Shown: positions 1-64,000 of the stretch, piece after piece
Layout: each line of letters opens with the position of its first letter
Position numbering within the stretch: position 1 is the first letter of the stretch
DNA from: Geitlerinema sp. PCC 7407
GTDB lineage: Bacteria; Cyanobacteriota; Cyanobacteriia; PCC-7407
Length of the DNA: 64,000 nt
Assembly (NCBI RefSeq): GCF_000317045.1
Contig: NC_019703.1
Location: forward strand, 794,501-858,500
Direction: 5' to 3'
Notes under the pieces: generated by a model
The model's input: only the letters and a program-made list of their open reading frames with translations
The model's database searches: none
What the model was told of the DNA's origin: nothing
Translations under genes and position numbers: made by a program

Positions 1-2
1 GT

Positions 3-224
3 GAACCAAAATCGTTCCAAAAACGGGACACCCAGGGAAATTTTGGTGGCCAATCCCTGGCTTTGGGAGCGGTGGGGCTGGTTGTCTTCCAGAATGCCCT
101 GAATTGGGGGAGCGATCGCCCCTTGTCCGAATTTTCACGGGGAATTTTCCAAAATCCGCTGAGCAGGCAGTTTCCTAAAATGAAGAAGCTGAACGTGCCC
201 ACCCCTTTGCGGACCTATTTTTGA
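3..224 (+). CDS. Possible 3' end of an unidentified upstream gene (partial)
   Basis: One reading frame is open from base 3 to a TGA at 222-224, about 73 codons, without a convincing start inside the window, so it could be the tail of a gene entering from the left. The peptide has a short hydrophobic patch ([10 protein letters not shown]) and a basic C-terminus, and I recognise no domain. The HIP1 octamer near position 110 reads as Ser-Asp-Arg in this frame, as it often does in real genes here. If real, its stop lies 5 bp before the gloB ATG, implying co-transcription. An open frame of this length can arise by chance, so confidence is low. Confidence 0.3.
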
Positions 225-229
225 CGGCT

Positions 230-1003
230 ATGGAAGTGCTGCGTCTCCCGGCTCTGTCGGATAACTATATCTTTTTGCTCTACGACGCCTCCTCGGGCAC
301 CGCTGCCGTGGTCGACCCTGCCGAGGCGGAGCCCGTTTTGGCCGAGCTCCGTCGCTTGGGGGCGCGTCTGGTGGCGATTTTCAATACCCACCACCACGGC
401 GATCATGTGGGTGGCAATCGCCCGCTGCTGGCGGCCTTTCCGGAGGCGACGGTGTACGGCGGCGCGGAGGACCGGGGCCGGATTCCGGGCCAGAGCGTGT
501 TCCTGGTGGAGGGCGATCGCGTGACCTTTGGGCAGCGCGAGGCAACGGTGCTGTTTGTGCCCGGTCACACCCGCGCCCACATCGCCTACTATTTCCCGCC
601 CGCCGCAGCGGACCAGCCCGGCCATTTGTTTTGCGGCGACACGCTGTTTTCGGGGGGCTGCGGGCGGCTGTTTGAGGGGACGCCGGCCCAGATGGTGGAC
701 TCCCTGAGCAAGCTGCGATCGCTCCCCGACCAGACCCAGGTGTGGTGCGCCCACGAGTACACCCTGAAAAATCTTCAGTTTGCCCTGACCGTCGAGGGCG
801 GCAACGCCGACTTGCAGCGGCGCTGGGCCGAGGTCCAGGCAGCGCGCCAGCGCCAAGAGGCCACGATCCCGGCCTGGCTGGGGGTCGAGAAGCGCACCAA
901 TCCCTTTTTGCGCTGGGATCTCCCGGCCCTCCAGACGGCTATGGCGGCCCAAGACGGCGTGCAAACCTTTAGCCGGCTGCGGGGCCGCAAGGATGTTTTT
1001 TAG
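230..1003 (+). CDS. gloB: Hydroxyacylglutathione hydrolase (glyoxalase II)
   Basis: This 257-residue metallo-beta-lactamase-fold enzyme hydrolyses S-lactoylglutathione to lactate and glutathione, the second step of methylglyoxal detoxification in the cytosol. The metal-binding THHHGDH motif is at residues 53-59. PGHT at 111-114 and CGDTLF near 135-140 supply further ligands. The CAHEYT and RTNPFLR signatures in the C-terminal third are typical of glyoxalase II rather than other members of the fold. Length matches the family. The ATG at 230 is preferred over an in-frame TTG at 221, because the family starts directly with a sequence like [13 protein letters not shown]. No obvious terminator follows. 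Confidence 0.93.
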
Positions 1004-1357
1004 CCTGCTGGCGGTCTGAACGGGCGATCGCCCCTCCCGTGGCAAATAGACGCGCTGGTTGCGATCGCCTACCGCTTCTCGGTATTATGTACCATTGCGC
1101 TTACAGCGATTTTCACAGCGGCATCGGATCCACTCGGTGACGGTTTTGGCTGTCCTGCCGTTCGGGCCTCTGTCTACGGACTTCCTTCCAGAAGTGGAAA
1201 CGCTGTCAGTGAGCGCCCCCCATCGCGCTGTTTCCAGATTCCTGTCGCTCAGGCGTCAGCGATGGCTGCAACGTTGAGGCACAAACCCAAGGGCTGTAGG
1301 GGTTGCCAATAAGGCGGCCCCTTGAAGTACGCGCAGTAGAGAACCCGCAGGAAAGAC
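1004..1357. other. Spacer between gloB and rplI
   Basis: No coding frame here is convincing; a 72-codon rightward frame at 1059-1277 lacks any recognisable family or ribosome binding site. The stretch must contain the rplI promoter and leader. A purine-rich GCAGGAAAG stands just before the rplI ATG. Confidence 0.5.
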
Positions 1358-1816
1358 ATGGCAAAGCAAGTTCAACTCGTTCTAAATAAAGAAGTTTTCA
1401 AGCTCGGCAAAGCCGGTGACCTGGTTAGCGTCGCTCCTGGCTACGCTCGCAACTACCTGATTCCCCAGGGATTGGCTGTGCCGACGACCCCTGGCATCCT
1501 CAAGCAGGTTGAGCGCCGCCGTGAGCTCGAGCGTCAGCGTCTCCTCGAAGAGAAGAAAGAGGCTGAAACCCGCAAGACCGCGCTCGAGACCATCGGCCGC
1601 TTCACGATCGAGAAGCAGTTGGGCGAAAACGAGGCGATCTTCGGAACCGTCACCAACCAAGATGTGGCTGACGTGATCGCCGCTGTCACCAAGCAAGAAG
1701 TCGATCGCCGGGGCATCACCGTTCCTGAAATTCACAAGCTCGGCTCCTACAAGGTGGAAGTGAAGCTCCATCCCGAAGTGAGCGCGGTTGTCGAAGTTCA
1801 GGTCACCGCTAAGTAG
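1358..1816 (+). CDS. rplI: 50S ribosomal protein L9
   Basis: This 152-residue protein is ribosomal protein L9, which binds 23S rRNA and projects from the base of the L1 stalk. The N-terminal RNA-binding domain carries the diagnostic [13 protein letters not shown] stretch near residues 28-40. It is followed by the long charged connecting helix (residues 50-75, rich in Glu, Arg and Lys) and a C-terminal domain. Length is normal for the family. A GCAGGAAAG ribosome binding site precedes the ATG. It lies directly upstream of dnaB in the same direction, an arrangement found in many cyanobacteria. The gap of about 140 bp leaves open whether they share a transcript. Confidence 0.97.
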
Positions 1817-1958
1817 GGTGAGCGCCTAGGACTCATGGCGCGATCGCCCGTCGGCGACTTTCGTCATTTTCTAGCATCATGGAGGGGGTTGAGCCGAGCC
1901 TTTGGGCCGGTCCTCAGCCCCCTATTTCATCTCAATCCAGTGTTCCGCTGTTTCTCCC

Positions 1959-3305
1959 ATGCTTCAGGAACCGAGCTTTCAGCCCATTAGCGATCGCGTC
2001 CCGCCCCAAAACATCGACGCGGAAGAGGCGATTCTGGGCGGCGTTCTGCTGGACCCAGAAGCCATTAGCCGAATTGCGGACATTCTCAATCCGGACGCTT
2101 TTTATATCAGCGCCCACCAGAATATCTATCGGTCCATGCTCATCCTCCACAGCCAGGGCAAGCCGACAGACCTGATGAGCGTCACCGCCTGGCTGCAGGA
2201 CAACAACCGCCTCGACAAAGTCGGCGGCCAGAGCCGCCTAGCCCAGCTCGTCGACCGCACCATCAGCGCCGTCAACATCGACCAGTACGCCAATCTGGTC
2301 ATGGACAAGTACCTCCGGCGCAAGCTGATCCGAGTGGGCCACGAAATCGCTGAACTAGGCTTTGAAACCAGCTCCCCCATCGAGAAAGTCCTCGATGACT
2401 CTGAGCAAAAAGTTTTTAGCATCACCCAAGATCGGCCCCAGAGCGGCCTGACCGCCACCGCCGATATTCTGACCACGACCTTCTCGGAGATCGAGAGCCG
2501 CTTTACGGGAACCGCGCTGTCGGGGCTGCCCTGCAACTTCTACGATCTCGACGCCATGACCCAGGGCTTCCAGCGATCGGACCTGGTGATCGTCGCGGGG
2601 CGTCCATCCATGGGCAAAACCAGCTTTTGTCTCCAGGTGGGCCGCAACATCGCCGGTATCCACCGCTTGCCCGTGGCGGTCTACAGCCTGGAAATGTCGA
2701 AGGAGCAGCTGATCTATCGTCTGCTCTCCAGCGAGGCCAAAATCGAAAGCAGCCGTCTCCGCTCGGGCCGAATCAGCCAGGACGAGTGGGAGCCCCTGGG
2801 CCACGCCATCAGCGTGCTGTCGGAGCTGCCGATTTTCATCGATGACACGCCCAACATCAGCGTGACGGAGATGCGATCGCGGGCGCGCCGCCTCCAGGCT
2901 GAGCAGGGGGGCGCTTTGGGCATGATCATCATCGACTATCTCCAGCTGATGGAGGGCGGCGGCGACAACCGCGTGCAGGAACTGTCAAAAATTACGCGGG
3001 CGCTCAAGGGTCTGGCGCGGGAGCTGAGCGTGCCGGTGGTGGCCCTGTCCCAGCTCAGCCGAAACGTGGAGTCTCGCACCAACAAGCGCCCGATGATGTC
3101 TGACCTGCGGGAGAGCGGCAGTATCGAGCAAGACGCGGACTTGATCATGATGATCTACCGCGACGAGTACTATAACCCCGACACGCCCGATCGCGGGGTG
3201 GCGGAGGTGATCATCACCAAGCACCGGAACGGTCCGGTGGGCACGGTGCGCTTCCTCTTTGAGCCGCAGTTCACCAACTTCCTTAACCTCAAGAGCACCC
3301 ACTAG
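1959..3305 (+). CDS. dnaB: Replicative DNA helicase DnaB
   Basis: The 448-residue product is the hexameric helicase that unwinds DNA at the fork and interacts with DnaG primase. The N-terminal DnaB_N domain starts with VPPQNIDAEEAILGG. The RecA-like C-terminal domain has Walker A GRPSMGKT at residues 214-221 and Walker B IIIDYLQL at 323-330. I start it at the ATG at 1959; an upstream in-frame ATG at 1902 would add 19 residues foreign to the family. The LRESGSIEQD segment, interrupted by an intein in Synechocystis PCC 6803 DnaB, is continuous here. A strong terminator follows at 3376-3426. Confidence 0.97.
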   Translation: MLQEPSFQPISDRVPPQNIDAEEAILGGVLLDPEAISRIADILNPDAFYISAHQNIYRSMLILHSQGKPTDLMSVTAWLQDNNRLDKVGGQSRLAQLVDRTISAVNIDQYANLVMDKYLRRKLIRVGHEIAELGFETSSPIEKVLDDSEQKVFSITQDRPQSGLTATADILTTTFSEIESRFTGTALSGLPCNFYDLDAMTQGFQRSDLVIVAGRPSMGKTSFCLQVGRNIAGIHRLPVAVYSLEMSKEQLIYRLLSSEAKIESSRLRSGRISQDEWEPLGHAISVLSELPIFIDDTPNISVTEMRSRARRLQAEQGGALGMIIIDYLQLMEGGGDNRVQELSKITRALKGLARELSVPVVALSQLSRNVESRTNKRPMMSDLRESGSIEQDADLIMMIYRDEYYNPDTPDRGVAEVIITKHRNGPVGTVRFLFEPQFTNFLNLKSTH

Positions 3306-3375
3306 GGGCGATCTCCGATGGTGTAGCGCGGCTAACAGTCTGCGAATAAAAGCTTTGTATCTTAAATAATTTGCT

Positions 3376-3426
3376 CTGCGCGATCGCCTCCGTAATTGTT
3401 TTGAGTGAGGCGATCGCGCAGTTTTT
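3376..3426 (+). terminator. HIP1-containing terminator of dnaB
   Basis: A perfect 15-bp stem (3376-3390 with 3407-3421) encloses a 16-nt loop and is followed by five T residues. Each arm contains a complete GCGATCGC octamer. It sits about 70 bp after the dnaB stop codon. Confidence 0.85.
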
Positions 3427-3488
3427 GTATGAGGCTTGGGATAAGAGGCGATCGCCCAAGCTAACTAAAAAACAGGATTATTAAGTCG

Positions 3489-3536
3489 GTATTAATTGAT
3501 ACTTTGCCTAGCCATTTAACTAGTATTAATTAATAC
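3489..3536. promoter_or_regulatory. Pair of near-identical 14-bp palindromes, operator-like
   Basis: GTATTAATTAATAC at 3523-3536 is a perfect palindrome, and GTATTAATTGATAC at 3489-3502 differs at one position. The repeat period is 34 bp, close to three helical turns, so dimers bound at both would lie on about the same face of the helix. The two sites could also pair with each other as a long hairpin. The pair lies about 300 bp before the membrane gene at 3835. Its role as a repressor or activator site is inference. Confidence 0.45.
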
Positions 3537-3834
3537 CTTACAAGTGAAAAATACGGAAAATATGAACGTTTAGAAAGCGTTTCTCAGAGCCTCAAACTCT
3601 TGCCTGACTGCGCTGCTAAAGCTCCAGCAAAATCTGTCCGCTGCAAGAAAATCCATAATAATTTTGTGTCTTTCTATAATTTTCTCTTAAACTATAAATA
3701 ATCTTGGGGATATCCTGAAAATGCAGGCTCTTGTACCCGAGCTATGCCAGGGCGATCGCCTTGAAACATGGGTCCAGCGCTGTGTGGGTTAGCCCCTGAC
3801 GCCAGCGCACTCCTTCTTTTTCTAGCCCTCAACC

Positions 3835-4587
3835 ATGCTTTCTATTTCTCCCCGCCGCCTAACCAAGTTTTTGAGCTTTGTCGTTCTAGGCCTCCTTGGA
3901 GCGAGTTTAGTTAGTCAATTTTTCACGGCTATTTATGGTTGTGAAACAGGCTTTATTTGCTCCCTGGCTAAGTTCGTAAATGTCGATCGAGAAAAAAATT
4001 TGCCGTCCCTTTATTCGACTTTGACGCTGGTGCTATGCGCCCTACTCTTGGCCATGATTGCGCTGCAAAAGCGAGCCGAGGGCGATCGCGATCGCCATCA
4101 TTGGACAGGACTTGCTGGCATCTTTTTGTTCTTGGGAATGGATGAAGCTTTGAGCTTCCACGAAAAGATAGACAAGCTGATCAAAGGGGTTGTGAATACC
4201 ACCGGCATTTTTCACTACGCTTGGCTGCTGCCCGCTCTAGCTGGCGTCGTGATTGTCCTGGGATTCTACCAGCCGTTTTGGCAGCGCCTCCCCCAGCAGA
4301 GCCGCCGCCTTGTCCTGGCAGCCCTGGCGACCTTTCTCAGCGGCGCCGTCGGGATGGAGATGCTGGCGGGTCTCTACGTCTCCTACGCTCAGCAGTGGAA
4401 CCGCTTGCTCTGGGCAATGATGACCCTGATCGAAGAGGGTCTCGAAATGGCAGGCGTGCTGATTTTGATCTATGCGCTGCTGTCCTACATGGCGAACTAT
4501 GCGCAGGAAGTGCGAATTCGCGTGGGCGATCGCCCTGCTTTGGCCCTAGATGCGGCTCCCGCGTCTCCCTACACAAATAGCCGCTAA
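3835..4587 (+). CDS. Polytopic membrane protein, tandem paralog 1
   Basis: I do not recognise a named family for this 250-residue protein. By eye it has about six hydrophobic helices (near residues 12-32, 60-77, 91-105, 126-147, 158-181 and 190-218) with short polar ends. Conserved polar residues sit in or next to the helices: D103, E104, H109 and E110 (DEALSFHE), H127, E175, and E200, E201 and E204 (IEEGLE). Together they could form a metal or proton site. C36 and C42 form a short loop pair shared with the neighbour. The next gene encodes a clear paralog. Upstream are a TATAAT box and, further out, the palindrome pair. Enzyme or transporter function is unknown. Confidence 0.85.
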   Translation: MLSISPRRLTKFLSFVVLGLLGASLVSQFFTAIYGCETGFICSLAKFVNVDREKNLPSLYSTLTLVLCALLLAMIALQKRAEGDRDRHHWTGLAGIFLFLGMDEALSFHEKIDKLIKGVVNTTGIFHYAWLLPALAGVVIVLGFYQPFWQRLPQQSRRLVLAALATFLSGAVGMEMLAGLYVSYAQQWNRLLWAMMTLIEEGLEMAGVLILIYALLSYMANYAQEVRIRVGDRPALALDAAPASPYTNSR

Positions 4588-4888
4588 AACATCAGCCCGA
4601 TCGCCTAAAAAACGTCATTCATTTAAGCAAATTTGCCGACCAAAAATTCTCGCCTCGATACTTTTTTTAAGTGGTTTCGAGAAAATTTCTTGCTGTAAAA
4701 AACTTCATCATTAATTTGCGAGTTTCTATAATCTCCTCTTAAATAGTTCATAACCTTGTGGGTAATCTGAGGAGTGAGGTTCTCAGCCCTGGAACGCCGC
4801 CTAGCGAACTGATGGTGTGTCAGCTTAGCGCTTTGCTTGCTGGGTCCTTGACCTCAGCTCAATACCCATTCCACCCGGCCACTCAACG

Positions 4889-5629
4889 ATGCTTTCTATT
4901 TCTCCCCGCCGCTTAGTCAAGTTCTTGAGTTTTGTGATTTTAGGTCTCTTGGGAGCTAGCTTCATTAGTCAGTCATTGACTGCGTTTTATGGCTGCGAGC
5001 CGGGTGCGGCCTGTTTGGTGGCGAAGATTTTTGATGTGAATCGCGAGAAAAATCTCCCGACGCTCTACTCAACTTTATCGCTGCTGTTGTGCGCTGGACT
5101 GACCACCTTAATCGCGCTCAAAAAGGGAACTGAGGGCGATCGCTACCGGCACTACTGGACTGGCTTAGCAGGCATTTTTCTGTTTCTGGGGCTCGATGAA
5201 GGTCTGAGCATCCATGAAAAAATCGGCCGACCTGTGAAGAGTGTGGTCGAGACGACCGGCATTTTTCACTATGCTTGGCTGCTGCCGGCTTTGCTGGGCG
5301 TGACTGTGGTGATGGCTCTCTATATTCCCTTCTTCCGGCACCTGCCCCAAAAGATTCAGCGCCTGATCTGGCTGGCTATGGCTGCCTACCTAGGAGGCGC
5401 TTTGGGGATGGAAATGGTTGCGGGCCTCTACCTGTCCTCCACCCAGCAGATGAATCCCATGATTTGGGCCGTGATGACGCTGATTGAGGAAGGTCTAGAG
5501 ATGCTGGGGGTGCTGTTCTTGATCCGGGCGCTGCTGTCCTATATGTCTGAGTACACGCGGGAAGTCCGGATTTGCGTGGGCGATCGCCCTTCTCTAGCCC
5601 TAGAGTCTTCAGCGCCGCTGCACGAATAA
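4889..5629 (+). CDS. Polytopic membrane protein, tandem paralog 2
   Basis: This 246-residue protein matches the product of the preceding gene along its whole length, by eye about two thirds identical. The start MLSISPRRL and the DEGLSIHE, HYAWLLP, GMEMVAGLY and TLIEEGLE segments are all kept. The Cys pair (C36, C42) is also shared. The central polar residues survive while loops differ, so both copies look functional rather than one decaying. A TATAAT at 4727-4732 lies about the same distance from its ATG as in copy 1, suggesting separate transcription of the two genes. A strong bidirectional terminator follows at 5642-5678. Function is unknown. Confidence 0.85.
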   Translation: MLSISPRRLVKFLSFVILGLLGASFISQSLTAFYGCEPGAACLVAKIFDVNREKNLPTLYSTLSLLLCAGLTTLIALKKGTEGDRYRHYWTGLAGIFLFLGLDEGLSIHEKIGRPVKSVVETTGIFHYAWLLPALLGVTVVMALYIPFFRHLPQKIQRLIWLAMAAYLGGALGMEMVAGLYLSSTQQMNPMIWAVMTLIEEGLEMLGVLFLIRALLSYMSEYTREVRICVGDRPSLALESSAPLHE

Positions 5630-5641
5630 GCGCGCGACTCA

Positions 5642-5678
5642 AAACCAAAAAGCCCCCAATTTGGGGGCTTTTTGGTTT
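5642..5678. terminator. Bidirectional terminator
   Basis: A near-perfect inverted repeat has arms running AAACCAAAAAGCCCCC and back, with A-runs and T-runs on either side. It can stop transcription from the rightward membrane gene and the leftward FKBP gene, which converge here. Confidence 0.9.
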
Positions 5679-5691
5679 CTTGGGGGTTACC

Positions 5692-6249
5692 TTAGCTGAT
5701 CTTGAGCAGCTCTACGTCGAAAATCAGCGTGGCGTTCGGCGGAATGACGCCACCAGCGCCGCGAGACCCGTAGGCCAGATCCGCTGGAATAATCAGCTTG
5801 CGCCGGCCGCCAACCTGCATCGAGCCGACCCCTTCATCCCAGCCCTTGATCACCTGGCCAACCCCGATGCGGAAGGAGAAGGGCCGACCGCGATCGCGCG
5901 AGCTATCAAAAACCTTGCCGTTGGTCAGCGTACCGGTGTAGTGAACGGTGACCGTTTGGCCCTTGCTGGGCGTTGCGCCGGTGCCCGGAACCAGCTCCAC
6001 ATACTGCAAGCCGGAGTCCGTGGTGATGACCTCTTCGTCTTCGGTGACGACGGGCTTGGGCATCAGGGCCTCGGCACCCGGTGCTTGGGCAATCACGGCG
6101 GTTTCAGCGGCGATCGCCTGGGACGAAGGGGCAGCCGTATCGAGGTTGGCGGCGATCGCGCGATCGCGCCCACTGCCCACAATCAACGTAACCACCAACG
6201 CAATGCAGCAGGTCAACATCACCGCTGCGCTGATCAGAATTTCCCGCAA
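5692..6249 (-). CDS. FKBP-type peptidyl-prolyl cis-trans isomerase, membrane-anchored or exported
   Basis: The 185-residue protein catalyses cis-trans isomerisation of proline peptide bonds. Residues 5-25 form a hydrophobic signal or anchor segment, followed by an Ala/Ser/Pro-rich linker. The FKBP domain fills the C-terminal half, with [25 protein letters not shown] and [14 protein letters not shown] as the family signatures. The N-terminus points to the thylakoid lumen or periplasm, as for lumenal FKBPs of chloroplasts. The gene is monocistronic, ends at the shared terminator at 5642-5678, and begins about 120 bp from the next leftward gene. Confidence 0.92.
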
Positions 6250-6367
6250 AACGAGCTCTCCCTAAGATCATCAAACTGGTGCTTTAGGACCATCCACAGA
6301 CCGTCCCTCAACACACAAATCAAAACTAACTTTAACGTCAATCGGTTCGTGTCGCCCTCAGAGCAGC

Positions 6368-6691
6368 CTAGCGCCAGAGACGATTTTCGAGATCCCTCAC
6401 CTGACGCTCCAGTCGGTCGAGGCGACCGCGCAGCTCATCCATCTCGTTTTGGCGCGGCACCCCCAGATCTTGCAGCATATTGCGCAACTGGCGCTGCATC
6501 TGCGTTTCGAAGTTGCCCTGCTCGGACTTGAGCTGTTCCATAAAGTCATCCACGAAGTTGCGGGCCTGATCGGGGCCAAGCTTGCCATCTCGCACCCACT
6601 CATCGCTGACTTCGCGCAGCTTTTCGGCCACTAGCGACGTCGTCCCGACACCAATCATCAAAAGTTGTCTTAGAAGGTTATTACTATCCAT
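6368..6691 (-). CDS. Phasin-like small coiled-coil protein
   Basis: The 107-residue protein starts with a hydrophobic amphipathic stretch (LLRQLLMIGVGTTSLVAEKL). A helical middle follows, and then a C-terminal heptad pattern (MDELRGRLDRLERQVRDLE) typical of a coiled coil. This layout matches small phasin-family or PhaF/PhaI-like proteins annotated widely in cyanobacteria, which bind hydrophobic surfaces such as polyhydroxyalkanoate granules. No polyhydroxyalkanoate synthase gene is in the window, so a granule role is not supported by context. Start ATG, no strong promoter seen. Confidence 0.75.
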   Translation of the reverse strand: MDSNNLLRQLLMIGVGTTSLVAEKLREVSDEWVRDGKLGPDQARNFVDDFMEQLKSEQGNFETQMQRQLRNMLQDLGVPRQNEMDELRGRLDRLERQVRDLENRLWR

Positions 6692-7020
6692 TCTCTTTCC
6701 CTATTACGCCTGCTAAAGCGAACGCTAGAGCGATGAGCCCGCAGTCTGCAAGGATGGGTGGCCAGGCCGAAGGCGCAAATCCACGTCTGGAGATTTTGGG
6801 GCTTGCATCTATGGTAATCGGCAACTTCCAGCTTCCGGCAAGCCCAAGGGGCGGGGATGCCGAAACAAACGGGAGTACCTTCGCCTCTTGGCCAATGCTT
6901 TGGAAAATGCTACGCCAGCGTCTGGACCTGCATCCTTGATGCAGCAGATGTAGCACGGCCCTGGCTTCTGTGAGATTCTGAGGAATGCGTTGTTACGCAG
7001 GACGAGACGGCAAGACGTGT
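6692..7020. other. Divergent spacer
   Basis: This stretch separates the leftward phasin-like gene from the rightward gene at 7021. A leftward 90-codon frame (6684-6956) has no recognisable features and overlaps the phasin-like start. I see no RNA gene. Promoters for both neighbours must lie here. Confidence 0.5.
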
Positions 7021-7341
7021 ATGGTAATTGAGTGGCTGAAAGTAAAAGTGGCTCCAGAGCTGCGGGAGAAGTACATCCAGCTTGACGCGGAGGTCTGGAC
7101 TGCGGCGATCGCCCAGGCTCCCGGCTACCTGGGCAAAGAAGTCTGGATCAACCCCAATGACGAAACCGAAGTCATCATGATCATTCGCTGGGCCAGCCGA
7201 GAGCAGTGGAAAGCCTTCCCCCTCGACCAGCTCGCCCAGCTAGAGCGGACCTTTGACGAACGCATGGGCGCTGGGACCTACACGATGGTCGAAGAGCGAG
7301 AGTACCACGTGCGCAAGTTCCCCGCTCCCAAGGCTTCCTAA
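7021..7341 (+). CDS. TIGR03792-type conserved cyanobacterial protein
   Basis: The 106-residue product looks like a single dimeric alpha/beta-barrel (ferredoxin-like) domain. The start MVIEWLKVKVAPELREKYIQ, the central PGYLGKEVWINP and the strand EVIMIIRWASREQWKAF agree with the uncharacterised TIGR03792 family. Related barrels act as antibiotic-biosynthesis monooxygenase-like or haem-degrading proteins, but no catalytic residue can be assigned here. I start at the ATG at 7021, since the 12 codons before it (from 6985) do not look like family sequence. The gene stands alone. Confidence 0.75.
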   Translation: MVIEWLKVKVAPELREKYIQLDAEVWTAAIAQAPGYLGKEVWINPNDETEVIMIIRWASREQWKAFPLDQLAQLERTFDERMGAGTYTMVEEREYHVRKFPAPKAS

Positions 7342-7879
7342 CCTCGCAAAATCAGCATTGCAACCGTGACATACTCCTATGCTGATACTGACGTATGCAG
7401 CGTAGGCTTCTCAGTGACCCCTGGTATCCCATCGGGCGTTTCCTGAGCTTTATTGACGATACGGGATGCCCCACCGCACCGGAACAATACCAAGAGTTTT
7501 GTTCTCTCCTTGGTACTGCTGGAATTTTACCTGCCCACAGATGGGACGACGAATCGTCTGTTTCTAGGCAGAACCCCCTATTCCAGGTTGTTAAGGTTCA
7601 AGTTTCAGGGCGGCGATTAGCTCAAACCCTTAGCCTGATTATCTCACCCGTTTTGCATCATGAGAGGTTTGCTCGTTTCCTCCCTCTCCCCTTCTCGCGC
7701 CTGCGGCATAGGTCAGAGGAGTGTCGTTCGCTCGCTCGCATTCATCTCAACGCCAAATCAAAGATGATGGCGTGAGGCTTCTGCTGCTTTGGCTAATCTT
7801 GCAAAAAATATGGGGGCGATCGCCCCCATATTTCGACTATTTGCGATGGCTATTGGCGAAAGAATGACAGGTTTGCGCG
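7342..7879. other. Spacer between convergent genes
   Basis: A 126-codon rightward frame at 7395-7775 is the longest open frame, but its composition does not look like a protein and I recognise nothing in it. The only clear element is the long palindrome at 7806-7833 that serves as a terminator for sqdX. Confidence 0.5.
7806..7833 (-). terminator. 28-bp perfect palindrome with HIP1 core, sqdX terminator
   Basis: The sequence is perfectly self-complementary over 14+14 bases, centred on GCGATCGC and flanked by G5/C5 and AT arms. Read leftward it ends in a run of six T residues and lies about 47 bp after the sqdX stop. Without a loop, a hairpin would need a few central bases unpaired. Confidence 0.75.
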
Positions 7880-9010
7880 CTAGGCCGCCGACGAGATCCG
7901 AGACGACGCCACCTGGCGATAAAACATCTGAAGTTGTCGAGTGGCTGCCTCCCAGCCCCAGCGCTCTGCCTCTCGGCGCGCATTCTGGCGCAGCGTCTCC
8001 CGAATCTCGGTCGAAGCCAGCAGGCGCTGAGTCGCGGCGATCGCGCCTCGCTCATCCCGCGGGTCAAACAAAAACCCGTTGACCCCGTCCTCCACAATGT
8101 CCGTGATGCCGCCCGAGCCCGCCGCCACCACCGGGCAGCCCGCCGCCATCGCCTCCAGCAGCACCAGCCCCAGCGTCTCCGTACTCGACGGAAACACAAA
8201 AGCATCCGCAGACGCGTAAGCCGTTGACAGCTCCTCGCCCATCAGATAGCCCACAAAATGGGTATTAGTGCCTGCGAAGAAGCGCATCAGCTCCTGGCGA
8301 TGAGGACCATCCCCCACCAGCGCCAAACGCGCATTGGGGATCGCCTCCAGCACCGGGCGAATTCGGTCAATTTCCTTCTCAGCGCCCAGGCGCCCGACAT
8401 ACAGCAGCAGCGGATCGTCCGGGTGACCCTGCGTCAGGCGATCGCGCATCGCCCGATTCGCCGGCTGCGGCCGAAACATCTCCGTATCAACCCCGCGCTG
8501 CCACACTTTCACCCGCTCAATGCCGTGGGAAGACAGCTCCTCCTGCATCGCGCTCGACGTACACAGATTCAGCTGAGCTTGATTGTGGCCCGCCTTCAGA
8601 AGCTCCCACAAAAACCCCTCCAGCATCCCCAGCCCATAGTGCTGAAGATACTTCGGCAAATGCGTATGGTAGGACGCCAGCAGCGGAATATCCAGCGTCT
8701 TGGCATAGTACAAACCCGCCAGACCCAGCACCGCTGGATTCACCACGTGAATCAAATCCGGCTGAAACAGCTCCAGCGACTGACGGATCGTCGGACGCGG
8801 AATTGCTAGCTTCAGCTCCGGGTAGAGCGGCAGCGGAAACCCAGGAATCCCCTCGATCTTCGCTCCCCGATACTCCCGGATCCCTCCCTCCGGCGCAAAC
8901 ACCAGCACCTGATCTCCTAGGCGCTGTAAATAGTCAACGGTGTGACGCAAGCGCGTCACAATCCCATCGACCTTGGGCAGAAACGTTTCGGTGAATAAGG
9001 CAATACGCAT
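7880..9010 (-). CDS. sqdX: Sulfoquinovosyltransferase SqdX (GT4 family)
   Basis: The 376-residue enzyme transfers sulfoquinovose from UDP-sulfoquinovose to diacylglycerol, the last step of sulfoquinovosyldiacylglycerol synthesis. It has two Rossmann-like halves. The N-terminal half begins MRIALFTETFLPKVDGIVTR. The C-terminal donor-binding half contains LLYVGRLGAEKEI and the GT4 E-x7-E motif in TETLGLVLLEAMAAG. I choose the ATG at 9010 rather than 9121, because family members start with MRIALF. It follows sqdB by about 185 bp on the same strand, so the two genes of the pathway are adjacent, which strengthens the call. The palindromic terminator at 7806-7833 follows. Confidence 0.92.
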   Translation of the reverse strand: MRIALFTETFLPKVDGIVTRLRHTVDYLQRLGDQVLVFAPEGGIREYRGAKIEGIPGFPLPLYPELKLAIPRPTIRQSLELFQPDLIHVVNPAVLGLAGLYYAKTLDIPLLASYHTHLPKYLQHYGLGMLEGFLWELLKAGHNQAQLNLCTSSAMQEELSSHGIERVKVWQRGVDTEMFRPQPANRAMRDRLTQGHPDDPLLLYVGRLGAEKEIDRIRPVLEAIPNARLALVGDGPHRQELMRFFAGTNTHFVGYLMGEELSTAYASADAFVFPSSTETLGLVLLEAMAAGCPVVAAGSGGITDIVEDGVNGFLFDPRDERGAIAATQRLLASTEIRETLRQNARREAERWGWEAATRQLQMFYRQVASSRISSAA

Positions 9011-9194
9011 ACCAACCGACGCAGTAGCAACAAGCTTCAGCAATTTCGACGAGCGTCCACACCGAACGTTCGCTTCCCTGCCCTCAGAATTGGGGTTTTT
9101 CGGCCTGTCTTCGTCTACCAAGCGGTAGATTTGTCAGGGCCTGCTGGGCAGGCATGATCCCAGCAGGCTGACCCAGTTCCAGGGCTCAAAGGCT

Positions 9195-10379
<1,185 letters not shown>

Positions 10380-10424
10380 CTACCAGGTTTGTGTACCTGC
10401 TGAGTTATCTCTGTCCGAAGAAAT

Positions 10425-11018
10425 TTAAGGTGCTTTGACCTCGTCTGCGAAGGTAGCCCAGCGCACAAAATGGAAGGGACCGGCGACGGAACCCCAGATG
10501 TGTTCGTCGGTTTGAGGATCTCTCCCGCGATCGAGACTGATGAACTTTTCGTCGTCGATTTCAAACTCGCTGTCGAGGTAGGTGAGGTTGCCTTTGCGCT
10601 CGACCATGCAGGCTTTGCCGGGTTCGACGACGCCTTTGAAGCTGCTGCCGGTCCACTCGACGACCATGTTGCAGCCGGGGAGTTTCTCGAGGCCTTCGGC
10701 GCTGAGGGTTTGGAGCCGGTGAGGCTGGCGAGAAGCGCCGTAGTACTGCTCTTGCTGCTTGACTTTGTAGTTTTCGATCTCGATGCGATCGCCGTTGACC
10801 ACCAGCTTGAGCACTCGCACTCGATAGGGGCTATTGAGAATGTAGTCGTAGGCTTGTTCGACGTAGAAGCTGACCCCATCGAGCAGATCCAGGGCCAGGG
10901 GACGCATGCAGACGCGAATATGGGCGAAGAAAGGCGGATTGTCGAAGGCTTGCTGTTGATTGCTGAAGTCTGCGGCCATCCAGCGGGCGAGCGCGAGAAT
11001 ATCAGTGGAGTGGGTCAT
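10425..11018 (-). CDS. cpcT: CpcT/CpeT-type phycobiliprotein chromophore lyase
   Basis: The 197-residue protein belongs to the CpcT/CpeT family of bilin lyases, which attach phycocyanobilin to a cysteine of phycocyanin beta (Cys-153/155 in studied CpcT proteins). The conserved features are LARWMAADFSNQQQAF at the N-terminus, then FFAHIRVCMRPL, FYVEQAYD, the RVRVLKL strand and a Trp-containing end (EHIWGSVAGPFHFVRW). These fit a lipocalin-like beta-barrel lyase. It indicates a phycobilisome-containing host, consistent with the linker gene at the right end of the window. CpcT and CpeT substrates cannot be told apart from sequence alone. Confidence 0.88.
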   Translation of the reverse strand: MTHSTDILALARWMAADFSNQQQAFDNPPFFAHIRVCMRPLALDLLDGVSFYVEQAYDYILNSPYRVRVLKLVVNGDRIEIENYKVKQQEQYYGASRQPHRLQTLSAEGLEKLPGCNMVVEWTGSSFKGVVEPGKACMVERKGNLTYLDSEFEIDDEKFISLDRGRDPQTDEHIWGSVAGPFHFVRWATFADEVKAP

Positions 11019-11226
11019 ACAAAAAGGAAGGGTTTAAAGGATAATTTCGTGCTGATTTTGCTATGCAAAATTTTTTCTATTTTAGGACTTTGGGTCCCTG
11101 TAAACTGAGGCGATCCCCGAGGCGATCGCCCGGAGCGCAAGACTTGTGGATGGGAGGGCCTCAGGCTACTGCGGGGGCTAAGGGGTGTCCAGTATAGTGA
11201 CCTGTGGCTGTGCTTGCAGGTAGTTT

Positions 11227-12030
11227 ATGCATCAGTTCATTCCGCCCGATCGCTTTTTCGCTTATCTGACCTGGCAGGATATCCAGGCGATGCCCGACAA
11301 AGAAAATGTCGTGATTGTTCAGCCGATCGGGGCGATCGAGCAGCACGGTCCGCACCTGCCGCTGGTGGTGGATGCGGCCATCAGTGTGGCGGTCCTGGGG
11401 CAGGCCCTAGCGCAGCTAGACCCAGCAATTCCGGTGTATGCGCTGCCCCCGCTGTGCTACGGCAAGTCCAATGAGCACTGGCACTTTCCGGGCACGATCA
11501 CGCTGAGCGCGCAAACTTTGCTGGCGGTGCTGATGGAGACGGCGGGAAGTATCTACCGCTCGGGCTTTCGCAAGCTGGTGTTTCTCAATTCCCATGGGGG
11601 ACAGCCCCAGGTTTTGGAGATTGCGGCTCGAGATTTGCATCAGCAGTACAGCGATTTTTGGGTATTTCCCTTTTTCACCTGGCGGGTTCCTGACTTGCCG
11701 GTGGAGCTGCTGACTCCCCAGGAGCAGGAGTTTGGCATCCATGCCGGGGATGCGGAGACGAGTCTGCTGCTGTCGATTTTGCCGGAGCAGGTGCAGATGG
11801 ATCGAGCGGTGGCGGAGTATCCGCCGTCGCTGCCGCCTGAGAGCTTGCTGAGTCTGGAGGGCAAGTTTCCCTTTGCGTGGATGACCCGTGATATTAGTCA
11901 CAGCGGCGTGATAGGCAATCCTACAACTGCCACGCGCGAGAAGGGCGATCGCCTGCTGGCGGCGCTTGTAGATGGCTGGGTCAAGGTGCTGCGCGAAGTG
12001 CATGAATTCCAGCTGCCGCAGGCCTTCTAG
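11227..12030 (+). CDS. Creatininase family amidohydrolase
   Basis: The 267-residue protein has the creatininase fold, a metal-dependent amidohydrolase family that also contains MftE and F420/riboflavin-related hydrolases. Metal-binding residues are visible as E38, H40 and D49 (IEQHGPHLPLVVD), NSHGG at 121-125, and HAGDAETS with H172 and E177. All expected ligands are present, so it should be active. The substrate is unknown; cyanobacterial members are unlikely to act on creatinine. The gene starts with an ATG and stands alone. Confidence 0.88.
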   Translation: MHQFIPPDRFFAYLTWQDIQAMPDKENVVIVQPIGAIEQHGPHLPLVVDAAISVAVLGQALAQLDPAIPVYALPPLCYGKSNEHWHFPGTITLSAQTLLAVLMETAGSIYRSGFRKLVFLNSHGGQPQVLEIAARDLHQQYSDFWVFPFFTWRVPDLPVELLTPQEQEFGIHAGDAETSLLLSILPEQVQMDRAVAEYPPSLPPESLLSLEGKFPFAWMTRDISHSGVIGNPTTATREKGDRLLAALVDGWVKVLREVHEFQLPQAF

Positions 12031-12174
12031 GCTGAGGCGCGATCGCTGCTTCTCGGGTCTTGATGGATCACGCTAGGCATTGATCACAGACACATCGGCA
12101 AGTGACACATGTCTTATGTCGCACCTAGGGCAACCTTTTATAACTTGAAGAAGCAAAGGTTCGCGGGGGGCGTT

Positions 12175-12918
12175 ATGACAGCTCGCACTCACCCAGGCTC
12201 GAAAGACGATGGCTCATGGCCGCACTCAGGCGCCGATTCTGAATCTGTGGCGGATCAACTCACCGGCCAGCTAAGCCAGCGAATTCAGCGTCGTCGGCTG
12301 CGCCAGCAGGTGCGATCGCTGGTCCAATCGGGCGCCTACACCGACGCGATCGCCTGTCTAGATGAGCTTGTGGCCCACGACCCGACCGCCCACGACCTCA
12401 GCAACCGGGGATACCTGTTGGCTCGTCTGGGGCATCATGAAGCGGCGATCGCCGACTACAGCGCAGCCCTGGACCTGAACCCCACCTTGGACGCGGCCTA
12501 CCACAACCGAGCCAACAGCCACGCAGCCCTCGGTCACTCCGAAGCTGCCCTGATGGACTACGATCGCGCCATCGACCTCAATCCGCTCAACCTGAAGCCC
12601 CGCCTCAACCAAAGCATTCTCTATCGCCAGATGCAGCGCTATGGCCAAGCCTGCGAGCTGCTCGAAGAATCCCTCTGGCTGGCCCTGAATGTGCTCGATC
12701 TGCACCAAGCACCCCACCTAGCAGGGCTAGTGGCGCACCTGTACGCCGAACAAGGCCGCGTTCACCACCTCCTCGGAAGCTGGAACGCAGCGATCGCCGA
12801 CTATCAGCGCGCCCTTGACTTCCTGCCGACCCTAGGGGAACCCCGCTCAGAGCAAGCTCAGCTGCGCGCCCAAGTTTCTGACTGGCTCACGACCCTGCTC
12901 AATCCCCTCAGCGCCTAA
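12175..12918 (+). CDS. Tetratricopeptide repeat protein
   Basis: The 247-residue product carries a basic, polar N-terminus and then at least three TPR units. The clearest are LSNRGYLLARLGHHEAAIADYSAAL and the following AYHNRANSHAALGHSEAALMD unit, with a further one near the C-terminus (GSWNAAIADYQRALDFLP). TPRs mediate protein-protein contacts; the partner is unknown. An upstream ATG at 12109 is in frame, but I prefer the ATG at 12175, which follows a purine-rich stretch. Its stop codon overlaps that of the convergent gene at 12915. Confidence 0.75.
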   Translation: MTARTHPGSKDDGSWPHSGADSESVADQLTGQLSQRIQRRRLRQQVRSLVQSGAYTDAIACLDELVAHDPTAHDLSNRGYLLARLGHHEAAIADYSAALDLNPTLDAAYHNRANSHAALGHSEAALMDYDRAIDLNPLNLKPRLNQSILYRQMQRYGQACELLEESLWLALNVLDLHQAPHLAGLVAHLYAEQGRVHHLLGSWNAAIADYQRALDFLPTLGEPRSEQAQLRAQVSDWLTTLLNPLSA

Positions 12919-13328
12919 GGGGTCTTTTCGCTTCCCCGAGCAGACTGGCGATCGAGCCACACCACCTGTCGCTGTCTCGGGTCAACCCGATAGCTTTGCT
13001 CCTGCATCACATTGCGCGCCTGTTGCGGATCAAAATTGCGATTGAAGTTTAGACGCAGCCGGTCAACCCGAGTCTCGGTCGCATTCACCTCAGCGCTCAG
13101 CTCCCTCAGCTTCTCTTGCTGGGAAGACTGGTAGGGCAAAATTCGCACCAATGCAGCGATCGCCGCAGACAACAGCACCAAATTGACAGCCAGCTTGACC
13201 GTCAGCTCCAGCGCCATCGCGCGATTCGCAGCGGCCTTGCGTCCCTGAGGCAAAACCCGTGAGGCAGAACGGCGGCGGGGCGGTAAATTTCGAGACGGTT
13301 GGGGGCGCGAAGGCTGGATTGCGTTCAT
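12915..13328 (-). CDS. Small single-pass membrane protein with coiled coil
   Basis: The 137-residue protein has a basic, proline-rich cytoplasmic N-terminus. One transmembrane segment follows (near residues 45-63, LAVNLVLLSAAIAALVRIL), then a heptad region (KLRELSAEVNATETRVDRLRLNF) and a polar tail. This order resembles FtsL/DivIC-type division proteins and several cyanobacterial slr-type hypotheticals, but no specific signature allows naming it. I use the ATG at 13328; a TTG nine codons upstream is an alternative. Its stop overlaps the stop of the convergent TPR gene. Confidence 0.65.
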   Translation of the reverse strand: MNAIQPSRPQPSRNLPPRRRSASRVLPQGRKAAANRAMALELTVKLAVNLVLLSAAIAALVRILPYQSSQQEKLRELSAEVNATETRVDRLRLNFNRNFDPQQARNVMQEQSYRVDPRQRQVVWLDRQSARGSEKTP

Positions 13329-13798
13329 GTTAATTGCACGATTGCTCTGCTTCAAATCACCACTGAGCTAGCACAGGTCCAAGGGCAAAGGCAGACGTTC
13401 CGGTTCAAGGGCGATCGCTATCCAAGATGGACCTACGACCTACAGCCCGTTGCACACTCTCGTTGTCGCAACCTGCGCTGAGCTTTTGCTGGCGATTGCT
13501 GTTTACTTTAACCCGAAACTTCCGTGATCGATTGCGGGGCAAGACACTGTTTTAAGGCGTTTTTTAGGGCGATCGCCCCTCCTCCGCCATCCTCAACCCC
13601 CATCTTTCTCTTAAACCCATGATCCCCGATGCTTCAAGTCTCTTTCTTCTAGCCGGGTAGCTAGCCTCGCCGCATTACCCTTTGACTTGAGGACCCCAGC
13701 TTTACTTCCAACACCGATCACCAAACCTGACTGAAGCGCTGGCTGATGATCACCCTAGAAGCCGTAGGCAGTGAACCTACGGCTTCCCCATCGTCTAA
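13329..13798. other. Spacer with hairpin
   Basis: No gene is visible between the membrane protein and psaM. The only clear element is the hairpin at 13758-13786. A HIP1 octamer flanked by G and C runs lies near 13567-13579. Confidence 0.45.
13758..13786. terminator. Hairpin downstream of psaM
   Basis: Arms GAAGCCGTAGG (13758-13768) and CCTACGGCTTC (13776-13786) pair perfectly over 11 bp around a 7-nt loop. It lies 12 bp beyond the psaM stop. No T-run follows, so it may stabilise or process the psaM mRNA rather than terminate it. Confidence 0.6.
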
Positions 13799-13894
13799 TT
13801 ATTTATAGAGTTCCGTAGCTAGACGGATCGCCAGAATTCCCGGAACCAGTGCAATGGCCAGGGCAGCGTAAATTTGCATATCTGATAGAGCCAT
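13799..13894 (-). CDS. psaM: Photosystem I reaction centre subunit XII (PsaM)
   Basis: This is a 31-codon gene. The peptide MALSDMQIYAALAIALVPGI continues to LATELYK and matches PsaM, a single-helix subunit near the monomer-monomer interface of trimeric photosystem I. The helix spans about residues 7-26. The ATG at 13894 lies inside a longer leftward open frame beginning at 14029; the added 45 residues are not PsaM-like and the family starts exactly at MALSD. A hairpin follows immediately. This gene is easy to miss because of its size. Confidence 0.92.
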   Translation of the reverse strand: MALSDMQIYAALAIALVPGILAIRLATELYK

Positions 13895-14827
13895 CGTGGG
13901 TATACTCCCTAAACGTTCGACGTGATTTCCCATCAATTTCAGCCAAAGCTTCCCCTTTTCGGAAGGGATTGTCACATCATGTAACAGAAACGCCCAGAGA
14001 CACACCGAAACCCGTCGATCGCTTCTCACGCACGCTCTTAGGGAATTTTCCGGCTAGATTCCGTACTTTCCTCTCCCAAAACTCGACTGCGCCCTCGCAA
14101 AATCCTCAAAATTTCCCCAATTTTGCAAGAATTTTGCGACCAAACGCGACAAAACTTCAAGACCCGATAGACGCCTCAGCATGAACCATCTAGTTTCGTC
14201 AAAAACGCTGATGGAGGAGAATGATCGGCCCTGATATGTTGGGAGTAGGACACGAAAAGGTGGTTGCGCAACACCAAGGGCACAGGGCAGTCAAACGCTA
14301 ACGCTTTGCTACTGGCTTTTAGGGTAAATCAAGGGAGCATCTACCTTGTTGACTATTGCGCTTCTTATGACCGCAGTCTGCTGCGGTCCGCTCGACGTAC
14401 TTTCTGACAGGGTTTTAGTACAAACATACTTAACTGCCGAATACACACCGCCCGATCGCGGTGTTCCAGACGGTCGTGAAGGGAGCGGCAGCCGTATGAT
14501 GGTCTAGCCTGCTGCGGTGGGCTGCTATCCAAACCGCTAATATGACATGCTTGTCCGGCGTACTTTGCGGCCCGAGGCTGCCGGACACCGAGATTGCTGC
14601 ACCAAAATAGCGCTCAAACGTGAAGAGTCTTCATAATAGGGTAGATACATAAACGATAAAACATTCTGGGAAAAGGGGTGAGCCCCCTGATTGGCTTCAG
14701 CCCTCTTGAGCCAGGTCACATCGTGGGTAATGCCCGCCTGTTCAAGGTTTTGCCCATTGATAAATTTGGTGACTCCCATGTGTTCAGCGCTTGTATCCTC
14801 ACCTTATAAGGAACTGTTTTAGCGTCT
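13895..14827. other. Long gene-poor spacer between psaM and phoU
   Basis: This stretch must contain the psaM promoter and the phoU promoter. No confident gene is seen. A leftward 80-codon frame (14537-14779) and shorter leftward open segments near 14320-14500 have no recognisable family. Hairpins are present at 14369-14388 (GACCGCAG with CTGCGGTC, 4-nt loop) and 14552-14587 (TGTCCGGC with GCCGGACA). The structured middle could be an RNA gene or a decayed gene. Confidence 0.45.
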
Positions 14828-15496
14828 GTGACCTCTCCCGCCGACGATTCGCAACGTACACGGGTTCACTTCGATCGCCAAGTGCGGCGACTGCAACGGG
14901 ACGTGCTACGCATGGGTGCCCTGGTTGAGAATTCCTGCTGGCTTGCCTACCAAGCTCTGTTTGACCAGGATCTCGAGGCCGCTGACAAACTCGGCCCCCA
15001 CGACAAACAGGTTGATCAGCTCTACCGCCAAATCGAGCTAGATTGCGTCAGCATTTTGGCGCTGCAGGCTCCTGTGACTCAGGATCTGCGGCTTTTGAGC
15101 GCAATCATGCAGCTTGTGCGCGATTTGGAGCGTATTGGGGACTATGCCCAGGATTTAGGAGATATTGCTATCAAGCTGTTTGCGTATCCGGTCCATCCCT
15201 GTATGGAGCAGGTGCAAACGATGTTTGATCGGTGTTGGGCGATGCTGGCGATGAGTTTGGCGGCGCTGTCGGATCTCGATGCCCAAAGTGGTCTAGACGT
15301 GAAAGAGCGGGATGACATGGTCGATTCAGACTATGAGACGCTCTACGATGTGCTGGCCCATCAAAGTGATGTTCAGGGCTCTGTTGAGCCGATTGTCTTG
15401 ATGGTGTTGGCGATTCGATATTTGGAACGGATGGCGGATCATGCGACTAATATTGGTCAGCGAGTGGCTTATATTGTGACGGGTCAGCGCCATTGA
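14828..15496 (+). CDS. phoU: Phosphate signalling protein PhoU
   Basis: The 222-residue all-helical protein contains two PhoU repeats. The typical motifs are visible: the N-terminal HFDRQVRRLQRDVLRMG, the first metal-binding ERIGDYAQDLGDIA, and the second ERMADHATNIGQRV near the C-terminus. PhoU dampens the PhoR/SphS-type phosphate sensor kinase together with the Pst transporter. Neither a pst operon nor a two-component pair is in the window, so it is a detached copy. The start is a GTG at 14828; no in-frame ATG would keep the first repeat complete. Confidence 0.93.
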   Translation: MTSPADDSQRTRVHFDRQVRRLQRDVLRMGALVENSCWLAYQALFDQDLEAADKLGPHDKQVDQLYRQIELDCVSILALQAPVTQDLRLLSAIMQLVRDLERIGDYAQDLGDIAIKLFAYPVHPCMEQVQTMFDRCWAMLAMSLAALSDLDAQSGLDVKERDDMVDSDYETLYDVLAHQSDVQGSVEPIVLMVLAIRYLERMADHATNIGQRVAYIVTGQRH

Positions 15497-16195
15497 GATG
15501 GTTTTTTTGAGTAATCTTGGTGCGAGATTGAAAGGGACTGGAGTCTGAAACTGCTAGGGCTTGCTGGCAGGATCTTGTAAAGTTTATTCGTCAAAAATTG
15601 CGCACTCTGGGACTAGAATATGGAATGGTTCTACGGTACGGCGCCGTAGACTTTGCTGCTCAGTGCTCTGGGGCGATCGCCCTTGAGTGAAGGAGTAGTT
15701 TCCAAGAAGTGCATTAGCAGTTTGGAGAGCGATCGCTCAACTTCGCTGACTAAGCTGCCGAATGCTAACGCTGGTGATCCCAAAGGCCTCCTCTAAGCAA
15801 TTTTGCTGCTTCAAGGCATCGGAATCTCTACGAAGCGGCGGGTAAAACATTCATTTCCCCTCGACGCTGTTGTTCTTGCCTAAACCTCCGTACCCTGTGA
15901 ATTGATCAGGTGTCATCTCAAAGCAGATTCACGGTGGTGGAGAGTAGCATCGACGATGGAGTGGGTTGCTGCCGCAGCTGATGACTCGCAATCTTGACCC
16001 TTAAGATGGCTGAGACGAGAGCGGACAAGTCTAGGCTTGTTTGTCGAAACCTGCTCGAGTTTGGCTAGGGAGTATCTAGGCTAATTTTGTGGAGATGGTT
16101 GAAGCGCTGGGGTGGATGGGTGGCTCAGCGGGAGTGCTGTGACAACTTCTGGAGAGCGTAAGCCGAGTTTGTGACGATAGGGACGAAATCGCTGC
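15497..16195. other. Gene-poor spacer between phoU and the zam-like gene
   Basis: I find no gene, tRNA or strong terminator in this 700-bp stretch. It contains two HIP1 octamers and no repeats obvious by eye. It may be a decayed gene or a long leader of the downstream gene. Confidence 0.45.
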
Positions 16196-18601
16196 ATGGA
16201 GTTTTCGATCGCGACATTACTGGCTAGCTTCGCGGATGACAAGCTGGTTGCGCCCAAGGCTCTAGAAAAGAAACTGGACTGCAAAGACGAGCAAAGTCTC
16301 CGGAAGCTGCAAATTGCGCTGGATGCGCTGGAAAAGATTGGAATTCTCGTCAAAGAGCGGGGTCGTTACCGCCGCGTCCAGGAGGATGACGTGGTGTCGG
16401 GCAAGCTGCGCTGCTCCAGCAAAGGATTCTGTTTTGCAATCCAGGATGATGAGGATGCCGAGGACATTTACATTCGTGAGTGTCATCTCAACACGGCCTG
16501 GAATGGCGATCGCGTTTTGGTGAGGATTACCAAAGAGGGCAGTCGACGCCGCAGCCCCGAAGGGGAAGTGCGCCTGATTTTGGAGCGGGCCAATTCTTCG
16601 GTGCTGGCGCGGGTCAAGCATGAGGAAGAGTACCGAGCAGTCCCTCTCGACGATCGGCTGCTGTTTGAGATCGATCTCAAGTCGGATGAGGCGATTTTGG
16701 CCAATGCGGTCGACTACTTGGTCAATGTCGAAATTCTGCGCTATCCCCTAGGACAGCACCGTCCCATGGGCCGGATTGCGAAGGTCCTCGGTAGTGATGC
16801 AGAGGCGGCGGCAGATACAGATATTGTGTGCTGCAAGCACGGGCTGCCTCTGGCTTTTTCGGAGATGGTGCTGGAGGCGGCGAAGGGGCTGCCGGCCAAG
16901 GTCCGCAAGACGGATCTCAAGGGGCGGCTCGATCTGCGATCGCTCCTGACGGTGACCATTGACGGCTACAGTCAGGACATCTCGAAGGCCCAGGCCGTCG
17001 ATGATGCCCTTTCCCTCGAGCGTACCCCCGAAGGGCACTGGCGCTTGGGCGTGCACATCGCGGATGTGGCGTCCTACGTCGCGCCCAACTCGGCCATCGA
17101 TCGCGCGGCCCAGCGTCGCGGCACTTCGGTCTATCTGGGCGATGTGGTGGTGCCCATGCTGCCCGATCGCCTGTCGGAGCAGCTTTGCTGCCTGACGCCG
17201 GAGCAAGACCGCCTAGCGGTGTCGGTGCTGATGACCCTGACCGAAGACGGCCAGCTGCTGGAGTATGAGCTGCAGCCGACGGTGATCTCGGTGGACTACC
17301 ACCTGAGCTACCAGCAGGCCCAGGCCGTCCTCGAGCGCAATGCGCCGATCAGCGTGGCCCTGGATGACGATTCCAGCTACCCCCTGCCGTCGGCCGATGA
17401 AATCGAGGTCCTCAAGCCGACCTTTGAGCTGGTCGACAACGTCTACACCCTCAGCCAAGCCCTCAAGAACAAGCGTCACGAGCGGGGCGCCTTTGAGCTG
17501 AACCTGCCGGAGAAGCTGTTTCCGCGAGAGCATGGCGGCGAGTCTGACGATACGGCGACGGCCCTGGACAAGTACCTGCTGACCAAGTTCCACTATGACG
17601 ATGAGGGAGCCCTCGGGTCGATGGTGGTGTCCTCGGCGCTGCCGGCCCACTCGATGGTGGTGGAGCTGATGCTGCTGGCCAACCACGCTGTGGCGCGGCA
17701 CTTGCAGGCGCTGGAGCTGCCGGGAATTTACCGGGTTCACCGAACGCCGGATCCGGCGGACGTGCAGGAGCTGATGAAGCTCGCGAGCAACATGGGCATC
17801 AATCTGGTGCTGGAGAACGAGGAGGAAGTGCACCCCCACGATTACCAGCGCTTTACGAGCCAGTTTGCGGAGTCGGAGGCGGAGCGGGTGCTGACCTATC
17901 TGCTGCTCTCGACGCTGCGGCCCGCGGTCTACAGCGCGCTGCCGGGGACTCACTTTGGCTTGGCGCTGACGGATGGCTACACGCACTTTACGTCGCCGGT
18001 GCGCCGCTATCCTGATTTGCTGGTGCAGCGGGTGCTCCACGCGATTTTTGAGCATGGGCGCGATCGCCGCTCGACCCGCGTCAAGGAAAGCGTGAACCTG
18101 CGTCACAGCTCCTGCCACGGCCAGATTGGCTGGAAGGTGCTGCCGCCGGAGGTCCAGAGTGAGCTGGAGGCCCAAATCAACAGCTTGGTGATCCACCTGA
18201 CGGAGCGCGAGCGCGTCGCTCTCGAAGCGGAAGCCGACCTCGAGGGCCTCAAGAAGGCAGAGTTTATGAAGGCCCACACGGGGTCGACCTTCCACGGCCT
18301 GATCACGGGGGTCCAGTCCTACGGTTTCTTTGTTGAAATCGAGGAGCTGCTGGTGGAGGGTCTGGTGCACGTCAGCTCCCTCAAGGACGACTGGTACGAG
18401 TACCGATCGCGTCAGCAAAAGCTGGTGGGCCGCAAGAACCGCAAGCAGTATCGCCTGGGCGATCGCGTGGAGGTCCAGGTCAAGAGCGTGGACTACTACC
18501 GCCAGCAGATTGACCTCGTGGCGGTGGGCGGCGGCAGTCAAGGCACCGATGACGATATCGATGATGACGGGCCGGACTTTGAAGAGGACGAAACCGAATA
18601 A
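16196..18601 (+). CDS. RNase II/R-family protein, Zam-like, with altered active-site motif
   Basis: The 801-residue protein has an N-terminal winged-helix/cold-shock part, an RNB domain (about 240-620) and a C-terminal S1 domain (about 685-780). RNB features include RRGTSVYLGDVVVPMLPDRL at 308-327 and FTSPVRRYPDLL at 598-609. The usual catalytic loop TID-x5-D-x-DD is changed to TIDGYSQDISKAQAVDDAL (254-272). D256, D269 and D270 remain, but the spacing is five residues longer, and the Asp expected two residues before the DD pair is Ala. Cyanobacteria carry two RNase II-like genes, one called zam (acetazolamide resistance); size and divergence suggest this is the zam type. Exonuclease activity is uncertain. 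Confidence 0.8.
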   Translation: MEFSIATLLASFADDKLVAPKALEKKLDCKDEQSLRKLQIALDALEKIGILVKERGRYRRVQEDDVVSGKLRCSSKGFCFAIQDDEDAEDIYIRECHLNTAWNGDRVLVRITKEGSRRRSPEGEVRLILERANSSVLARVKHEEEYRAVPLDDRLLFEIDLKSDEAILANAVDYLVNVEILRYPLGQHRPMGRIAKVLGSDAEAAADTDIVCCKHGLPLAFSEMVLEAAKGLPAKVRKTDLKGRLDLRSLLTVTIDGYSQDISKAQAVDDALSLERTPEGHWRLGVHIADVASYVAPNSAIDRAAQRRGTSVYLGDVVVPMLPDRLSEQLCCLTPEQDRLAVSVLMTLTEDGQLLEYELQPTVISVDYHLSYQQAQAVLERNAPISVALDDDSSYPLPSADEIEVLKPTFELVDNVYTLSQALKNKRHERGAFELNLPEKLFPREHGGESDDTATALDKYLLTKFHYDDEGALGSMVVSSALPAHSMVVELMLLANHAVARHLQALELPGIYRVHRTPDPADVQELMKLASNMGINLVLENEEEVHPHDYQRFTSQFAESEAERVLTYLLLSTLRPAVYSALPGTHFGLALTDGYTHFTSPVRRYPDLLVQRVLHAIFEHGRDRRSTRVKESVNLRHSSCHGQIGWKVLPPEVQSELEAQINSLVIHLTERERVALEAEADLEGLKKAEFMKAHTGSTFHGLITGVQSYGFFVEIEELLVEGLVHVSSLKDDWYEYRSRQQKLVGRKNRKQYRLGDRVEVQVKSVDYYRQQIDLVAVGGGSQGTDDDIDDDGPDFEEDETE

Positions 18602-18607
18602 GTCCTG

Positions 18608-18640
18608 AAAAAGGGGCGATCGCGCGATCGCCCCTTTTTT
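18608..18640 (+). terminator. HIP1-dimer terminator of the zam-like gene
   Basis: A 32-bp perfect palindrome built from two overlapping GCGATCGC octamers is flanked by A5 and T6 runs. It starts 7 bp after the stop codon. It is symmetric and could work on both strands. Confidence 0.9.
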
Positions 18641-18766
18641 GTGCTTTTGTGCAAAACCGTTTCAGGGGCGATACCTTGAGAAACGGGCGAATTTTCCCAC
18701 CCGCAGCTGGTGCTGGGGCCTGACTTCGCCCAAAAGCATCCTTGCCCCTCCAACTCTTTTAGTCCA

Positions 18767-19423
18767 GTGACCCAAGCAACCCCCGTTTCCTCCTCTGCCT
18801 CCGCCCCGCTCATCCTGGGCATTACCGGCGCGTCGGGCCTGATTTATGCTGTCCGCGCCCTCAAGTTTTTGCTGGCGGCGGACTATGCGGTGGAGGTCGT
18901 TGCATCCAAGGCAGCCCACATGGTCTGGCAGGCCGAAGAAAAGACCCGGATGCCCGTGGAGCCGATGCAGCAGGAGCAGTTTTGGCGGGAGCAGGCGGGG
19001 GTAGAAACAGGCGGCAAACTGCGGTGCCACCCCTGGGGAGATGTGGGCGCGACCATTGCGAGCGGCTCCTTTCGGGCTCGGGGCATGGTAGTGATGCCGT
19101 GCTCCATGAGTACCGTCGGCAAAATTGCGGCGGGCCTAAGCTCGGATCTGCTGGAGCGCGCGGCGGACGTGCAGCTCAAGGAAGGCCGCCCTCTGGTGCT
19201 GGTGCCGCGAGAAACGCCCTTTAGCTTGATCCATTTGCGCAACCTGACGGCGCTGGCGGAGGCGGGGGCGCGCATTGTGCCTGCGATTCCTGCGTGGTAC
19301 CACCGGCCCCAGAGCATCGAAGATTTGGTGGATTTTGTGGTGGCGCGGGTGCTCGACCAGCTGGCGATCGACTGTGTGCCGCTGCGGCGCTGGGAGGGAC
19401 ACTTGCCCTCGGATGGCCTGTGA
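18767..19423 (+). CDS. ubiX: Flavin prenyltransferase UbiX
   Basis: The 218-residue flavoprotein makes prenylated FMN, the cofactor of UbiD-type decarboxylases used in quinone synthesis. The N-terminal ILGITGASGLIYAVRALKFL holds the flavin-binding loop. MVVMPCSMSTVGKIAAGLSSD and the RPLVLVPRETPFSLIHLRNL stretch are family signatures. I prefer the GTG at 18767, giving V/MTQATPVSSS before the fold; an upstream GTG at 18710 is possible but adds 19 non-family residues. No ubiD is in the window. Confidence 0.94.
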   Translation: MTQATPVSSSASAPLILGITGASGLIYAVRALKFLLAADYAVEVVASKAAHMVWQAEEKTRMPVEPMQQEQFWREQAGVETGGKLRCHPWGDVGATIASGSFRARGMVVMPCSMSTVGKIAAGLSSDLLERAADVQLKEGRPLVLVPRETPFSLIHLRNLTALAEAGARIVPAIPAWYHRPQSIEDLVDFVVARVLDQLAIDCVPLRRWEGHLPSDGL

Positions 19424-19590
19424 GCAGGGGATTTGACATCCGAATTGACGCTGCTGATCGGGGAGAACCCAGGGCGCGATCGCCTCTAGGGGCAACGCCT
19501 CGGGTACGCTGGATGGAACAAGATCGCGGTGCGTGAGGCCAGCGCCCACGCCAAAATTGCTGTAGGCCCGGTCCACCAGGAGAAAGTGCC

Positions 19591-20442
19591 ATGTCTATGA
19601 TTCGTCCGCTGCTGCCGCTGCTCATTTTGGGGGTCTTGGGGTTGTTTGCGTGGCAAAATTGGTCACCTTCGCTCCCGCTGGTGTTTTTGGGTCGGCGGAC
19701 CCAGGAGCTGCCGCTGGCCTTTTGGCTGGTGTTGGCCGTTGTGGCTGGGGCTTTGACCATGGTGGTGCTGTCCGCGCTGCAAGCTGCTCCGGCACTGGGC
19801 GATCGCGACTCTGACACCTTTCGAGGGGGCGATCGCCCACCATCGGCCAGCCCTGGACCCAAAACGAGCCCCAGCAGCGAGGCTCGAGGAACCGCCGCCA
19901 AATCAGAGCGCTCAGCTGCTTCTGGTCCGGCGGCCACCAGTCGGGCCGGGGACTGGGAGTCGAGCAGCAGCGACTGGCTCGAGGACTCTGGCGAAGACTG
20001 GGACGCTGAGGCGGCTCGCTCCTCGGAGGCGTCCACGGGGCGCGTGTACGAGCGCGAGCAGCGCCCAGAGCGCGAAGTTCGCAGTGGTTCTGAGTATTCC
20101 TACACCTACGAGCGGGGGGCTGGCGTGGGCCGGACCGAATCGGTTTATAGCCAGCCCCAGCCCCCAGAGGTCGAAAATGAAGACGAAGAAGACGCCTTTG
20201 ATTTTGACGATGATTTCGCTGCGCCGGAAGAGTCCGCGCCGCGCCGTCCCCGCAATACGGTCTATGACGCAGACTATCGGGTGATCACGCCGCCCCTCAG
20301 CGACTCGGGGCCGCCGGTGACGGGCTGGAGCCGGGAGCCGGTGTGGCAGGCGCCGGAGCCCAGCAAGCGATCGCCCCAGGCAGGCGAAGAAGACGATTGG
20401 GGCCTGACCGACGAGGACGAAGATTGGGACGATCGCCCCTAG
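19591..20442 (+). CDS. LapA/DUF1049-like membrane protein with long acidic disordered tail
   Basis: The 283-residue protein has two N-terminal transmembrane helices (about residues 5-22 and 43-65) arranged as in LapA/DUF1049 proteins. A tail of about 210 residues follows, rich in Ser, Pro, Glu and Asp and predicted by eye to be disordered. Near the C-terminus is an ordered-looking motif, VYDADYRVITPPLSDSG, and then a very acidic end (DEDEDWDDRP). The motif may be a partner-binding segment. It precedes the DUF4129 gene in the same direction by about 100 bp. Function is unknown. Confidence 0.75.
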   Translation: MSMIRPLLPLLILGVLGLFAWQNWSPSLPLVFLGRRTQELPLAFWLVLAVVAGALTMVVLSALQAAPALGDRDSDTFRGGDRPPSASPGPKTSPSSEARGTAAKSERSAASGPAATSRAGDWESSSSDWLEDSGEDWDAEAARSSEASTGRVYEREQRPEREVRSGSEYSYTYERGAGVGRTESVYSQPQPPEVENEDEEDAFDFDDDFAAPEESAPRRPRNTVYDADYRVITPPLSDSGPPVTGWSREPVWQAPEPSKRSPQAGEEDDWGLTDEDEDWDDRP

Positions 20443-20544
20443 AGGGCGGCTACAGTAGGATAGACAAAATTTTTGGCGAAGGTTTTGGGTCAATGCTGCC
20501 CCAGCAGCGACCGCGCGATCGCCACTCTACGGTCAGGAAACCTT

Positions 20545-21144
20545 ATGGAAGGGTCGTTTCAGAGCACCAGCTTTGGCTGGGAAGTTCAGCAGCTGCGCCA
20601 GCAGATCTCGGAGTGGTTCTCCTACCAGTTTCAGCGCACTGAGGATAGGACATCCCTGGAAGCTGGGGATTTGCCCAGCATTCCCGACTGGTTTTTCCAG
20701 CTGATGTTCTGGCTCTTGATTGGGATCTTGGCGATCCGAGTGGGGCTGTGGTTGGTTCACTGGTCGCCCACGGGATGGCGCTGGATCCGGCAGCGCTGGG
20801 CTCTGGCCGTGCCCCAGGTGATCGCGACCGTTGAGCCCCGGGTCTCGGCGGCAACCTGGCTCAGCCGCGCCCAAGCCTATCAGCAGCAAGGCAACTTCAC
20901 GGAGGCCAGCCGCGCCCTGTACTTTGCCATGATTCAGCGGCTCCACGAAACCCAGCGGCTGCTTCACCAGCCCAGCCGGACCGACGGGGAATATCGCCAG
21001 GCCGTCCAGTCGTTTCCGGGTGCTCCGGCCTACACCACGTTGATCAACACCCATGAGCGCTTGCACTTTGGGGATGGGGCGGTGTCCGAGACGGATTTTG
21101 CGCGCTGTCAGCAAGCCTATCGGGAGATTGATCAGACCCCATGA
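20545..21144 (+). CDS. DUF4129 domain-containing membrane protein
   Basis: The 199-residue protein has one transmembrane helix (near residues 52-70, FFQLMFWLLIGILAIRVGLW). A cytoplasmic DUF4129 domain follows, with the typical LSRAQAYQQQGNFTEASRAL and DGEYRQAVQSF features. DUF4129 proteins usually occur with MoxR ATPases and DUF58 proteins and have been linked to envelope functions or complex assembly. I start at the ATG at 20545, which has an AGGAAA binding site, instead of an upstream start at 20473. Its stop overlaps the ATG of the next gene (ATGA), a sign of coupled translation. Confidence 0.85.
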   Translation: MEGSFQSTSFGWEVQQLRQQISEWFSYQFQRTEDRTSLEAGDLPSIPDWFFQLMFWLLIGILAIRVGLWLVHWSPTGWRWIRQRWALAVPQVIATVEPRVSAATWLSRAQAYQQQGNFTEASRALYFAMIQRLHETQRLLHQPSRTDGEYRQAVQSFPGAPAYTTLINTHERLHFGDGAVSETDFARCQQAYREIDQTP

Positions 21145-22304
21145 AAGCCTGGAAACGCTGGTTGATTTTGGTGGCGATCGCCCTGGTCCTGCTGACGACC
21201 TTTGCAGCTCCCAGCGGCGGACCCGAGACCGTCGGTTCGACCTATGGCCGCACCCCCGCCGGGTACGGCGCGTGGTACGCCTTCATGGAGTCGCGCGGGG
21301 CCAAAATAGACCGCTGGCGCCGCCCGGAGTCTGAGCTCTACGAGGCGGATCCCGCCGCCGAAGGCCTGACAGCTCCGATGACGCTGCTCCAGGTGCACAG
21401 TACCCTATGGCCTTACCTGGATTCCTACGTCTTCGAGGAGCCGACGAAGGGCGACGACGGCAGGCCCCTCGTGCAGTGGCTGCAACGGGGCAATACGCTG
21501 GTGGTCCTGGGAGTAGAAACGCCGATTTCGGGGGCTCCCTTTCGGACCAGCCTGGAAACGGAGGAAGGCCTAGTCAGCTTGGCCGGACGTCGGCGCTACG
21601 CGCTGACCCAGGCCGACAAACTGCTCCTGGGCGATCGCTTTGGGGCGGTGGTGTGGGAGCGCTCGATCGGCAAAGGGCGGGTCATCGTCTCGACCGATCC
21701 CCATCTGGCCGCCAACGCCTACCAGGATGCGCCGGCCAACTTTGATTTTTTGGCTCGCCTGGTCGGTACGGATCGCCCCGTGCTGGTCGATGAGTACCTC
21801 CACGGCTACAAGGACGAGGAAACCCTAAGCCGTGAGGTCGGAGGCAGCTGGGTGGCCTATCTGGGTCAGACGCCTCTGCTGCCGGTGGCGCTCCAGGGCG
21901 CGCTGGTGCTGCTCGTGTTTCTCTGGGCCGCGAACCGCCGCTTTGGACCGGCGATCGCCGCCAAATCTCCCCGCGAAGACAACACCCAAGCCTACATTCA
22001 GGCCCTAGCGCAGGTGCTGCACAAGGCTGGCTGTAGCGAGTTTGTGATGAACTTGATTCAGCGGGAGGAGCAGCGGCGGCTCCAGGTGGCGCTGGGCCTG
22101 GGCCCTGTCCCCCTCGATCCCCGGACCCTAGAGCAGGCCTGGGTCCAAAAAACAGGGCGATCGGCTCAGGAGCTGCGAGACTTGCTGCCAGGGCGATCGC
22201 CCCGACGATTGCGCGAGCAGGACTTGCTAATCTGGTTGGACAAATGGCAGACTCTGCGCCAGACCCTAAAAACCCTGGGCGATCGCTCCCCAGCCCCGCG
22301 CTAA
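21141..22304 (+). CDS. DUF4350 domain-containing protein
   Basis: The 387-residue protein has an N-terminal membrane segment (about residues 6-24), then the DUF4350 domain with TPAGYGAWYAFMESRGAKID and a GKGRVIVSTDPHL stretch. A second hydrophobic segment lies near residues 250-268 (LLPVALQGALVLLVFLWAA), followed by a cytoplasmic helical tail. DUF4350 looks like a glutamine-amidotransferase-like fold without a clear nucleophile. The start overlaps the DUF4129 stop by 4 bp, and the MoxR gene follows about 65 bp later, so the three genes form an operon. Confidence 0.86.
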   Translation: MKAWKRWLILVAIALVLLTTFAAPSGGPETVGSTYGRTPAGYGAWYAFMESRGAKIDRWRRPESELYEADPAAEGLTAPMTLLQVHSTLWPYLDSYVFEEPTKGDDGRPLVQWLQRGNTLVVLGVETPISGAPFRTSLETEEGLVSLAGRRRYALTQADKLLLGDRFGAVVWERSIGKGRVIVSTDPHLAANAYQDAPANFDFLARLVGTDRPVLVDEYLHGYKDEETLSREVGGSWVAYLGQTPLLPVALQGALVLLVFLWAANRRFGPAIAAKSPREDNTQAYIQALAQVLHKAGCSEFVMNLIQREEQRRLQVALGLGPVPLDPRTLEQAWVQKTGRSAQELRDLLPGRSPRRLREQDLLIWLDKWQTLRQTLKTLGDRSPAPR

Positions 22305-22368
22305 GCCGGTGCTGCTGGCCCCGTCGGGCTTCCCGTTGTCCCGCTCACCCTCTCTCCCACATGCTTGT

Positions 22369-23319
22369 ATGACCGAGACGCTCGCGGTTCTGACTCGCCT
22401 TGGCCAAACCCTCAACCAGGTGGTGGTAGGTCAACCCACCGTTGTTCAACAGCTGCTGATCGCCCTTTTGGCCGGTGGCCACGTGATTTTAGAAGGGGTC
22501 CCTGGTACAGGCAAAACCCTCCTGGTGCGGACCTTGGCCCAGCTGCTGTCTGCGGACTTTCGCCGCATTCAGCTGACTCCTGACGTGCTGCCCTCCGACA
22601 TTCTGGGCACGAATATCTTTGATCTCAACAGCCGCAGCTTCACTCTCAAGCAAGGCCCGATTTTCACCGAGGTTCTGCTGGCGGACGAAATTAACCGCAC
22701 TCCGCCCAAGACCCAGTCAGCCCTTCTCGAGGCCATGGAGGAGCAGCAGGTGACCCTAGACGGCAAAAGCCTGCCGCTGCCGGATCTGTTTTGGGTGATC
22801 GCCACTCAGAACCCGCTGGAATTCGAGGGAACCTATCCCTTGCCGGAGGCCCAGCTCGATCGATTTCTCTTCAAGCTGGAGGTCGGCTATCCCGATCGGG
22901 CAGCCGAGAAGCAAATGCTGCTCAACCGACAGAAGGGATTTTCGGCGCGCCGAGCAGACTTGGCCCGCCTCAAGCCGATCGCCAGCGTCGAGCAGGTCTT
23001 GGCGGCCCGCAAAGCCGTGCGAACCATCAAGATCGAAGAGCCCGTGCTGGACTATCTGCTGGCCCTCGTGGAGCGGACCCGTCAGCACACCGACCTCGCC
23101 CTGGGGGCGTCGCCGCGCTCTGCTGGAGCCTGGATGCAAACGGCCCAGGCCCAGGCGTGGCTAGAAGGCCGAGACTTTGTGACGCCCGATGACATCAAAG
23201 CGGTGGCGCCGCCGCTACTGCGCCACCGGCTGATTTTGACCCCCGAGGCGCAGCTAGACGGCATCAAATCGGACCAGGCGATCGCCACGATTCTGAGTCA
23301 GGTGCCTGTGCCCCGCTAG
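22369..23319 (+). CDS. MoxR-family AAA+ ATPase
   Basis: The 316-residue ATPase has Walker A GVPGTGKT, the Walker B region VLLADEINRTPPKTQSALLEAMEE, a sensor 1 in VIATQNPLEFEGTYPLPEAQ, and a C-terminal lid domain. MoxR ATPases act as chaperones that remodel or insert metals or cofactors into partner proteins. With DUF4129 and DUF4350 upstream it makes the usual MoxR module, except that a DUF58 protein is not present here. I start at the ATG at 22369. The stop codon overlaps that of the convergent BrkB-type gene in a shared CTAG. Confidence 0.92.
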   Translation: MTETLAVLTRLGQTLNQVVVGQPTVVQQLLIALLAGGHVILEGVPGTGKTLLVRTLAQLLSADFRRIQLTPDVLPSDILGTNIFDLNSRSFTLKQGPIFTEVLLADEINRTPPKTQSALLEAMEEQQVTLDGKSLPLPDLFWVIATQNPLEFEGTYPLPEAQLDRFLFKLEVGYPDRAAEKQMLLNRQKGFSARRADLARLKPIASVEQVLAARKAVRTIKIEEPVLDYLLALVERTRQHTDLALGASPRSAGAWMQTAQAQAWLEGRDFVTPDDIKAVAPPLLRHRLILTPEAQLDGIKSDQAIATILSQVPVPR

Positions 23320-24260
23320 GGCTCACGCATCGGGCGATCGCCCGGGGTTGTTTCAGCAGACTCTTCTTCGGCCAGCGCCAAAGCCCGCGATCGCTGCTGA
23401 AACATCACTTCTCCCACCGTCACGTTCACCTGGTTGCCCAGCAGCATGATCAGCGACGTCAGATACAGCCACAGCAGCAGGACAATCACGGCGCCCACCG
23501 CTCCATAGGCTTTGTTGTAGTTGCCAAAATGGGAGACGTAGAGCCGAAACAGTCCCGAAATCAAGGCCCAAGACACCGCCGCCATCAGGGCTCCCGGCAA
23601 AATCGGCGTGCCGCGCCGCCACCGGCTCGGCCCAAAGCGATAGATAAAGGCCGAAGCCGCCACCACAATGCCCAGCGCAACAGGCCAGCTCAGCAGACGC
23701 CACAGACCCAGCACCCCCGACTCCAGCGCGCCGCTCTGGCCCGCCGCAAAGCGCACCAGCCAGTCGCTGATAAACACCAAGAAGGATGCTACAAAAAGTA
23801 GTACAATAGTACCTAACGTTAACACAATAGAAATCAGCTTTGCTTTCCAGAAAGGCCGGCGCTTCTCATTGGGAATGCGGCCAATTTCGTCGAGGGCGGT
23901 CATGGCTGCGCTGACGGCTCCAGAGGCGGCCCAAATCGCGGCAATGAAGCTCAGGGAAAACAGGCCCTGGTTTCGGCTCAGGCTGATCTCGTCGGCAAAG
24001 TTGCGAATCAGAGACAGGGCGTCGGGCGGAGCGACCTCGCTGAGACGGCTGGCTAAGCCCTGGAAGGTCGTCCGCGAGAAATCAAATAATCCAATGGCGG
24101 TCAAGACTGCCAAGATGCCGGGAAAAAGCGCCAGCATGGTGTTGTAGGCCATTTCAGCCGCGAGGCCAGGGAGACGCTCCTGATTCATCCGCTCAATGAT
24201 TTGCTTGAGGGTATTCAGGGTCAGATACCGAAAAAAACGAAAAAAGCGAGCAGAGAACAT
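23316..24260 (-). CDS. YihY/BrkB family inner membrane protein
   Basis: The 314-residue protein has about six transmembrane helices and the family pattern: PGLAAEMAYNTMLALFPGILA in the first part, GAVSAAMTALDEIGR, and the C-terminal YGAVGAVIVLLLWLYLTSLIMLLGNQVN. The family was once named ribonuclease BN or serum-resistance BrkB, both poorly supported; its true role is unsettled. I use the ATG at 24260 rather than a start 34 codons upstream, whose extension is not family-like. It converges on the MoxR gene with overlapping stops. Confidence 0.88.
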   Translation of the reverse strand: MFSARFFRFFRYLTLNTLKQIIERMNQERLPGLAAEMAYNTMLALFPGILAVLTAIGLFDFSRTTFQGLASRLSEVAPPDALSLIRNFADEISLSRNQGLFSLSFIAAIWAASGAVSAAMTALDEIGRIPNEKRRPFWKAKLISIVLTLGTIVLLFVASFLVFISDWLVRFAAGQSGALESGVLGLWRLLSWPVALGIVVAASAFIYRFGPSRWRRGTPILPGALMAAVSWALISGLFRLYVSHFGNYNKAYGAVGAVIVLLLWLYLTSLIMLLGNQVNVTVGEVMFQQRSRALALAEEESAETTPGDRPMREP

Positions 24261-24637
24261 GGGTGTTTGGGATGACAGGAAGCGGCTGAAGCTGGGGTGG
24301 GCTGTGTTGGGTGGATGGGGAAAGCTGCCTATGGGCGATCGCTGGCTTGCTGCGGCTTGCAAACAATGCTAAGCCTAACCCGCTCGGGGTCGCCTCAGGC
24401 CGCTCAGTTGATTTCCGGGTCTCTGTCGCTGGTCCAAAGGCGATCGGCTGCCGTGAGGCGGTGGTGCTGCGCTGCTTCAGCCTGTGGACACCCAAGGCTC
24501 AAGAAGAAGAGCCAGTACAGCCTGCCTGAGATTCCTGAGCGTCGAAGCTGAGTCCCCAAAGACTTGTAAGATCAAAATCCCGCACGCCTGATATTGTCTC
24601 TGGCCTCTGGTTGACTGCCAGAGTAAAGCGAATTCCC
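24261..24637. other. Divergent spacer before dnaX
   Basis: This stretch contains the promoters for the BrkB-type gene (leftward) and dnaX (rightward). Short frames here look like chance. I see no RNA gene or clear operator. Confidence 0.45.
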
Positions 24638-26668
24638 ATGGCCTATGAACCGCTGCACCACAAATATCGCCCCCAAACCTTTCGGGGTCTGGTGGGGCAG
24701 GATGCGATCGCGACGACCTTGGGCAATGCGATTCGCCAGCGGCGGATTGCGCCAGCGTATTTGTTTTCGGGGCCTCGGGGAACGGGCAAGACCTCTAGTG
24801 CCCGCATTCTGGCAAAATCTCTGAACTGCATCAAGGGTGATCTGCCGACGGAGGATCCCTGTGGCGTGTGTGAGGTGTGTCGCGCGATCGCCCAGGGCAG
24901 CGCCATGGACGTGATCGAAATCGACGCGGCCAGCAATACAGGGGTTGACAATATTCGAGAAATCATTGAGCGGGCCCAGTTTGCGCCGGTCCAGTGCCGC
25001 TACAAGGTCTATGTGATCGACGAGTGCCACATGCTCAGCACGGCGGCGTTTAACGCGCTGCTCAAGACTTTGGAGGAGCCGCCAGCTCACGTCGTCTTTG
25101 TGCTGGCGACGACCGATCCCCAGCGAGTCCTGCCGACGATTATTTCGCGCTGTCAGCGGTTTGATTTTCGCCGCATTCCGCTGGAGGCCATGGTCGGCCA
25201 TTTGATGGCGATCGCCGAAAAAGAATCTATAGACGTGACCGAAGAGGCGGTGCGTTTGGTAGCCCAGGTTTCCCAAGGGGGACTGCGGGACGCTGAGAGT
25301 CTGCTCGATCAGCTCAGCCTGCTCGATGGGCAGGTCACAGTGGATCGGGTGTGGGATCTGGTGGGGGCGGTGCCCGAGCGGGATTTGCTGGCCCTGGCCG
25401 AGGCGATCGCCGCTGATGACGCCACCCGCGTCCTGGATGACGCCCGGCACCTGATGGACCGGGGCCGGGAGCCCCTGATCGTGCTGCAAAACCTAGCCAG
25501 CTTCTACCGCGATCTGCTAATTGCCAAGACCGCGCCCGATCGCCCGGATCTGGTGGCTCTGACGCCGCCCACGTGGCAGCGCCTCTGCGCCTTTGTCCAG
25601 TCCCTCGACCTCGGCGTGATTTTGCGGGCTCAGCAGCATCTGCGCGCCAGCGAAGGCCAGGTCAAAAATACGACTCAACCCCGCCTGTGGCTAGAAGTCA
25701 CCCTGCTGGGGCTGCTGCCCTCTGCGCTGAGCGCGGCTCCAGTCCCGGCCACTGGGGCTCCGGGCGCTGCCCAGACTCTGCGCCCGATCGCGGCACCTGC
25801 GCCGATTCCAGCTCCTGTGACGGCACCGGTTGGGGCGCCAATTTCTGCCCCCGCCCCGACGACAGATGCGGTTTCGCGCTCGGAACCGGCCCCCACGCCA
25901 GCTTCTGCTGCGGCCCCAGCCCCAGAGCCGAGCCCAGAGCCCGCAGTTGCTGCGGCTCCCCGCGATCGCCCCGAAGCAGCTCCGATGTCAGACCCGATCG
26001 CCGATCTCGGGGTCGATCTGGGCCAGATCTGGCAGCAAATCATTACAAATCTCCAGCCTCGCGGCACCCAAGAACTGCTGCGCCAGCAGTGCCGCCTGGT
26101 CTTTTTCCAAAATGACGAAGCGCGCTTGGGCGTCAGCTCGCAGCCCCTGTTTCGCATGGTGCAGGAGCGCTTGCCCAACGTGGAAGAAGCCTTCTTGCGC
26201 GTGTTTGATCGCAAGGTGCGAGTGAGCCTAGAAGTTCGGGTGGCTCAGAAAGCTGGGCCTCCGGCTGCCGCGCCGCCTGGTCAGCGGCGATCGCCCGATC
26301 CGGCCCCCGTTGCGGCGCGATCGGCTCCGCCATCGCCGTCAGTCGTCCCTACACCGCCTCCCGAGGAGCGCCCCGCCCCGCCGCCCCTGCCCCCGCGACC
26401 GGAGCTGAGCGAAACCCTGGCCCAGGCACCTCCCGAGGCGCGATCGCCTGATCCCGAGCCCGCCCCGGCTGCCGCGCTGCAAAACGGGTGGCAAGAAGAA
26501 GACCCTGTGACCCGGGCCGCCAAGAGTTTGGCCCAGTTCTTCAAGGGAGAAGTGGTTTTGGACGACGGGGAAGAGGACTTCTCGCCCAGCGGATTGGCGG
26601 CGCAGCCAGCAGAAATCGGGGAGATGGCGACTCTCCCCGAAGAGGACGAAGACGAACTGCCTTTCTAG
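24638..26668 (+). CDS. dnaX: DNA polymerase III subunit gamma/tau
   Basis: The 676-residue clamp-loader ATPase begins MAYEPLHHKYRPQTFRGLVG. It has Walker A GPRGTGKT, a zinc-binding Cys cluster (C-x8-CGVCEVC region), Walker B YVIDECHMLS and the sensor SRCQRFDFRRI. A Pro/Ala-rich linker follows the ATPase core, then a folded stretch around residues 460-545 and a second Pro-rich linker to the acidic C-terminus. In Synechocystis PCC 6803 the protein is interrupted by an intein; here the ATPase core is continuous. I start at the ATG at 24638. The stop lies 17 bp from the end of the convergent gene. Confidence 0.96.
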   Translation: MAYEPLHHKYRPQTFRGLVGQDAIATTLGNAIRQRRIAPAYLFSGPRGTGKTSSARILAKSLNCIKGDLPTEDPCGVCEVCRAIAQGSAMDVIEIDAASNTGVDNIREIIERAQFAPVQCRYKVYVIDECHMLSTAAFNALLKTLEEPPAHVVFVLATTDPQRVLPTIISRCQRFDFRRIPLEAMVGHLMAIAEKESIDVTEEAVRLVAQVSQGGLRDAESLLDQLSLLDGQVTVDRVWDLVGAVPERDLLALAEAIAADDATRVLDDARHLMDRGREPLIVLQNLASFYRDLLIAKTAPDRPDLVALTPPTWQRLCAFVQSLDLGVILRAQQHLRASEGQVKNTTQPRLWLEVTLLGLLPSALSAAPVPATGAPGAAQTLRPIAAPAPIPAPVTAPVGAPISAPAPTTDAVSRSEPAPTPASAAAPAPEPSPEPAVAAAPRDRPEAAPMSDPIADLGVDLGQIWQQIITNLQPRGTQELLRQQCRLVFFQNDEARLGVSSQPLFRMVQERLPNVEEAFLRVFDRKVRVSLEVRVAQKAGPPAAAPPGQRRSPDPAPVAARSAPPSPSVVPTPPPEERPAPPPLPPRPELSETLAQAPPEARSPDPEPAPAAALQNGWQEEDPVTRAAKSLAQFFKGEVVLDDGEEDFSPSGLAAQPAEIGEMATLPEEDEDELPF

Positions 26669-26685
26669 GCGCTCGAGCTGGCGCG

Positions 26686-28128
26686 CTAGGAAACGCCCCC
26701 AGGCGCATCGGCCCATTCTTCTTGAGCGCCGTAGTGGACTGTTTTGACCCATTTGAGACGCTTGGGCCGGATAGACATGCGCACGGTCGTGCTGCCAATC
26801 ACCACGAGCCAGTGGAACATGTACACCGTACCGAGCAGCGTCTGTCCAGCGGCCCTGAGGCGCGATCGCCACAGAGGAGAGATCGACGCCTGCTGACGCT
26901 GAATTCGCCGCAGGCCTACGTACATGCCCATCAGCGACAGCCCCACGGTCATCCCGGTCAGAGGCGCCAGCACAGGACTGGTGTGGCGGGCGATCGCCAA
27001 CGTCAAATCCGGCAGCGCCGCCGTTGGCAAGATGTACTGGATCAGCCAGAACATCAGCAAATCCAGCGTTTTGTTAAAGCCCAGTCGGTTCCAGACCAGC
27101 GGTCGCCAGTAGTCCAGATAGCGCTGATAGCCGCCCTCTGCCCACCGGTTGCGCTGATGCCAGAGAGCCACGGGACCGGTTACGCCTTCCTCTTCCACCG
27201 CTGGATAGCTCAAGGACTCGAGATCCCAGCTCTCCAGGTGCAGTCGCACCGTCAAATCGAGGTCATCTGTGATGGTCTCTTCATTGAAGCCGCCGCAGCT
27301 TTGGAGGGCTTGGCGGCGAATAAACTGGCCGTTGCCCCGCAGCTCACCGATGCCGCCCAGGGCAATGCGCTGTTGCTGAAAGAAGGTGTCCAGGGCCATC
27401 TCTGCGGCTTGACCCCGCGTCCAAAAATTGGCCGTGGCGTTGGCGATCGCCTTGCGCACTTGCACCGCTCCCACCTTCGGCCGCTCAAACATCGGCAACA
27501 CCCGGCGCAGCAAATCCTTCGGCACCTGAGCATCCGCGTCAAAGACCGCCACCACGTCGCCCCGCGTCTGGGGCCAGGCCTGATTGAGCGCCCCAGACTT
27601 GCCGCCGCTCGCCTCCGCCCCCCGGTGAATCACCTTGAGCTGAGGATGGGACCGAGCAAGCTCGTCTAGCAGCGCACCTGTGCGATCGGCGCTGTTGTCA
27701 TTGATCACCCAGAGGTCGTAGCGCGATGCCGGATAGTCCAGGCTGCACAAGTGACGGACGAGTCGGGTCACCACGCCTTCCTCGTTCTTGGCCGCCACCA
27801 GCAGCGAAACGTAGGGCAAAGACTCGGGTTTGATCTGGGCCGACAGCGGCTCCGGCAAAGCGCCGGGCCGAGCTGCCAGGACCCGCAGCGCGTGGATCCC
27901 CGTCACCAGGGTCAGCCCCCACACCACCCAAGATCCCCAAGACAGCCAGTGGAGCGCCACCGTGATGCTCCACACCACCGCCAGGGTCACCGCCGCCTTG
28001 CGACGACGCCCTGCGGAGCTGGGGTTGTAGTTTCCCTCAAAGTCTTCGGGAGACCAGTCTGTAAAAAGCGTATTGACCGAATTAAGCTCGCTGGAGGAAC
28101 CGTTTTCTGGCCAGGAATTCTCCGGCAT
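26686..28128 (-). CDS. mgdA: Probable beta-monoglucosyldiacylglycerol synthase (GT2 family)
   Basis: The 480-residue membrane-bound GT2 enzyme probably makes monoglucosyldiacylglycerol from UDP-glucose, the first step of galactolipid synthesis in cyanobacteria. An N-terminal pair of helices (about 45-85) precedes the catalytic domain. That domain has VSLLVAAKNEEGVV, NDNSADRTG, the DAD metal motif in AVFDADAQVP, ITDDLDL and the QRNRWAEGG motif. More helices follow at the C-terminus. The WAEGGYQRYLDYWRPL segment resembles Synechocystis Sll1377. Its first codons overlap the end of the upstream radical SAM gene by about 47 bp, suggesting coupled translation. Other cyanobacterial GT2 enzymes cannot be fully excluded. 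Confidence 0.8.
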   Translation of the reverse strand: MPENSWPENGSSSELNSVNTLFTDWSPEDFEGNYNPSSAGRRRKAAVTLAVVWSITVALHWLSWGSWVVWGLTLVTGIHALRVLAARPGALPEPLSAQIKPESLPYVSLLVAAKNEEGVVTRLVRHLCSLDYPASRYDLWVINDNSADRTGALLDELARSHPQLKVIHRGAEASGGKSGALNQAWPQTRGDVVAVFDADAQVPKDLLRRVLPMFERPKVGAVQVRKAIANATANFWTRGQAAEMALDTFFQQQRIALGGIGELRGNGQFIRRQALQSCGGFNEETITDDLDLTVRLHLESWDLESLSYPAVEEEGVTGPVALWHQRNRWAEGGYQRYLDYWRPLVWNRLGFNKTLDLLMFWLIQYILPTAALPDLTLAIARHTSPVLAPLTGMTVGLSLMGMYVGLRRIQRQQASISPLWRSRLRAAGQTLLGTVYMFHWLVVIGSTTVRMSIRPKRLKWVKTVHYGAQEEWADAPGGVS

Positions 28129-29056
28129 AGGTTACTTGATTAAGCCACCAATATTTGTCAAATCCTTTGAAGAAGCTGGGAATGAGGTAGCACCAAACGG
28201 TACAACCCTCACAGACAGGAAGCGTGCCTTGGGTTTGACGAAATTCTTCCACTTGTTCAGATTGCTTGTACAGCTCATACAGGCGTCCTTCGATGGGGAC
28301 CGCTTGCTGAGAAAAGTGGTAGCACGGCAGCAGAATCTCGTTGTTAGGCGAGATGGCAATTACCGCGTCAACTGCTTTGCAGCGGGGATTCTTGACGTCG
28401 TTACCGCCAGCTTCGATAAAGGCTAATGCAGCCTTATTGTATCCAAGATTGTCGTATTTCTTTGCAGCAGCTTCGATCGCCCGCACCATGTCGGGGGTAG
28501 GGTTTTTCTTATTGTTGTAGTTGCTATGGGCTGTGAAGGCAGGGTTGAGCCAGATGCGCGCTCCCAAACGCTGACCGAGTTCTGCGACTTCGCCAATCCG
28601 CTCATAGTTTTGGGCGGTGACGGTGTGGTTGAGAACGGGATATTCACCCAGGTGTTTGGCGATGCGGACGGACTCGACTAGGGTGTCAAAGATTTTGACG
28701 CCGCGGGACTGATCGTGGGTTTCGGCGTCGCCGCCATCGAGGGAGAAGTTGAGGAAGTCAACGAGGCCCTGAATTTCTTTGGCGCGCTTGGGATAAAGAA
28801 TGGTGTTGGTGGTCATGCTGGTCACGAAGCCCAGCTTTTTGGCCTCTGTGTAGATCTGAGGCACGTCCTCTCGCAGGAGGGGTTCGCCTCCGGTAAAGTC
28901 GATATATTTGACCCCTAGGCGCTTGAGATCGCGCAGGTTTTCTTGGATGTTTTCAAAGGTTGCTTCTTTTCCGGGTTCGATGGACCAGATATCACAGAAG
29001 TGACACCGAGCGTTGCAGCGGTAGGTCAGATAGTAGTTCGCAACCAGGGGAGGCAT
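28082..29056 (-). CDS. Radical SAM protein with C-terminal cysteine cluster
   Basis: The 324-residue protein has the radical SAM cluster motif CNARCHFC (C14, C18, C21), the GGEPLLREDV motif that binds the SAM amino group, and a C-terminal cysteine group (CEGCTVWC) like those that bind an auxiliary cluster in SPASM/twitch proteins. Family relatives include HpnH-like and MoaA-like enzymes. The substrate is unknown. It is followed with overlap by the glucolipid synthase gene, which hints at a lipid-linked or membrane-linked role, but that is inference. The start is ATG at 29056. Confidence 0.85.
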   Translation of the reverse strand: MPPLVANYYLTYRCNARCHFCDIWSIEPGKEATFENIQENLRDLKRLGVKYIDFTGGEPLLREDVPQIYTEAKKLGFVTSMTTNTILYPKRAKEIQGLVDFLNFSLDGGDAETHDQSRGVKIFDTLVESVRIAKHLGEYPVLNHTVTAQNYERIGEVAELGQRLGARIWLNPAFTAHSNYNNKKNPTPDMVRAIEAAAKKYDNLGYNKAALAFIEAGGNDVKNPRCKAVDAVIAISPNNEILLPCYHFSQQAVPIEGRLYELYKQSEQVEEFRQTQGTLPVCEGCTVWCYLIPSFFKGFDKYWWLNQVTYAGEFLARKRFLQRA

Positions 29057-29414
29057 GGTCTTCTCGGATAGGGTCTTCCATTCAGAATAGGGAATTTTGA
29101 CTCAAAATCAACTGAAGATGTGAGAGCGATCGCTCTTTGGAAGGCTTGCTGGGTGACAATCGAGGGTGGACGAAATTGATCGCTTTTTTTCGGCAGATCT
29201 CTCTGTAGTGCTGTTATTGCAGCGGATCTTCGAGGGAATACTACCGCTAGCAGAGTTGTTCTACGGGCTCCCGTGGAGTCTAGGTCAATCCTCAAGGATA
29301 GGAACGGCGTATGATTGCAGGGGCAACGCAGCCATCCTGGTGGGATGGCGCTCCTCACCATCCCGTCTTGTCCCATCATCTGCCGATTCTGAGGACTCGT
29401 AAGGAAACAGAAGC
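29057..29414. other. Divergent spacer
   Basis: The stretch lies between the radical SAM gene and the EbsA-like gene and must hold both promoters. A short CCATCC/GGGATGG hairpin lies near 29331-29347. I see no gene. Confidence 0.45.
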
Positions 29415-29789
29415 ATGTCTCTTGACCAACTTCAGCCTGCCGAAAGCGGGAAAGTTAACGTTTACATGCCCTACTACAACGGCGCGAAGCGCAACATGCT
29501 GCCGTTGGCGATCAGTCTTTATCAGCAGGGCTCTTTGGAAGGGCAGCGCAAGATTGAAGGTGGCAGCAGTATTCCCTTTGTAGCGACGTGGTTTGTGTCG
29601 ACGCTGCCGGCGGATCTAACGCGGTGTCGTTTGCAGTTCGACGGCAATGTGGAGCTGAGCTACGAGATTATGATGGCGAATTTTGAGTTCATCGACTATC
29701 TCATTGATGTTTTGATGAGCTATCGCCGTACTCACAGCGCTGACTTTTCTCAAGGGTTCTATCGTAAGCTGCTGCATCTCGATGAGTAG
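29415..29789 (+). CDS. EbsA-like conserved cyanobacterial protein
   Basis: The 124-residue protein begins MSLDQLQPAESGKVNVYMPYY and contains RNMLPLAISLYQQGSLEGQR, IPFVATWFVSTLPADL and a conserved ANFEFIDYLIDVL helix. It resembles the cyanobacterial EbsA family, a partner of the pilus ATPase PilB and Hfq in Synechococcus elongatus needed for type IV pilus assembly and biofilm suppression. I base this on remembered family features, not on a search. An AAGGAAAC binding site precedes the ATG. No pil genes are nearby. Four other rightward genes follow. Confidence 0.6.
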   Translation: MSLDQLQPAESGKVNVYMPYYNGAKRNMLPLAISLYQQGSLEGQRKIEGGSSIPFVATWFVSTLPADLTRCRLQFDGNVELSYEIMMANFEFIDYLIDVLMSYRRTHSADFSQGFYRKLLHLDE

Positions 29790-30080
29790 GGTCGCAGCGG
29801 GTTTGTGGGCGCTGAAGTGAGCGGCATTTTGGGGCGATCGCGTTTTTCGAGAACCGAGGTGACACCAGCCTTTGAAGGGCTGGGTGCGCCTTGGGGATGG
29901 AGAGGGCGATCGCTTTTGTGTGGGGGCGTGGATGCCTGAGGGGCGATCGCTGCGCTCCCCCTGCTTCGGCGCAATGGTTTGTTGGGCAAAGAGTGTGTCA
30001 GTCTATGATAGAAAGCTAAGAAAGCTAAACCAAACGCCAATCAGCGTAAAGTCCAATCGCGTACGAGCAGGAGTAGGGGC

Positions 30081-31178
30081 GTGCCAGAGTCCAATCAATA
30101 TTTACTCGTAGGATCGACCGAAGCCTATAGCGGTAAGTCGGCCATGATCCTTGGCATTGCAAACCAGTTGCGGACGTGCGGGTTGGAAATCGCCTACGGC
30201 AAGCCGATTGGGACGTGCTTTGCAGAGGCAGCCGATAGCAAGGGCGCGCTCGTGGATGAGGATGTGCTGTTTGTTGCCGAGACGCTGGAGCTGAGCCCCG
30301 ATCGCCTGCGGCCAACGCTGCTGCCCCTCGATACGGCAGCTCTGGAGCGGCGGATCGGCGGTGAAGATACGACGCTGTATTCTGAAAAGCTGGCGCAGTC
30401 GTTCCAGGCTCAGGGTGAGGACTTGGTGCTGCTGGAGGGGCCGGGTACCCTCGATGAAGGCCGCCTTTTTGAGCTGTCGCTGCCCCAGATGGCAGAGACG
30501 ATGAATGCGCCAGTGCTGCTGGTGGCTCGCTTTATTTTGGCGTCGACGGTGGACACGCTGATGGCGGCGCGGGAGCGTCTGGGCGATCGCCTGCTGGGAG
30601 TGCTGCTCAACGATGTGCCCCGCGATCAGCTGGAGTTTGTGCAGTCTTCGGTGTGCCCGTTCCTCGAGGCGCGAGGGATTCCGGTGTTTGGGACGTTCCC
30701 CCGCAGTTCGCTGCTGCGCAGCGTGAGCGTGGCGGAGCTGGTGAAGAAGCTGGATGCAGAGGTGCTGTGTCGGGGCGATCGCCTGGACTTGATGGTCGAG
30801 AGTCTGACCATCGGGGCGATGAATGTGAATTCGGCGCTGAAATATTTTCGCAAGGGCCGCAATATGGCGGTGGTGACGGGGGGCGATCGCACGGATATTC
30901 AGCTGGCTGCCCTGGAGACGTCCACCCAGTGCCTGATCCTGACGGGCCATCTGCCGCCGGTGCCGATGATTTTGAGCCGAGCAGAAGATCTGGAAATTCC
31001 GATCTTGTCGGTGGATCTCGATACCCTCACCACGGTAGAAATTATTGACCAGGCGTTTGGTCAGGTGCGCCTCCAGGAGCCAGCCAAGGTCGAGCACGTG
31101 TTTCGCATGATGGGCGAGCATCTCGACTGCGATCGCCTGCTGCAAAACCTGGGTCTGCGAACCAAGGTCGCGCTCTAA
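30081..31178 (+). CDS. BioD-like/DRTGG phosphotransacetylase-family protein
   Basis: The 365-residue protein has an N-terminal P-loop dethiobiotin-synthetase-like domain (LLVGSTEAYSGKSAMILGIA) and a C-terminal DRTGG-type domain with MAVVTGGDRTDIQLAALETS. The same two parts occur at the N-terminus of some bacterial phosphotransacetylases, but the acetyltransferase domain is absent here. Stand-alone versions are widespread in cyanobacteria and may be regulators or sensors. The GTG start at 30081 has an AGGAGTAGG-type binding site. A terminator-like hairpin at 31222-31260 follows. Confidence 0.82.
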   Translation: MPESNQYLLVGSTEAYSGKSAMILGIANQLRTCGLEIAYGKPIGTCFAEAADSKGALVDEDVLFVAETLELSPDRLRPTLLPLDTAALERRIGGEDTTLYSEKLAQSFQAQGEDLVLLEGPGTLDEGRLFELSLPQMAETMNAPVLLVARFILASTVDTLMAARERLGDRLLGVLLNDVPRDQLEFVQSSVCPFLEARGIPVFGTFPRSSLLRSVSVAELVKKLDAEVLCRGDRLDLMVESLTIGAMNVNSALKYFRKGRNMAVVTGGDRTDIQLAALETSTQCLILTGHLPPVPMILSRAEDLEIPILSVDLDTLTTVEIIDQAFGQVRLQEPAKVEHVFRMMGEHLDCDRLLQNLGLRTKVAL

Positions 31179-31221
31179 AATCGCCCAGATTTTGCTCTAC
31201 ATTGCTCAAAAATCTTCTCTC

Positions 31222-31260
31222 ACCCGACCTCGACGGCAATTGCAATCAGGGTCGGGTTTG
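31222..31260 (+). terminator. Terminator-like hairpin
   Basis: ACCCGACC (31222-31229) pairs with GGTCGGGT (31250-31257) around a 20-nt loop, with TTT at the end. It lies about 45 bp after the DRTGG-protein gene and shortly before the next start, so it may only partly terminate. Confidence 0.55.
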
Positions 31261-31295
31261 CTACAATAGCGAGGTTGTTCAGCGCAGTTTCGGCT

Positions 31296-31799
31296 TTGAG
31301 CCAGTCTATCGACATCCCTAAGGTCGACGAGTTTCTTCAGGAGCTAGCAGCGATTCAGCAGTCTGGTTCTAAGCGAATCGCATTGCTGGGTTCTCGTCAC
31401 GTCCCCATCACCCACCAGCAGCTCATCGAAATGATGAGCTACGCCCTGGTCCTGTCCGGCAACCGCTTGATCACCTCGGGTGCAACGGGCACCAACTCCG
31501 CCGCAATTCGGGGGGCCATGCGAGCTGACCCCAACTTGCTGACGGTGATTTTGCCCCAGAGCCTTGCTCGGCAGCCTCGCGAATCTCGTGAGCAGCTAGA
31601 GCAGGTTATGCACTTGGTCGAAAACTCCAGCAATGACAATCTGTCTCTGGCCGAGGCGAGCTCTCTGTGCAACCAGGAGATTGTCTCTCGCTGTCAGCAG
31701 CTCATCTGCTTTGCTTTCCACGACAGCACGACGCTGCTCCAAACCTGTCGTCTGGCCGAGGATCAGCGCAAGCTAGTGACGCTGTTCTACTTTGACTGA
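31296..31799 (+). CDS. DprA-like Rossmann-fold conserved protein
   Basis: The 167-residue protein has a Rossmann-like core. SKRIALLGSRHVPITHQQLI and SGNRLITSGATGTNSAAIRGA resemble the nucleotide-binding loop of the DprA/LOG superfamily. Related cyanobacterial proteins are uncharacterised. The start is not ATG: I use the TTG at 31296, which yields MSQSIDIPKVDEFL; a TTG at 31275 would add seven residues. The gene is rightward, between the DRTGG protein and a MAPEG gene. Confidence 0.7.
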   Translation: MSQSIDIPKVDEFLQELAAIQQSGSKRIALLGSRHVPITHQQLIEMMSYALVLSGNRLITSGATGTNSAAIRGAMRADPNLLTVILPQSLARQPRESREQLEQVMHLVENSSNDNLSLAEASSLCNQEIVSRCQQLICFAFHDSTTLLQTCRLAEDQRKLVTLFYFD

Positions 31800-31847
31800 T
31801 TTGACTAAGGTCTCTTGGGCGATCGCCTTCTTATCTTTTTGGCGTTT

Positions 31848-32270
31848 ATGAGTTTCTCTGAGATCCCCGTTTCGGCGACGCTGCTAATTGCGATCGCCGG
31901 AGCTGCTGCGCTCGTCTACTTCCCGTTTTTGGCAGTGGCGGTGGCCCGCGTGACCGTGGGCTACGACATGTCGGCGCCCCGCGCAATGTTTGACAAGCTG
32001 CCGCCCTACGCCCAGCGAGCAACCTGGGCCCACCAAAATTCCTTCGAGTCCTTTGCGCTGTTTGCGGCTGCGGCGCTGGTTGCCTACGTGGCCTCTGTGA
32101 CATCGCCCCTGGCAGCCCAAGCGGCCTTGGCGTATCTGGCGGCGCGCTTTTTCTACTCGGTCTTTTACATCCTGAATATTCCGCTGCTGCGATCGCTGAT
32201 GTTTGCCGTTGGCTCTGGGGCGATCGTGACGCTGTTTGGCTTGGCCCTAACAACTTCGCTGCCCCACTAG
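31848..32270 (+). CDS. MAPEG family membrane protein
   Basis: The 140-residue protein has four hydrophobic helices and the MAPEG pattern: polar residues after helix 1, ATWAHQNSFESFALFAAAAL for helix 2, and AARFFYSVFYILNIPLLRSL near helix 4. MAPEG proteins include microsomal glutathione transferases and leukotriene synthases. The bacterial members are mostly of unknown substrate. I start at the ATG at 31848, though an in-frame start at 31815 exists. Confidence 0.85.
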   Translation: MSFSEIPVSATLLIAIAGAAALVYFPFLAVAVARVTVGYDMSAPRAMFDKLPPYAQRATWAHQNSFESFALFAAAALVAYVASVTSPLAAQAALAYLAARFFYSVFYILNIPLLRSLMFAVGSGAIVTLFGLALTTSLPH

Positions 32271-32396
32271 GCCTTGCCCCGCCGCCATTGCGAGGAGACT
32301 CGCTTCCTGGGACAATGACTGCGACGGCCCGTCAGCACAGGGTTTCGCTAGACGAGGCCCTCAGTCTGGGTTTGACGTTCGTTTTTGTCTTTAGCT

Positions 32397-32888
32397 ATGG
32401 CTTCTACTTATTCCTTTGATATCGTCAGCGATTTTGACCGTCAGGAGCTAGTCAACGCCATTGACCAGACCACGCGAGAAATTGGGACGCGCTACGACCT
32501 CAAAGACACCAAAACCACCCTTGAGCTGGGCGAGGACGAAATCACGGTCAACACTGACAGCGAATTCACCCTCACCGCCGTGCATACGATTTTGCAAACC
32601 AAGGCGGCCAAACGGAATTTGGCGCTGAAGATCTTTGACTATGGCAAGGTCGAGTCGGCCAGCGGCAACCGAGTGCGCCAAGTGATCAAGCTCCAGCGTG
32701 GTATCAGCCAAGAGATCGCCAAAAAAATCTCCAAGCTGATCCGCGACGAATTTAAGAAAATCCAGGCATCGATCCAGGGAGATGCGGTGCGAGTCAGCGC
32801 CAAATCCAAAGACGAGCTGCAGCTGGTGATCCAGCGCCTGAAGCAGGAAGACCTGCCTGTGCCGCTACAGTTCACGAACTACCGCTAG
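32397..32888 (+). CDS. yajQ: YajQ-family nucleotide-binding protein
   Basis: The 163-residue protein carries two ferredoxin-like domains with the family features [19 protein letters not shown] at the start, [20 protein letters not shown] and the end [12 protein letters not shown]. YajQ proteins bind nucleic acids, and one member is a cyclic di-GMP receptor in Xanthomonas. I start at the ATG at 32397. Its stop overlaps that of the convergent CPXCG gene in a CTAG. Confidence 0.93.
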
Positions 32889-33073
32889 CCTTCGTAGTCG
32901 CTGTCGATCTCGATATCCAGCGTGTCTTCGTCGATGCGGATGTAGAGGATATTGGGACGACAGCAGATCTGGCAGTCCTCGACGTAGGACTGCTGGTTGC
33001 CAGCGCTCAGGTCGATAAACGTGGTGTTGGGTTCACCACAGTAGGCGCAGAAGAATTCTGCTGTGTTCTGCAT
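32885..33073 (-). CDS. CPXCG motif-containing cysteine-rich protein
   Basis: The 62-residue protein has two Cys pairs, C-x2-C in FFCAYCGEP and C-x2-CC in EDCQICCRP, making a zinc-ribbon-like site, and ends with an acidic tail ([13 protein letters not shown]). It fits the small CPXCG family common in bacteria with unknown role. Its stop overlaps the yajQ stop. It lies just downstream of a radical SAM gene on the same strand, about 40 bp away, and may be co-transcribed with it. Confidence 0.8.
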
Positions 33074-33115
33074 AGGGATTGGATTTCGGCGAAAAGATTG
33101 GCAAAACGAGAAAAA

Positions 33116-34759
33116 TTAGGGAGCGATCAGACGGCGGGCGTCGTTGCTGGGAAACAGGGCGATCGCGCTCTCGAGGTGCTTGCGCAGGGTCGCGACGGGC
33201 AGCGGTCCTTGGAGGTGGCTCCAGGGCAAGACCTGGTCAGTGTCCCAGTCCTCGTGAATATAGAAGGCTAGGTCCGGCAGCTGGCCGCGAAGGGTTTTGG
33301 CGGCGCGACGGTAGCTGCCCAGTGTATCGCCAAACTCCCGGGTGAGCACCAGTAGTTTTGCGAGGCGGCGATCGCCCCGGGAAATCAGCGCCTGAATCAC
33401 AGACCAGTTATAGCTTTCGGGCCGAAAGTCGATGCCGTGGGAGCGCAGCTGCTTTTGCAGGAGCTTGAGGCGTTTCTCGGCCTCGGGATTGACGCCAAAC
33501 CACTGAAAGGGCGTGTGGGCTTTGGGGACAAAGGTGCTGCATCCCAGGGTGAGGCGCAAACCGGGAGCCGCTTTTTTCAGGCTTTTCATCAGGCTGACGG
33601 TGTCCTCGATGTCTTCGAGGGTTTCGCCGGGAATGCCGGCCATACCGTAGAGCTTGAGGGCGCTCAGGCCGCCCGCTTTGGCGTTGATGGCCGCTTGGGC
33701 GATCGCCTCTTGGTCCAGCTTTTTGTTAATGATCATCCGCAGGCGCTCAGAACCGCTCTCGATGGCGATCGTAATCGAGCGGCTGTCCCGCTTGACGAGG
33801 GTTTCGGCGAGTTTCTGGGTGACGGTGTTGGTGCGCACCGAAGCGATGCTGAGGCGAACGTGGTCGTACTCGGGGCGAGCAATAAAGTCCAGCAGCTCCT
33901 CAAACTCGGGGTGCTGGGTGACCGAGGCCCCGAGCAGGCCAATGCGATCGGTGACGGTGAGGCCTTGGGCGATCGCCGGTAGGAGCGCGTCTTCTAGGCT
34001 GGCGGTCCGGAAGGGCAAAGTGAGGTAGCTCGCCAGACAAAAGCGACACATCTCGGGGCAGCTCCGCACGACCTCGACCATGTAGATGTTTTCCCAGGCC
34101 GATTTTTCGGTGACCACCGTGGATGTGGACAGCACGTTACCCCGGTAGGTTTGCTTCTGCACCGTGGCCGGGATCTCGCTGTCGACGGGCGCGATCGCCT
34201 GAATCGGGCCATCCGGCGTTTCGTAGGTGACTTCGTACAGAGCTGGCACATAGACCCCGGGCACCTGGGCCAAGCGCCGCAGCTTGGTTGAGCGGTCTGC
34301 GTGACGAATGCCTTTGTAAGCCTCGATGAAGTCCCCTAGCAGGGTTTCGCCGTCCCCTAGCAGCACCACATCAAAGAACTCGGCAAAGGGCTCGGGGTTC
34401 GCGGTCAGGACGGGACCCCCACCAAAAATCAGGGGATCGCGATCGCTGCGATCTTTGGCCCAGATGGCAATGCCCAGAGACTCCAGCATCGCCAAGATAT
34501 TCACGTAGTCCAGCTCCCAGGAGACCGAAAAGCCCAGCAGTTCTGGTTCGCTCGGCAGCGCTTCGGCGCGATCGGTAAACAGCCGACGCACGTCTACATC
34601 GGCCCGACTGGCCAGGGTCGCCCACACCACCTGATATCCCAAGCTGGTGATCCCCACGGTGTATTCATTGGGAAACGCAAAGATCGTCGGGATCGCATCG
34701 GGCTGGGGCTGCGCAGGATCAAACAGCAGCCGTTCGGCGGCAAACACAGAATCTGTCAC
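33116..34759 (-). CDS. Radical SAM protein with N-terminal B12-binding-type domain
   Basis: The 547-residue protein has an N-terminal Rossmann-like region that resembles the cobalamin-binding domain of this family (LLGFSVSWELDYVNILAML, GGGPVLTANPEPFAEF). The radical SAM cluster motif CPEMCRFC follows at C234, C238 and C241. A C-terminal helical domain follows. Related proteins (the TIGR03960 type) are widespread and mostly uncharacterised. I see no DxHxxG motif to prove cobalamin binding. It lies upstream of the CPXCG gene on the same strand. Confidence 0.85.
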   Translation of the reverse strand: MTDSVFAAERLLFDPAQPQPDAIPTIFAFPNEYTVGITSLGYQVVWATLASRADVDVRRLFTDRAEALPSEPELLGFSVSWELDYVNILAMLESLGIAIWAKDRSDRDPLIFGGGPVLTANPEPFAEFFDVVLLGDGETLLGDFIEAYKGIRHADRSTKLRRLAQVPGVYVPALYEVTYETPDGPIQAIAPVDSEIPATVQKQTYRGNVLSTSTVVTEKSAWENIYMVEVVRSCPEMCRFCLASYLTLPFRTASLEDALLPAIAQGLTVTDRIGLLGASVTQHPEFEELLDFIARPEYDHVRLSIASVRTNTVTQKLAETLVKRDSRSITIAIESGSERLRMIINKKLDQEAIAQAAINAKAGGLSALKLYGMAGIPGETLEDIEDTVSLMKSLKKAAPGLRLTLGCSTFVPKAHTPFQWFGVNPEAEKRLKLLQKQLRSHGIDFRPESYNWSVIQALISRGDRRLAKLLVLTREFGDTLGSYRRAAKTLRGQLPDLAFYIHEDWDTDQVLPWSHLQGPLPVATLRKHLESAIALFPSNDARRLIAP

Positions 34760-35251
34760 GGGGTAAAAACCTGAAATGCTCGATTGGGAAACGGTCGTCA
34801 GTGAGGCGAGTCCAGCCCAGGCTGTTTGCAGCGTCAGCCCATGGCTGGAAGCTATCTCGCTAGAGGACAGCGCTACTGCTTCAGGCCCGCCTCAGCGGGC
34901 TAGAAGAACCATTTTTTACAAAATTTTAACAACCTTCGCTGAACATTGCGGATTTCTTTGGCAGCGCTAGAAGGAAGGGAGAGAAGCTGCCGTTGTTCAT
35001 TTCGTCTTGTTTTGGTGACACAACGATAAAAACACGGAATTTTTACGCTGCGTGAAATTACGCTAGTTGAAAACACTGATCAAATAACCGATCAATATCA
35101 AATTCTGTCCTGGAAACCTGGGACAATACGGAATCTTTCCCGGGATGCAGAGGGATAGGCTGAGGGTAGCAATTCCCTTGACTGTTCGCCGTCAAGCGCG
35201 ACTTTGCTCCTTGCAGATGCGCCCCCGAGAAGATGGAGTTCTCTTGTCCTT
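34760..35251. other. Divergent spacer
   Basis: No gene is convincing. A GCCCGC/GCGGGC hairpin with a 4-nt loop sits at 34885-34900, followed by an AT-rich stretch. Promoters for the radical SAM gene (leftward) and the TPR gene (rightward) must be here. Confidence 0.45.
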
Positions 35252-36358
35252 ATGACAGGTACACATCATTCCCCGGTTTCAAAGTTGACCTCCAGTCCAA
35301 ATGACGGATCTGAGAGTTCATTAATCCGGGAAACCTTGACGAGTCCGATGGAGGCTGAGGAAAGTGGACCCCCGGGGTCGGAGGCGATCGTCACGCCAGA
35401 GCCTCACCACAGTGAATCGCCGAGTTGCCGCGCCCAGGCCCATCAACTCCTTCGTCAAGCCCTCGATCAAGGGGAATCTCAGTTTGGGGCGGCGCTGCGC
35501 TCCTATGAGGAGGCGCTCCGTCTGTTTCGGCTCTTGCAGGACAAGGCTGGCGAAGCGCTGGCGCTCAAGGGCTTGAGTAATCTGCGCTACAACCTAAAGG
35601 ACTACGGCGCGGTCATCACGCTGGCGGAGCAGTACCGAGATGCCTGTGTTCAGCTGAGCGATCGCCGGGGTGAGGCGCGAGCGCTGAGTTTGCTGGGCAA
35701 TGCCTATCGCCACCTGAATGATTTCGGCCGGTCTATCCACTGCCAAAAGCAAAGTCTGACGATCGCGAGTCAGGAGGGCGATCGCCGACTGGAAGCGGCG
35801 GCGCTGAATAATTTGGGCCTGGTCTACAAGGCGCTGGCTGATTTGGACCAGGCCATTGCCTACCAGCAGCAAAGTTTGGTGCTGGCCCAGGAGCTGGGCG
35901 ATCGCGAAGTAGAAAGCCAGGTTCTGCGCAACTTGAGTAATGCCTTTCATGCCCTGGGCGACTACGACAAAACCGTTGATTATCAGGAGCAGCGACTGGC
36001 GATCGCCCGAGAGATTGGCAACTCCGCCCTGACCCTGCAAATCCTGCGCAATCTCGAAACGGCCTGCTATACCTTGGGCGACTACCCTAAAGCGGTGTTC
36101 TACGCCCAGCAGCGGTGCGACATTGCCCACCAGATTCAGGATCTGCGGGCCGAAGAGCAGGCCCTGGGCAGCCTGGGGATTGCCTACGATGCCCAAGAAA
36201 ACTATGCCAAGGCGGTGGAGTGCTACGAGCGGCGACTGGCGATCGCCCGCCAGCTCAAGGACACCCGCGTCGAGCGCCAGACCCTCAGCAGTCTGCGTAT
36301 TGCCTGCTTCGCGATCGGCGACTATGCCAAAGCAACGGAGTATGAGCAGCAGCTCTAG
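35252..36358 (+). CDS. Tetratricopeptide repeat protein of the 40-residue type
   Basis: The 368-residue protein has a polar Ser/Thr-rich start and then about six to seven TPR units with a period near 40 residues (LxxxGDxxxEAxxLxNLxxAYxxLGDYxxAxxYxQQxLAIA). The longer period is typical of Rapsyn/LGN-like TPR proteins that bind peptide partners or signalling proteins. The best units begin around residues 110, 150, 190, 230, 270 and 310. I start at the ATG at 35252; a start at 35204 is possible. No partner gene is adjacent. Confidence 0.85.
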   Translation: MTGTHHSPVSKLTSSPNDGSESSLIRETLTSPMEAEESGPPGSEAIVTPEPHHSESPSCRAQAHQLLRQALDQGESQFGAALRSYEEALRLFRLLQDKAGEALALKGLSNLRYNLKDYGAVITLAEQYRDACVQLSDRRGEARALSLLGNAYRHLNDFGRSIHCQKQSLTIASQEGDRRLEAAALNNLGLVYKALADLDQAIAYQQQSLVLAQELGDREVESQVLRNLSNAFHALGDYDKTVDYQEQRLAIAREIGNSALTLQILRNLETACYTLGDYPKAVFYAQQRCDIAHQIQDLRAEEQALGSLGIAYDAQENYAKAVECYERRLAIARQLKDTRVERQTLSSLRIACFAIGDYAKATEYEQQL

Positions 36359-37091
36359 AGGACTGATGCTGCGTGACTGGCGCGTCAAAACGGCGATCGC
36401 CCCCGGCCAAGGGTGAAACCGCTGAGTCAAAGTACTTAGCGATCGCCCCAAAAATCGCCCCGATCGGGCCTCTAGCCAAAAAATTGATCATTTTTAACAA
36501 AGCGCTTGTTTTTGCGGCTCAGGTCTAGCGCGGGTTGGGGATCGCAGACAAAACGCGATCGCTGTGAATCGGCTTAGGTTCAGCGCGATCCCCAGATTTC
36601 GTTCTGAAAGCCTCTCTCCGTCAGGCTTTCAGTGCGCGATCGCCTTTTCAGCAAAATTCGTCCTCCGCATTTATGCTCAGGCTCGCTGGCAATGTCCCGG
36701 CGAAATTTTGCTTTTTTGTTTTTTGTACTGACTTTTATAAAAAACAAGGCTAAAAACTCAATTAAATTGTTTTTTGAGCTTTCAAAGACTTTGAGCTCTT
36801 CAAAAACTGATTGCACTGTTTTTCTAAGCGCTAAAAGTGCTGTTTACTATCCTGTTTCGCTTCCAGCGGCTTTCACTCTGACCCGGAGTTGCACAATAAT
36901 GACTCTCAACCGCCCCTCGAGGTCGGCCGCAATTGCTCAGTCACCCCCAGCGTCCCCACCCCCTCAAGGGCGATCGCGCGCCGGATTTCACCCTTCACAT
37001 CAGCAGCAATTGCTCCCCTCGACCCCACCACAGCGACTTCCCATCTCACCCGAATTTGGCAGTCGAGATCGATTTTTAGGAGAGGAAACAC
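36359..37091. other. Long spacer and leader of chlL
   Basis: The stretch before chlL is over 700 bp, with a strongly AT-rich block around 36700-36850 in an otherwise GC-rich region. No gene is convincing; a rightward open frame at 36632-37129 overlaps chlL and looks like chance. Promoters or redox- and light-responsive control sites for chlL are expected here. I see no motif I can name. Confidence 0.5.
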
Positions 37092-37958
37092 GTGAAACTA
37101 GCAGTCTACGGAAAAGGCGGAATTGGTAAGTCAACCACCAGCTGCAACATCTCCGTGGCCCTCGCCCGCCGCGGCAAGAAAGTCTTGCAAATTGGCTGCG
37201 ACCCCAAGCATGACAGCACCTTCACCCTCACGGGCTATCTCATTCCCACCATCATCGACACCCTCCAGTCCAAGGACTACCACTACGAAGACGTGTGGCC
37301 CGAGGACGTCATCTACAAAGGCTACGGCGGCGTAGACTGCGTCGAGGCGGGTGGTCCGCCGGCGGGAGCGGGTTGCGGTGGCTACGTCGTCGGCGAGACT
37401 GTCAAACTGCTCAAAGAGCTCAACGCCTTTGATGAGTACGACGTCATCCTCTTCGACGTGCTGGGAGACGTGGTCTGTGGCGGCTTCGCGGCGCCCCTCA
37501 ACTACGCCGACTACTGCGTCATCGTCACCGACAACGGCTTCGATGCCCTCTTTGCCGCCAACCGCATCGCCGCCTCGGTGCGCGAAAAAGCCCGCACCCA
37601 CCCCCTGCGGCTCGCGGGCCTGATCGGCAACCGCACCGCCAAGCGCGATCTGATCGACAAGTACATCGAAGCAGTGCCCATGCCCGTGATGGAAGTGCTG
37701 CCGCTGATCGAGGACATCCGGGTTTCGCGGGTCAAAGGCAAAACGGTTTTCCAGATGGCTGACGAAGATCCGTCCATGACCTACATCTGCGACTACTACC
37801 TGAGCATTGCCGACCAGCTCCTTTCTCAGCCGGAAGGCGTCGTGCCCAATGATGCGCCCGATCGCGACCTCTTCAGCTTGCTGTCGGACTTCTACCTCAA
37901 TCCGCCGACCGCTCCCCAAAGAACAGAAGACGAGTCCCTCGACTTGATGATGGTGTAG
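37092..37958 (+). CDS. chlL: Light-independent protochlorophyllide reductase iron protein ChlL
   Basis: The 288-residue protein is the ATP-dependent Fe protein of dark-operative protochlorophyllide reductase, like nitrogenase NifH. It has Walker A GKGGIGKS at 7-14. The two cysteines that hold the shared [4Fe-4S] cluster are C95 and C129 (AGAGCGGYV and VVCGGFAAP). It passes electrons to ChlN-ChlB, and the cluster is oxygen-sensitive. The GTG start at 37092 has an AGGAGAGGAAAC binding site. Two small DUF5331 genes and chlN follow in the same direction. Confidence 0.97.
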
Positions 37959-38084
37959 CCGCCAAAAACTGTCTTTAGTTCTCAGAAGAAGGGCTTGGCA
38001 AAATTGCCAGTTATGATGCAGTACGAGATGGGGCTCTAGGCCTCACAAATGTACTCTTCAGCAATCTTGAAGGAAGTCAAACGC

Positions 38085-38444
38085 ATGGCCTTTTTCGAGA
38101 CCTTTACCGCGTCGCTCCGCCAAAAATGGTTGGACTATTTCCACGCCAATCAGGCTTGGCTGCGACTGCAAATGGATGGCACCTCGGTCCGGACGCCTGA
38201 CGGGGGCCGCCGCCCTTCTTCTCTGCTCATTTTGGGCGTTGTCAATGCCCTCGAACCCAAACTCAGCAATCTAATGCTGCCCTTCTACAAGCTCAATTCG
38301 GATGAAGATGCCCTAGTTGAGGTCCTGGGCCTGAACTTCGATCCGGATATGGAGCTGGCCAAGGATGTCGGATCTCGGCCCGCTGCGGCAGGCTCGAATC
38401 TGGAGTCTTCGCGGCTCCTGCCAGACACCTCGGAGGACCTGTAG
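38085..38444 (+). CDS. DUF5331-type protein A
   Basis: The 119-residue protein shares a core of about 60 residues with the next gene: RQKWLDYFHANQAWL, RRPSSLLILGVVNALEP and LVEVLGLNFDPDMEL. I place it in the cyanobacterial DUF5331 family with fair confidence. Helices dominate the core and the C-terminus is disordered. An AAGGAAG binding site precedes the ATG at 38085. It lies about 130 bp after chlL and is probably co-transcribed. A role as assembly factor or regulator for the reductase is inference from position. Confidence 0.72.
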   Translation: MAFFETFTASLRQKWLDYFHANQAWLRLQMDGTSVRTPDGGRRPSSLLILGVVNALEPKLSNLMLPFYKLNSDEDALVEVLGLNFDPDMELAKDVGSRPAAAGSNLESSRLLPDTSEDL

Positions 38445-38508
38445 CTTTGACGGCGATCGCATGTAATCCTAGCTAGCGTCTGAATCCTTTCAATGGCAGA
38501 GGCTGTGC

Positions 38509-39009
38509 GTGAACATCGAAAAGCTGCGTCAATCGCTGAAGGCCGAATGGCTGGGCTACTACAAACGCAATCGTGAGTGGCTAGCCCGCCTGGGAGTTTG
38601 GGTCGATTGCGATGGGCAACGTCGCCCGTCTTCGAGCTTTATCTTGGCAACGCTCTCGATTTTGGAGCCCCGCCTGACCAAGCTGTTGCCGCTGGTGGTG
38701 GAACTCAACAACCACCCCGATCGCATCGTGGCAGCGCTGGGTCTCAACTTCAACCCGGAGACAGAGCTGGAAGCCTGGGAGGCAGCCCGCTCTGGGAAAG
38801 CCGAAGCGCACAAGATGTTGCCGGGGGGAACGCCGAGGAGTCATTTCTCCGCCAGTGCTCCCCCTCAACAGCTCGCCAAGTTAGCCGATGAGGCTTGTCG
38901 AGGCAGTCGAGACGATTGGGAAGCGCCCGTAGCTCCGCCTACCAGCGTTTCTCATGGGTCTCTACGACAGCCCCCGCCCCCCGATCAACCACCGACCGCT
39001 GCTCATTGA
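38509..39009 (+). CDS. DUF5331-type protein B, paralog of A
   Basis: The 166-residue protein repeats the core of the preceding protein: [33 protein letters not shown] and [15 protein letters not shown] longer Pro/Ala/Ser-rich C-terminal tail of about 75 residues follows, probably disordered. The start is GTG at 38509. It ends 15 bp before the chlN ATG, so the two are likely coupled. The tandem paralogs may have arisen by duplication within the chlL-chlN block. Confidence 0.72.
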
Positions 39010-40434
<1,425 letters not shown>

Positions 40435-40454
40435 CTTTGCTTGGATGCTCGATA

Positions 40455-40490
40455 CTCAAGGGTTAGGCAGGATTTCTTGCCGCCCTTGAG
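40455..40490 (+). terminator. Hairpin after chlN
   Basis: CTCAAGGG (40455-40462) pairs with CCCTTGAG (40483-40490), with an inner GGCA/TGCC stem. It has no T-run, so it may be an RNA-stabilising structure rather than a full terminator. Confidence 0.5.
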
Positions 40491-40628
40491 GCGGAAGTAT
40501 GTATCTCAGCGAACAGTTTTGCGGGGTCGATTGAAGGCAGGTTGATTGAGGTGGGTCATAGCAGGGTTGTCAAGAAGACCGCTATGATTCAGGAAAGCTT
40601 GTTCAGTCGAAATGCCTGGGTTGAGATT

Positions 40629-41300
40629 ATGACATCGTACGCGACTTCTACTGCTAGAGCTGACATGAGCGAACTTCGCCGTCTGCGAGGACTGCTACCC
40701 CCAGAGCTGCAAAGTTGGGTCATGGTAGAAGGCGCAACGGCAGTCAACCCGCCGCTGATTACGTCTGAGGAAATCGGCAAGGACGAGGTCGAAATTCAGG
40801 TGGATCTGGTGCGCTGGGATCAGCTAGCCCTCGACCAGCGAAACCTGCTGTTTTGGCACGAGGTGGCGCGGATTCAGAATGACACGATTCCGCGAGATGG
40901 CTGGGAGATGGCGGCTTTGGCGATCGGCCTTGGCGGGGCGGTCGGCGAGCTCTGGGTCCAGGACGCGCTGCTGCTGCTGCTGGCCCTGGGCCTGTCTGGG
41001 GTGGCGGGCTATCGGCTGTACCAAAAGAACAATGGTGAAAAGCGTCTGCGGGAGGCGATCGAAGCTGACGAGAAGGCGATCGCCCTGGCGACCCGCTTTG
41101 GCTACACCCTGCCCAACGCCTACAAGAGTCTGGGCAGCGCGCTGAAAACGCTGATCGAGCAGACGCCGAAAAAACGCCAGCGATCGCGCTATGAGTCTCG
41201 CTTGCAAGCCCTCAAGCGAAGCGCCTCCAAAGCCAAGGCTCGCGCCAAAGCCTCCAAGGAAGGGCAGTTTGATGCCCAATCAGAGAGTCTCTACAGCTAG
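40629..41300 (+). CDS. DUF3318 domain-containing protein
   Basis: The 223-residue protein starts MTSYATSTARADMSELRRLR and contains LPPELQSWVMVEG, RWDQLALDQRNLLFWHEVAR and a hydrophobic stretch (LWVQDALLLLLALGLSGVAG) that is probably membrane-embedded. A strongly basic Lys/Arg/Ala helix follows in the C-terminal third. DUF3318 is cyanobacteria-specific and of unknown function. I choose the ATG at 40629 because it matches the family start; in-frame starts exist at 40542 and 40584. Confidence 0.8.
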   Translation: MTSYATSTARADMSELRRLRGLLPPELQSWVMVEGATAVNPPLITSEEIGKDEVEIQVDLVRWDQLALDQRNLLFWHEVARIQNDTIPRDGWEMAALAIGLGGAVGELWVQDALLLLLALGLSGVAGYRLYQKNNGEKRLREAIEADEKAIALATRFGYTLPNAYKSLGSALKTLIEQTPKKRQRSRYESRLQALKRSASKAKARAKASKEGQFDAQSESLYS

Positions 41301-41332
41301 CGCGCTGTGGCGCTTTGGCGCCAAACCGGCTA

Positions 41333-41408
41333 AAGGGCGATCGCCCTTCAGCGCTTAAAATTAGAACCCTAAAGGGGCGAGCCTGACCAATCGGGCTCGC
41401 CCCTTTAG
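41333..41408 (+). terminator. Two consecutive hairpins after the DUF3318 gene
   Basis: The first is a 16-bp palindrome with HIP1 core (41333-41348). The second has arms of 15 bp, CTAAAGGGGCGAGCC (41369-41383) and its complement at 41394-41408, around a 10-nt loop. The second lacks a long T-run. Together they give a strong stop signal. Confidence 0.75.
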
Positions 41409-41527
41409 AGTGAGCTTTGCTGCCAAGGCAGTGCGCTAAGATAGCACCAGAGGATCAACCCAGGTAAGGGTGCCCCCGTGCTCCTCAGCTCCACGACTCA
41501 CCCTGCATAGATCTCCTCCCCAAAATT

Positions 41528-42208
41528 TTGAAGAAACACGCCCATTCCCGCGCAGAAACCCCTGGCACCGGTGCGATCGCGCCTCCTGCCCCTCGTGCAG
41601 GCGCCCAGCGGCAAAAGGTTCTCCAGTGGCTGGATGACCACGTCCCTGCGGCCCGCCTAGAGCATATTTTGCGTGTCGAAGAAATGGCGATCGCCCTTGC
41701 TCAGCACCACAACCTCGACGCCGAAAAAGCTGGTCAAGCCGGTCTCATGCACGACCTGGCCAAATACTTTAAGCCCCAGCGTCTTCTCGATATGGCCCGC
41801 CAAGAGGGGCTGTCCATTGACCCGGTAGATGAAGCCAACCCGCACCTGCTGCATGCCGACGTTGGCGCCATCGTCGCCCGCGATGAGTTTGGGATCGAGG
41901 ACGAAGACGTCTTGCAGGCGATCCGCAACCACACCTTGGGGTATCCCGGGATGGGAGCCCTGAGCTGCGTCGTCTTTTTGGCGGACAGCCTAGAGCCCGG
42001 ACGGGGCGATACCCCTGAGCTGCACGCCCTCCGGCAGGCCAGCCGCGACAACCTGCATCAGGCGGTTTGGCAGACCTGCAACTACACCCTGCAATATCTG
42101 CTGCACAATCGCCAGTTGATCCATCCGCGGGCCATCACCACGCGCAACTGGTTTTTGCAGCAGGCGCGCCGCCCGCAGCCCGTGCCGCCTGCTTCTCCTG
42201 CGCCCTAG
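41528..42208 (+). CDS. yqeK: YqeK-type HD-domain diadenosine tetraphosphatase
   Basis: The 226-residue protein has an HD domain typical of YqeK, which hydrolyses Ap4A symmetrically in bacteria. The metal ligands are in HILRVEEMAIALA, GLMHDLAKYFKP, LLHADVGAIVA and IRNHTLGYPGM. An acidic segment (ADSLEPGRGD) matches the family. The start is a TTG at 41528 with no good alternative that keeps the first helix. rsfS follows about 80 bp later; the pair yqeK-rsfS is a known arrangement. Confidence 0.85.
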   Translation: MKKHAHSRAETPGTGAIAPPAPRAGAQRQKVLQWLDDHVPAARLEHILRVEEMAIALAQHHNLDAEKAGQAGLMHDLAKYFKPQRLLDMARQEGLSIDPVDEANPHLLHADVGAIVARDEFGIEDEDVLQAIRNHTLGYPGMGALSCVVFLADSLEPGRGDTPELHALRQASRDNLHQAVWQTCNYTLQYLLHNRQLIHPRAITTRNWFLQQARRPQPVPPASPAP

Positions 42209-42288
42209 CCTGATTTGATAAGTCTGCCCGCCCGTCGAGTCCTTGCCGTCCGACCTTCACGCTACTCATTGGAGCAACATAAAGATTA

Positions 42289-42744
42289 ATGATGAACTTC
42301 GACACCTCAGACAACCGTCCTACCACCTCCTTTGAACCCCTTCCGACCGAAGCGCCAGTGCCCTCTTCCGATAGCCAGGAAGCCCATGAGCTGGTGAAGA
42401 CCATTGTGGAAGCTGCCGAAGACCGCAAGGGGGCTGAGATCACCGTGTTGCGCGTGTCAGAAGTGTCCTACTTGGCGGACTATTTTGTGATTGTGACGGG
42501 TTTCTCGACCACCCAGGTCCGAGCGATCGCCCGCTCCATCGAAGCCAAAGTCGAAGAGGCTTGGCAGCGGCAGCCTCGCAAAAACGAGGGCATCAACGAA
42601 GGAAAATGGGTCCTCCAGGACTATGGCGACGTGATTGTCCACGTCTTCATGCCCCAAGAGCGGGAGTTCTACAGCCTGGAAGCCTTTTGGGGCCACGCCG
42701 ATCGCCTCACCCTGCCGAATCTAGAACTGGCTCAAGAAGCCTAG
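42289..42744 (+). CDS. rsfS: Ribosomal silencing factor RsfS
   Basis: The 151-residue protein has a polar N-terminal extension of about 30 residues and then the RsfS/Iojap domain: YLADYFVIVTGFSTTQVRAI, the GINEGKWVLQDYGDVIVHVF strand region and EREFYSLEAFWG. RsfS binds ribosomal protein L14 and blocks subunit joining when nutrients are scarce. It follows yqeK in the same direction. The start is the ATG at 42289 or the next ATG at 42292. Confidence 0.93.
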   Translation: MMNFDTSDNRPTTSFEPLPTEAPVPSSDSQEAHELVKTIVEAAEDRKGAEITVLRVSEVSYLADYFVIVTGFSTTQVRAIARSIEAKVEEAWQRQPRKNEGINEGKWVLQDYGDVIVHVFMPQEREFYSLEAFWGHADRLTLPNLELAQEA

Positions 42745-42909
42745 GCGGGCCGCGTCTGTTGCTGGCGCTGACCGCGTCCCAGCGCCTCGGCGATCGCTTT
42801 TGGGAATCTCTCCCTTGATCGCCTAGCGCGCGAACGAAGATATATGTCAAATTGAAGGGGACCGCGCTCGTAGTAAGCTAGAGCGCATTCAGCCACCTTT
42901 GCTTGTCTC

Positions 42910-43416
42910 ATGTCGGTCATGAAGTCGTCCCCTTCGGTCTGTCCAGTTCCCTTCGAACAACAGCCCATCAACGAATACAACACCTTGAAAGAGTCGTGGT
43001 TTTTTCGTTGGGGGACTCTAGCGTCTTGGCGCTATCTGCGAGTCATCGGGATCCTCTGGGCAGTGGGCTGGCTCGTGACAGGACCGATCGCTTCCTATAG
43101 CTTTGCGCCAGCCAAGTATCCAATCCAGTTTGGCCTTAGCGCCTCGGCAGGAGCTTTGTTCATGCCAGCCCTGGCCCTAATCCAGCTTTATTTGGGCTGG
43201 TGCTACGTGCGCAATCGCCTCCAGGAAACGATCATTCCCTACGAGGAGACCGGCTGGTACGATGGCCAGTCTTGGCAGAAGCCGGCGGAGATGGAAGCGC
43301 GCGATCGCCTGATTGTGGCCCACCAAGTTCGCCCCATCCTCAAGCGTCTGGAATGGACGTTTGCCAGCATGGGCCTGACCCTGCTGCTCGGGGCCCTCAT
43401 CTGGCAGTTTCTCTAG
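42910..43416 (+). CDS. CGLD27/DUF1230 (Ycf36-like) membrane protein
   Basis: The 168-residue protein has the family signature CPVPFEQQPINEYNTLKES at the N-terminus and two or three membrane helices (near 42-62, 75-96 and 149-166). DUF1230 is found in cyanobacteria, as Ycf36 of algal plastids, and as CGLD27 in plants and green algae, where mutants are iron-sensitive or affected in photosynthesis. The exact role is unknown. Its stop codon forms the start of the terminator stem at 43415-43443. Confidence 0.88.
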   Translation: MSVMKSSPSVCPVPFEQQPINEYNTLKESWFFRWGTLASWRYLRVIGILWAVGWLVTGPIASYSFAPAKYPIQFGLSASAGALFMPALALIQLYLGWCYVRNRLQETIIPYEETGWYDGQSWQKPAEMEARDRLIVAHQVRPILKRLEWTFASMGLTLLLGALIWQFL

Positions 43417-43443
43417 CGCTGCGATCGCGAGCAGCGCTTTTTT
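43415..43443 (+). terminator. Terminator overlapping the CGLD27 stop codon
   Basis: AGCGCTGC (43415-43422) pairs with GCAGCGCT (43431-43438), and the T-run spans 43438-43443. The first two stem bases are the last two bases of the TAG stop. HIP1 sequence lies across stem and loop. Confidence 0.9.
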
Positions 43444-43492
43444 GACCTTTCCAACCTTTTTGTTACATCCCCACGGTGTTACAGTCTTGCCT

Positions 43493-44446
43493 ATGAATAG
43501 GGGAAAACGGATCCAATCGGCAGAGCTCGAAGTTCGGCTGCTGCGCGAAGGCATTGTTGAATCTCGCCACCACGTTCAAGCGGTGGTGGCCGATAGCCGC
43601 GGGCGGGTCTTGTCCGTGGCCGGCGACCCTGAAACCGAAACCTTTATCCGCTCAGCGCTCAAGCCGTTCCAGGCTCTGGCCGTGACTCAGACCGGCACGC
43701 TGGAGCGCTTTGAGCTGACAGACAAAGATCTCGCGATCATCTGTAGCTCCCACCGCGGCACCATGGAGCAGGTCCGCCAAGTCTTCAATATTCTCTGGCG
43801 CGCCGACGTGGACCCCAGCCAGCTCCAGTGCCCGATTCCGCCGGGCAAGCGCAGTTCCCTCCAGTACAACTGCTCTGGCAAACATGCAGGCATGCTGGCG
43901 GCCTGTCAGCAGTGCAACTGGGAAACCGAAACCTACCTGCGCCCCGGACACCCGATTCAGCAGCTGATCCTCGAAAAGGTCGCTGAGCTGCTGCGGATGC
44001 CGGGGGCTGAGTTTATCGGGGCGCGAGATGACTGCGGCGCGCCTACCTATGTGATGCAGCTCAGCCAGATTGCGACGCTGTACGCCCTGCTGGCGTCGGG
44101 CGAGAGCCTGGGCATGGAGCGCATCATCCGGGCGATGACCCACCACCCGGTGATGGTGGCGGGCGAGGGTGAGTTTGACACAGAGCTGATGCGCCTGACC
44201 CAAGGAGAGCTGGTCAGCAAGGCTGGCGCTGAGGGGATTCAGTGCATTGGTCGCGTCGGCGAGGGCCTGGGTCTAGCGATCAAGGTGATGGATGGCTCGA
44301 AGCGGGCGAAGTACGCCGTAGCGATCCACCTGCTGCGCCAGATGGGCTGGATCATGCCGTCGGTGGCGGACACCCTGGCCGAGACCTTTATGGATCTGAC
44401 AAGCTACAAGCGCCTAGAAGTGATGGGCGAGCTGACGATGATCTAG
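43493..44446 (+). CDS. Asparaginase (thermolabile type II, Rhizobium etli class)
   Basis: The 317-residue protein belongs to the R. etli-type L-asparaginase family, which hydrolyses asparagine to aspartate and ammonia and is unrelated to the E. coli enzymes. Family features are FIRSALKPFQALAV, CSSHRGTMEQVRQV, NCSGKHAGMLAACQ, RDDCGAPTYVMQL and LVSKAGAEGIQCIG. The Ser-Lys pairs and Cys that form the active site are present. I start at the ATG at 43493. The terminator at 43415 separates it from CGLD27. The initiator tRNA gene follows. Confidence 0.88.
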   Translation: MNRGKRIQSAELEVRLLREGIVESRHHVQAVVADSRGRVLSVAGDPETETFIRSALKPFQALAVTQTGTLERFELTDKDLAIICSSHRGTMEQVRQVFNILWRADVDPSQLQCPIPPGKRSSLQYNCSGKHAGMLAACQQCNWETETYLRPGHPIQQLILEKVAELLRMPGAEFIGARDDCGAPTYVMQLSQIATLYALLASGESLGMERIIRAMTHHPVMVAGEGEFDTELMRLTQGELVSKAGAEGIQCIGRVGEGLGLAIKVMDGSKRAKYAVAIHLLRQMGWIMPSVADTLAETFMDLTSYKRLEVMGELTMI

Positions 44447-44541
44447 AGGCTTTGCTTCTGAGGTCTGGTGGGCGAAAACTCCCGACCTTGAATACTGGGG
44501 GTTGTGTTTTCTAAAGGCTGTTGCTATAGTAGTAAAGCCGG

Positions 44542-44618
<77 letters not shown>

Positions 44619-44622
44619 AGCT

Positions 44623-44660
44623 AAAAAAGCCTCGTTACCAAAGAGTAGCGGGGCTTTTTT
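44623..44660 (+). terminator. Terminator of the tRNA-fMet gene
   Basis: A 16-bp stem with G-T wobbles (44623-44638 with 44645-44660) carries an A-run before and T6 at the end. It begins 5 nt after the CCA end. Confidence 0.88.
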
Positions 44661-44884
44661 GATGGCCGCAAACTGGCATGAAACTCTGAAGAGTCGAGGC
44701 GATCGCCCGGCAAGCTGCTGGGGCGAACCTCCGACGGGGTTTCGCTAAAAATCATTGAAAAAATAAAAGACAGAAGTTCGGGCTAGGCATAGTGGGGGAA
44801 AGGCCCCTGGCTGGTCTATGCTGGGACTGACGCGGTGTTTGGGTAGGATGGGATCCGCGTGTAGCGATCGCCAGGTGATTGGTC

Positions 44885-46336
44885 ATGGCAGTAAGTATGA
44901 AGCGACCCCTGCTGGTGGGTGGTGTTGGCCTGAGTTTGGGACTGTGGCTCCTCGATAGCCTGAATCACGCTGTCTCGGAGTGGGGAACAGTGGTCCTGCT
45001 GGGGGCGATCGCCTTGGGGTCGGGGTGGTTTTGGCTGCGGCGGCAGTCAGGTGCAGATCTAGAACTAGGGCCAGTGTCAGTGACGGTGGATCGCGCCATG
45101 GCAGAAGGGGCGATCGCGGAGGCCGAGGCAAAGATTCAGCTTTTGGCGATGGAAACCTCGGACGAGCAGCGCCTAACGGGCCTGAGAGAGCGCCTAGCGG
45201 CGATCGCCACCCTCTCCCAGCGAACGACGCTGTCGATTGCTCTGCTCGGCGGCAAAAATGTGGGAAAAACGACCCTTTCCCAGCGCCTACAGGCGGCTTT
45301 GCCAGAGGCGACGCTCCGGTGGACTGATACCGCGGCCCTGTTTTCCCAAGGGGGCTCGGAGGGCGATGAAGCGGTTTGGCAGGCGATCGCCGAAGCGGAT
45401 GTGGCCCTGCTGATCACGGCGGGAGACCTGACGGACATGGAGTTTCAGGCCTTGCAAAGGCTGGCCTCCCTGCGCTACCCGACGATTTTGGTGCTGAACA
45501 AGCAGGATCAGTATTTGCCGGGTGAGCAGGCCCTGCTGGAGCAGCGCCTGCGGGAGCGGATGGCTCAGGTCTTTACCGAAGCGCGGGTGGCGGCGATCGC
45601 TGCTCAGCCAGCGCCCCTCAAGGTGCGGCAGCACCATGGAGATGGCTCGGTGACGGAGCGCCTCGAGCAGCCCGTCCCGGCGATCGCGCCCTTGGCGGAG
45701 CAGCTGCAGCCCTGGCTGGCCCACGATCGGGCGGCCCTGCGCTGGGGGACGACTTGGCGGGCGGCGATCGCCCTGCGCCAGCAGACCCAGACCCACCTCA
45801 ACGAAGTGCGTCGTGAAAAAGCGCTGCCGCTGCTGGAGCAGTTCCAGTGGATTGCTGCTGGGGCGGCCTTTGCCAACCCTTTGCCGGCGCTCGACTTGCT
45901 GTCAACAGCGGCGATCAACGGCCAAATGGTGATGGAGCTCGGCGCGATTTATCAGCAGCGCTTCTCCCTGGAGCAGGCCCAAGCTGTGGCCAAGGAAATG
46001 GCGGGCCTGCTGCTCAAGCTGGGGCTGGTCGAGCTGTCGACTCAGGGCGTGACGGCGGCCCTCAAGAGCAACGCGGCGACCTATGTGGCCGGTGGGGTGG
46101 TTCAGGGGGCGAGCGCGGCCTACCTCACGCGCCTGGCGGGGCTGAGCCTGCTGGCCTACTTCGAAGAACATGGAGATGGGGCGGTGCCGTCGCGCGATCG
46201 CCTCAGCGAGCTGCTTCAGGCAGTCTTTCAGCAAGAACAGCGATCGGCGTTCTTCCAGCGCATTGCCCAGCAGAGCCTCCAGCGCTTGATCCCCGGCGCG
46301 ACGCCTTCCGCTTCTTCTGTGGTGGCTTCTTTGTAA
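44885..46336 (+). CDS. P-loop GTPase with N-terminal membrane helices and C-terminal DUF697-like region
   Basis: The 483-residue protein has two N-terminal hydrophobic helices (about 8-26 and 35-52) and a GTPase domain with G1 GGKNVGKT at 122-129 and G4 NKQD. A C-terminal helical, hydrophobic region resembles DUF697 (AAGAAFANPLPALDLLSTAAING). The DxxG switch II motif (G3) is not visible at the expected place, so GTP hydrolysis may differ from the neighbour. The next gene, 3 bp away, encodes a second GTPase of similar plan. I start at the ATG at 44885; in-frame alternatives are a TTG at 44879 and ATG at 44897. Confidence 0.82.
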   Translation: MAVSMKRPLLVGGVGLSLGLWLLDSLNHAVSEWGTVVLLGAIALGSGWFWLRRQSGADLELGPVSVTVDRAMAEGAIAEAEAKIQLLAMETSDEQRLTGLRERLAAIATLSQRTTLSIALLGGKNVGKTTLSQRLQAALPEATLRWTDTAALFSQGGSEGDEAVWQAIAEADVALLITAGDLTDMEFQALQRLASLRYPTILVLNKQDQYLPGEQALLEQRLRERMAQVFTEARVAAIAAQPAPLKVRQHHGDGSVTERLEQPVPAIAPLAEQLQPWLAHDRAALRWGTTWRAAIALRQQTQTHLNEVRREKALPLLEQFQWIAAGAAFANPLPALDLLSTAAINGQMVMELGAIYQQRFSLEQAQAVAKEMAGLLLKLGLVELSTQGVTAALKSNAATYVAGGVVQGASAAYLTRLAGLSLLAYFEEHGDGAVPSRDRLSELLQAVFQQEQRSAFFQRIAQQSLQRLIPGATPSASSVVASL

Positions 46337-46339
46337 GCT

Positions 46340-47761
46340 TTGGCTGTTGTGCGAAACGTTTCTGGTCGACAAGAGCAGCACTGGACCCGCGCCCGCGCGA
46401 GTTTGCGGCAGGCGATCGCCCGCTATACCTATCCCAATCGCCAAGATGGCGGCACGCCGCCGCCCCCTGACAGTCGCTGGCAAGCGGCGGTCCAGCCAGA
46501 GCTCGATCTGCTGCAAAATTTGCTCACCAAGCTGGAGCAGGGGCTGGTGCGCATTGCCGCTTTTGGGCTGGTGAGCCGGGGTAAGTCGGCTCTCCTGAAT
46601 GCCCTGATGGGGCAAAAGGTCTTTGAGACGGGGCCGCTCAATGGCGTGACTCAGTGGCCGCGATCGGTGCGCTGGCTGCCCAGCGGCGGCAGCAAAATCC
46701 AGGTGGAGCTGATCGACACCCCCGGCCTCGATGAGGTGGCGGGGGAAACGCGAGCCGAGATGGCCCGAGAGATCACGCGGCAGGCAGACCTAATTTTGTT
46801 CGTGGTGTCGGGGGACATCACTCGCACAGAGTACCGGGCGCTGTGCGACCTGCGGGCGGCCCAAAAGCCGATTATTTTGGTGTTCAACAAAGTTGATTTG
46901 TACCCGGACCAGGATCGGCAAGCCATCGAGGCCCAGCTTCAGCGCCTGAGTACAGAAGCGGCTCAGCGTTTAGATTCGCTGCTGTCAGTCCTAGAAATCG
47001 TCCGGGTGTCGGCGGAGCCGCCGCCGCTGCCGGTGCGGGTGGAGTGGCCCGATGGGCGAGTAACCCACGAGTGGGAGGCCCTGCCGCCAGATATTGTCGA
47101 GCTGCAGCAGGCGATCTTGCAGCTGCTCAACCGGGAAGGGCGATCGCTGATTGCCCTGAATGCGATGGTGCAGGCCCGGGCCGCGGAGACGGCGATCGCC
47201 CAAAAAACCCTGGAGCTGCGATCGCCCGATGCGGAAGCCTTGATTTGGCGCTACGTTCGCTACAAGTCCTTGGCCGTGGCCCTCAATCCCATCGCGCTGC
47301 TGGATGTGGTGGGAGGCGCGATCGCAGATTTAGCCTTGATCCGGGCCTTGGCGCGGCTCTACGGATTGCCCATCACCCGCTACGAGGCCAGCAAAATTTG
47401 GCGGACCCTCATGCTGAGCTCTGGGGGGCTGCTCCTAGGAGAGTTGGCCAGCAGCGCGCTGTGGGGCCTGGGCAAGAGCGCTGCTGCGGCCACGTCGGTG
47501 CTGGAGTCGCCGGGTAACTTGGCGGGCTATACGGGGGCGGCGCTGACCCAAGGGGCGATCGCCGGTTATGGGACCTACGCCATCGGTCGAGCGGCCCAAA
47601 TGTACCTGGAGCAGGGCTGTAGCTGGGGGCCCCAGGGAGCCAGCACCCTGATTCAGGACATTCTCCAGCAGGTCGAGCCCAACACGATTTTGGCGCGGCT
47701 GCGCCAGGAGCTAGAGGCTGAGCTTCAGCCCTCTGAAAACGAAGAGCCAGACTGGATTTAA
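46340..47761 (+). CDS. P-loop GTPase with C-terminal DUF697-like region, second copy
   Basis: The 473-residue protein has all G motifs: G1 GLVSRGKSA, G3 DTPGLDE and G4 NKVD. A hydrophobic C-terminal half with AVALNPIALLDVVGGAIADLA and GxxxG-rich helices looks membrane-associated. The N-terminus is soluble, unlike the first copy. It follows the first GTPase gene with a 3-bp gap, so they are surely co-transcribed and may form a pair. The start is TTG at 46340 or GTG at 46349. The stop overlaps that of the convergent small gene. Confidence 0.84.
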   Translation: MAVVRNVSGRQEQHWTRARASLRQAIARYTYPNRQDGGTPPPPDSRWQAAVQPELDLLQNLLTKLEQGLVRIAAFGLVSRGKSALLNALMGQKVFETGPLNGVTQWPRSVRWLPSGGSKIQVELIDTPGLDEVAGETRAEMAREITRQADLILFVVSGDITRTEYRALCDLRAAQKPIILVFNKVDLYPDQDRQAIEAQLQRLSTEAAQRLDSLLSVLEIVRVSAEPPPLPVRVEWPDGRVTHEWEALPPDIVELQQAILQLLNREGRSLIALNAMVQARAAETAIAQKTLELRSPDAEALIWRYVRYKSLAVALNPIALLDVVGGAIADLALIRALARLYGLPITRYEASKIWRTLMLSSGGLLLGELASSALWGLGKSAAAATSVLESPGNLAGYTGAALTQGAIAGYGTYAIGRAAQMYLEQGCSWGPQGASTLIQDILQQVEPNTILARLRQELEAELQPSENEEPDWI

Positions 47762-48012
47762 TCTTGGTCTTCTTCGTCGTGGGGGAAGCCAACCTCGTCT
47801 TCGGAGCGTCTTAGGAGGCTTTCTTTCACTTGCTCTTTGTGCTGGCGGTGCTCAGCCATGAGCTGCCGAGCGCCTTCTTCAACGGACTGGGCTTGACGTT
47901 CTTCTTCGCTCATCACTTCGTGCTCGGCACGGTTGAGCATCGTCTCTTTGACATGTTCGTCGTGGTGCCGCTGCTCGGCCAAGCGCTCGCGGGCTGCTTC
48001 TTGCTCATTCAT
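47758..48012 (-). CDS. Small charged protein with internal duplication
   Basis: The 84-residue protein is rich in Glu, His, Arg and Gln and has no hydrophobic core; it is probably a long helix or disordered. It contains two copies of a 27-residue unit, at residues 7-33 and 48-74. Fifteen of 27 positions match by my count, including ARxxxAE and EHEV/EDEV. I know no named family. Its stop overlaps the stop of the GTPase gene (TTAA). The gene may be real, as frame, start and duplication are consistent. Confidence 0.65.
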   Translation of the reverse strand: MNEQEAARERLAEQRHHDEHVKETMLNRAEHEVMSEEERQAQSVEEGARQLMAEHRQHKEQVKESLLRRSEDEVGFPHDEEDQD

Positions 48013-48096
48013 GGTGACTCTGGGGGGCGCATCTTCAAAGGTCTACCTTAACGGTGCCATAGGCCCCTGGCGTCCTTGCGCCCGGCGTGCAAAAGT

Positions 48097-48924
48097 TCAC
48101 ACGCTCGGGGCGCCCTTGAGGGTGTCGGCTGCGATCGCCGTCAGCTGGGCGATCGCGGCGAGATCAGGGGCTGCTGTAGTTTCGTTCATCGACAGCCACA
48201 GCAGAAACTCAATGTTGCCCGCAGGACCCAGCAGAGGCGACCAAGTTAGACCGCTGTAGTGCCAGCCCAGATCCTGAGCGGCAGAGAGAACGCGGGCGAT
48301 CGCCTCTGCCTGATCGGCTGTGCTGCGGACGACGCCTTTTTTGCCCACCTTTTCTCGCCCCACCTCGAACTGGGGCTTGACCAGCAGCACCACCTCTCGC
48401 GGCGATCGCATCAGACGCCACATCGCTGGCAGCACCTTGGTCAAAGAAATAAACGACACGTCCACCACGCCCAAATCTGGCACCGTCGCCCCCTCGCCAT
48501 ACAGCTCCGACGGCTCCAGGTATCGGAGATTGGTGCGCTCCCGCAAGATCACCCGCGAGTCTTGGCGCAGCTTCCAGGCTACCTGCCCGTAGCCCACATC
48601 GATGCCGTAGACCTGCACGGCCCCGCTCTGGAGCAGGCAGTCCGTAAAGCCGCCGGTCGAAATGCCGCCATCTAGACAAACTCGCCCTTCGACAGCAATG
48701 CCAAAGGCCGCGATCGCCTTCGCCAGCTTTTCGCCGCCCCGAGATACGTAGGGCGAGCGCGCCTTCACCGCGATCCGGTCATCTTCGCTGACCAGCGTTC
48801 CCGGCTTGTCAATCTGCTGCTGATTGACCGTCACCTCCCCAGCTCGAATAAGCCGCTGGGCCTGCTGCCGAGACGGGCAAAGATCCAGCTCTACCAACCG
48901 ATTGTCCAGTCGCTGCTTGGCCAA
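48097..48924 (-). CDS. tlyA: TlyA-family rRNA 2'-O-methyltransferase
   Basis: The 275-residue protein has an N-terminal S4 RNA-binding domain (RLDNRLVELDLCPSRQQAQR, IRAGEVTVNQ) and a FtsJ-like Rossmann methyltransferase domain (CLDGGISTGGFTDCLLQSGA, VDVSFISLTKVLPA, VVLLVKPQFEVGR). TlyA methylates cytidines of 16S and 23S rRNA; some were called haemolysins. I start at the TTG at 48924, giving the family start MAKQRLD; a longer frame from 49011 would add 29 residues. No partner gene is adjacent. Confidence 0.9.
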   Translation of the reverse strand: MAKQRLDNRLVELDLCPSRQQAQRLIRAGEVTVNQQQIDKPGTLVSEDDRIAVKARSPYVSRGGEKLAKAIAAFGIAVEGRVCLDGGISTGGFTDCLLQSGAVQVYGIDVGYGQVAWKLRQDSRVILRERTNLRYLEPSELYGEGATVPDLGVVDVSFISLTKVLPAMWRLMRSPREVVLLVKPQFEVGREKVGKKGVVRSTADQAEAIARVLSAAQDLGWHYSGLTWSPLLGPAGNIEFLLWLSMNETTAAPDLAAIAQLTAIAADTLKGAPSV

Positions 48925-49284
48925 AAGTCTATCGCTCCCAAGGAATATCGCACCGGGTCCCAAAGCCCCAGGCCGTCTTTTATTGTCCCTGAAGAGCCAC
49001 CGCTCGGACAAAGGACCGCCGCGATCGCCCCGCCGTCAACCTTTCAAGAAATCCTGCACAATCGCTATATTCCCGATTTCTCGCTTAAAATTCCCGTGGG
49101 CTGTGAGGAGTTCATCCTGCAACTTTCCTGTTGTCATCGCTACTTGTCTGTTCCAAACAATTCTGTTGAAATCTTTCGTTTTCAATTTCCTTCATCTGGA
49201 TGACAACGGGTGAGATGTCCTCAACGGATCATCTCAAGCCCTACAGACTCTGTGGTTAACATCTTTTGTTGAGGAGACAATTCA
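48925..49284. other. Divergent spacer before mscL
   Basis: This stretch lies between tlyA (leftward) and mscL (rightward). No gene is convincing. It should contain both promoters; the mscL start has a TTGAGGAGACA-type binding site. Confidence 0.45.
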
Positions 49285-49746
49285 ATGACTGTTAGACGCG
49301 GCCATGAGGCAACGCTCGGCTTTCTGCAAGCGTTCAAAGAGTTTGCGCTAAAAGGCAACGTAGTAGATTTGGCGGTTGCCGTCGTTATTGGTGCTGCTTT
49401 CGGCAAGATCATTGCGTCTTTGGTCGAAGACATCATCATGCCGTCCGTCGTGAATCCCCTCGTGAATCTCACGACCCAGGGCGGAGACTGGCGGGAGCTC
49501 ACGGTCGGACCCGGCATCAAAATTGGTAGCTTTTTGGGGACGGTCCTCGACTTTGCGATCGTCGCCTTTGCGCTTTTCGTTGTCGTGACGCTGATCCAGC
49601 GCCTCACCCAGCGCAAAAAGGCCGAAGAAGTAGCTGCCGCTCCATCTGAGCGCGAGTGCCCCTACTGCCTCTCGACCATCCCTGCGGCAGCCAGTCGCTG
49701 CCCCCACTGCACCTCAGAGGTGACGCCCCAAGGTCCAGCTCTCTAG
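49285..49746 (+). CDS. mscL: Large-conductance mechanosensitive channel MscL with C-terminal zinc ribbon
   Basis: The 153-residue channel opens on membrane tension and releases osmolytes. It has the usual amphipathic start (LGFLQAFKEFALKGNVVDLA), TM1 (29-48, VDLAVAVVIGAAFGKIIASL) and TM2 (near 82-104). The C-terminus carries C125, C128, C139 and C142 in CPYCLSTIPAAASRCPHC, a zinc-ribbon pattern. This tail is not part of the E. coli channel, but similar tails occur in other bacterial MscL annotations. The gene has an AGGAG binding site and a hairpin downstream. Confidence 0.94.
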   Translation: MTVRRGHEATLGFLQAFKEFALKGNVVDLAVAVVIGAAFGKIIASLVEDIIMPSVVNPLVNLTTQGGDWRELTVGPGIKIGSFLGTVLDFAIVAFALFVVVTLIQRLTQRKKAEEVAAAPSERECPYCLSTIPAAASRCPHCTSEVTPQGPAL

Positions 49747-49765
49747 TAAAATCAGCCCCACGACG

Positions 49766-49801
49766 CCTAAGCACTGCATCCCAAGCTTGGCAGTGCTTAG
49801 G
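49766..49801 (+). terminator. Hairpin after mscL
   Basis: CCTAAGCACTGC (49766-49777) pairs with its complement at 49790-49801. The loop contains most of a smaller palindrome, CCAAGCTTGG. It has no T-run. It lies about 20 bp after the stop codon. Confidence 0.65.
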
Positions 49802-49853
49802 TGTTGATGATTGGCCCAATCCCGTCAATGCTGTTCCCCTCCCAGGAGCGTGT

Positions 49854-50372
49854 ATGCCCCAGCCCCCTCGCCAGCCCTTAACCCCTGCCTCTACCGATCC
49901 GCGGCACGGCACGCTGCGCCGCCTGAAGTCCCTGAGCACGCTCCTCGACAATGCGGTGACAATTCCGGGAATTAACTATCGCGTGGGGCTCGATCCGCTG
50001 CTGGGGCTGATTCCGGGGGCTGGCGACTTGGCGGGGGTGGTGTTCTCGACCTACATCGTGCTGCAAGCGGCCCGCTGGCGGCTGCCCAAGGAGACCATCG
50101 GCCGGATGGTGTTCAATATTCTCTGCGAGGCGTTGGTGGGGACAGTGCCGGTGGTTGGCGACATCTTTGATGTGGCGTGGAAGGCCAATGCCAAGAACGT
50201 TGCGCTGCTCGAAGCTCACATTGCCCAGCCCCGGACCAGCCCGCAGAGCGATCGCTGGTTTGTGGCGCTGCTGATCGGTGGCTTCCTGGTGATCATGCTG
50301 GCCTTGCTGGCCGTCAGCTTGGTGAGCCTGTACTGGCTGATCCAGTGGCTGGCAGGGGCGATCGCCCCCTAA
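49854..50372 (+). CDS. DUF4112 domain-containing membrane protein
   Basis: The 172-residue protein has the DUF4112 signature LLDNAVTIPGINYRVGLDPL, followed by LIPGAGDLAGVVFSTYIVLQ, VPVVGDIFDVAWKANAKN, and two hydrophobic helices (near 50-70 and 130-160). The role of this family is unknown. I start at the ATG at 49854, which has an AGGAG binding site; the open frame reaches further up to 49656 but overlaps mscL. Confidence 0.87.
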   Translation: MPQPPRQPLTPASTDPRHGTLRRLKSLSTLLDNAVTIPGINYRVGLDPLLGLIPGAGDLAGVVFSTYIVLQAARWRLPKETIGRMVFNILCEALVGTVPVVGDIFDVAWKANAKNVALLEAHIAQPRTSPQSDRWFVALLIGGFLVIMLALLAVSLVSLYWLIQWLAGAIAP

Positions 50373-50526
50373 ATGCCCTCGTAAACCTTGCTCAAAACCC
50401 CTCTCCCGGCGCGCTAGCCCTCCTTCTCCAGCGAGATGCTGAGAAATGCCCAAGCTTCAGACAATATCGTTGATTCTCCAAAATTAACGATAAAAAAACG
50501 CGGTCTAGGCCGCTTGAGAGGCTTGT

Positions 50527-52176
50527 ATGGCAAACAACATTGAATTTCAGCTATTTGCTCCCTACAACCAAGGTGCAGCACTGATTGGCTCGTTCTCCGA
50601 CTGGGAAGAAATCCCCATGAAAAAAGGAGACGATGGCTACTTTCGAACTCAAGTTGCTCTAGAAGACGGCGAATATCACTACAAATTCCGGGTCCAGTCC
50701 CGCAGCTGGTTCCTCGAGCCCGACGCCTGGGTCGACATCGTTGATCCCTACGCCACAGACGTCGACTCCCCCACGCAAAACGGCGTCGTGCGCATCAAAG
50801 ACGGCCAGATCATCGTGGATACCTACGTCTGGCAAAACGACGACAAGCCCCTGCCCCCGGACCACGAGCTGGTCATCTACGAGATGCACATCAGCGACTT
50901 TTCGGGCGGCGAAGACGATCCCCTCGAGCGGGGCAAATTCCGCCACGTGATCGAAAAGCTCGACTACCTGTGCGACCTGGGCGTAAACGCCATCGAAATC
51001 ATGCCCGTCAAGGAATACCCCGGAGACTACAGCTGGGGCTACAATCCCCGCTACTTCTGCGCTGTGGAGTCCAGCTACGGCGGCTCGGACGGGCTCAAGC
51101 GACTGATTGACGAGTGCCACGGGCGGGGCATTCGGGTCATCCTCGACGGCGTCTACAACCACTCCGAAGCCTCCTGCCCCCTCACCCAGATTGACCACGA
51201 CTACTGGTATCACCACGAGCCCCGCGATCCCGACAACAACTGGGGGCCTGAATTTAACTACGAGCACTACGACGACAACCTAGACACCTACCCGGCCCGC
51301 AAATTTATTGGGGATGTGGTGCGCTTCTGGATTGAGGAGTATCACATTGACGGGATTCGCTACGATGCGGCTCGCCAGATGGCCAACTACGACTTTATGC
51401 ACTGGATCGTGCAGGAAACCAAGCAGGCCGCAGGCTCCAAGCCCTTCTACAACATCGCAGAGCATATCCCGGAGACCACGAGCATCACAGGCCTAGAGGG
51501 GCCGATGGATGGCTGCTGGCACGAAAGCTTTTATCACTGCGTGCTGGCCCATATTTGCGGCGATACCTTTGACCTGGAGCCGCTCAAGGACGCCATTGAC
51601 GGCAAGCGACAGGGCTTTTTGGGCGCGACCAACTTGGTCAACTACCTGACCAATCACGACCATAACCATGTGCTGGCAGAACTGGCCGATCGCGACATCT
51701 TTGATGAGGCTGCCTTCAAGCGGGTGAAGCTAGGAGCGGCGCTGCTGATGACGGCGATGGGGGTGCCGCTGATCTGGATGGGCGAAGAGTTTGGCGAGTA
51801 CAAGTACAAGAGCATCGAGCCGTCGAAGATTGAGTGGCCGCTGCTGGCGAATGATCTCAATCAGGGCCTGCTGAACTATTACAAGGGGCTGCTGCACCTG
51901 CGCAAAACGAATCAGGCTCTCTATGGGGAGAATGTGGAGTTTTTCCATGAGAACCCAGAGTCGCGAGTGCTGGCCTACACGCGCTGGAATGATGAGGGCT
52001 CGCGGGTGGTGGTGGTGGCGAATTTCTCGGACCAGTTCCTCGCGGGGTATGCAGTGCCGAACTTCCCGGCAGATGGCACCTGGCACGAGTGGACCGGGGA
52101 CTATGACGTGGAGGTGGGCGATCGCACGCTGATGACAGACTTGCCAGAGTACGAAGCGAAGGTCTTTGTTTGGTAG
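50527..52176 (+). CDS. GH13 alpha-amylase-family glycoside hydrolase or transferase
   Basis: The 549-residue protein has an N-terminal carbohydrate-binding-like (CBM48/early-set) domain (IEFQLFAPYNQGAALIGSFS), a TIM barrel, and a C-terminal beta domain. GH13 conserved regions are visible: DGVYNHS (region I), GIRYDAA with the nucleophile Asp (II), NIAEHIPE with the acid Glu (III), and LTNHDHN (IV). It probably acts on glycogen or starch-like glucans, and is nearest in plan to branching or debranching-type enzymes, but it is shorter than classical GlgB. Exact specificity cannot be set from sequence. A strong hairpin lies between it and pepA. Confidence 0.85.
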   Translation: MANNIEFQLFAPYNQGAALIGSFSDWEEIPMKKGDDGYFRTQVALEDGEYHYKFRVQSRSWFLEPDAWVDIVDPYATDVDSPTQNGVVRIKDGQIIVDTYVWQNDDKPLPPDHELVIYEMHISDFSGGEDDPLERGKFRHVIEKLDYLCDLGVNAIEIMPVKEYPGDYSWGYNPRYFCAVESSYGGSDGLKRLIDECHGRGIRVILDGVYNHSEASCPLTQIDHDYWYHHEPRDPDNNWGPEFNYEHYDDNLDTYPARKFIGDVVRFWIEEYHIDGIRYDAARQMANYDFMHWIVQETKQAAGSKPFYNIAEHIPETTSITGLEGPMDGCWHESFYHCVLAHICGDTFDLEPLKDAIDGKRQGFLGATNLVNYLTNHDHNHVLAELADRDIFDEAAFKRVKLGAALLMTAMGVPLIWMGEEFGEYKYKSIEPSKIEWPLLANDLNQGLLNYYKGLLHLRKTNQALYGENVEFFHENPESRVLAYTRWNDEGSRVVVVANFSDQFLAGYAVPNFPADGTWHEWTGDYDVEVGDRTLMTDLPEYEAKVFVW

Positions 52177-52189
52177 CGTCCTGGCGGTG

Positions 52190-52233
52190 GCCCATCGACT
52201 GCGGTTCTATGGGACCTTGGGCAGTCGATGGGC
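52190..52233. terminator. Hairpin between convergent GH13 and pepA genes
   Basis: GCCCATCGACTGC (52190-52202) pairs perfectly over 13 bp with 52221-52233 around an 18-nt loop. It lies just after the GH13 stop and just beyond the pepA stop, so it can act on both. Confidence 0.75.
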
Positions 52234-52240
52234 TGTGGCC

Positions 52241-53722
52241 TTAGGCGCCAGCGACCCAGTTCACCAGGGTGCGCACGCCGTAGCCGGTTGCGCCGGCGAC
52301 GGTGTAGGAGTCTTCTTTGTCGGCCCAGACGGGACCGGCGATGTCCAGGTGAGCCCAGGGGGTGTCCTTCACAAACTGCTTGAGGAACAGGGCTGCGGTG
52401 ATGGCACCACCGGGGCGGGGGCCGGTGTTTTTCATGTCGGCGATCGGCGACTTGAGGCCATCGAAGTACTTGTCTTCCATGGGCATCGGCCACAGCTTTT
52501 CGCCTGCTTGGTCGGCGGCCTGCTTGAGCTGGTCGGCGATCGCGTCACTGGTGCTCCACAAACCGGCGACGTCGTTCCCTAGGGCGATCACGCAGGCGCC
52601 GGTCAGGGTGGCCAGGTCCACGATGGCGTCGAGGCCCAGCTTGTCCGCAAAGACTAGCGCATCGGCGAGGGTCAGACGACCTTCGGCGTCGGTATTGTTG
52701 ACCTCGATGGTCTTGCCGTTGGAGGCGGTGAGGATGTCACCGGGGCGCATGGCGCGACCGCTGATCATGTTCTCGGTCGCCGCCACGATGAAGTGCACTT
52801 CTGTGTCGGGCTTGAGCTGGCCGACGGCCTTGGCAGCTCCCAGGGTGGCGGCGGCGCCGCCCATGTCCATTTTCATGGTTTCGATGCCGCTGCCGGGGCC
52901 TTTGAGGTTCAGGCCGCCAGAGTCGAAGGTGAGACCTTTGCCGATGATGGCGAGCTTGCGGCGGGGCGTGCCGGCGGGCTTGTAGGTCAGGTGGATGAAT
53001 TTGGGAGGCAGGTCGGAGGCGCGGGCAACGCCCAAGAAAGCGCCCATGCCCAGTTCTTCGCAGTCTGCCTGTTCGAGAATTTCTAGCTCGAGGCCGTGCT
53101 CTTGGGCGATCGCCGTGGCGGTTTCGGCCAGGGTAATGGCGGTGACGGCGTTGGGGGGCGCGGCGACGAGGTGGCGAGCGAGGATCACCCCAGTGCAGAC
53201 TTGCTGAGCCTTGGCAATGCCCGCGGCGGCGGCTTCGTCACCCAGTCCCAGCAGATCGACCTGAGTCGGATCGGGGTTCTTGTCGTCGGTTTCCGACTTG
53301 AAGCGGGTGTCCTTGAAGAGGGCCAGGGTGATGCCTTCCACGATGGCTTGGGCGCTGCTCTCGGGAGAAAAATCGCCCGTTGGTAGGCTCAGACCGACGT
53401 GGGCGCACTTTTCCCGCTTCGCCAGTTTGGCGGCGATCGCCCCGGCCCGGCGCAGACCATCGAGCTTCAGGGCCTCTGCTTTGCCCAGGCCCACGATCAT
53501 CAGCTTGCGAATCGCGCTGCCGCTGCCCACCCGAGTCGCGGCGCTGCTGCCCTCTTTGCCCTTAAACTCTGCCTCGGCAATCAGCTCGGAGAGAATCCCT
53601 GAAAGCGCCTCGTCCAGCTTTGCCAGATCGCCGCTGAGCTCGACAGCGTCTTCAAAAAAGCCGATGGCCAGACCATCTCCGGACCATTCCGAATGGGGCG
53701 TGTTAATCCCTCGAAAATCCAT
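52241..53722 (-). CDS. pepA: Leucyl aminopeptidase (M17)
   Basis: The 493-residue enzyme is a hexameric M17 zinc or manganese aminopeptidase that trims N-terminal residues from peptides in the cytosol. The C-terminal catalytic domain has [14 protein letters not shown] with metal and lysine ligands, the diagnostic NNTDAEGRL motif, DLATLTGAC, and the final [10 protein letters not shown] segment. The N-terminal domain is more divergent as usual. E. coli PepA also binds DNA at cer; that role is not predictable here. The ATG at 53722 is the natural start. Confidence 0.96.
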
Positions 53723-54122
53723 GCTGTGCTATTCCTAACTCGAAGTACCTGCAACGGTTTGCAGCGCTTCGCACCGAATGGATGGTGACCTTTCCTCGGG
53801 GGATGGGGTCTTTCCTTGTCCTTCAATGCCCAAACGCTTGGGGAAAAATGCTCCCCTTTCTTTAGACTATTGTGACGCACTCCCAATGCCCAACCGCTGA
53901 GGCGCGGTGGCGTAGGCCGCTGCTTCCTTGTCCGAAATGCTCGTTTGGTGAAGCTTGTGCCAGAAGGAGCAGGGAGACAGCGCAAAAATCCCCCAGACTG
54001 ACGAGCCGGAACTTCGGGGTGCGGGCGATGCGTCATTCCCTTCGGCAAGTTGGACCGCGAAATATTTCAGAATCTGCTAAAACAGCAACAGGATTTGTCC
54101 GCCCCGGGGCCAAGGAGATGGA
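53723..54122. other. Divergent spacer between pepA and slt
   Basis: Promoters for both genes must be here. Short leftward and rightward frames (53581-54048, 53872-54129) look like chance. I see no RNA gene. Confidence 0.45.
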
Positions 54123-56327
54123 ATGCTAAAACGACGCAGAAACCAAGTGCTGATAGTGGCAGGCTCTGGTCTCTGTGCGCTGCTGTTGGGCGCTGCCCTG
54201 CCCATGACCCAAAGCCCCGGATCGCCCCTGCGCTTTGACTGGCTGACTCGCTGGACGGCGATCGCCCCCTGGCAGTCCACCGCCGCTCTCCGGATCCAAG
54301 CGGTGCCTACGGGAGCCGTCGCGGCTCTGGTGTCCCAGACCCCCGCTCAGCGGGCCGAGAAGCTGCAAGCCCTCGCCGAAGACCGCAACTCCCCCGATCG
54401 CGCCCAGGCCCGCTATCTCCTAGCCAGTGACCTGATCCGCCAGGGTCGCGGTGAGGCCGCCGTTGCTCTCCTGGAAAACCTTGAGCAAGACTACCCGCTG
54501 ATGGCGCCCTACATTGCCCTTCAGCGGGCGCAGGCCTACAGCTTGGCAGGCGGAAACCCTCAAAAGGCCGAAGCGGCCTGGCAAGCGCTGCTGAAGAAAT
54601 ATCCCCAGGAGCCCGTTGCCGCAGAGGCGCTGTACATCCTGGGCCAAAAAGACCCCAGCTACTGGGACCGCGCGATCGCCGACTTTCCGGCCCATCCCCG
54701 CAGCGTCGAAATCGCCCAAACCCGTCTGCGCCAAAAACCCGGTCAGCCGGAGCTCCTGCTGCTGATTACTCGCCACGGGCTCTACCTCAAAAACTATCTC
54801 ACCTACCTCAACCAGCTTGCTGAGCGGCCCCCCGCCTCCCTCACTCCCGAAGACTGGGAGGCGATCGCCTTTGGCTACTGGGAAAAGCAGGCCTACGGCG
54901 AAGCGGGCCGCGCCTACGCCCGAGCCCCCCAAACCCCGCGCAACCTCTATCGGGCCGGTCGAGGCTTGCAGCTGGCTGAGCAAACCGCCGCCGCCCGCCA
55001 GGCCTACCAGCGCCTCATTCAGACCTTCCCAGAGGCCGAAGAAACCGCCACCGGCCTGATTCGCCTGGCGGCGGTCTCCGACGCCAAAGCCGCCGTCCCC
55101 TATCTTGATCAGGTCCTCGATCGCTTCGCCGATCAGCTCCCCGAGAAGGCCGCCGAAGCCCTCGTCGACAAAGCAGAAATCCTGGACAGTCTCAACAGTC
55201 GCACCTCCGCCCAGCAGGCGCGCCAGTCCGTCCTGAGCCAGTACGGCTCCACCGAAGCCGCCGCCGAGATGCGCTGGCAGCAGGCCCAGCGCCTAGCCAA
55301 ATCCGGCGACCTGCGGAGCGCCTGGCAGTGGGCTCAGCCCATCACCGAACAGAATCCCACCAGCGAGATTGCCCCGCAGGCCGCTTTTTGGGTGGGTAAA
55401 TGGGCCGAGCGCCTCGGCAACGCCCAAGAAGCCCGCTCTGCCTTCCGGTTCGTCCTCAGCAACTATCCCGAGTCCTACTACGCCTGGCGATCGGCCAATA
55501 TTTTGGGCCTAGACGTGGGTGGCTTTGACACCGTGCGCAGCCTGACCCCCGAAGTCGTCAAGGCCCCCCAGCGCTTTGATCTGATCGCTGGCTCCGAGGT
55601 GCTGCGGGAGCTGCACCGCCTCGGCCAAGATCAAGATGCCTGGACCCGCTGGCAAATGGAATTTAAAAATTTCATGGAGCCCACTGTCGCGGAACAGTTT
55701 ACCGACGGCATTGTGCGCTTGGGGGTTGGCGACAATCTCGAAGGCCTGTTCATGATTTCCAGCCTGGCCTGGCGCGAAAATCCCGAGGATCAAAAGCAGT
55801 ACCAGGCCCTGCGCAAGCAGCCCGCCTACTGGCAAGCGCTCTATCCCTTCCCCTTCCGAGAGACGATCGAAAAGCAGGCCCAGGCCAATCAGCTCAATCC
55901 GCTGCTCGTAACGGCCCTGATCCGCCAGGAATCTCGCTTTGAGCCGGCCATTGAGTCAGTGGTAGGGGCCACGGGCCTGATGCAGGTGATGCCGGAAACC
56001 GCAGACTGGATCGCCAGCCAGACGAAGTGGAAAGGGTACTCTCTGGCCAAGCCTGAAGACAACATCAAGTTTGGGACTTGGTACCTAGATCACACTCACG
56101 AAGAATACGGCAACAATTCTCTCTTGGCGGTCGCGAGCTACAATGCAGGGCCCGGTAGCGTTGCGGGATGGCTCAAGGAGTGGGGCGGCCGCGATGTGGA
56201 TGAGTTCGTAGAGGGAATCCCCTTCCCGGAAACGCGCGGCTACGTGAAGTCTGTCTTCGAGAACTACTGGAACTACGCTCGGATCTATAGCCCTCAGATT
56301 GCTGAGCTAGTCGCATCCCAGCGCTAG
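54123..56327 (+). CDS. slt: Soluble lytic murein transglycosylase (Slt70-like)
   Basis: The 734-residue protein has an N-terminal signal or membrane anchor (residues 7-27), a long superhelical region of TPR-like helices, and a C-terminal SLT domain. That domain has the catalytic Glu in LLVTALIRQESRFEPAIES and GATGLMQVMPETADWIA, followed by LLAVASYNAGPGSVAGWL. It cleaves peptidoglycan glycan strands to 1,6-anhydro-muropeptides in the periplasm. The gene starts with ATG at 54123. Confidence 0.93.
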   Translation: MLKRRRNQVLIVAGSGLCALLLGAALPMTQSPGSPLRFDWLTRWTAIAPWQSTAALRIQAVPTGAVAALVSQTPAQRAEKLQALAEDRNSPDRAQARYLLASDLIRQGRGEAAVALLENLEQDYPLMAPYIALQRAQAYSLAGGNPQKAEAAWQALLKKYPQEPVAAEALYILGQKDPSYWDRAIADFPAHPRSVEIAQTRLRQKPGQPELLLLITRHGLYLKNYLTYLNQLAERPPASLTPEDWEAIAFGYWEKQAYGEAGRAYARAPQTPRNLYRAGRGLQLAEQTAAARQAYQRLIQTFPEAEETATGLIRLAAVSDAKAAVPYLDQVLDRFADQLPEKAAEALVDKAEILDSLNSRTSAQQARQSVLSQYGSTEAAAEMRWQQAQRLAKSGDLRSAWQWAQPITEQNPTSEIAPQAAFWVGKWAERLGNAQEARSAFRFVLSNYPESYYAWRSANILGLDVGGFDTVRSLTPEVVKAPQRFDLIAGSEVLRELHRLGQDQDAWTRWQMEFKNFMEPTVAEQFTDGIVRLGVGDNLEGLFMISSLAWRENPEDQKQYQALRKQPAYWQALYPFPFRETIEKQAQANQLNPLLVTALIRQESRFEPAIESVVGATGLMQVMPETADWIASQTKWKGYSLAKPEDNIKFGTWYLDHTHEEYGNNSLLAVASYNAGPGSVAGWLKEWGGRDVDEFVEGIPFPETRGYVKSVFENYWNYARIYSPQIAELVASQR

Positions 56328-56520
56328 CAGCAAAGGGCATTGGACCTGTGGAGAGAAATGGGGTGCGGGAGCGGCCCCTTTGAGGCAGTCGGCGTGGGGC
56401 GGGCGCGAAACGGGACGATGAGGGGAGTCTAGGACCTCAAGCGTCTACCGAGAGCGAAGGTTCGAGCGATCGGGGTTGGGAGTCTCAAGGCGATCGCCCG
56501 TGCCCAAGCTCAGGCCGCCT

Positions 56521-57129
56521 CTATTTTTGGTGGTCGGCATCCTCAAGCAGACTCATCCCCGACAGTGGCCGGTAGGTGTAGTTGTGGCGAGGAGTTTTCT
56601 GAATGTCTTCTTTGATGCCGTCGAGGTCAATGTAGCGATCGGCTACGTTGATCAGACTGTCGCTGGTCATCGATCGCAAGCTGACCACCTCAACTCGCAC
56701 ACCGCGATAGCTCACCGCATCCACCGCATAGGCCAGGTCGCCGTCCCCGCTGACCAGCACCGCTGTGTCGTAGGAGCCCACCAGCGCCATCATATCCACC
56801 GCGATTTCAACATCAAGATTGGCTTTTTTGGACCCGTCGGGCAGCTGAACCAAATCCTTGGAAATGACGCGGTAGCCGTTTCGGCGCATCCACAGCAAGA
56901 AACCCTGCTGCTTTTCATTGGTGCGATCGACGCCTGTGTAGAAAAACGATCGCAGAAGTCTCGAGCCTGCCGTCAACCGACACAACAACTTGGTGTAGTC
57001 AATCTCAATTCCCAGCTGCAGCGCAGCGTAAAAGAGATTGGAGCCATCGATGAAAATGGCAACGCGACCGCGATTCTCCAAAACCTGCTCTGGTGTGAAG
57101 ACGCAGTCGTTATCTATGTTGTGCAACAT
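56521..57129 (-). CDS. LabA-like NYN-domain protein
   Basis: The 202-residue protein has a NYN (PIN-like) nuclease-type domain: RVAIFIDGSNLFYAALQLG with the first Asp, NLDVEIAVDMMAL with the middle Asp, and VLVSGDGDLAYAVDAV with the third pair. This matches LabA-like proteins; LabA of Synechococcus elongatus acts in circadian output through KaiC and RpaA. Several paralogs exist in cyanobacteria and their substrates are unknown, so I do not call it labA. The ATG at 57129 fits the family start. metG lies upstream on the same strand. Confidence 0.85.
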   Translation of the reverse strand: MLHNIDNDCVFTPEQVLENRGRVAIFIDGSNLFYAALQLGIEIDYTKLLCRLTAGSRLLRSFFYTGVDRTNEKQQGFLLWMRRNGYRVISKDLVQLPDGSKKANLDVEIAVDMMALVGSYDTAVLVSGDGDLAYAVDAVSYRGVRVEVVSLRSMTSDSLINVADRYIDLDGIKEDIQKTPRHNYTYRPLSGMSLLEDADHQK

Positions 57130-57210
57130 GGTTTTTAAGCCTCATTTTTTTATGATTGTTTGTCTGCAATGGATGGTTACTCTCCTCGCACGCCGGTTTG
57201 ATTCCATCCC

Positions 57211-58827
57211 CTAATCAGGACCACCCGAAACTTTGGGCTGCTCCAAGCGCTGAAAAACAGGTTGAGGCTCACTCAAAGACTGACTAGCAGGTAGTGTTCC
57301 CCAAGTTGCATGGGTCGCAAACGGGAGATCTACATCTATTAAAGAGTCGTTATCAAAGTTTATTGAGAAGCCTAGCTGCTGATAAATTGTCGTGCTCAAT
57401 TGAGGTGTAATCGGCGACAACAAGTAGGCTGCTAATCTAACAGATTCAAGAACCGCGTACAAAATTTCGGCGACTTTCTCGGTGTCTCCTTCTTTGTAGC
57501 GTTTCCAGGGTGCTTGCTCGTCAATAAACTTGTTTCCGAGCTGGGCGAGGGACAAAATCGCTGCGCATCCTTCACTAAAAGCGAGGGAGTCGTAGGCCGC
57601 CGCAACGCGATCGCCCAGGGTTTGGCCGACAGATTTTAGGGGATGATCCGCTGGGATAGCCGCTCCGTCAACCCCGGGAACTTGAGGGCCAAAATACTTG
57701 TGAACCATACGCGAAGTGCGGTTCAGCAAGTTACCTAAATCGTTGGCCAAGTCGGCATTTAGAGTGTTGATAAAACGGGTTTCGCTGTAGTCTCCGTCAC
57801 GGCCAAACTCAATTTCTTTGAGGAAGTAATACCGAATTGCATCAGCGCCGTAGGCTTCTACCAGTTCTACTGGATTGACAGTATTGCCAATGCTTTTGCT
57901 CATTTTGTGGCCGTCTTTGGTCAAAAAGCCGTGCCCCACAACTTGGGTGGGAAGCGGCAATTCTGCTGACATTAGCATCGCGGGCCAGTACACCGCGTGA
58001 AACCGCAGAATGTCTTTACCAATCAGATGAAGGTTGATGGGCCACCATTTGGCGAGGGCGTTGCTGAGGGTGGGCTCGTCTTCGGGTTCGAGGAGCGCAG
58101 TCACGTAGCCAAGCAGGGCATCAAACCAGACGTAGAGGGTGTGCTTGGGGTCGGCGGGAACGGGGAAGCCCCACTCGACGTTGACGCGGGAAATGGAGAA
58201 GTCTTGGAGGCCCTGGGAGACGAAGTTGAGGACTTCGTTGCGGCGACTGGCGGGCTGAATGAAGTCAGGCTGGTTTTGGTAGAGAGCTTCGAGTTTGTCT
58301 TGGTAGGCCGAGAGGCGAAAGAAGTAGTTTTGCTCGTCGCGCCATTCGGCTTCTTTGTTGGGGTGGAGGGCGCAGCGATGGCCTTCTAGGAGGTCGCGCT
58401 CTTCTTTGAATTCTTCGCAGGCGACGCAGTACCAGCCTTTTTGGTGACCGAGGTAGATGTCACCTTTGTCCCAGACGCGCTGAAAAAACTCTTGGACGAT
58501 GGCGGCGTGGCGCGGGTCGGTGGTGCGGATGAAGCGATCGCACCGGATGTTCAGGCGCTGCCACAGGTCGGCGAAGGTGGCGGAGATGGTGTCGCAGTGC
58601 TCTTGGGGCGGTCTGCCGAGGGCTTCGGCGGTGCGCTGGATTTTTTGGCCATGCTCGTCGGTGCCGGTCACCATGAGGACGGAGTGGCCCCGCAGTCGAT
58701 GGTAGCGAGCGACGACGTCGGCGGCGATCGTTGTGTAGGCGCTGCCGATATGGGGTAAATCGTTTACATAATAAAGCGGCGTTGTAAGGGCAAATGTTTT
58801 CTTATTTTCTGTAGAGATAGAACTCAT
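57211..58827 (-). CDS. metG: Methionyl-tRNA synthetase
   Basis: The 538-residue class I synthetase charges both initiator and elongator tRNA-Met. The HIGH box appears as HIGS (PLYYVNDLPHIGSAY) and the KMSKS loop is complete (GHKMSKSIGNTV). A Cys insert (YCVACEEFKEE) marks the CP zinc region. The anticodon-binding domain follows. It lacks the extra C-terminal dimerisation domain of some MetRS. The gene sits upstream of the LabA-like gene on the same strand with a gap of about 80 bp. Confidence 0.97.
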   Translation of the reverse strand: MSSISTENKKTFALTTPLYYVNDLPHIGSAYTTIAADVVARYHRLRGHSVLMVTGTDEHGQKIQRTAEALGRPPQEHCDTISATFADLWQRLNIRCDRFIRTTDPRHAAIVQEFFQRVWDKGDIYLGHQKGWYCVACEEFKEERDLLEGHRCALHPNKEAEWRDEQNYFFRLSAYQDKLEALYQNQPDFIQPASRRNEVLNFVSQGLQDFSISRVNVEWGFPVPADPKHTLYVWFDALLGYVTALLEPEDEPTLSNALAKWWPINLHLIGKDILRFHAVYWPAMLMSAELPLPTQVVGHGFLTKDGHKMSKSIGNTVNPVELVEAYGADAIRYYFLKEIEFGRDGDYSETRFINTLNADLANDLGNLLNRTSRMVHKYFGPQVPGVDGAAIPADHPLKSVGQTLGDRVAAAYDSLAFSEGCAAILSLAQLGNKFIDEQAPWKRYKEGDTEKVAEILYAVLESVRLAAYLLSPITPQLSTTIYQQLGFSINFDNDSLIDVDLPFATHATWGTLPASQSLSEPQPVFQRLEQPKVSGGPD

Positions 58828-59131
58828 AGAGAGGTTAAACAGTATTCCTTAAATTTGACCCTGATTATCATACACGAGATGCTTTGTTACACATATTTTA
58901 GGGGTCGTTTGGGACGATTGGTGGGCCGCAAGAAAATAGATAGGTGATTACGTAAGCCTTGTGGAGGGGTGGTTTGCAATTTAAGAGATTCTTCGGATGA
59001 TGACTGATTTGCTTACTGTCTGGGGACAGATACCAAAGCCTTAAAAAAATTGTTAAAAACAATGAAGTGTCTACGGTCGGCGCTCTAATCGCTTTTGAGA
59101 TCGCTGTTCTGTTTCTGGCAATAGTTTGACC
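58828..59131. other. Divergent AT-rich spacer
   Basis: The stretch between metG and the acyltransferase gene is AT-rich and must hold both promoters. A small AT-rich hairpin (ATTGTT/AACAAT) lies near 59049-59063. I see no gene. Confidence 0.45.
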
Positions 59132-59857
59132 ATGCCATCTGATGATCGCCCTCTACAACTTTCACGGCTGCTTGTGACGGGTTTGGGGACGCGAGTGTTT
59201 ACTTTCTATGGCGATCGCGTTCCGCTGTCGGGCTCGGTGCTTTTAGTCAGCAATCATCGCAGTTTTATGGATGCGCCGCTGCTGATGGCGGCGACGGGGC
59301 GGACGGTGCGCTTTGCGTGCCACCACTATATGGGCCGGGTGCCGGGGCTGCGGGAGGTGGTGGAGGGGCTGGGTTGCTTTCCTCTGGAGGCGCCCCAGGA
59401 CCGCCATCGAGGATTTTTCCGGACGGCGTCTCGCTTTTTGCGCGCTCAGGAGTGCGTGGGGGTGTTTCCGGAGGGGACGCAGCCGATGGTGTCTGCGACG
59501 GATCCGCGATCGCTGTGTGAGTTTCAGCGGGGCTTTGCGCACTTGGCGCTGCGATCGCCGGTGAAGGATTTGGCGGTGCTGCCGGTGGCGATCGCCTCCC
59601 AGACCGAGCGCCGCAATACGACGGTGCCGCTGCGAATGCTGAGCTGGATTGATCCGTCGGAGCCACTGTTTGATCAGCCGGGCTGGCATCCGATGGTGGT
59701 CTATGAGCGGGTCAATGTGTTGGTGGGGCGGCCCCGCTGGATCACGCCTCAGGAGCGATCGCGCTATCAGAATAAACAGGGGCTGACGACGGTGCAGGAG
59801 CTGACGGACTATTGCCAAGGCGAGATTGAGGCGCTGCTGGCTCAGGGCTGTTGCTAG
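59132..59857 (+). CDS. Lysophospholipid acyltransferase-family protein (PlsC/LPLAT type)
   Basis: The 241-residue protein has the HX4D catalytic motif in NHRSFMD (H42, D47) and FPEGTQ, the classical LPLAT blocks I and III. It transfers acyl groups to a glycerolipid or other alcohol. No transmembrane helix is strong, so it may be a peripheral membrane enzyme. I start at the ATG at 59132. The alpha/beta hydrolase gene follows about 110 bp later in the same direction; the pair mirrors the two domains of plant phytyl ester synthases. Simple phosphatidic acid synthesis remains the alternative. Confidence 0.85.
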   Translation: MPSDDRPLQLSRLLVTGLGTRVFTFYGDRVPLSGSVLLVSNHRSFMDAPLLMAATGRTVRFACHHYMGRVPGLREVVEGLGCFPLEAPQDRHRGFFRTASRFLRAQECVGVFPEGTQPMVSATDPRSLCEFQRGFAHLALRSPVKDLAVLPVAIASQTERRNTTVPLRMLSWIDPSEPLFDQPGWHPMVVYERVNVLVGRPRWITPQERSRYQNKQGLTTVQELTDYCQGEIEALLAQGCC

Positions 59858-59967
59858 TCGTCTGGGGTGGTCTAAGTCACAATCTAAGGAGGAGCGGCGA
59901 TCGCCGCCTGAGAGCCCTGCCTGACACTCCCAAGCTTGCCTAGACTGCCCTTCATTTTCTCGACACT

Positions 59968-60780
59968 ATGCGGAGCATTCCGAATCGTCCCTGTTTGCTG
60001 ACCCCCACGACGCCCAAAGTCGATCGCCCCCTTTTCGTGTTTTTGCCGGGGCTCGACGGGACGGGTCAGCTGCTGCGTCTGCAAACGGAGAGCCTCAGCG
60101 GCTACTTTGATGTGCGGTGCTTGGCGCTGCCACCTCAGGCGCTGATGGGCTGGGAAACCCTGGCCGAAGAGGTGACGGAGCTGATCGAGGGCGAGATCCG
60201 CCGCAATCCCCACCGGCCGGTTTACCTGTGCGGCGAGTCCTTTGGCGGCTGCTTGGCGATGCAGGTGGCGGTGCGATCGCCCCAGGTTTTTGACCGGCTG
60301 ATTTTGATCAATCCGGCGTCTTCTTTTCGCAACAGTCTTTGGATTCGCTGGGGAGCGCAGATTACGCCCTGGCTGCCGGAGCCGCTGTATCGAGCCTCGA
60401 CCCTGGCGCTGCTGCCGTTCCTGTCGGCGCTGGGCCAAATTGAAGCGGGCGATCGCCAGGCCCTGCTAGAGGCGATCCAGTCGGTGCCCCAGCAAACGTC
60501 GGTGTGGCGGCTGGCGCTGCTGCGGGACTTTGATCTGGGGGATTTGCAGCTGCGCCGCATTCGGCAGCCGGCTCTGATCTTGGCGAGTGCGGGCGATCGC
60601 CTGCTGCCCTCGATCGACGAAGCAAACCGCTTGGTGCACTGCCTGCGGGATGCCCGGATGCACATTTTGCCCAACAGCGGCCATACGTGCCTGCTCGAGG
60701 CCAATGTTCGTCTGTTCGATATTCTGGCGGCTTGTGAGTTCTTGGACGCGCCGAAAAGCTCGATGGCGGCCTCTTGTTAG
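59968..60780 (+). CDS. Alpha/beta hydrolase resembling the phytyl ester synthase hydrolase domain
   Basis: The 270-residue protein has an alpha/beta-hydrolase fold: FLPGLDGTG oxyanion region at 25-33, nucleophile S91 in CGESFGGCLAMQVA, D210 in ASAGDRLLPS, and H239 in PNSGHTCLLE. The order of motifs and LILINPASSF match the hydrolase half of plant PES/ELT proteins, as I remember them. It follows the acyltransferase gene and may form a functional pair with it. Other lipases or esterases are possible. Confidence 0.82.
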   Translation: MRSIPNRPCLLTPTTPKVDRPLFVFLPGLDGTGQLLRLQTESLSGYFDVRCLALPPQALMGWETLAEEVTELIEGEIRRNPHRPVYLCGESFGGCLAMQVAVRSPQVFDRLILINPASSFRNSLWIRWGAQITPWLPEPLYRASTLALLPFLSALGQIEAGDRQALLEAIQSVPQQTSVWRLALLRDFDLGDLQLRRIRQPALILASAGDRLLPSIDEANRLVHCLRDARMHILPNSGHTCLLEANVRLFDILAACEFLDAPKSSMAASC

Positions 60781-60917
60781 GACTTGGGAAAAACGCAAAG
60801 AATCGCGTTCGATCGCTTTCTTCAAAAGGCGCTTTCAACAACAGCGCCACAGGTTTGACACAGCTAGGTCAAAGGGGCCGCCTACAATCGCGATCGCCGA
60901 GAAAACAGCCTTTTGCC

Positions 60918-61064
60918 GTGAAATATCTCAAAAACACGCTTCTAATTGTTCTTTTGCTTTATTCCCTCTATTTGATCAAGTCAGAGCTGGGCATTAATAT
61001 CTCCCAGCGATATCACGCCTGGGATGTGCTCAAACTGCCCCTCAAGGTGCTGCCGCCCATCTGA
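60918..61064 (+). CDS. Small single-pass membrane protein
   Basis: The 48-codon frame starts at a GTG and encodes VKYLKNTLLIVLLLYSLYL, one transmembrane helix, followed by IKSELGINISQRYHAWDVLK and a hydrophobic PLKVLPPI end. The pattern of basic start, helix and conserved-looking polar tail suggests a real small protein. No good binding site is visible and I know no family. A longer open frame reaches up to 60774, but the upstream part is not protein-like. Confidence 0.5.
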   Translation: MKYLKNTLLIVLLLYSLYLIKSELGINISQRYHAWDVLKLPLKVLPPI

Positions 61065-61269
61065 TGATCGTGCGGCACGTCTAGCTGCGATCGCGCCGCC
61101 GAGGCCCTGTGGGCAGGCTTGCTGGGCGGTGTGACCATCCTGTCTGAGCGCCTCTGATATACTCATCAGTGGCAGCCGTTAGTGAAAGTATTTTGCAGTA
61201 ACTGACGCCCCTTCTGGGGATTTTGTGAGTTGCCGACACCCCTTTCTGCCAGTGTGGCAACTCTGATTC

Positions 61270-62277
61270 ATGGCTCAGTTTGACTCTTGGGCGAAGTGGG
61301 AGCTACGGCGACGCGACCTGCTGCGGGCGGGCTGGACTGCTGTGGGTCTGGCGGGCCTGGGAGGCACTTGGCTGCAGTTTCAGCGTCAGCGATCGCTGGC
61401 GATCCGGGTTCCCCCGCTGCCCGAGGCGCCAGTTCCCGATCGCCTGGCTAGCCCAATGCGGGTGCTGCGAGACTTCGACTACGGCACTCTCAAACGCGAA
61501 AATGGCCGCACTGTGCGGGAGTTTGAGATCGTGGCGGACACCGCGCCACTCCAGCTGACGCCCTCGGTTTCCTTTGTCACCTGGAACTACAACGGCCGCA
61601 TTCCGGGGCCGACCCTGCGGGCCAAAGCGGGCGATCGCGTGCGAGTGATCTTTCGCAACGAAGGCGGCCATAGCCACAGCATGCACTTTCACGGGGTCCA
61701 TCCCGCCGAAGCCGACGGCGTCGAGCCGGTGCGCCACGGCGAAACCACCGTCTACGAGTTTGACGCTGAGCCCTTTGGCATTCATCTCTACCACTGCCAC
61801 ATTGCGCCCGTGACGCGCCACATCAGCAAAGGCCTCTATGGCCTGTTCATCATTGATCCGCCCCAGCCCCGGCCGCCAGCGGACGAGATGGTGCTGGTGA
61901 TGGCGGGCTATGACCTCGATGACGATCAGCGCAATGATCTGTACGCCTTTAACGGGGTGCCGCACTACTACCACCATCACCCGATCGCGGTCTATCAGCA
62001 CCAGCGAATTCGCCTCTACGTGCTGAATATGATCGAGTTCGATGCGGCGGTGTCCTTTCACCTGCACGCCAATTTTTTCCAGGTTTATCCGACGGGCCGC
62101 ACCCTTACGCCCAGCCAGGAAACGGATATTTTGACCCTGGGGACGGCGGAGCGCCACATTCTAGAATTTTCGTTTCCCTTTACGGGCAAGTACATGTTTC
62201 ATCCCCACCAAGACGCGATCGCTGAAGCGGGCTGTATGGGCATGTTTGACGTTCACCCTGCCAAGGCGAAAGTCTAA
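61270..62277 (+). CDS. Two-domain multicopper oxidase
   Basis: The 335-residue protein begins with a Tat-like segment (RRRDLLRAGWTAVGLAGLGG), so it is probably exported folded. Domain 1 has HSHSMHFHGVH (H139, H141) and YHCHIAPVTRH (H175, C176, H177, H184). Domain 2 has HLHANFF (H264, H266) and MFHPHQDAIAEAGCMG (H311, H313). The T1 copper Cys is present only in domain 1; the domain 2 position is Pro312. The axial position in domain 1 (HISKGLYG) is Leu rather than Met. This is the type C arrangement of two-domain oxidases as I recall that scheme. It may oxidise Cu(I), Fe(II) or phenols. A lipoprotein gene follows. Confidence 0.88.
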   Translation: MAQFDSWAKWELRRRDLLRAGWTAVGLAGLGGTWLQFQRQRSLAIRVPPLPEAPVPDRLASPMRVLRDFDYGTLKRENGRTVREFEIVADTAPLQLTPSVSFVTWNYNGRIPGPTLRAKAGDRVRVIFRNEGGHSHSMHFHGVHPAEADGVEPVRHGETTVYEFDAEPFGIHLYHCHIAPVTRHISKGLYGLFIIDPPQPRPPADEMVLVMAGYDLDDDQRNDLYAFNGVPHYYHHHPIAVYQHQRIRLYVLNMIEFDAAVSFHLHANFFQVYPTGRTLTPSQETDILTLGTAERHILEFSFPFTGKYMFHPHQDAIAEAGCMGMFDVHPAKAKV

Positions 62278-62282
62278 GCAAG

Positions 62283-62382
62283 ACTGTCACTCAGCACAAA
62301 ACCGTTTCGCAATTCAATTGACAGTAATTCTCATCTAATCCAAGATTGACAGTTTATGGTCCTGTCTTCGTTCTGTACTGTC
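62283..62382. repeat. Cluster of four ACTGTC/GACAGT hexamers
   Basis: ACTGTC occurs at 62283-62288 and 62377-62382, and its complement GACAGT at 62320-62325 and 62348-62353. The two central copies form a direct repeat ATTGACAGT, 28 bp apart. All lie between the multicopper oxidase stop and the lipoprotein start, and could be regulator sites. TTGACA within them also resembles a -35 hexamer. Confidence 0.4.
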
Positions 62383-62393
62383 TTGAGGAATTT

Positions 62394-63206
62394 ATGGTGA
62401 AGCTTCGATTGTTTGCCGTGACGATGGCGATCGCCTGCTCCCTGGGCCTGAGCGCCTGTAGCCCGTCTACCCCTTCGGCGAGCAGCCCCGAAAGCCCCGC
62501 GCCCAGCGCGGCGAGCCCAGAGACGCAGCCTGTCGATGGTCTGACCAAGGACATTGACTACCTGACCAAGCTGTCGCTGATGCGCGGTCACATGCTAGTG
62601 GCTCAGGAGCTCCTAGAGCTCGAAAAGCCTGCTGAGGCTGAGCCCCACATTGGCCACCCTGTCGAGGAGATCTACGCCGATTTGGAAGACCAGCTGGCGG
62701 AACGAGGCGTGGCCCCCTTCAAGGCGACTCTGACAGAGGTGCATGATTTGGTGCAAAACCGGCCTAGCGATCCTCAGATACAGGCCAAGTTTAATGACGC
62801 GATCGCGGCGATCGACGGGGCGATCGCGGTCCTCCCCAAGGAGCGAAGCCAGTCCCTCGACGTGGCGCTGCCGGTGATTAACAACCTGCTAGACGTCGCC
62901 CAAGCCGAGTACGAAGCCGCCATCAGCAACAACAAAATCTCTGAAGCCATCGAGTACCAAGACTCGCGCGGCTTTGTCCTCTACGCCTACCAGTTTCTCT
63001 ATCCCAGCGTTCGGGATACCGTTCGGCAATCCAATCCCGAGGCGCAGCGGCAAATTGAGGCGGCCTTCGAGGCCCTGCAAAAAGCCTGGCCCAGTGCTGA
63101 GGCTCCAGCAGCTCCAGTGATGACCGCTGAGGAAGTTTCGGCCCAGGTTGCCCAGATTCAGCAAGGGACTCAGAGCTTGCAAGCGGCTCCGGCGGCCCAG
63201 CCCTAG
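62394..63206 (+). CDS. Lipoprotein of unknown function, next to the multicopper oxidase
   Basis: The 270-residue protein has a lipobox (LGLSAC, cleavage before the Cys near residue 22) after a basic and hydrophobic start. A Ser/Pro/Ala-rich linker follows. The mature part is helical, with MRGHMLVAQELLELEKPAEA, EPHIGHPVEEIYADLEDQL and a second helical repeat-like region around YEAAISNNKISEAIEYQDSR. It is likely anchored in the outer or plasma membrane facing the periplasm. The His and Met residues could bind metal, but this is inference. I start at the ATG at 62394 with its GAGGAA binding site. Confidence 0.8.
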   Translation: MVKLRLFAVTMAIACSLGLSACSPSTPSASSPESPAPSAASPETQPVDGLTKDIDYLTKLSLMRGHMLVAQELLELEKPAEAEPHIGHPVEEIYADLEDQLAERGVAPFKATLTEVHDLVQNRPSDPQIQAKFNDAIAAIDGAIAVLPKERSQSLDVALPVINNLLDVAQAEYEAAISNNKISEAIEYQDSRGFVLYAYQFLYPSVRDTVRQSNPEAQRQIEAAFEALQKAWPSAEAPAAPVMTAEEVSAQVAQIQQGTQSLQAAPAAQP

Positions 63207-63260
63207 ACTGCGCAAGGGGCGATCGCGCCCCAAAAAAGCCCAAGCAGCGCCCAAAAAAAT

Positions 63261-63285
63261 GCTTCCGCTGGACTCCAGCGGAAGC
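63261..63285 (-). terminator. Terminator of the phycobilisome linker gene
   Basis: GCTTCCGCTGG (63261-63271) pairs with CCAGCGGAAGC (63275-63285) around a 3-nt loop. On the leftward strand it is followed by ATTTTTTT. It lies about 75 bp beyond the linker stop. Confidence 0.85.
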
Positions 63286-63358
63286 AATCTTGGCAGAGAG
63301 CAGGCAACTCTAGCGGCACCTTGAACCCTCAAGGCTGGGCCAGCGTTGTCAAAGAGCG

Positions 63359-64000
63359 CTAGTGAATGACGCGACGCAGCGCTTCGCGCTGGCTCGGCGA
63401 CAGGGACGCAAAAGCCTCAGAGGCAGACTGCGTCGACGTTTCGAAGGCGTCTAGCAGCTCTAGCAGCTTTTCTTGCAGGGCTTCGCTTTCGGCAGAGATC
63501 GGCGGATCAAGGATCTCGTCGGCCTCGGGATGGCGACAAACCCCCGCTGTGCAGTCTAGGCCCAGCTCATGCCAGTAAAGCGTGGGGACGATCCAGCCCC
63601 GCTGGCCAAAGTGCTCGTGGTTGAGGATGCCCGACTCCAGAAACACCTTCGGTGAAGCGTAGTAGCGATGTTCCCGAGGATAGGGCACCGTAAAGCAGCC
63701 AAATTCCTTGCGGTACTCTTCAGAATCGAGAATTGCAGCGATGCACTTCTCTGCGCCCTTGTGCATCAGGATGTTGCAGTATTCGCGCACCTCGTTTTGG
63801 TCCATGGGTGCCCGGCCCAGGAAGTGCTTGAAGCACCACTCGATAAACTTCAGGTTCGAAACGCGATGATAAAAGCTGTTGAGATAAACCTCTGAGCGCG
63901 CCAGCTCCATCAAAAATCGACGAACCCCGATTTTATCTTTCAGAAAATCTTGTTCTGCCTTGGCCAAGATGCGGCGCTCGTGGGCGTAGGGCTGGCGCTC
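63359..64000 (-). CDS. Phycobilisome linker polypeptide (5' end outside the window)
   Basis: The open frame runs leftward from the window edge to a stop at 63359, giving at least 213 residues. The visible part is the C-terminal portion of a PBS_linker_poly (Pfam 00427) domain: FLKDKIGVRRFLMELARSE, FYHRVSNLKFIEWCFKHFLG and RAPMDQNEVREYCNILMHKG. A C-terminal extension follows, with VPTLYWHELGLDC and a Ser/Glu-rich tail. The domain joins phycobiliprotein rods or core. I cannot say whether it is CpcG-like, ApcE-like or another linker. The gene begins beyond 64000. A terminator lies downstream at 63261-63285. Confidence 0.85.
   Translation of the reverse strand, partial: ERQPYAHERRILAKAEQDFLKDKIGVRRFLMELARSEVYLNSFYHRVSNLKFIEWCFKHFLGRAPMDQNEVREYCNILMHKGAEKCIAAILDSEEYRKEFGCFTVPYPREHRYYASPKVFLESGILNHEHFGQRGWIVPTLYWHELGLDCTAGVCRHPEADEILDPPISAESEALQEKLLELLDAFETSTQSASEAFASLSPSQREALRRVIH

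Follow-up and report, generated by a model that had tools for sequence, protein, structure and literature searches.

The two adjacent genes described here are old tandem paralogs, both retained under purifying selection, and they belong to a bacteria-wide family of inner-membrane proteins with six transmembrane (TM) helices, one that none of the libraries we searched contains. The duplication of the two copies is in itself ordinary, and it is the uncatalogued family that constitutes the point of interest. We tentatively propose, as a possibility rather than a probability, that these proteins are metal-dependent membrane enzymes that act at the periplasmic face on a glycan (lipid-linked or on the cell surface) or on a lipid. 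In such an enzyme, the near-invariant Asp, Glu and His residues of TM3, TM5 and TM6, together with E53, would hold either a single divalent metal ion or a pair of them, and this metal site would be the active site, open to the periplasmic face; the substrate would probably be a lipid-linked or surface glycan, or else a membrane lipid used in making such a glycan. A widespread family with a near-invariant polar site and a confident predicted fold, which is nonetheless missing from Pfam and NCBIfam, is a good hunting ground for unknown chemistry, and should it prove to be a metalloenzyme acting in glycan or lipid chemistry, a step of envelope assembly that has gone unrecognised would be filled.

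The host is the cyanobacterium Geitlerinema sp. PCC 7407, whose genome of 4,681,111 bases lies on one contig, and the window, by which we mean the whole stretch of 64,000 nucleotides that was analysed, holds 159 occurrences of GCGATCGC. Copy A, a six-TM membrane protein of 250 aa, is encoded by an open reading frame (ORF) at 3835-4587 on the + strand, and its paralog, copy B (246 aa), by an ORF at 4889-5629 on the same strand. The initial annotation had described two adjacent genes alike over their full length, and this description holds, as both ORFs are real and residues 1-241 align gap-free at 67% identity (E=7e-115). Substitutions between the copies at codon positions 1, 2 and 3 number 72, 29 and 121, respectively, with a dS of ~1.5, a dN of 0.23 and a dN/dS of 0.15, and these values indicate that the duplication is old and that both copies are under purifying selection. 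A FastTree phylogeny built from 106 homologs groups copy A with copy B as sisters (local support 1.0), and nearest to the pair are L004 and then L005-L007, which places the duplication at some point after the split from the L004-L007 lineages. The dating that had been suggested as a check on these genes points, through the dS, to an old rather than a recent event. The same genome also carries a third, distant paralog (L003, C1:4284295-4285023) with 33% identity. We also observed that the first 24 coding bases are identical in the two copies (3835-3858 and 4889-4912), with synonymous sites differing at ~65% overall, which possibly reflects selection on translation initiation. Other tandem or near-tandem pairs of family members were seen elsewhere in cyanobacteria and in one Bacteroidia genome (L054, L056, L059, L062, L068; G531:C115:17784-19613; G1007:C1:193811-195216), and in the pairs of the Trichodesmium/Okeania group the partners look like two different subfamilies.

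That a segment upstream of the two genes was duplicated as well had also been claimed, and local alignment bears this out over somewhat longer intervals than first described, namely 3629-3731 ahead of copy A and 4682-4783 ahead of copy B (both + strand), with a score of 37, whereas 1000 dinucleotide shuffles reached no more than 17. The TATAAT noted in both segments is indeed there, at 3675-3680 and 4727-4732, 155 bp and 157 bp before the respective ATG. Within these segments, a 21-bp core (TTTCTATAATNTYCTCTTAAA) has exact matches, and in a genome scan allowing <=2 mismatches it was found at the two upstream segments only, the next-best genomic site being a single one with 3 mismatches; a regulon reading of the core was rejected, as there is no third genomic site at <=2 mismatches. 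A sigma-70 scan gave no two-hexamer promoter at the upstream segments, leaving TATAAT with no -35 partner there. Because the core is found at both sites and no -35 hexamer scores, a promoter common to both copies is plausible but unproven. The rest of the leader (3731-3834 and 4783-4888) is ~60% alike, which is near chance for a gapped alignment. The idea that both copies may be regulated alike has the common upstream core as its basis. An Rfam search of 3300-5720 gave no match.

Family members were found in 65 of 291 cyanobacterial genomes of a class-wide sample and, in equally class-wide samples with the centre genome counted, in 10 of 229 gammaproteobacterial, 10 of 240 alphaproteobacterial and 5 of 247 Bacteroidia genomes, these last three frequencies amounting to ~2-4% of genomes. 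A scan of GTDB species genomes added relatives in Chloroflexota, Acidobacteria, Planctomycetota, Nitrospirae, Rokubacteria, Gemmatimonadota, Spirochaetes, Deltaproteobacteria and others. Where plasmid records annotate a gene at the match, they label it "hypothetical protein". Among phages, one record derived from human fecal samples (MT835496.1:125191-125661, hit H16) encodes part of a family protein at 31% identity, unannotated there.

The polar residues of the family are conserved to a striking degree. In an alignment of 168 unique homologs from many phyla (copy A numbering), D103 is kept in 99%, E104 in 96% (D in 3%), H109 and E110 in 99% each, E175 in 97% (D in 2.5%), E200 in 99%, and E201 and E204 in 100%. 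E53 (98%), W90 (98%) and W130 (100%) join this invariant set, beyond the residues listed in the initial annotation, and two glycines, G170 (95%) and G207 (96%), are also conserved. In copy A, DE-x4-HE (codons 103-110) lies at 4141-4164, at the outer end of TM3, the invariant Glu of TM5 (codon 175) at 4357-4359, and EE-x2-E of TM6 (codons 200-204) at 4432-4446; through the gap-free alignment, the same codons of copy B fall at 5195-5218, 5411-5413 and 5486-5500 (all + strand). All the residues that had been named as shared by the two copies, H127 included, are in fact found in both. Across the family, DE-x4-HE, E175 and EE-x2-E stand as proposed and H127 does not: position 127 is Tyr in 56% and His in 12% of the 168 homologs, and being Tyr in most of them, it is not part of the site. 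The proposal of an active or metal site was to fall if most homologs lacked the residues concerned, an objection that does not arise, since eight of them (D103, E104, H109, E110, E175, E200, E201 and E204) are 96-100% conserved in these homologs. Even the very distant gamma- and alphaproteobacterial members retain D-[DE]-x4-H-E and EE-x2-[EK]. Two very distant members (L220 and L232) keep DE-x4-HE and carry EE-x2-K in place of EE-x2-E, and they possibly form a separate subfamily.

An AlphaFold2 (AF2) model of copy A (pLDDT 89.6, pTM 0.84) and one of a gammaproteobacterial homolog built from a separate alignment (pLDDT 94.5, pTM 0.90) predict the same six long helices, which in copy A span residues 6-34, 56-81, 87-106/108-117, 131-144/146-151, 154-184 and 190-222, with TM3 kinked between the DE and HE pairs and E53 located just ahead of TM2. 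Counts of Lys and Arg place the N-terminus and the loops L2 and L4 on the cytosolic side. Mean-field covariation on 166 sequences (effective number 144) agrees with such an alternating topology, in that the top 40 inter-helix covarying pairs have a mean depth difference of 7.2 Å versus 15.0 Å expected, no random draw being as low in 5000, and of 14.4 Å in a parallel-topology control; E53-H109 is among the strongest pairs. Measured from the cytosolic helix ends, D103 lies at a depth of 24 Å, E104 at 25.5, H109 at 33, E110 at 34.5, E175 at 31.5, E200 at 33, E201 at 31.5 and E204 at 27 Å. These values support a placement of the Asp, Glu and His residues of TM3, TM5 and TM6 at a common depth within the outer membrane half, where they would share a single pocket of the six-helix bundle, the evidence for the pocket consisting of helix ends, covariation and charge bias, that is, of helix positions rather than side-chain distances. 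Of the clustering that the initial annotation had anticipated, a common depth is seen for D103, E104, H109, E110, E175, E200 and E204, with H127 outside the site. Near-invariant residues of the ligand type at one membrane depth are what a metal-dependent membrane enzyme would be expected to show.

We call the family new in the sense that it has no match in Pfam, NCBIfam, PHROGs, PADLOC or the PDB, by sequence and by fold, or among the described systems to which it was compared; the earlier remark that the two proteins fit no known family has thus withstood profile searches. Pfam, NCBIfam, PHROGs and PADLOC returned only sub-threshold and inconsistent matches, those to DUF373, DUF4131, Frag1 and Anthrone_oxy being weak, limited to a few members and attributable to hydrophobic-helix similarity. 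Profile searches of PDB sequences gave no family match, a hit to EmrE (E=0.05 over 45 residues) being rejected, and a literature search on the motif names returned no relevant paper. Foldseek searches with the AF2 models against the PDB and the viral BFVD gave nothing at E<=0.001; the top PDB matches were rhodopsin/GPCR bundles (E of roughly 0.5-1 and TM-scores no higher than about 0.5, neither of them significant), which were rejected as generic bundles together with YetJ and SatP. It is somewhat doubtful that we are looking at a new class of small intramembrane metalloenzymes with its own fold and a carboxylate-rich, periplasm-facing site (DE-x4-HE, E and EE-x2-E), present in many phyla and serving, at least in part, for the assembly or modification of surface glycans. 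Doubtful to about the same degree is that the family belongs to a known superfamily that our searches would not recognise, visible for instance only in AlphaFold DB, InterPro or COG, an explanation that overlaps with the other functional readings: Foldseek against the PDB does miss families with no solved member, but profile searches of Pfam, NCBIfam and PDB sequences came back empty, and neither of the two good models matched a fold in the PDB.

The glycan or lipid substrate suggested for the putative metalloenzyme derives from the gene neighbourhoods and fusions of a minority of members. Genes for glycan assembly (glycosyltransferases, Wzc, Wza, sugar transferase, DegT and similar) occur within 4 genes either side at 14 of 53 non-cyanobacterial loci and at 0 of 29 control stretches drawn at random from genomes with family members (p=0.0015) or, counted by gene, in 24 of 380 versus 0 of 231 (p=1.3e-5), p-values that are optimistic because the glycan seeds were in part drawn from loci of the family itself (with self-matches left out) and because a number of the loci are related to each other. 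An independent Pfam count over 135 neighbours also has glycosyltransferases, sugar epimerases, sugar transferase and DegT at the top. Plasmid loci beside glycan genes were found in Deinococcus ficus, D. taeanensis, Paracoccus marcusii and Parasedimentitalea, and a GT39-like (PMT) gene lies upstream of the family gene in the Trichodesmium/Okeania group and Xenococcus and, by cluster, also in Aphanothece. Members near polysaccharide clusters, the plasmid-borne ones included, open the family to gene-deletion tests. Glycan genes are missing from the vicinity of about three quarters of the non-cyanobacterial loci, and around the closest relatives of the window copies the flanking genes are unrelated and include none of the glycan type. 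No conserved operon partner was found in the clade of the window copies, the neighbours of L209 being unlike those of L210-L212 or of the window, and both copies stand alone in Geitlerinema sp. PCC 7407. Farther along the window, at 7880-10346 on the - strand, are two genes, one for a glycosyltransferase of the GT4 type and one like a nucleotide-sugar epimerase, that, judging by eye, we take to resemble sulfolipid sqdX and sqdB. Two adjacent genes upstream of four related Nostocales members (L035, L037, L038 and L064), presumably of the flavodiiron type as recognised by eye, were set aside as probably local synteny only. Among fusions, most of the large extensions in frame with the N-terminus had the look of a non-coding frame read through (e.g. 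L149 and L152) and were discarded, those retained being of the GSPII type plus that of L159, whose Ig-like domain matches PF23166 (alpha-glucan water dikinase type) with an E of 6.6e-7, above the curated cut-off. L159 (G638:C12) is a 618-aa open frame with a signal-peptide-like start, the Ig-like domain and then the family domain, and a second, partial match to the family profile is seen at its residues 470-571.

The acidic cluster has no conserved Lys or Arg in its vicinity, a point in favour of a bound metal or cation, and eight acids plus one His with no basic partner within a six-helix bundle would also suit a cation channel or transporter, where the cluster would be a divalent-cation or proton site on an ion path. 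One relative, on a plasmid of Rhodobacter, does have P-type metal ATPases next to it, yet the loci inspected show no recurrence of metal-transport genes, the cluster occupies only the outer half with no conserved polar path to the cytosol seen, and no transporter or channel fold was matched, so that we regard this explanation as unlikely. Rather unlikely, too, is a metal-free acid/base enzyme, for example an intramembrane hydrolase of the glutamate type, or an isomerase or cyclase that is driven by protonation and acts on an isoprenoid lipid; EE-x2-E in a TM helix and the invariant W130 would suit general acid-base chemistry, as would the EE-x2-K of L220 and L232, but the Arg and second-His motifs of ABI/Rce1-type proteases and any Pfam match to those families are missing, and eight carboxylates exceed the needs of such sites. 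A role without catalysis, as an assembly factor, scaffold or sensor in machines of the envelope or of glycans, with the conserved residues binding Ca2+ or Mg2+ structurally, would fit the small size, the lack of a conserved operon partner in the clade of the window copies and the fusion to a GSPII domain that is regulatory in other proteins, but is quite improbable given that residue identities are fixed across phyla in spite of changing neighbours, which is more typical of chemistry.

Among known systems, the family may be compared with the membrane hydrolases of the CREST superfamily (PAQR receptors and alkaline ceramidases), which are likewise polytopic with conserved polar residues within the bundle and in which zinc is held by several His plus Asp or Ser. 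CREST proteins, however, have three conserved His and an Asp, whereas here only H109 is invariant, the other site residues are acids and position 127 is Tyr in most homologs; the CREST Pfam families gave no match and CREST is also outside the top 50 Foldseek PDB matches. The glutamate-type intramembrane proteases ABI/Rce1 and PrsW likewise have an EE motif in a TM helix, and neither their Pfam families nor their motifs match: ABI/Rce1 have EE-x3-R, F-x3-H and H-x3-N/D, whereas our family has EE-x2-E, with no conserved Arg at that spacing and one conserved His, and PrsW has EE-x2-K plus a conserved His, whereas E204 is invariant in the 168 sequences and EE-x2-K is seen in only the two very distant members. 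A likeness to a described system is seen in the N-terminal extension of members from Nostocales and some other cyanobacteria (L034, L035, L037, L038, L039, L046, L055, L064, L067, L128 and L136), which resembles the GSPII/MshEN domain of VcMshE (5htl) and Thermus PilF (6f8l) and is absent from the window copies. As in that domain, two LGxx.. motifs of 24 residues each are separated by a 5-residue spacer, and a profile of nine fused N-termini matches PilF (1.8e-23) and MshE (9.9e-10). Binding of c-di-GMP by this domain requires the Arg and Gln of both motifs (consensus, PMC12002112), positions that are mostly lost in the nine fused sequences (Arg I 0/9, Gln I 8/9, Arg II 3/9, Gln II 0/9). The fused GSPII domain would be cytosolic, in agreement with the topology proposed here for the family.
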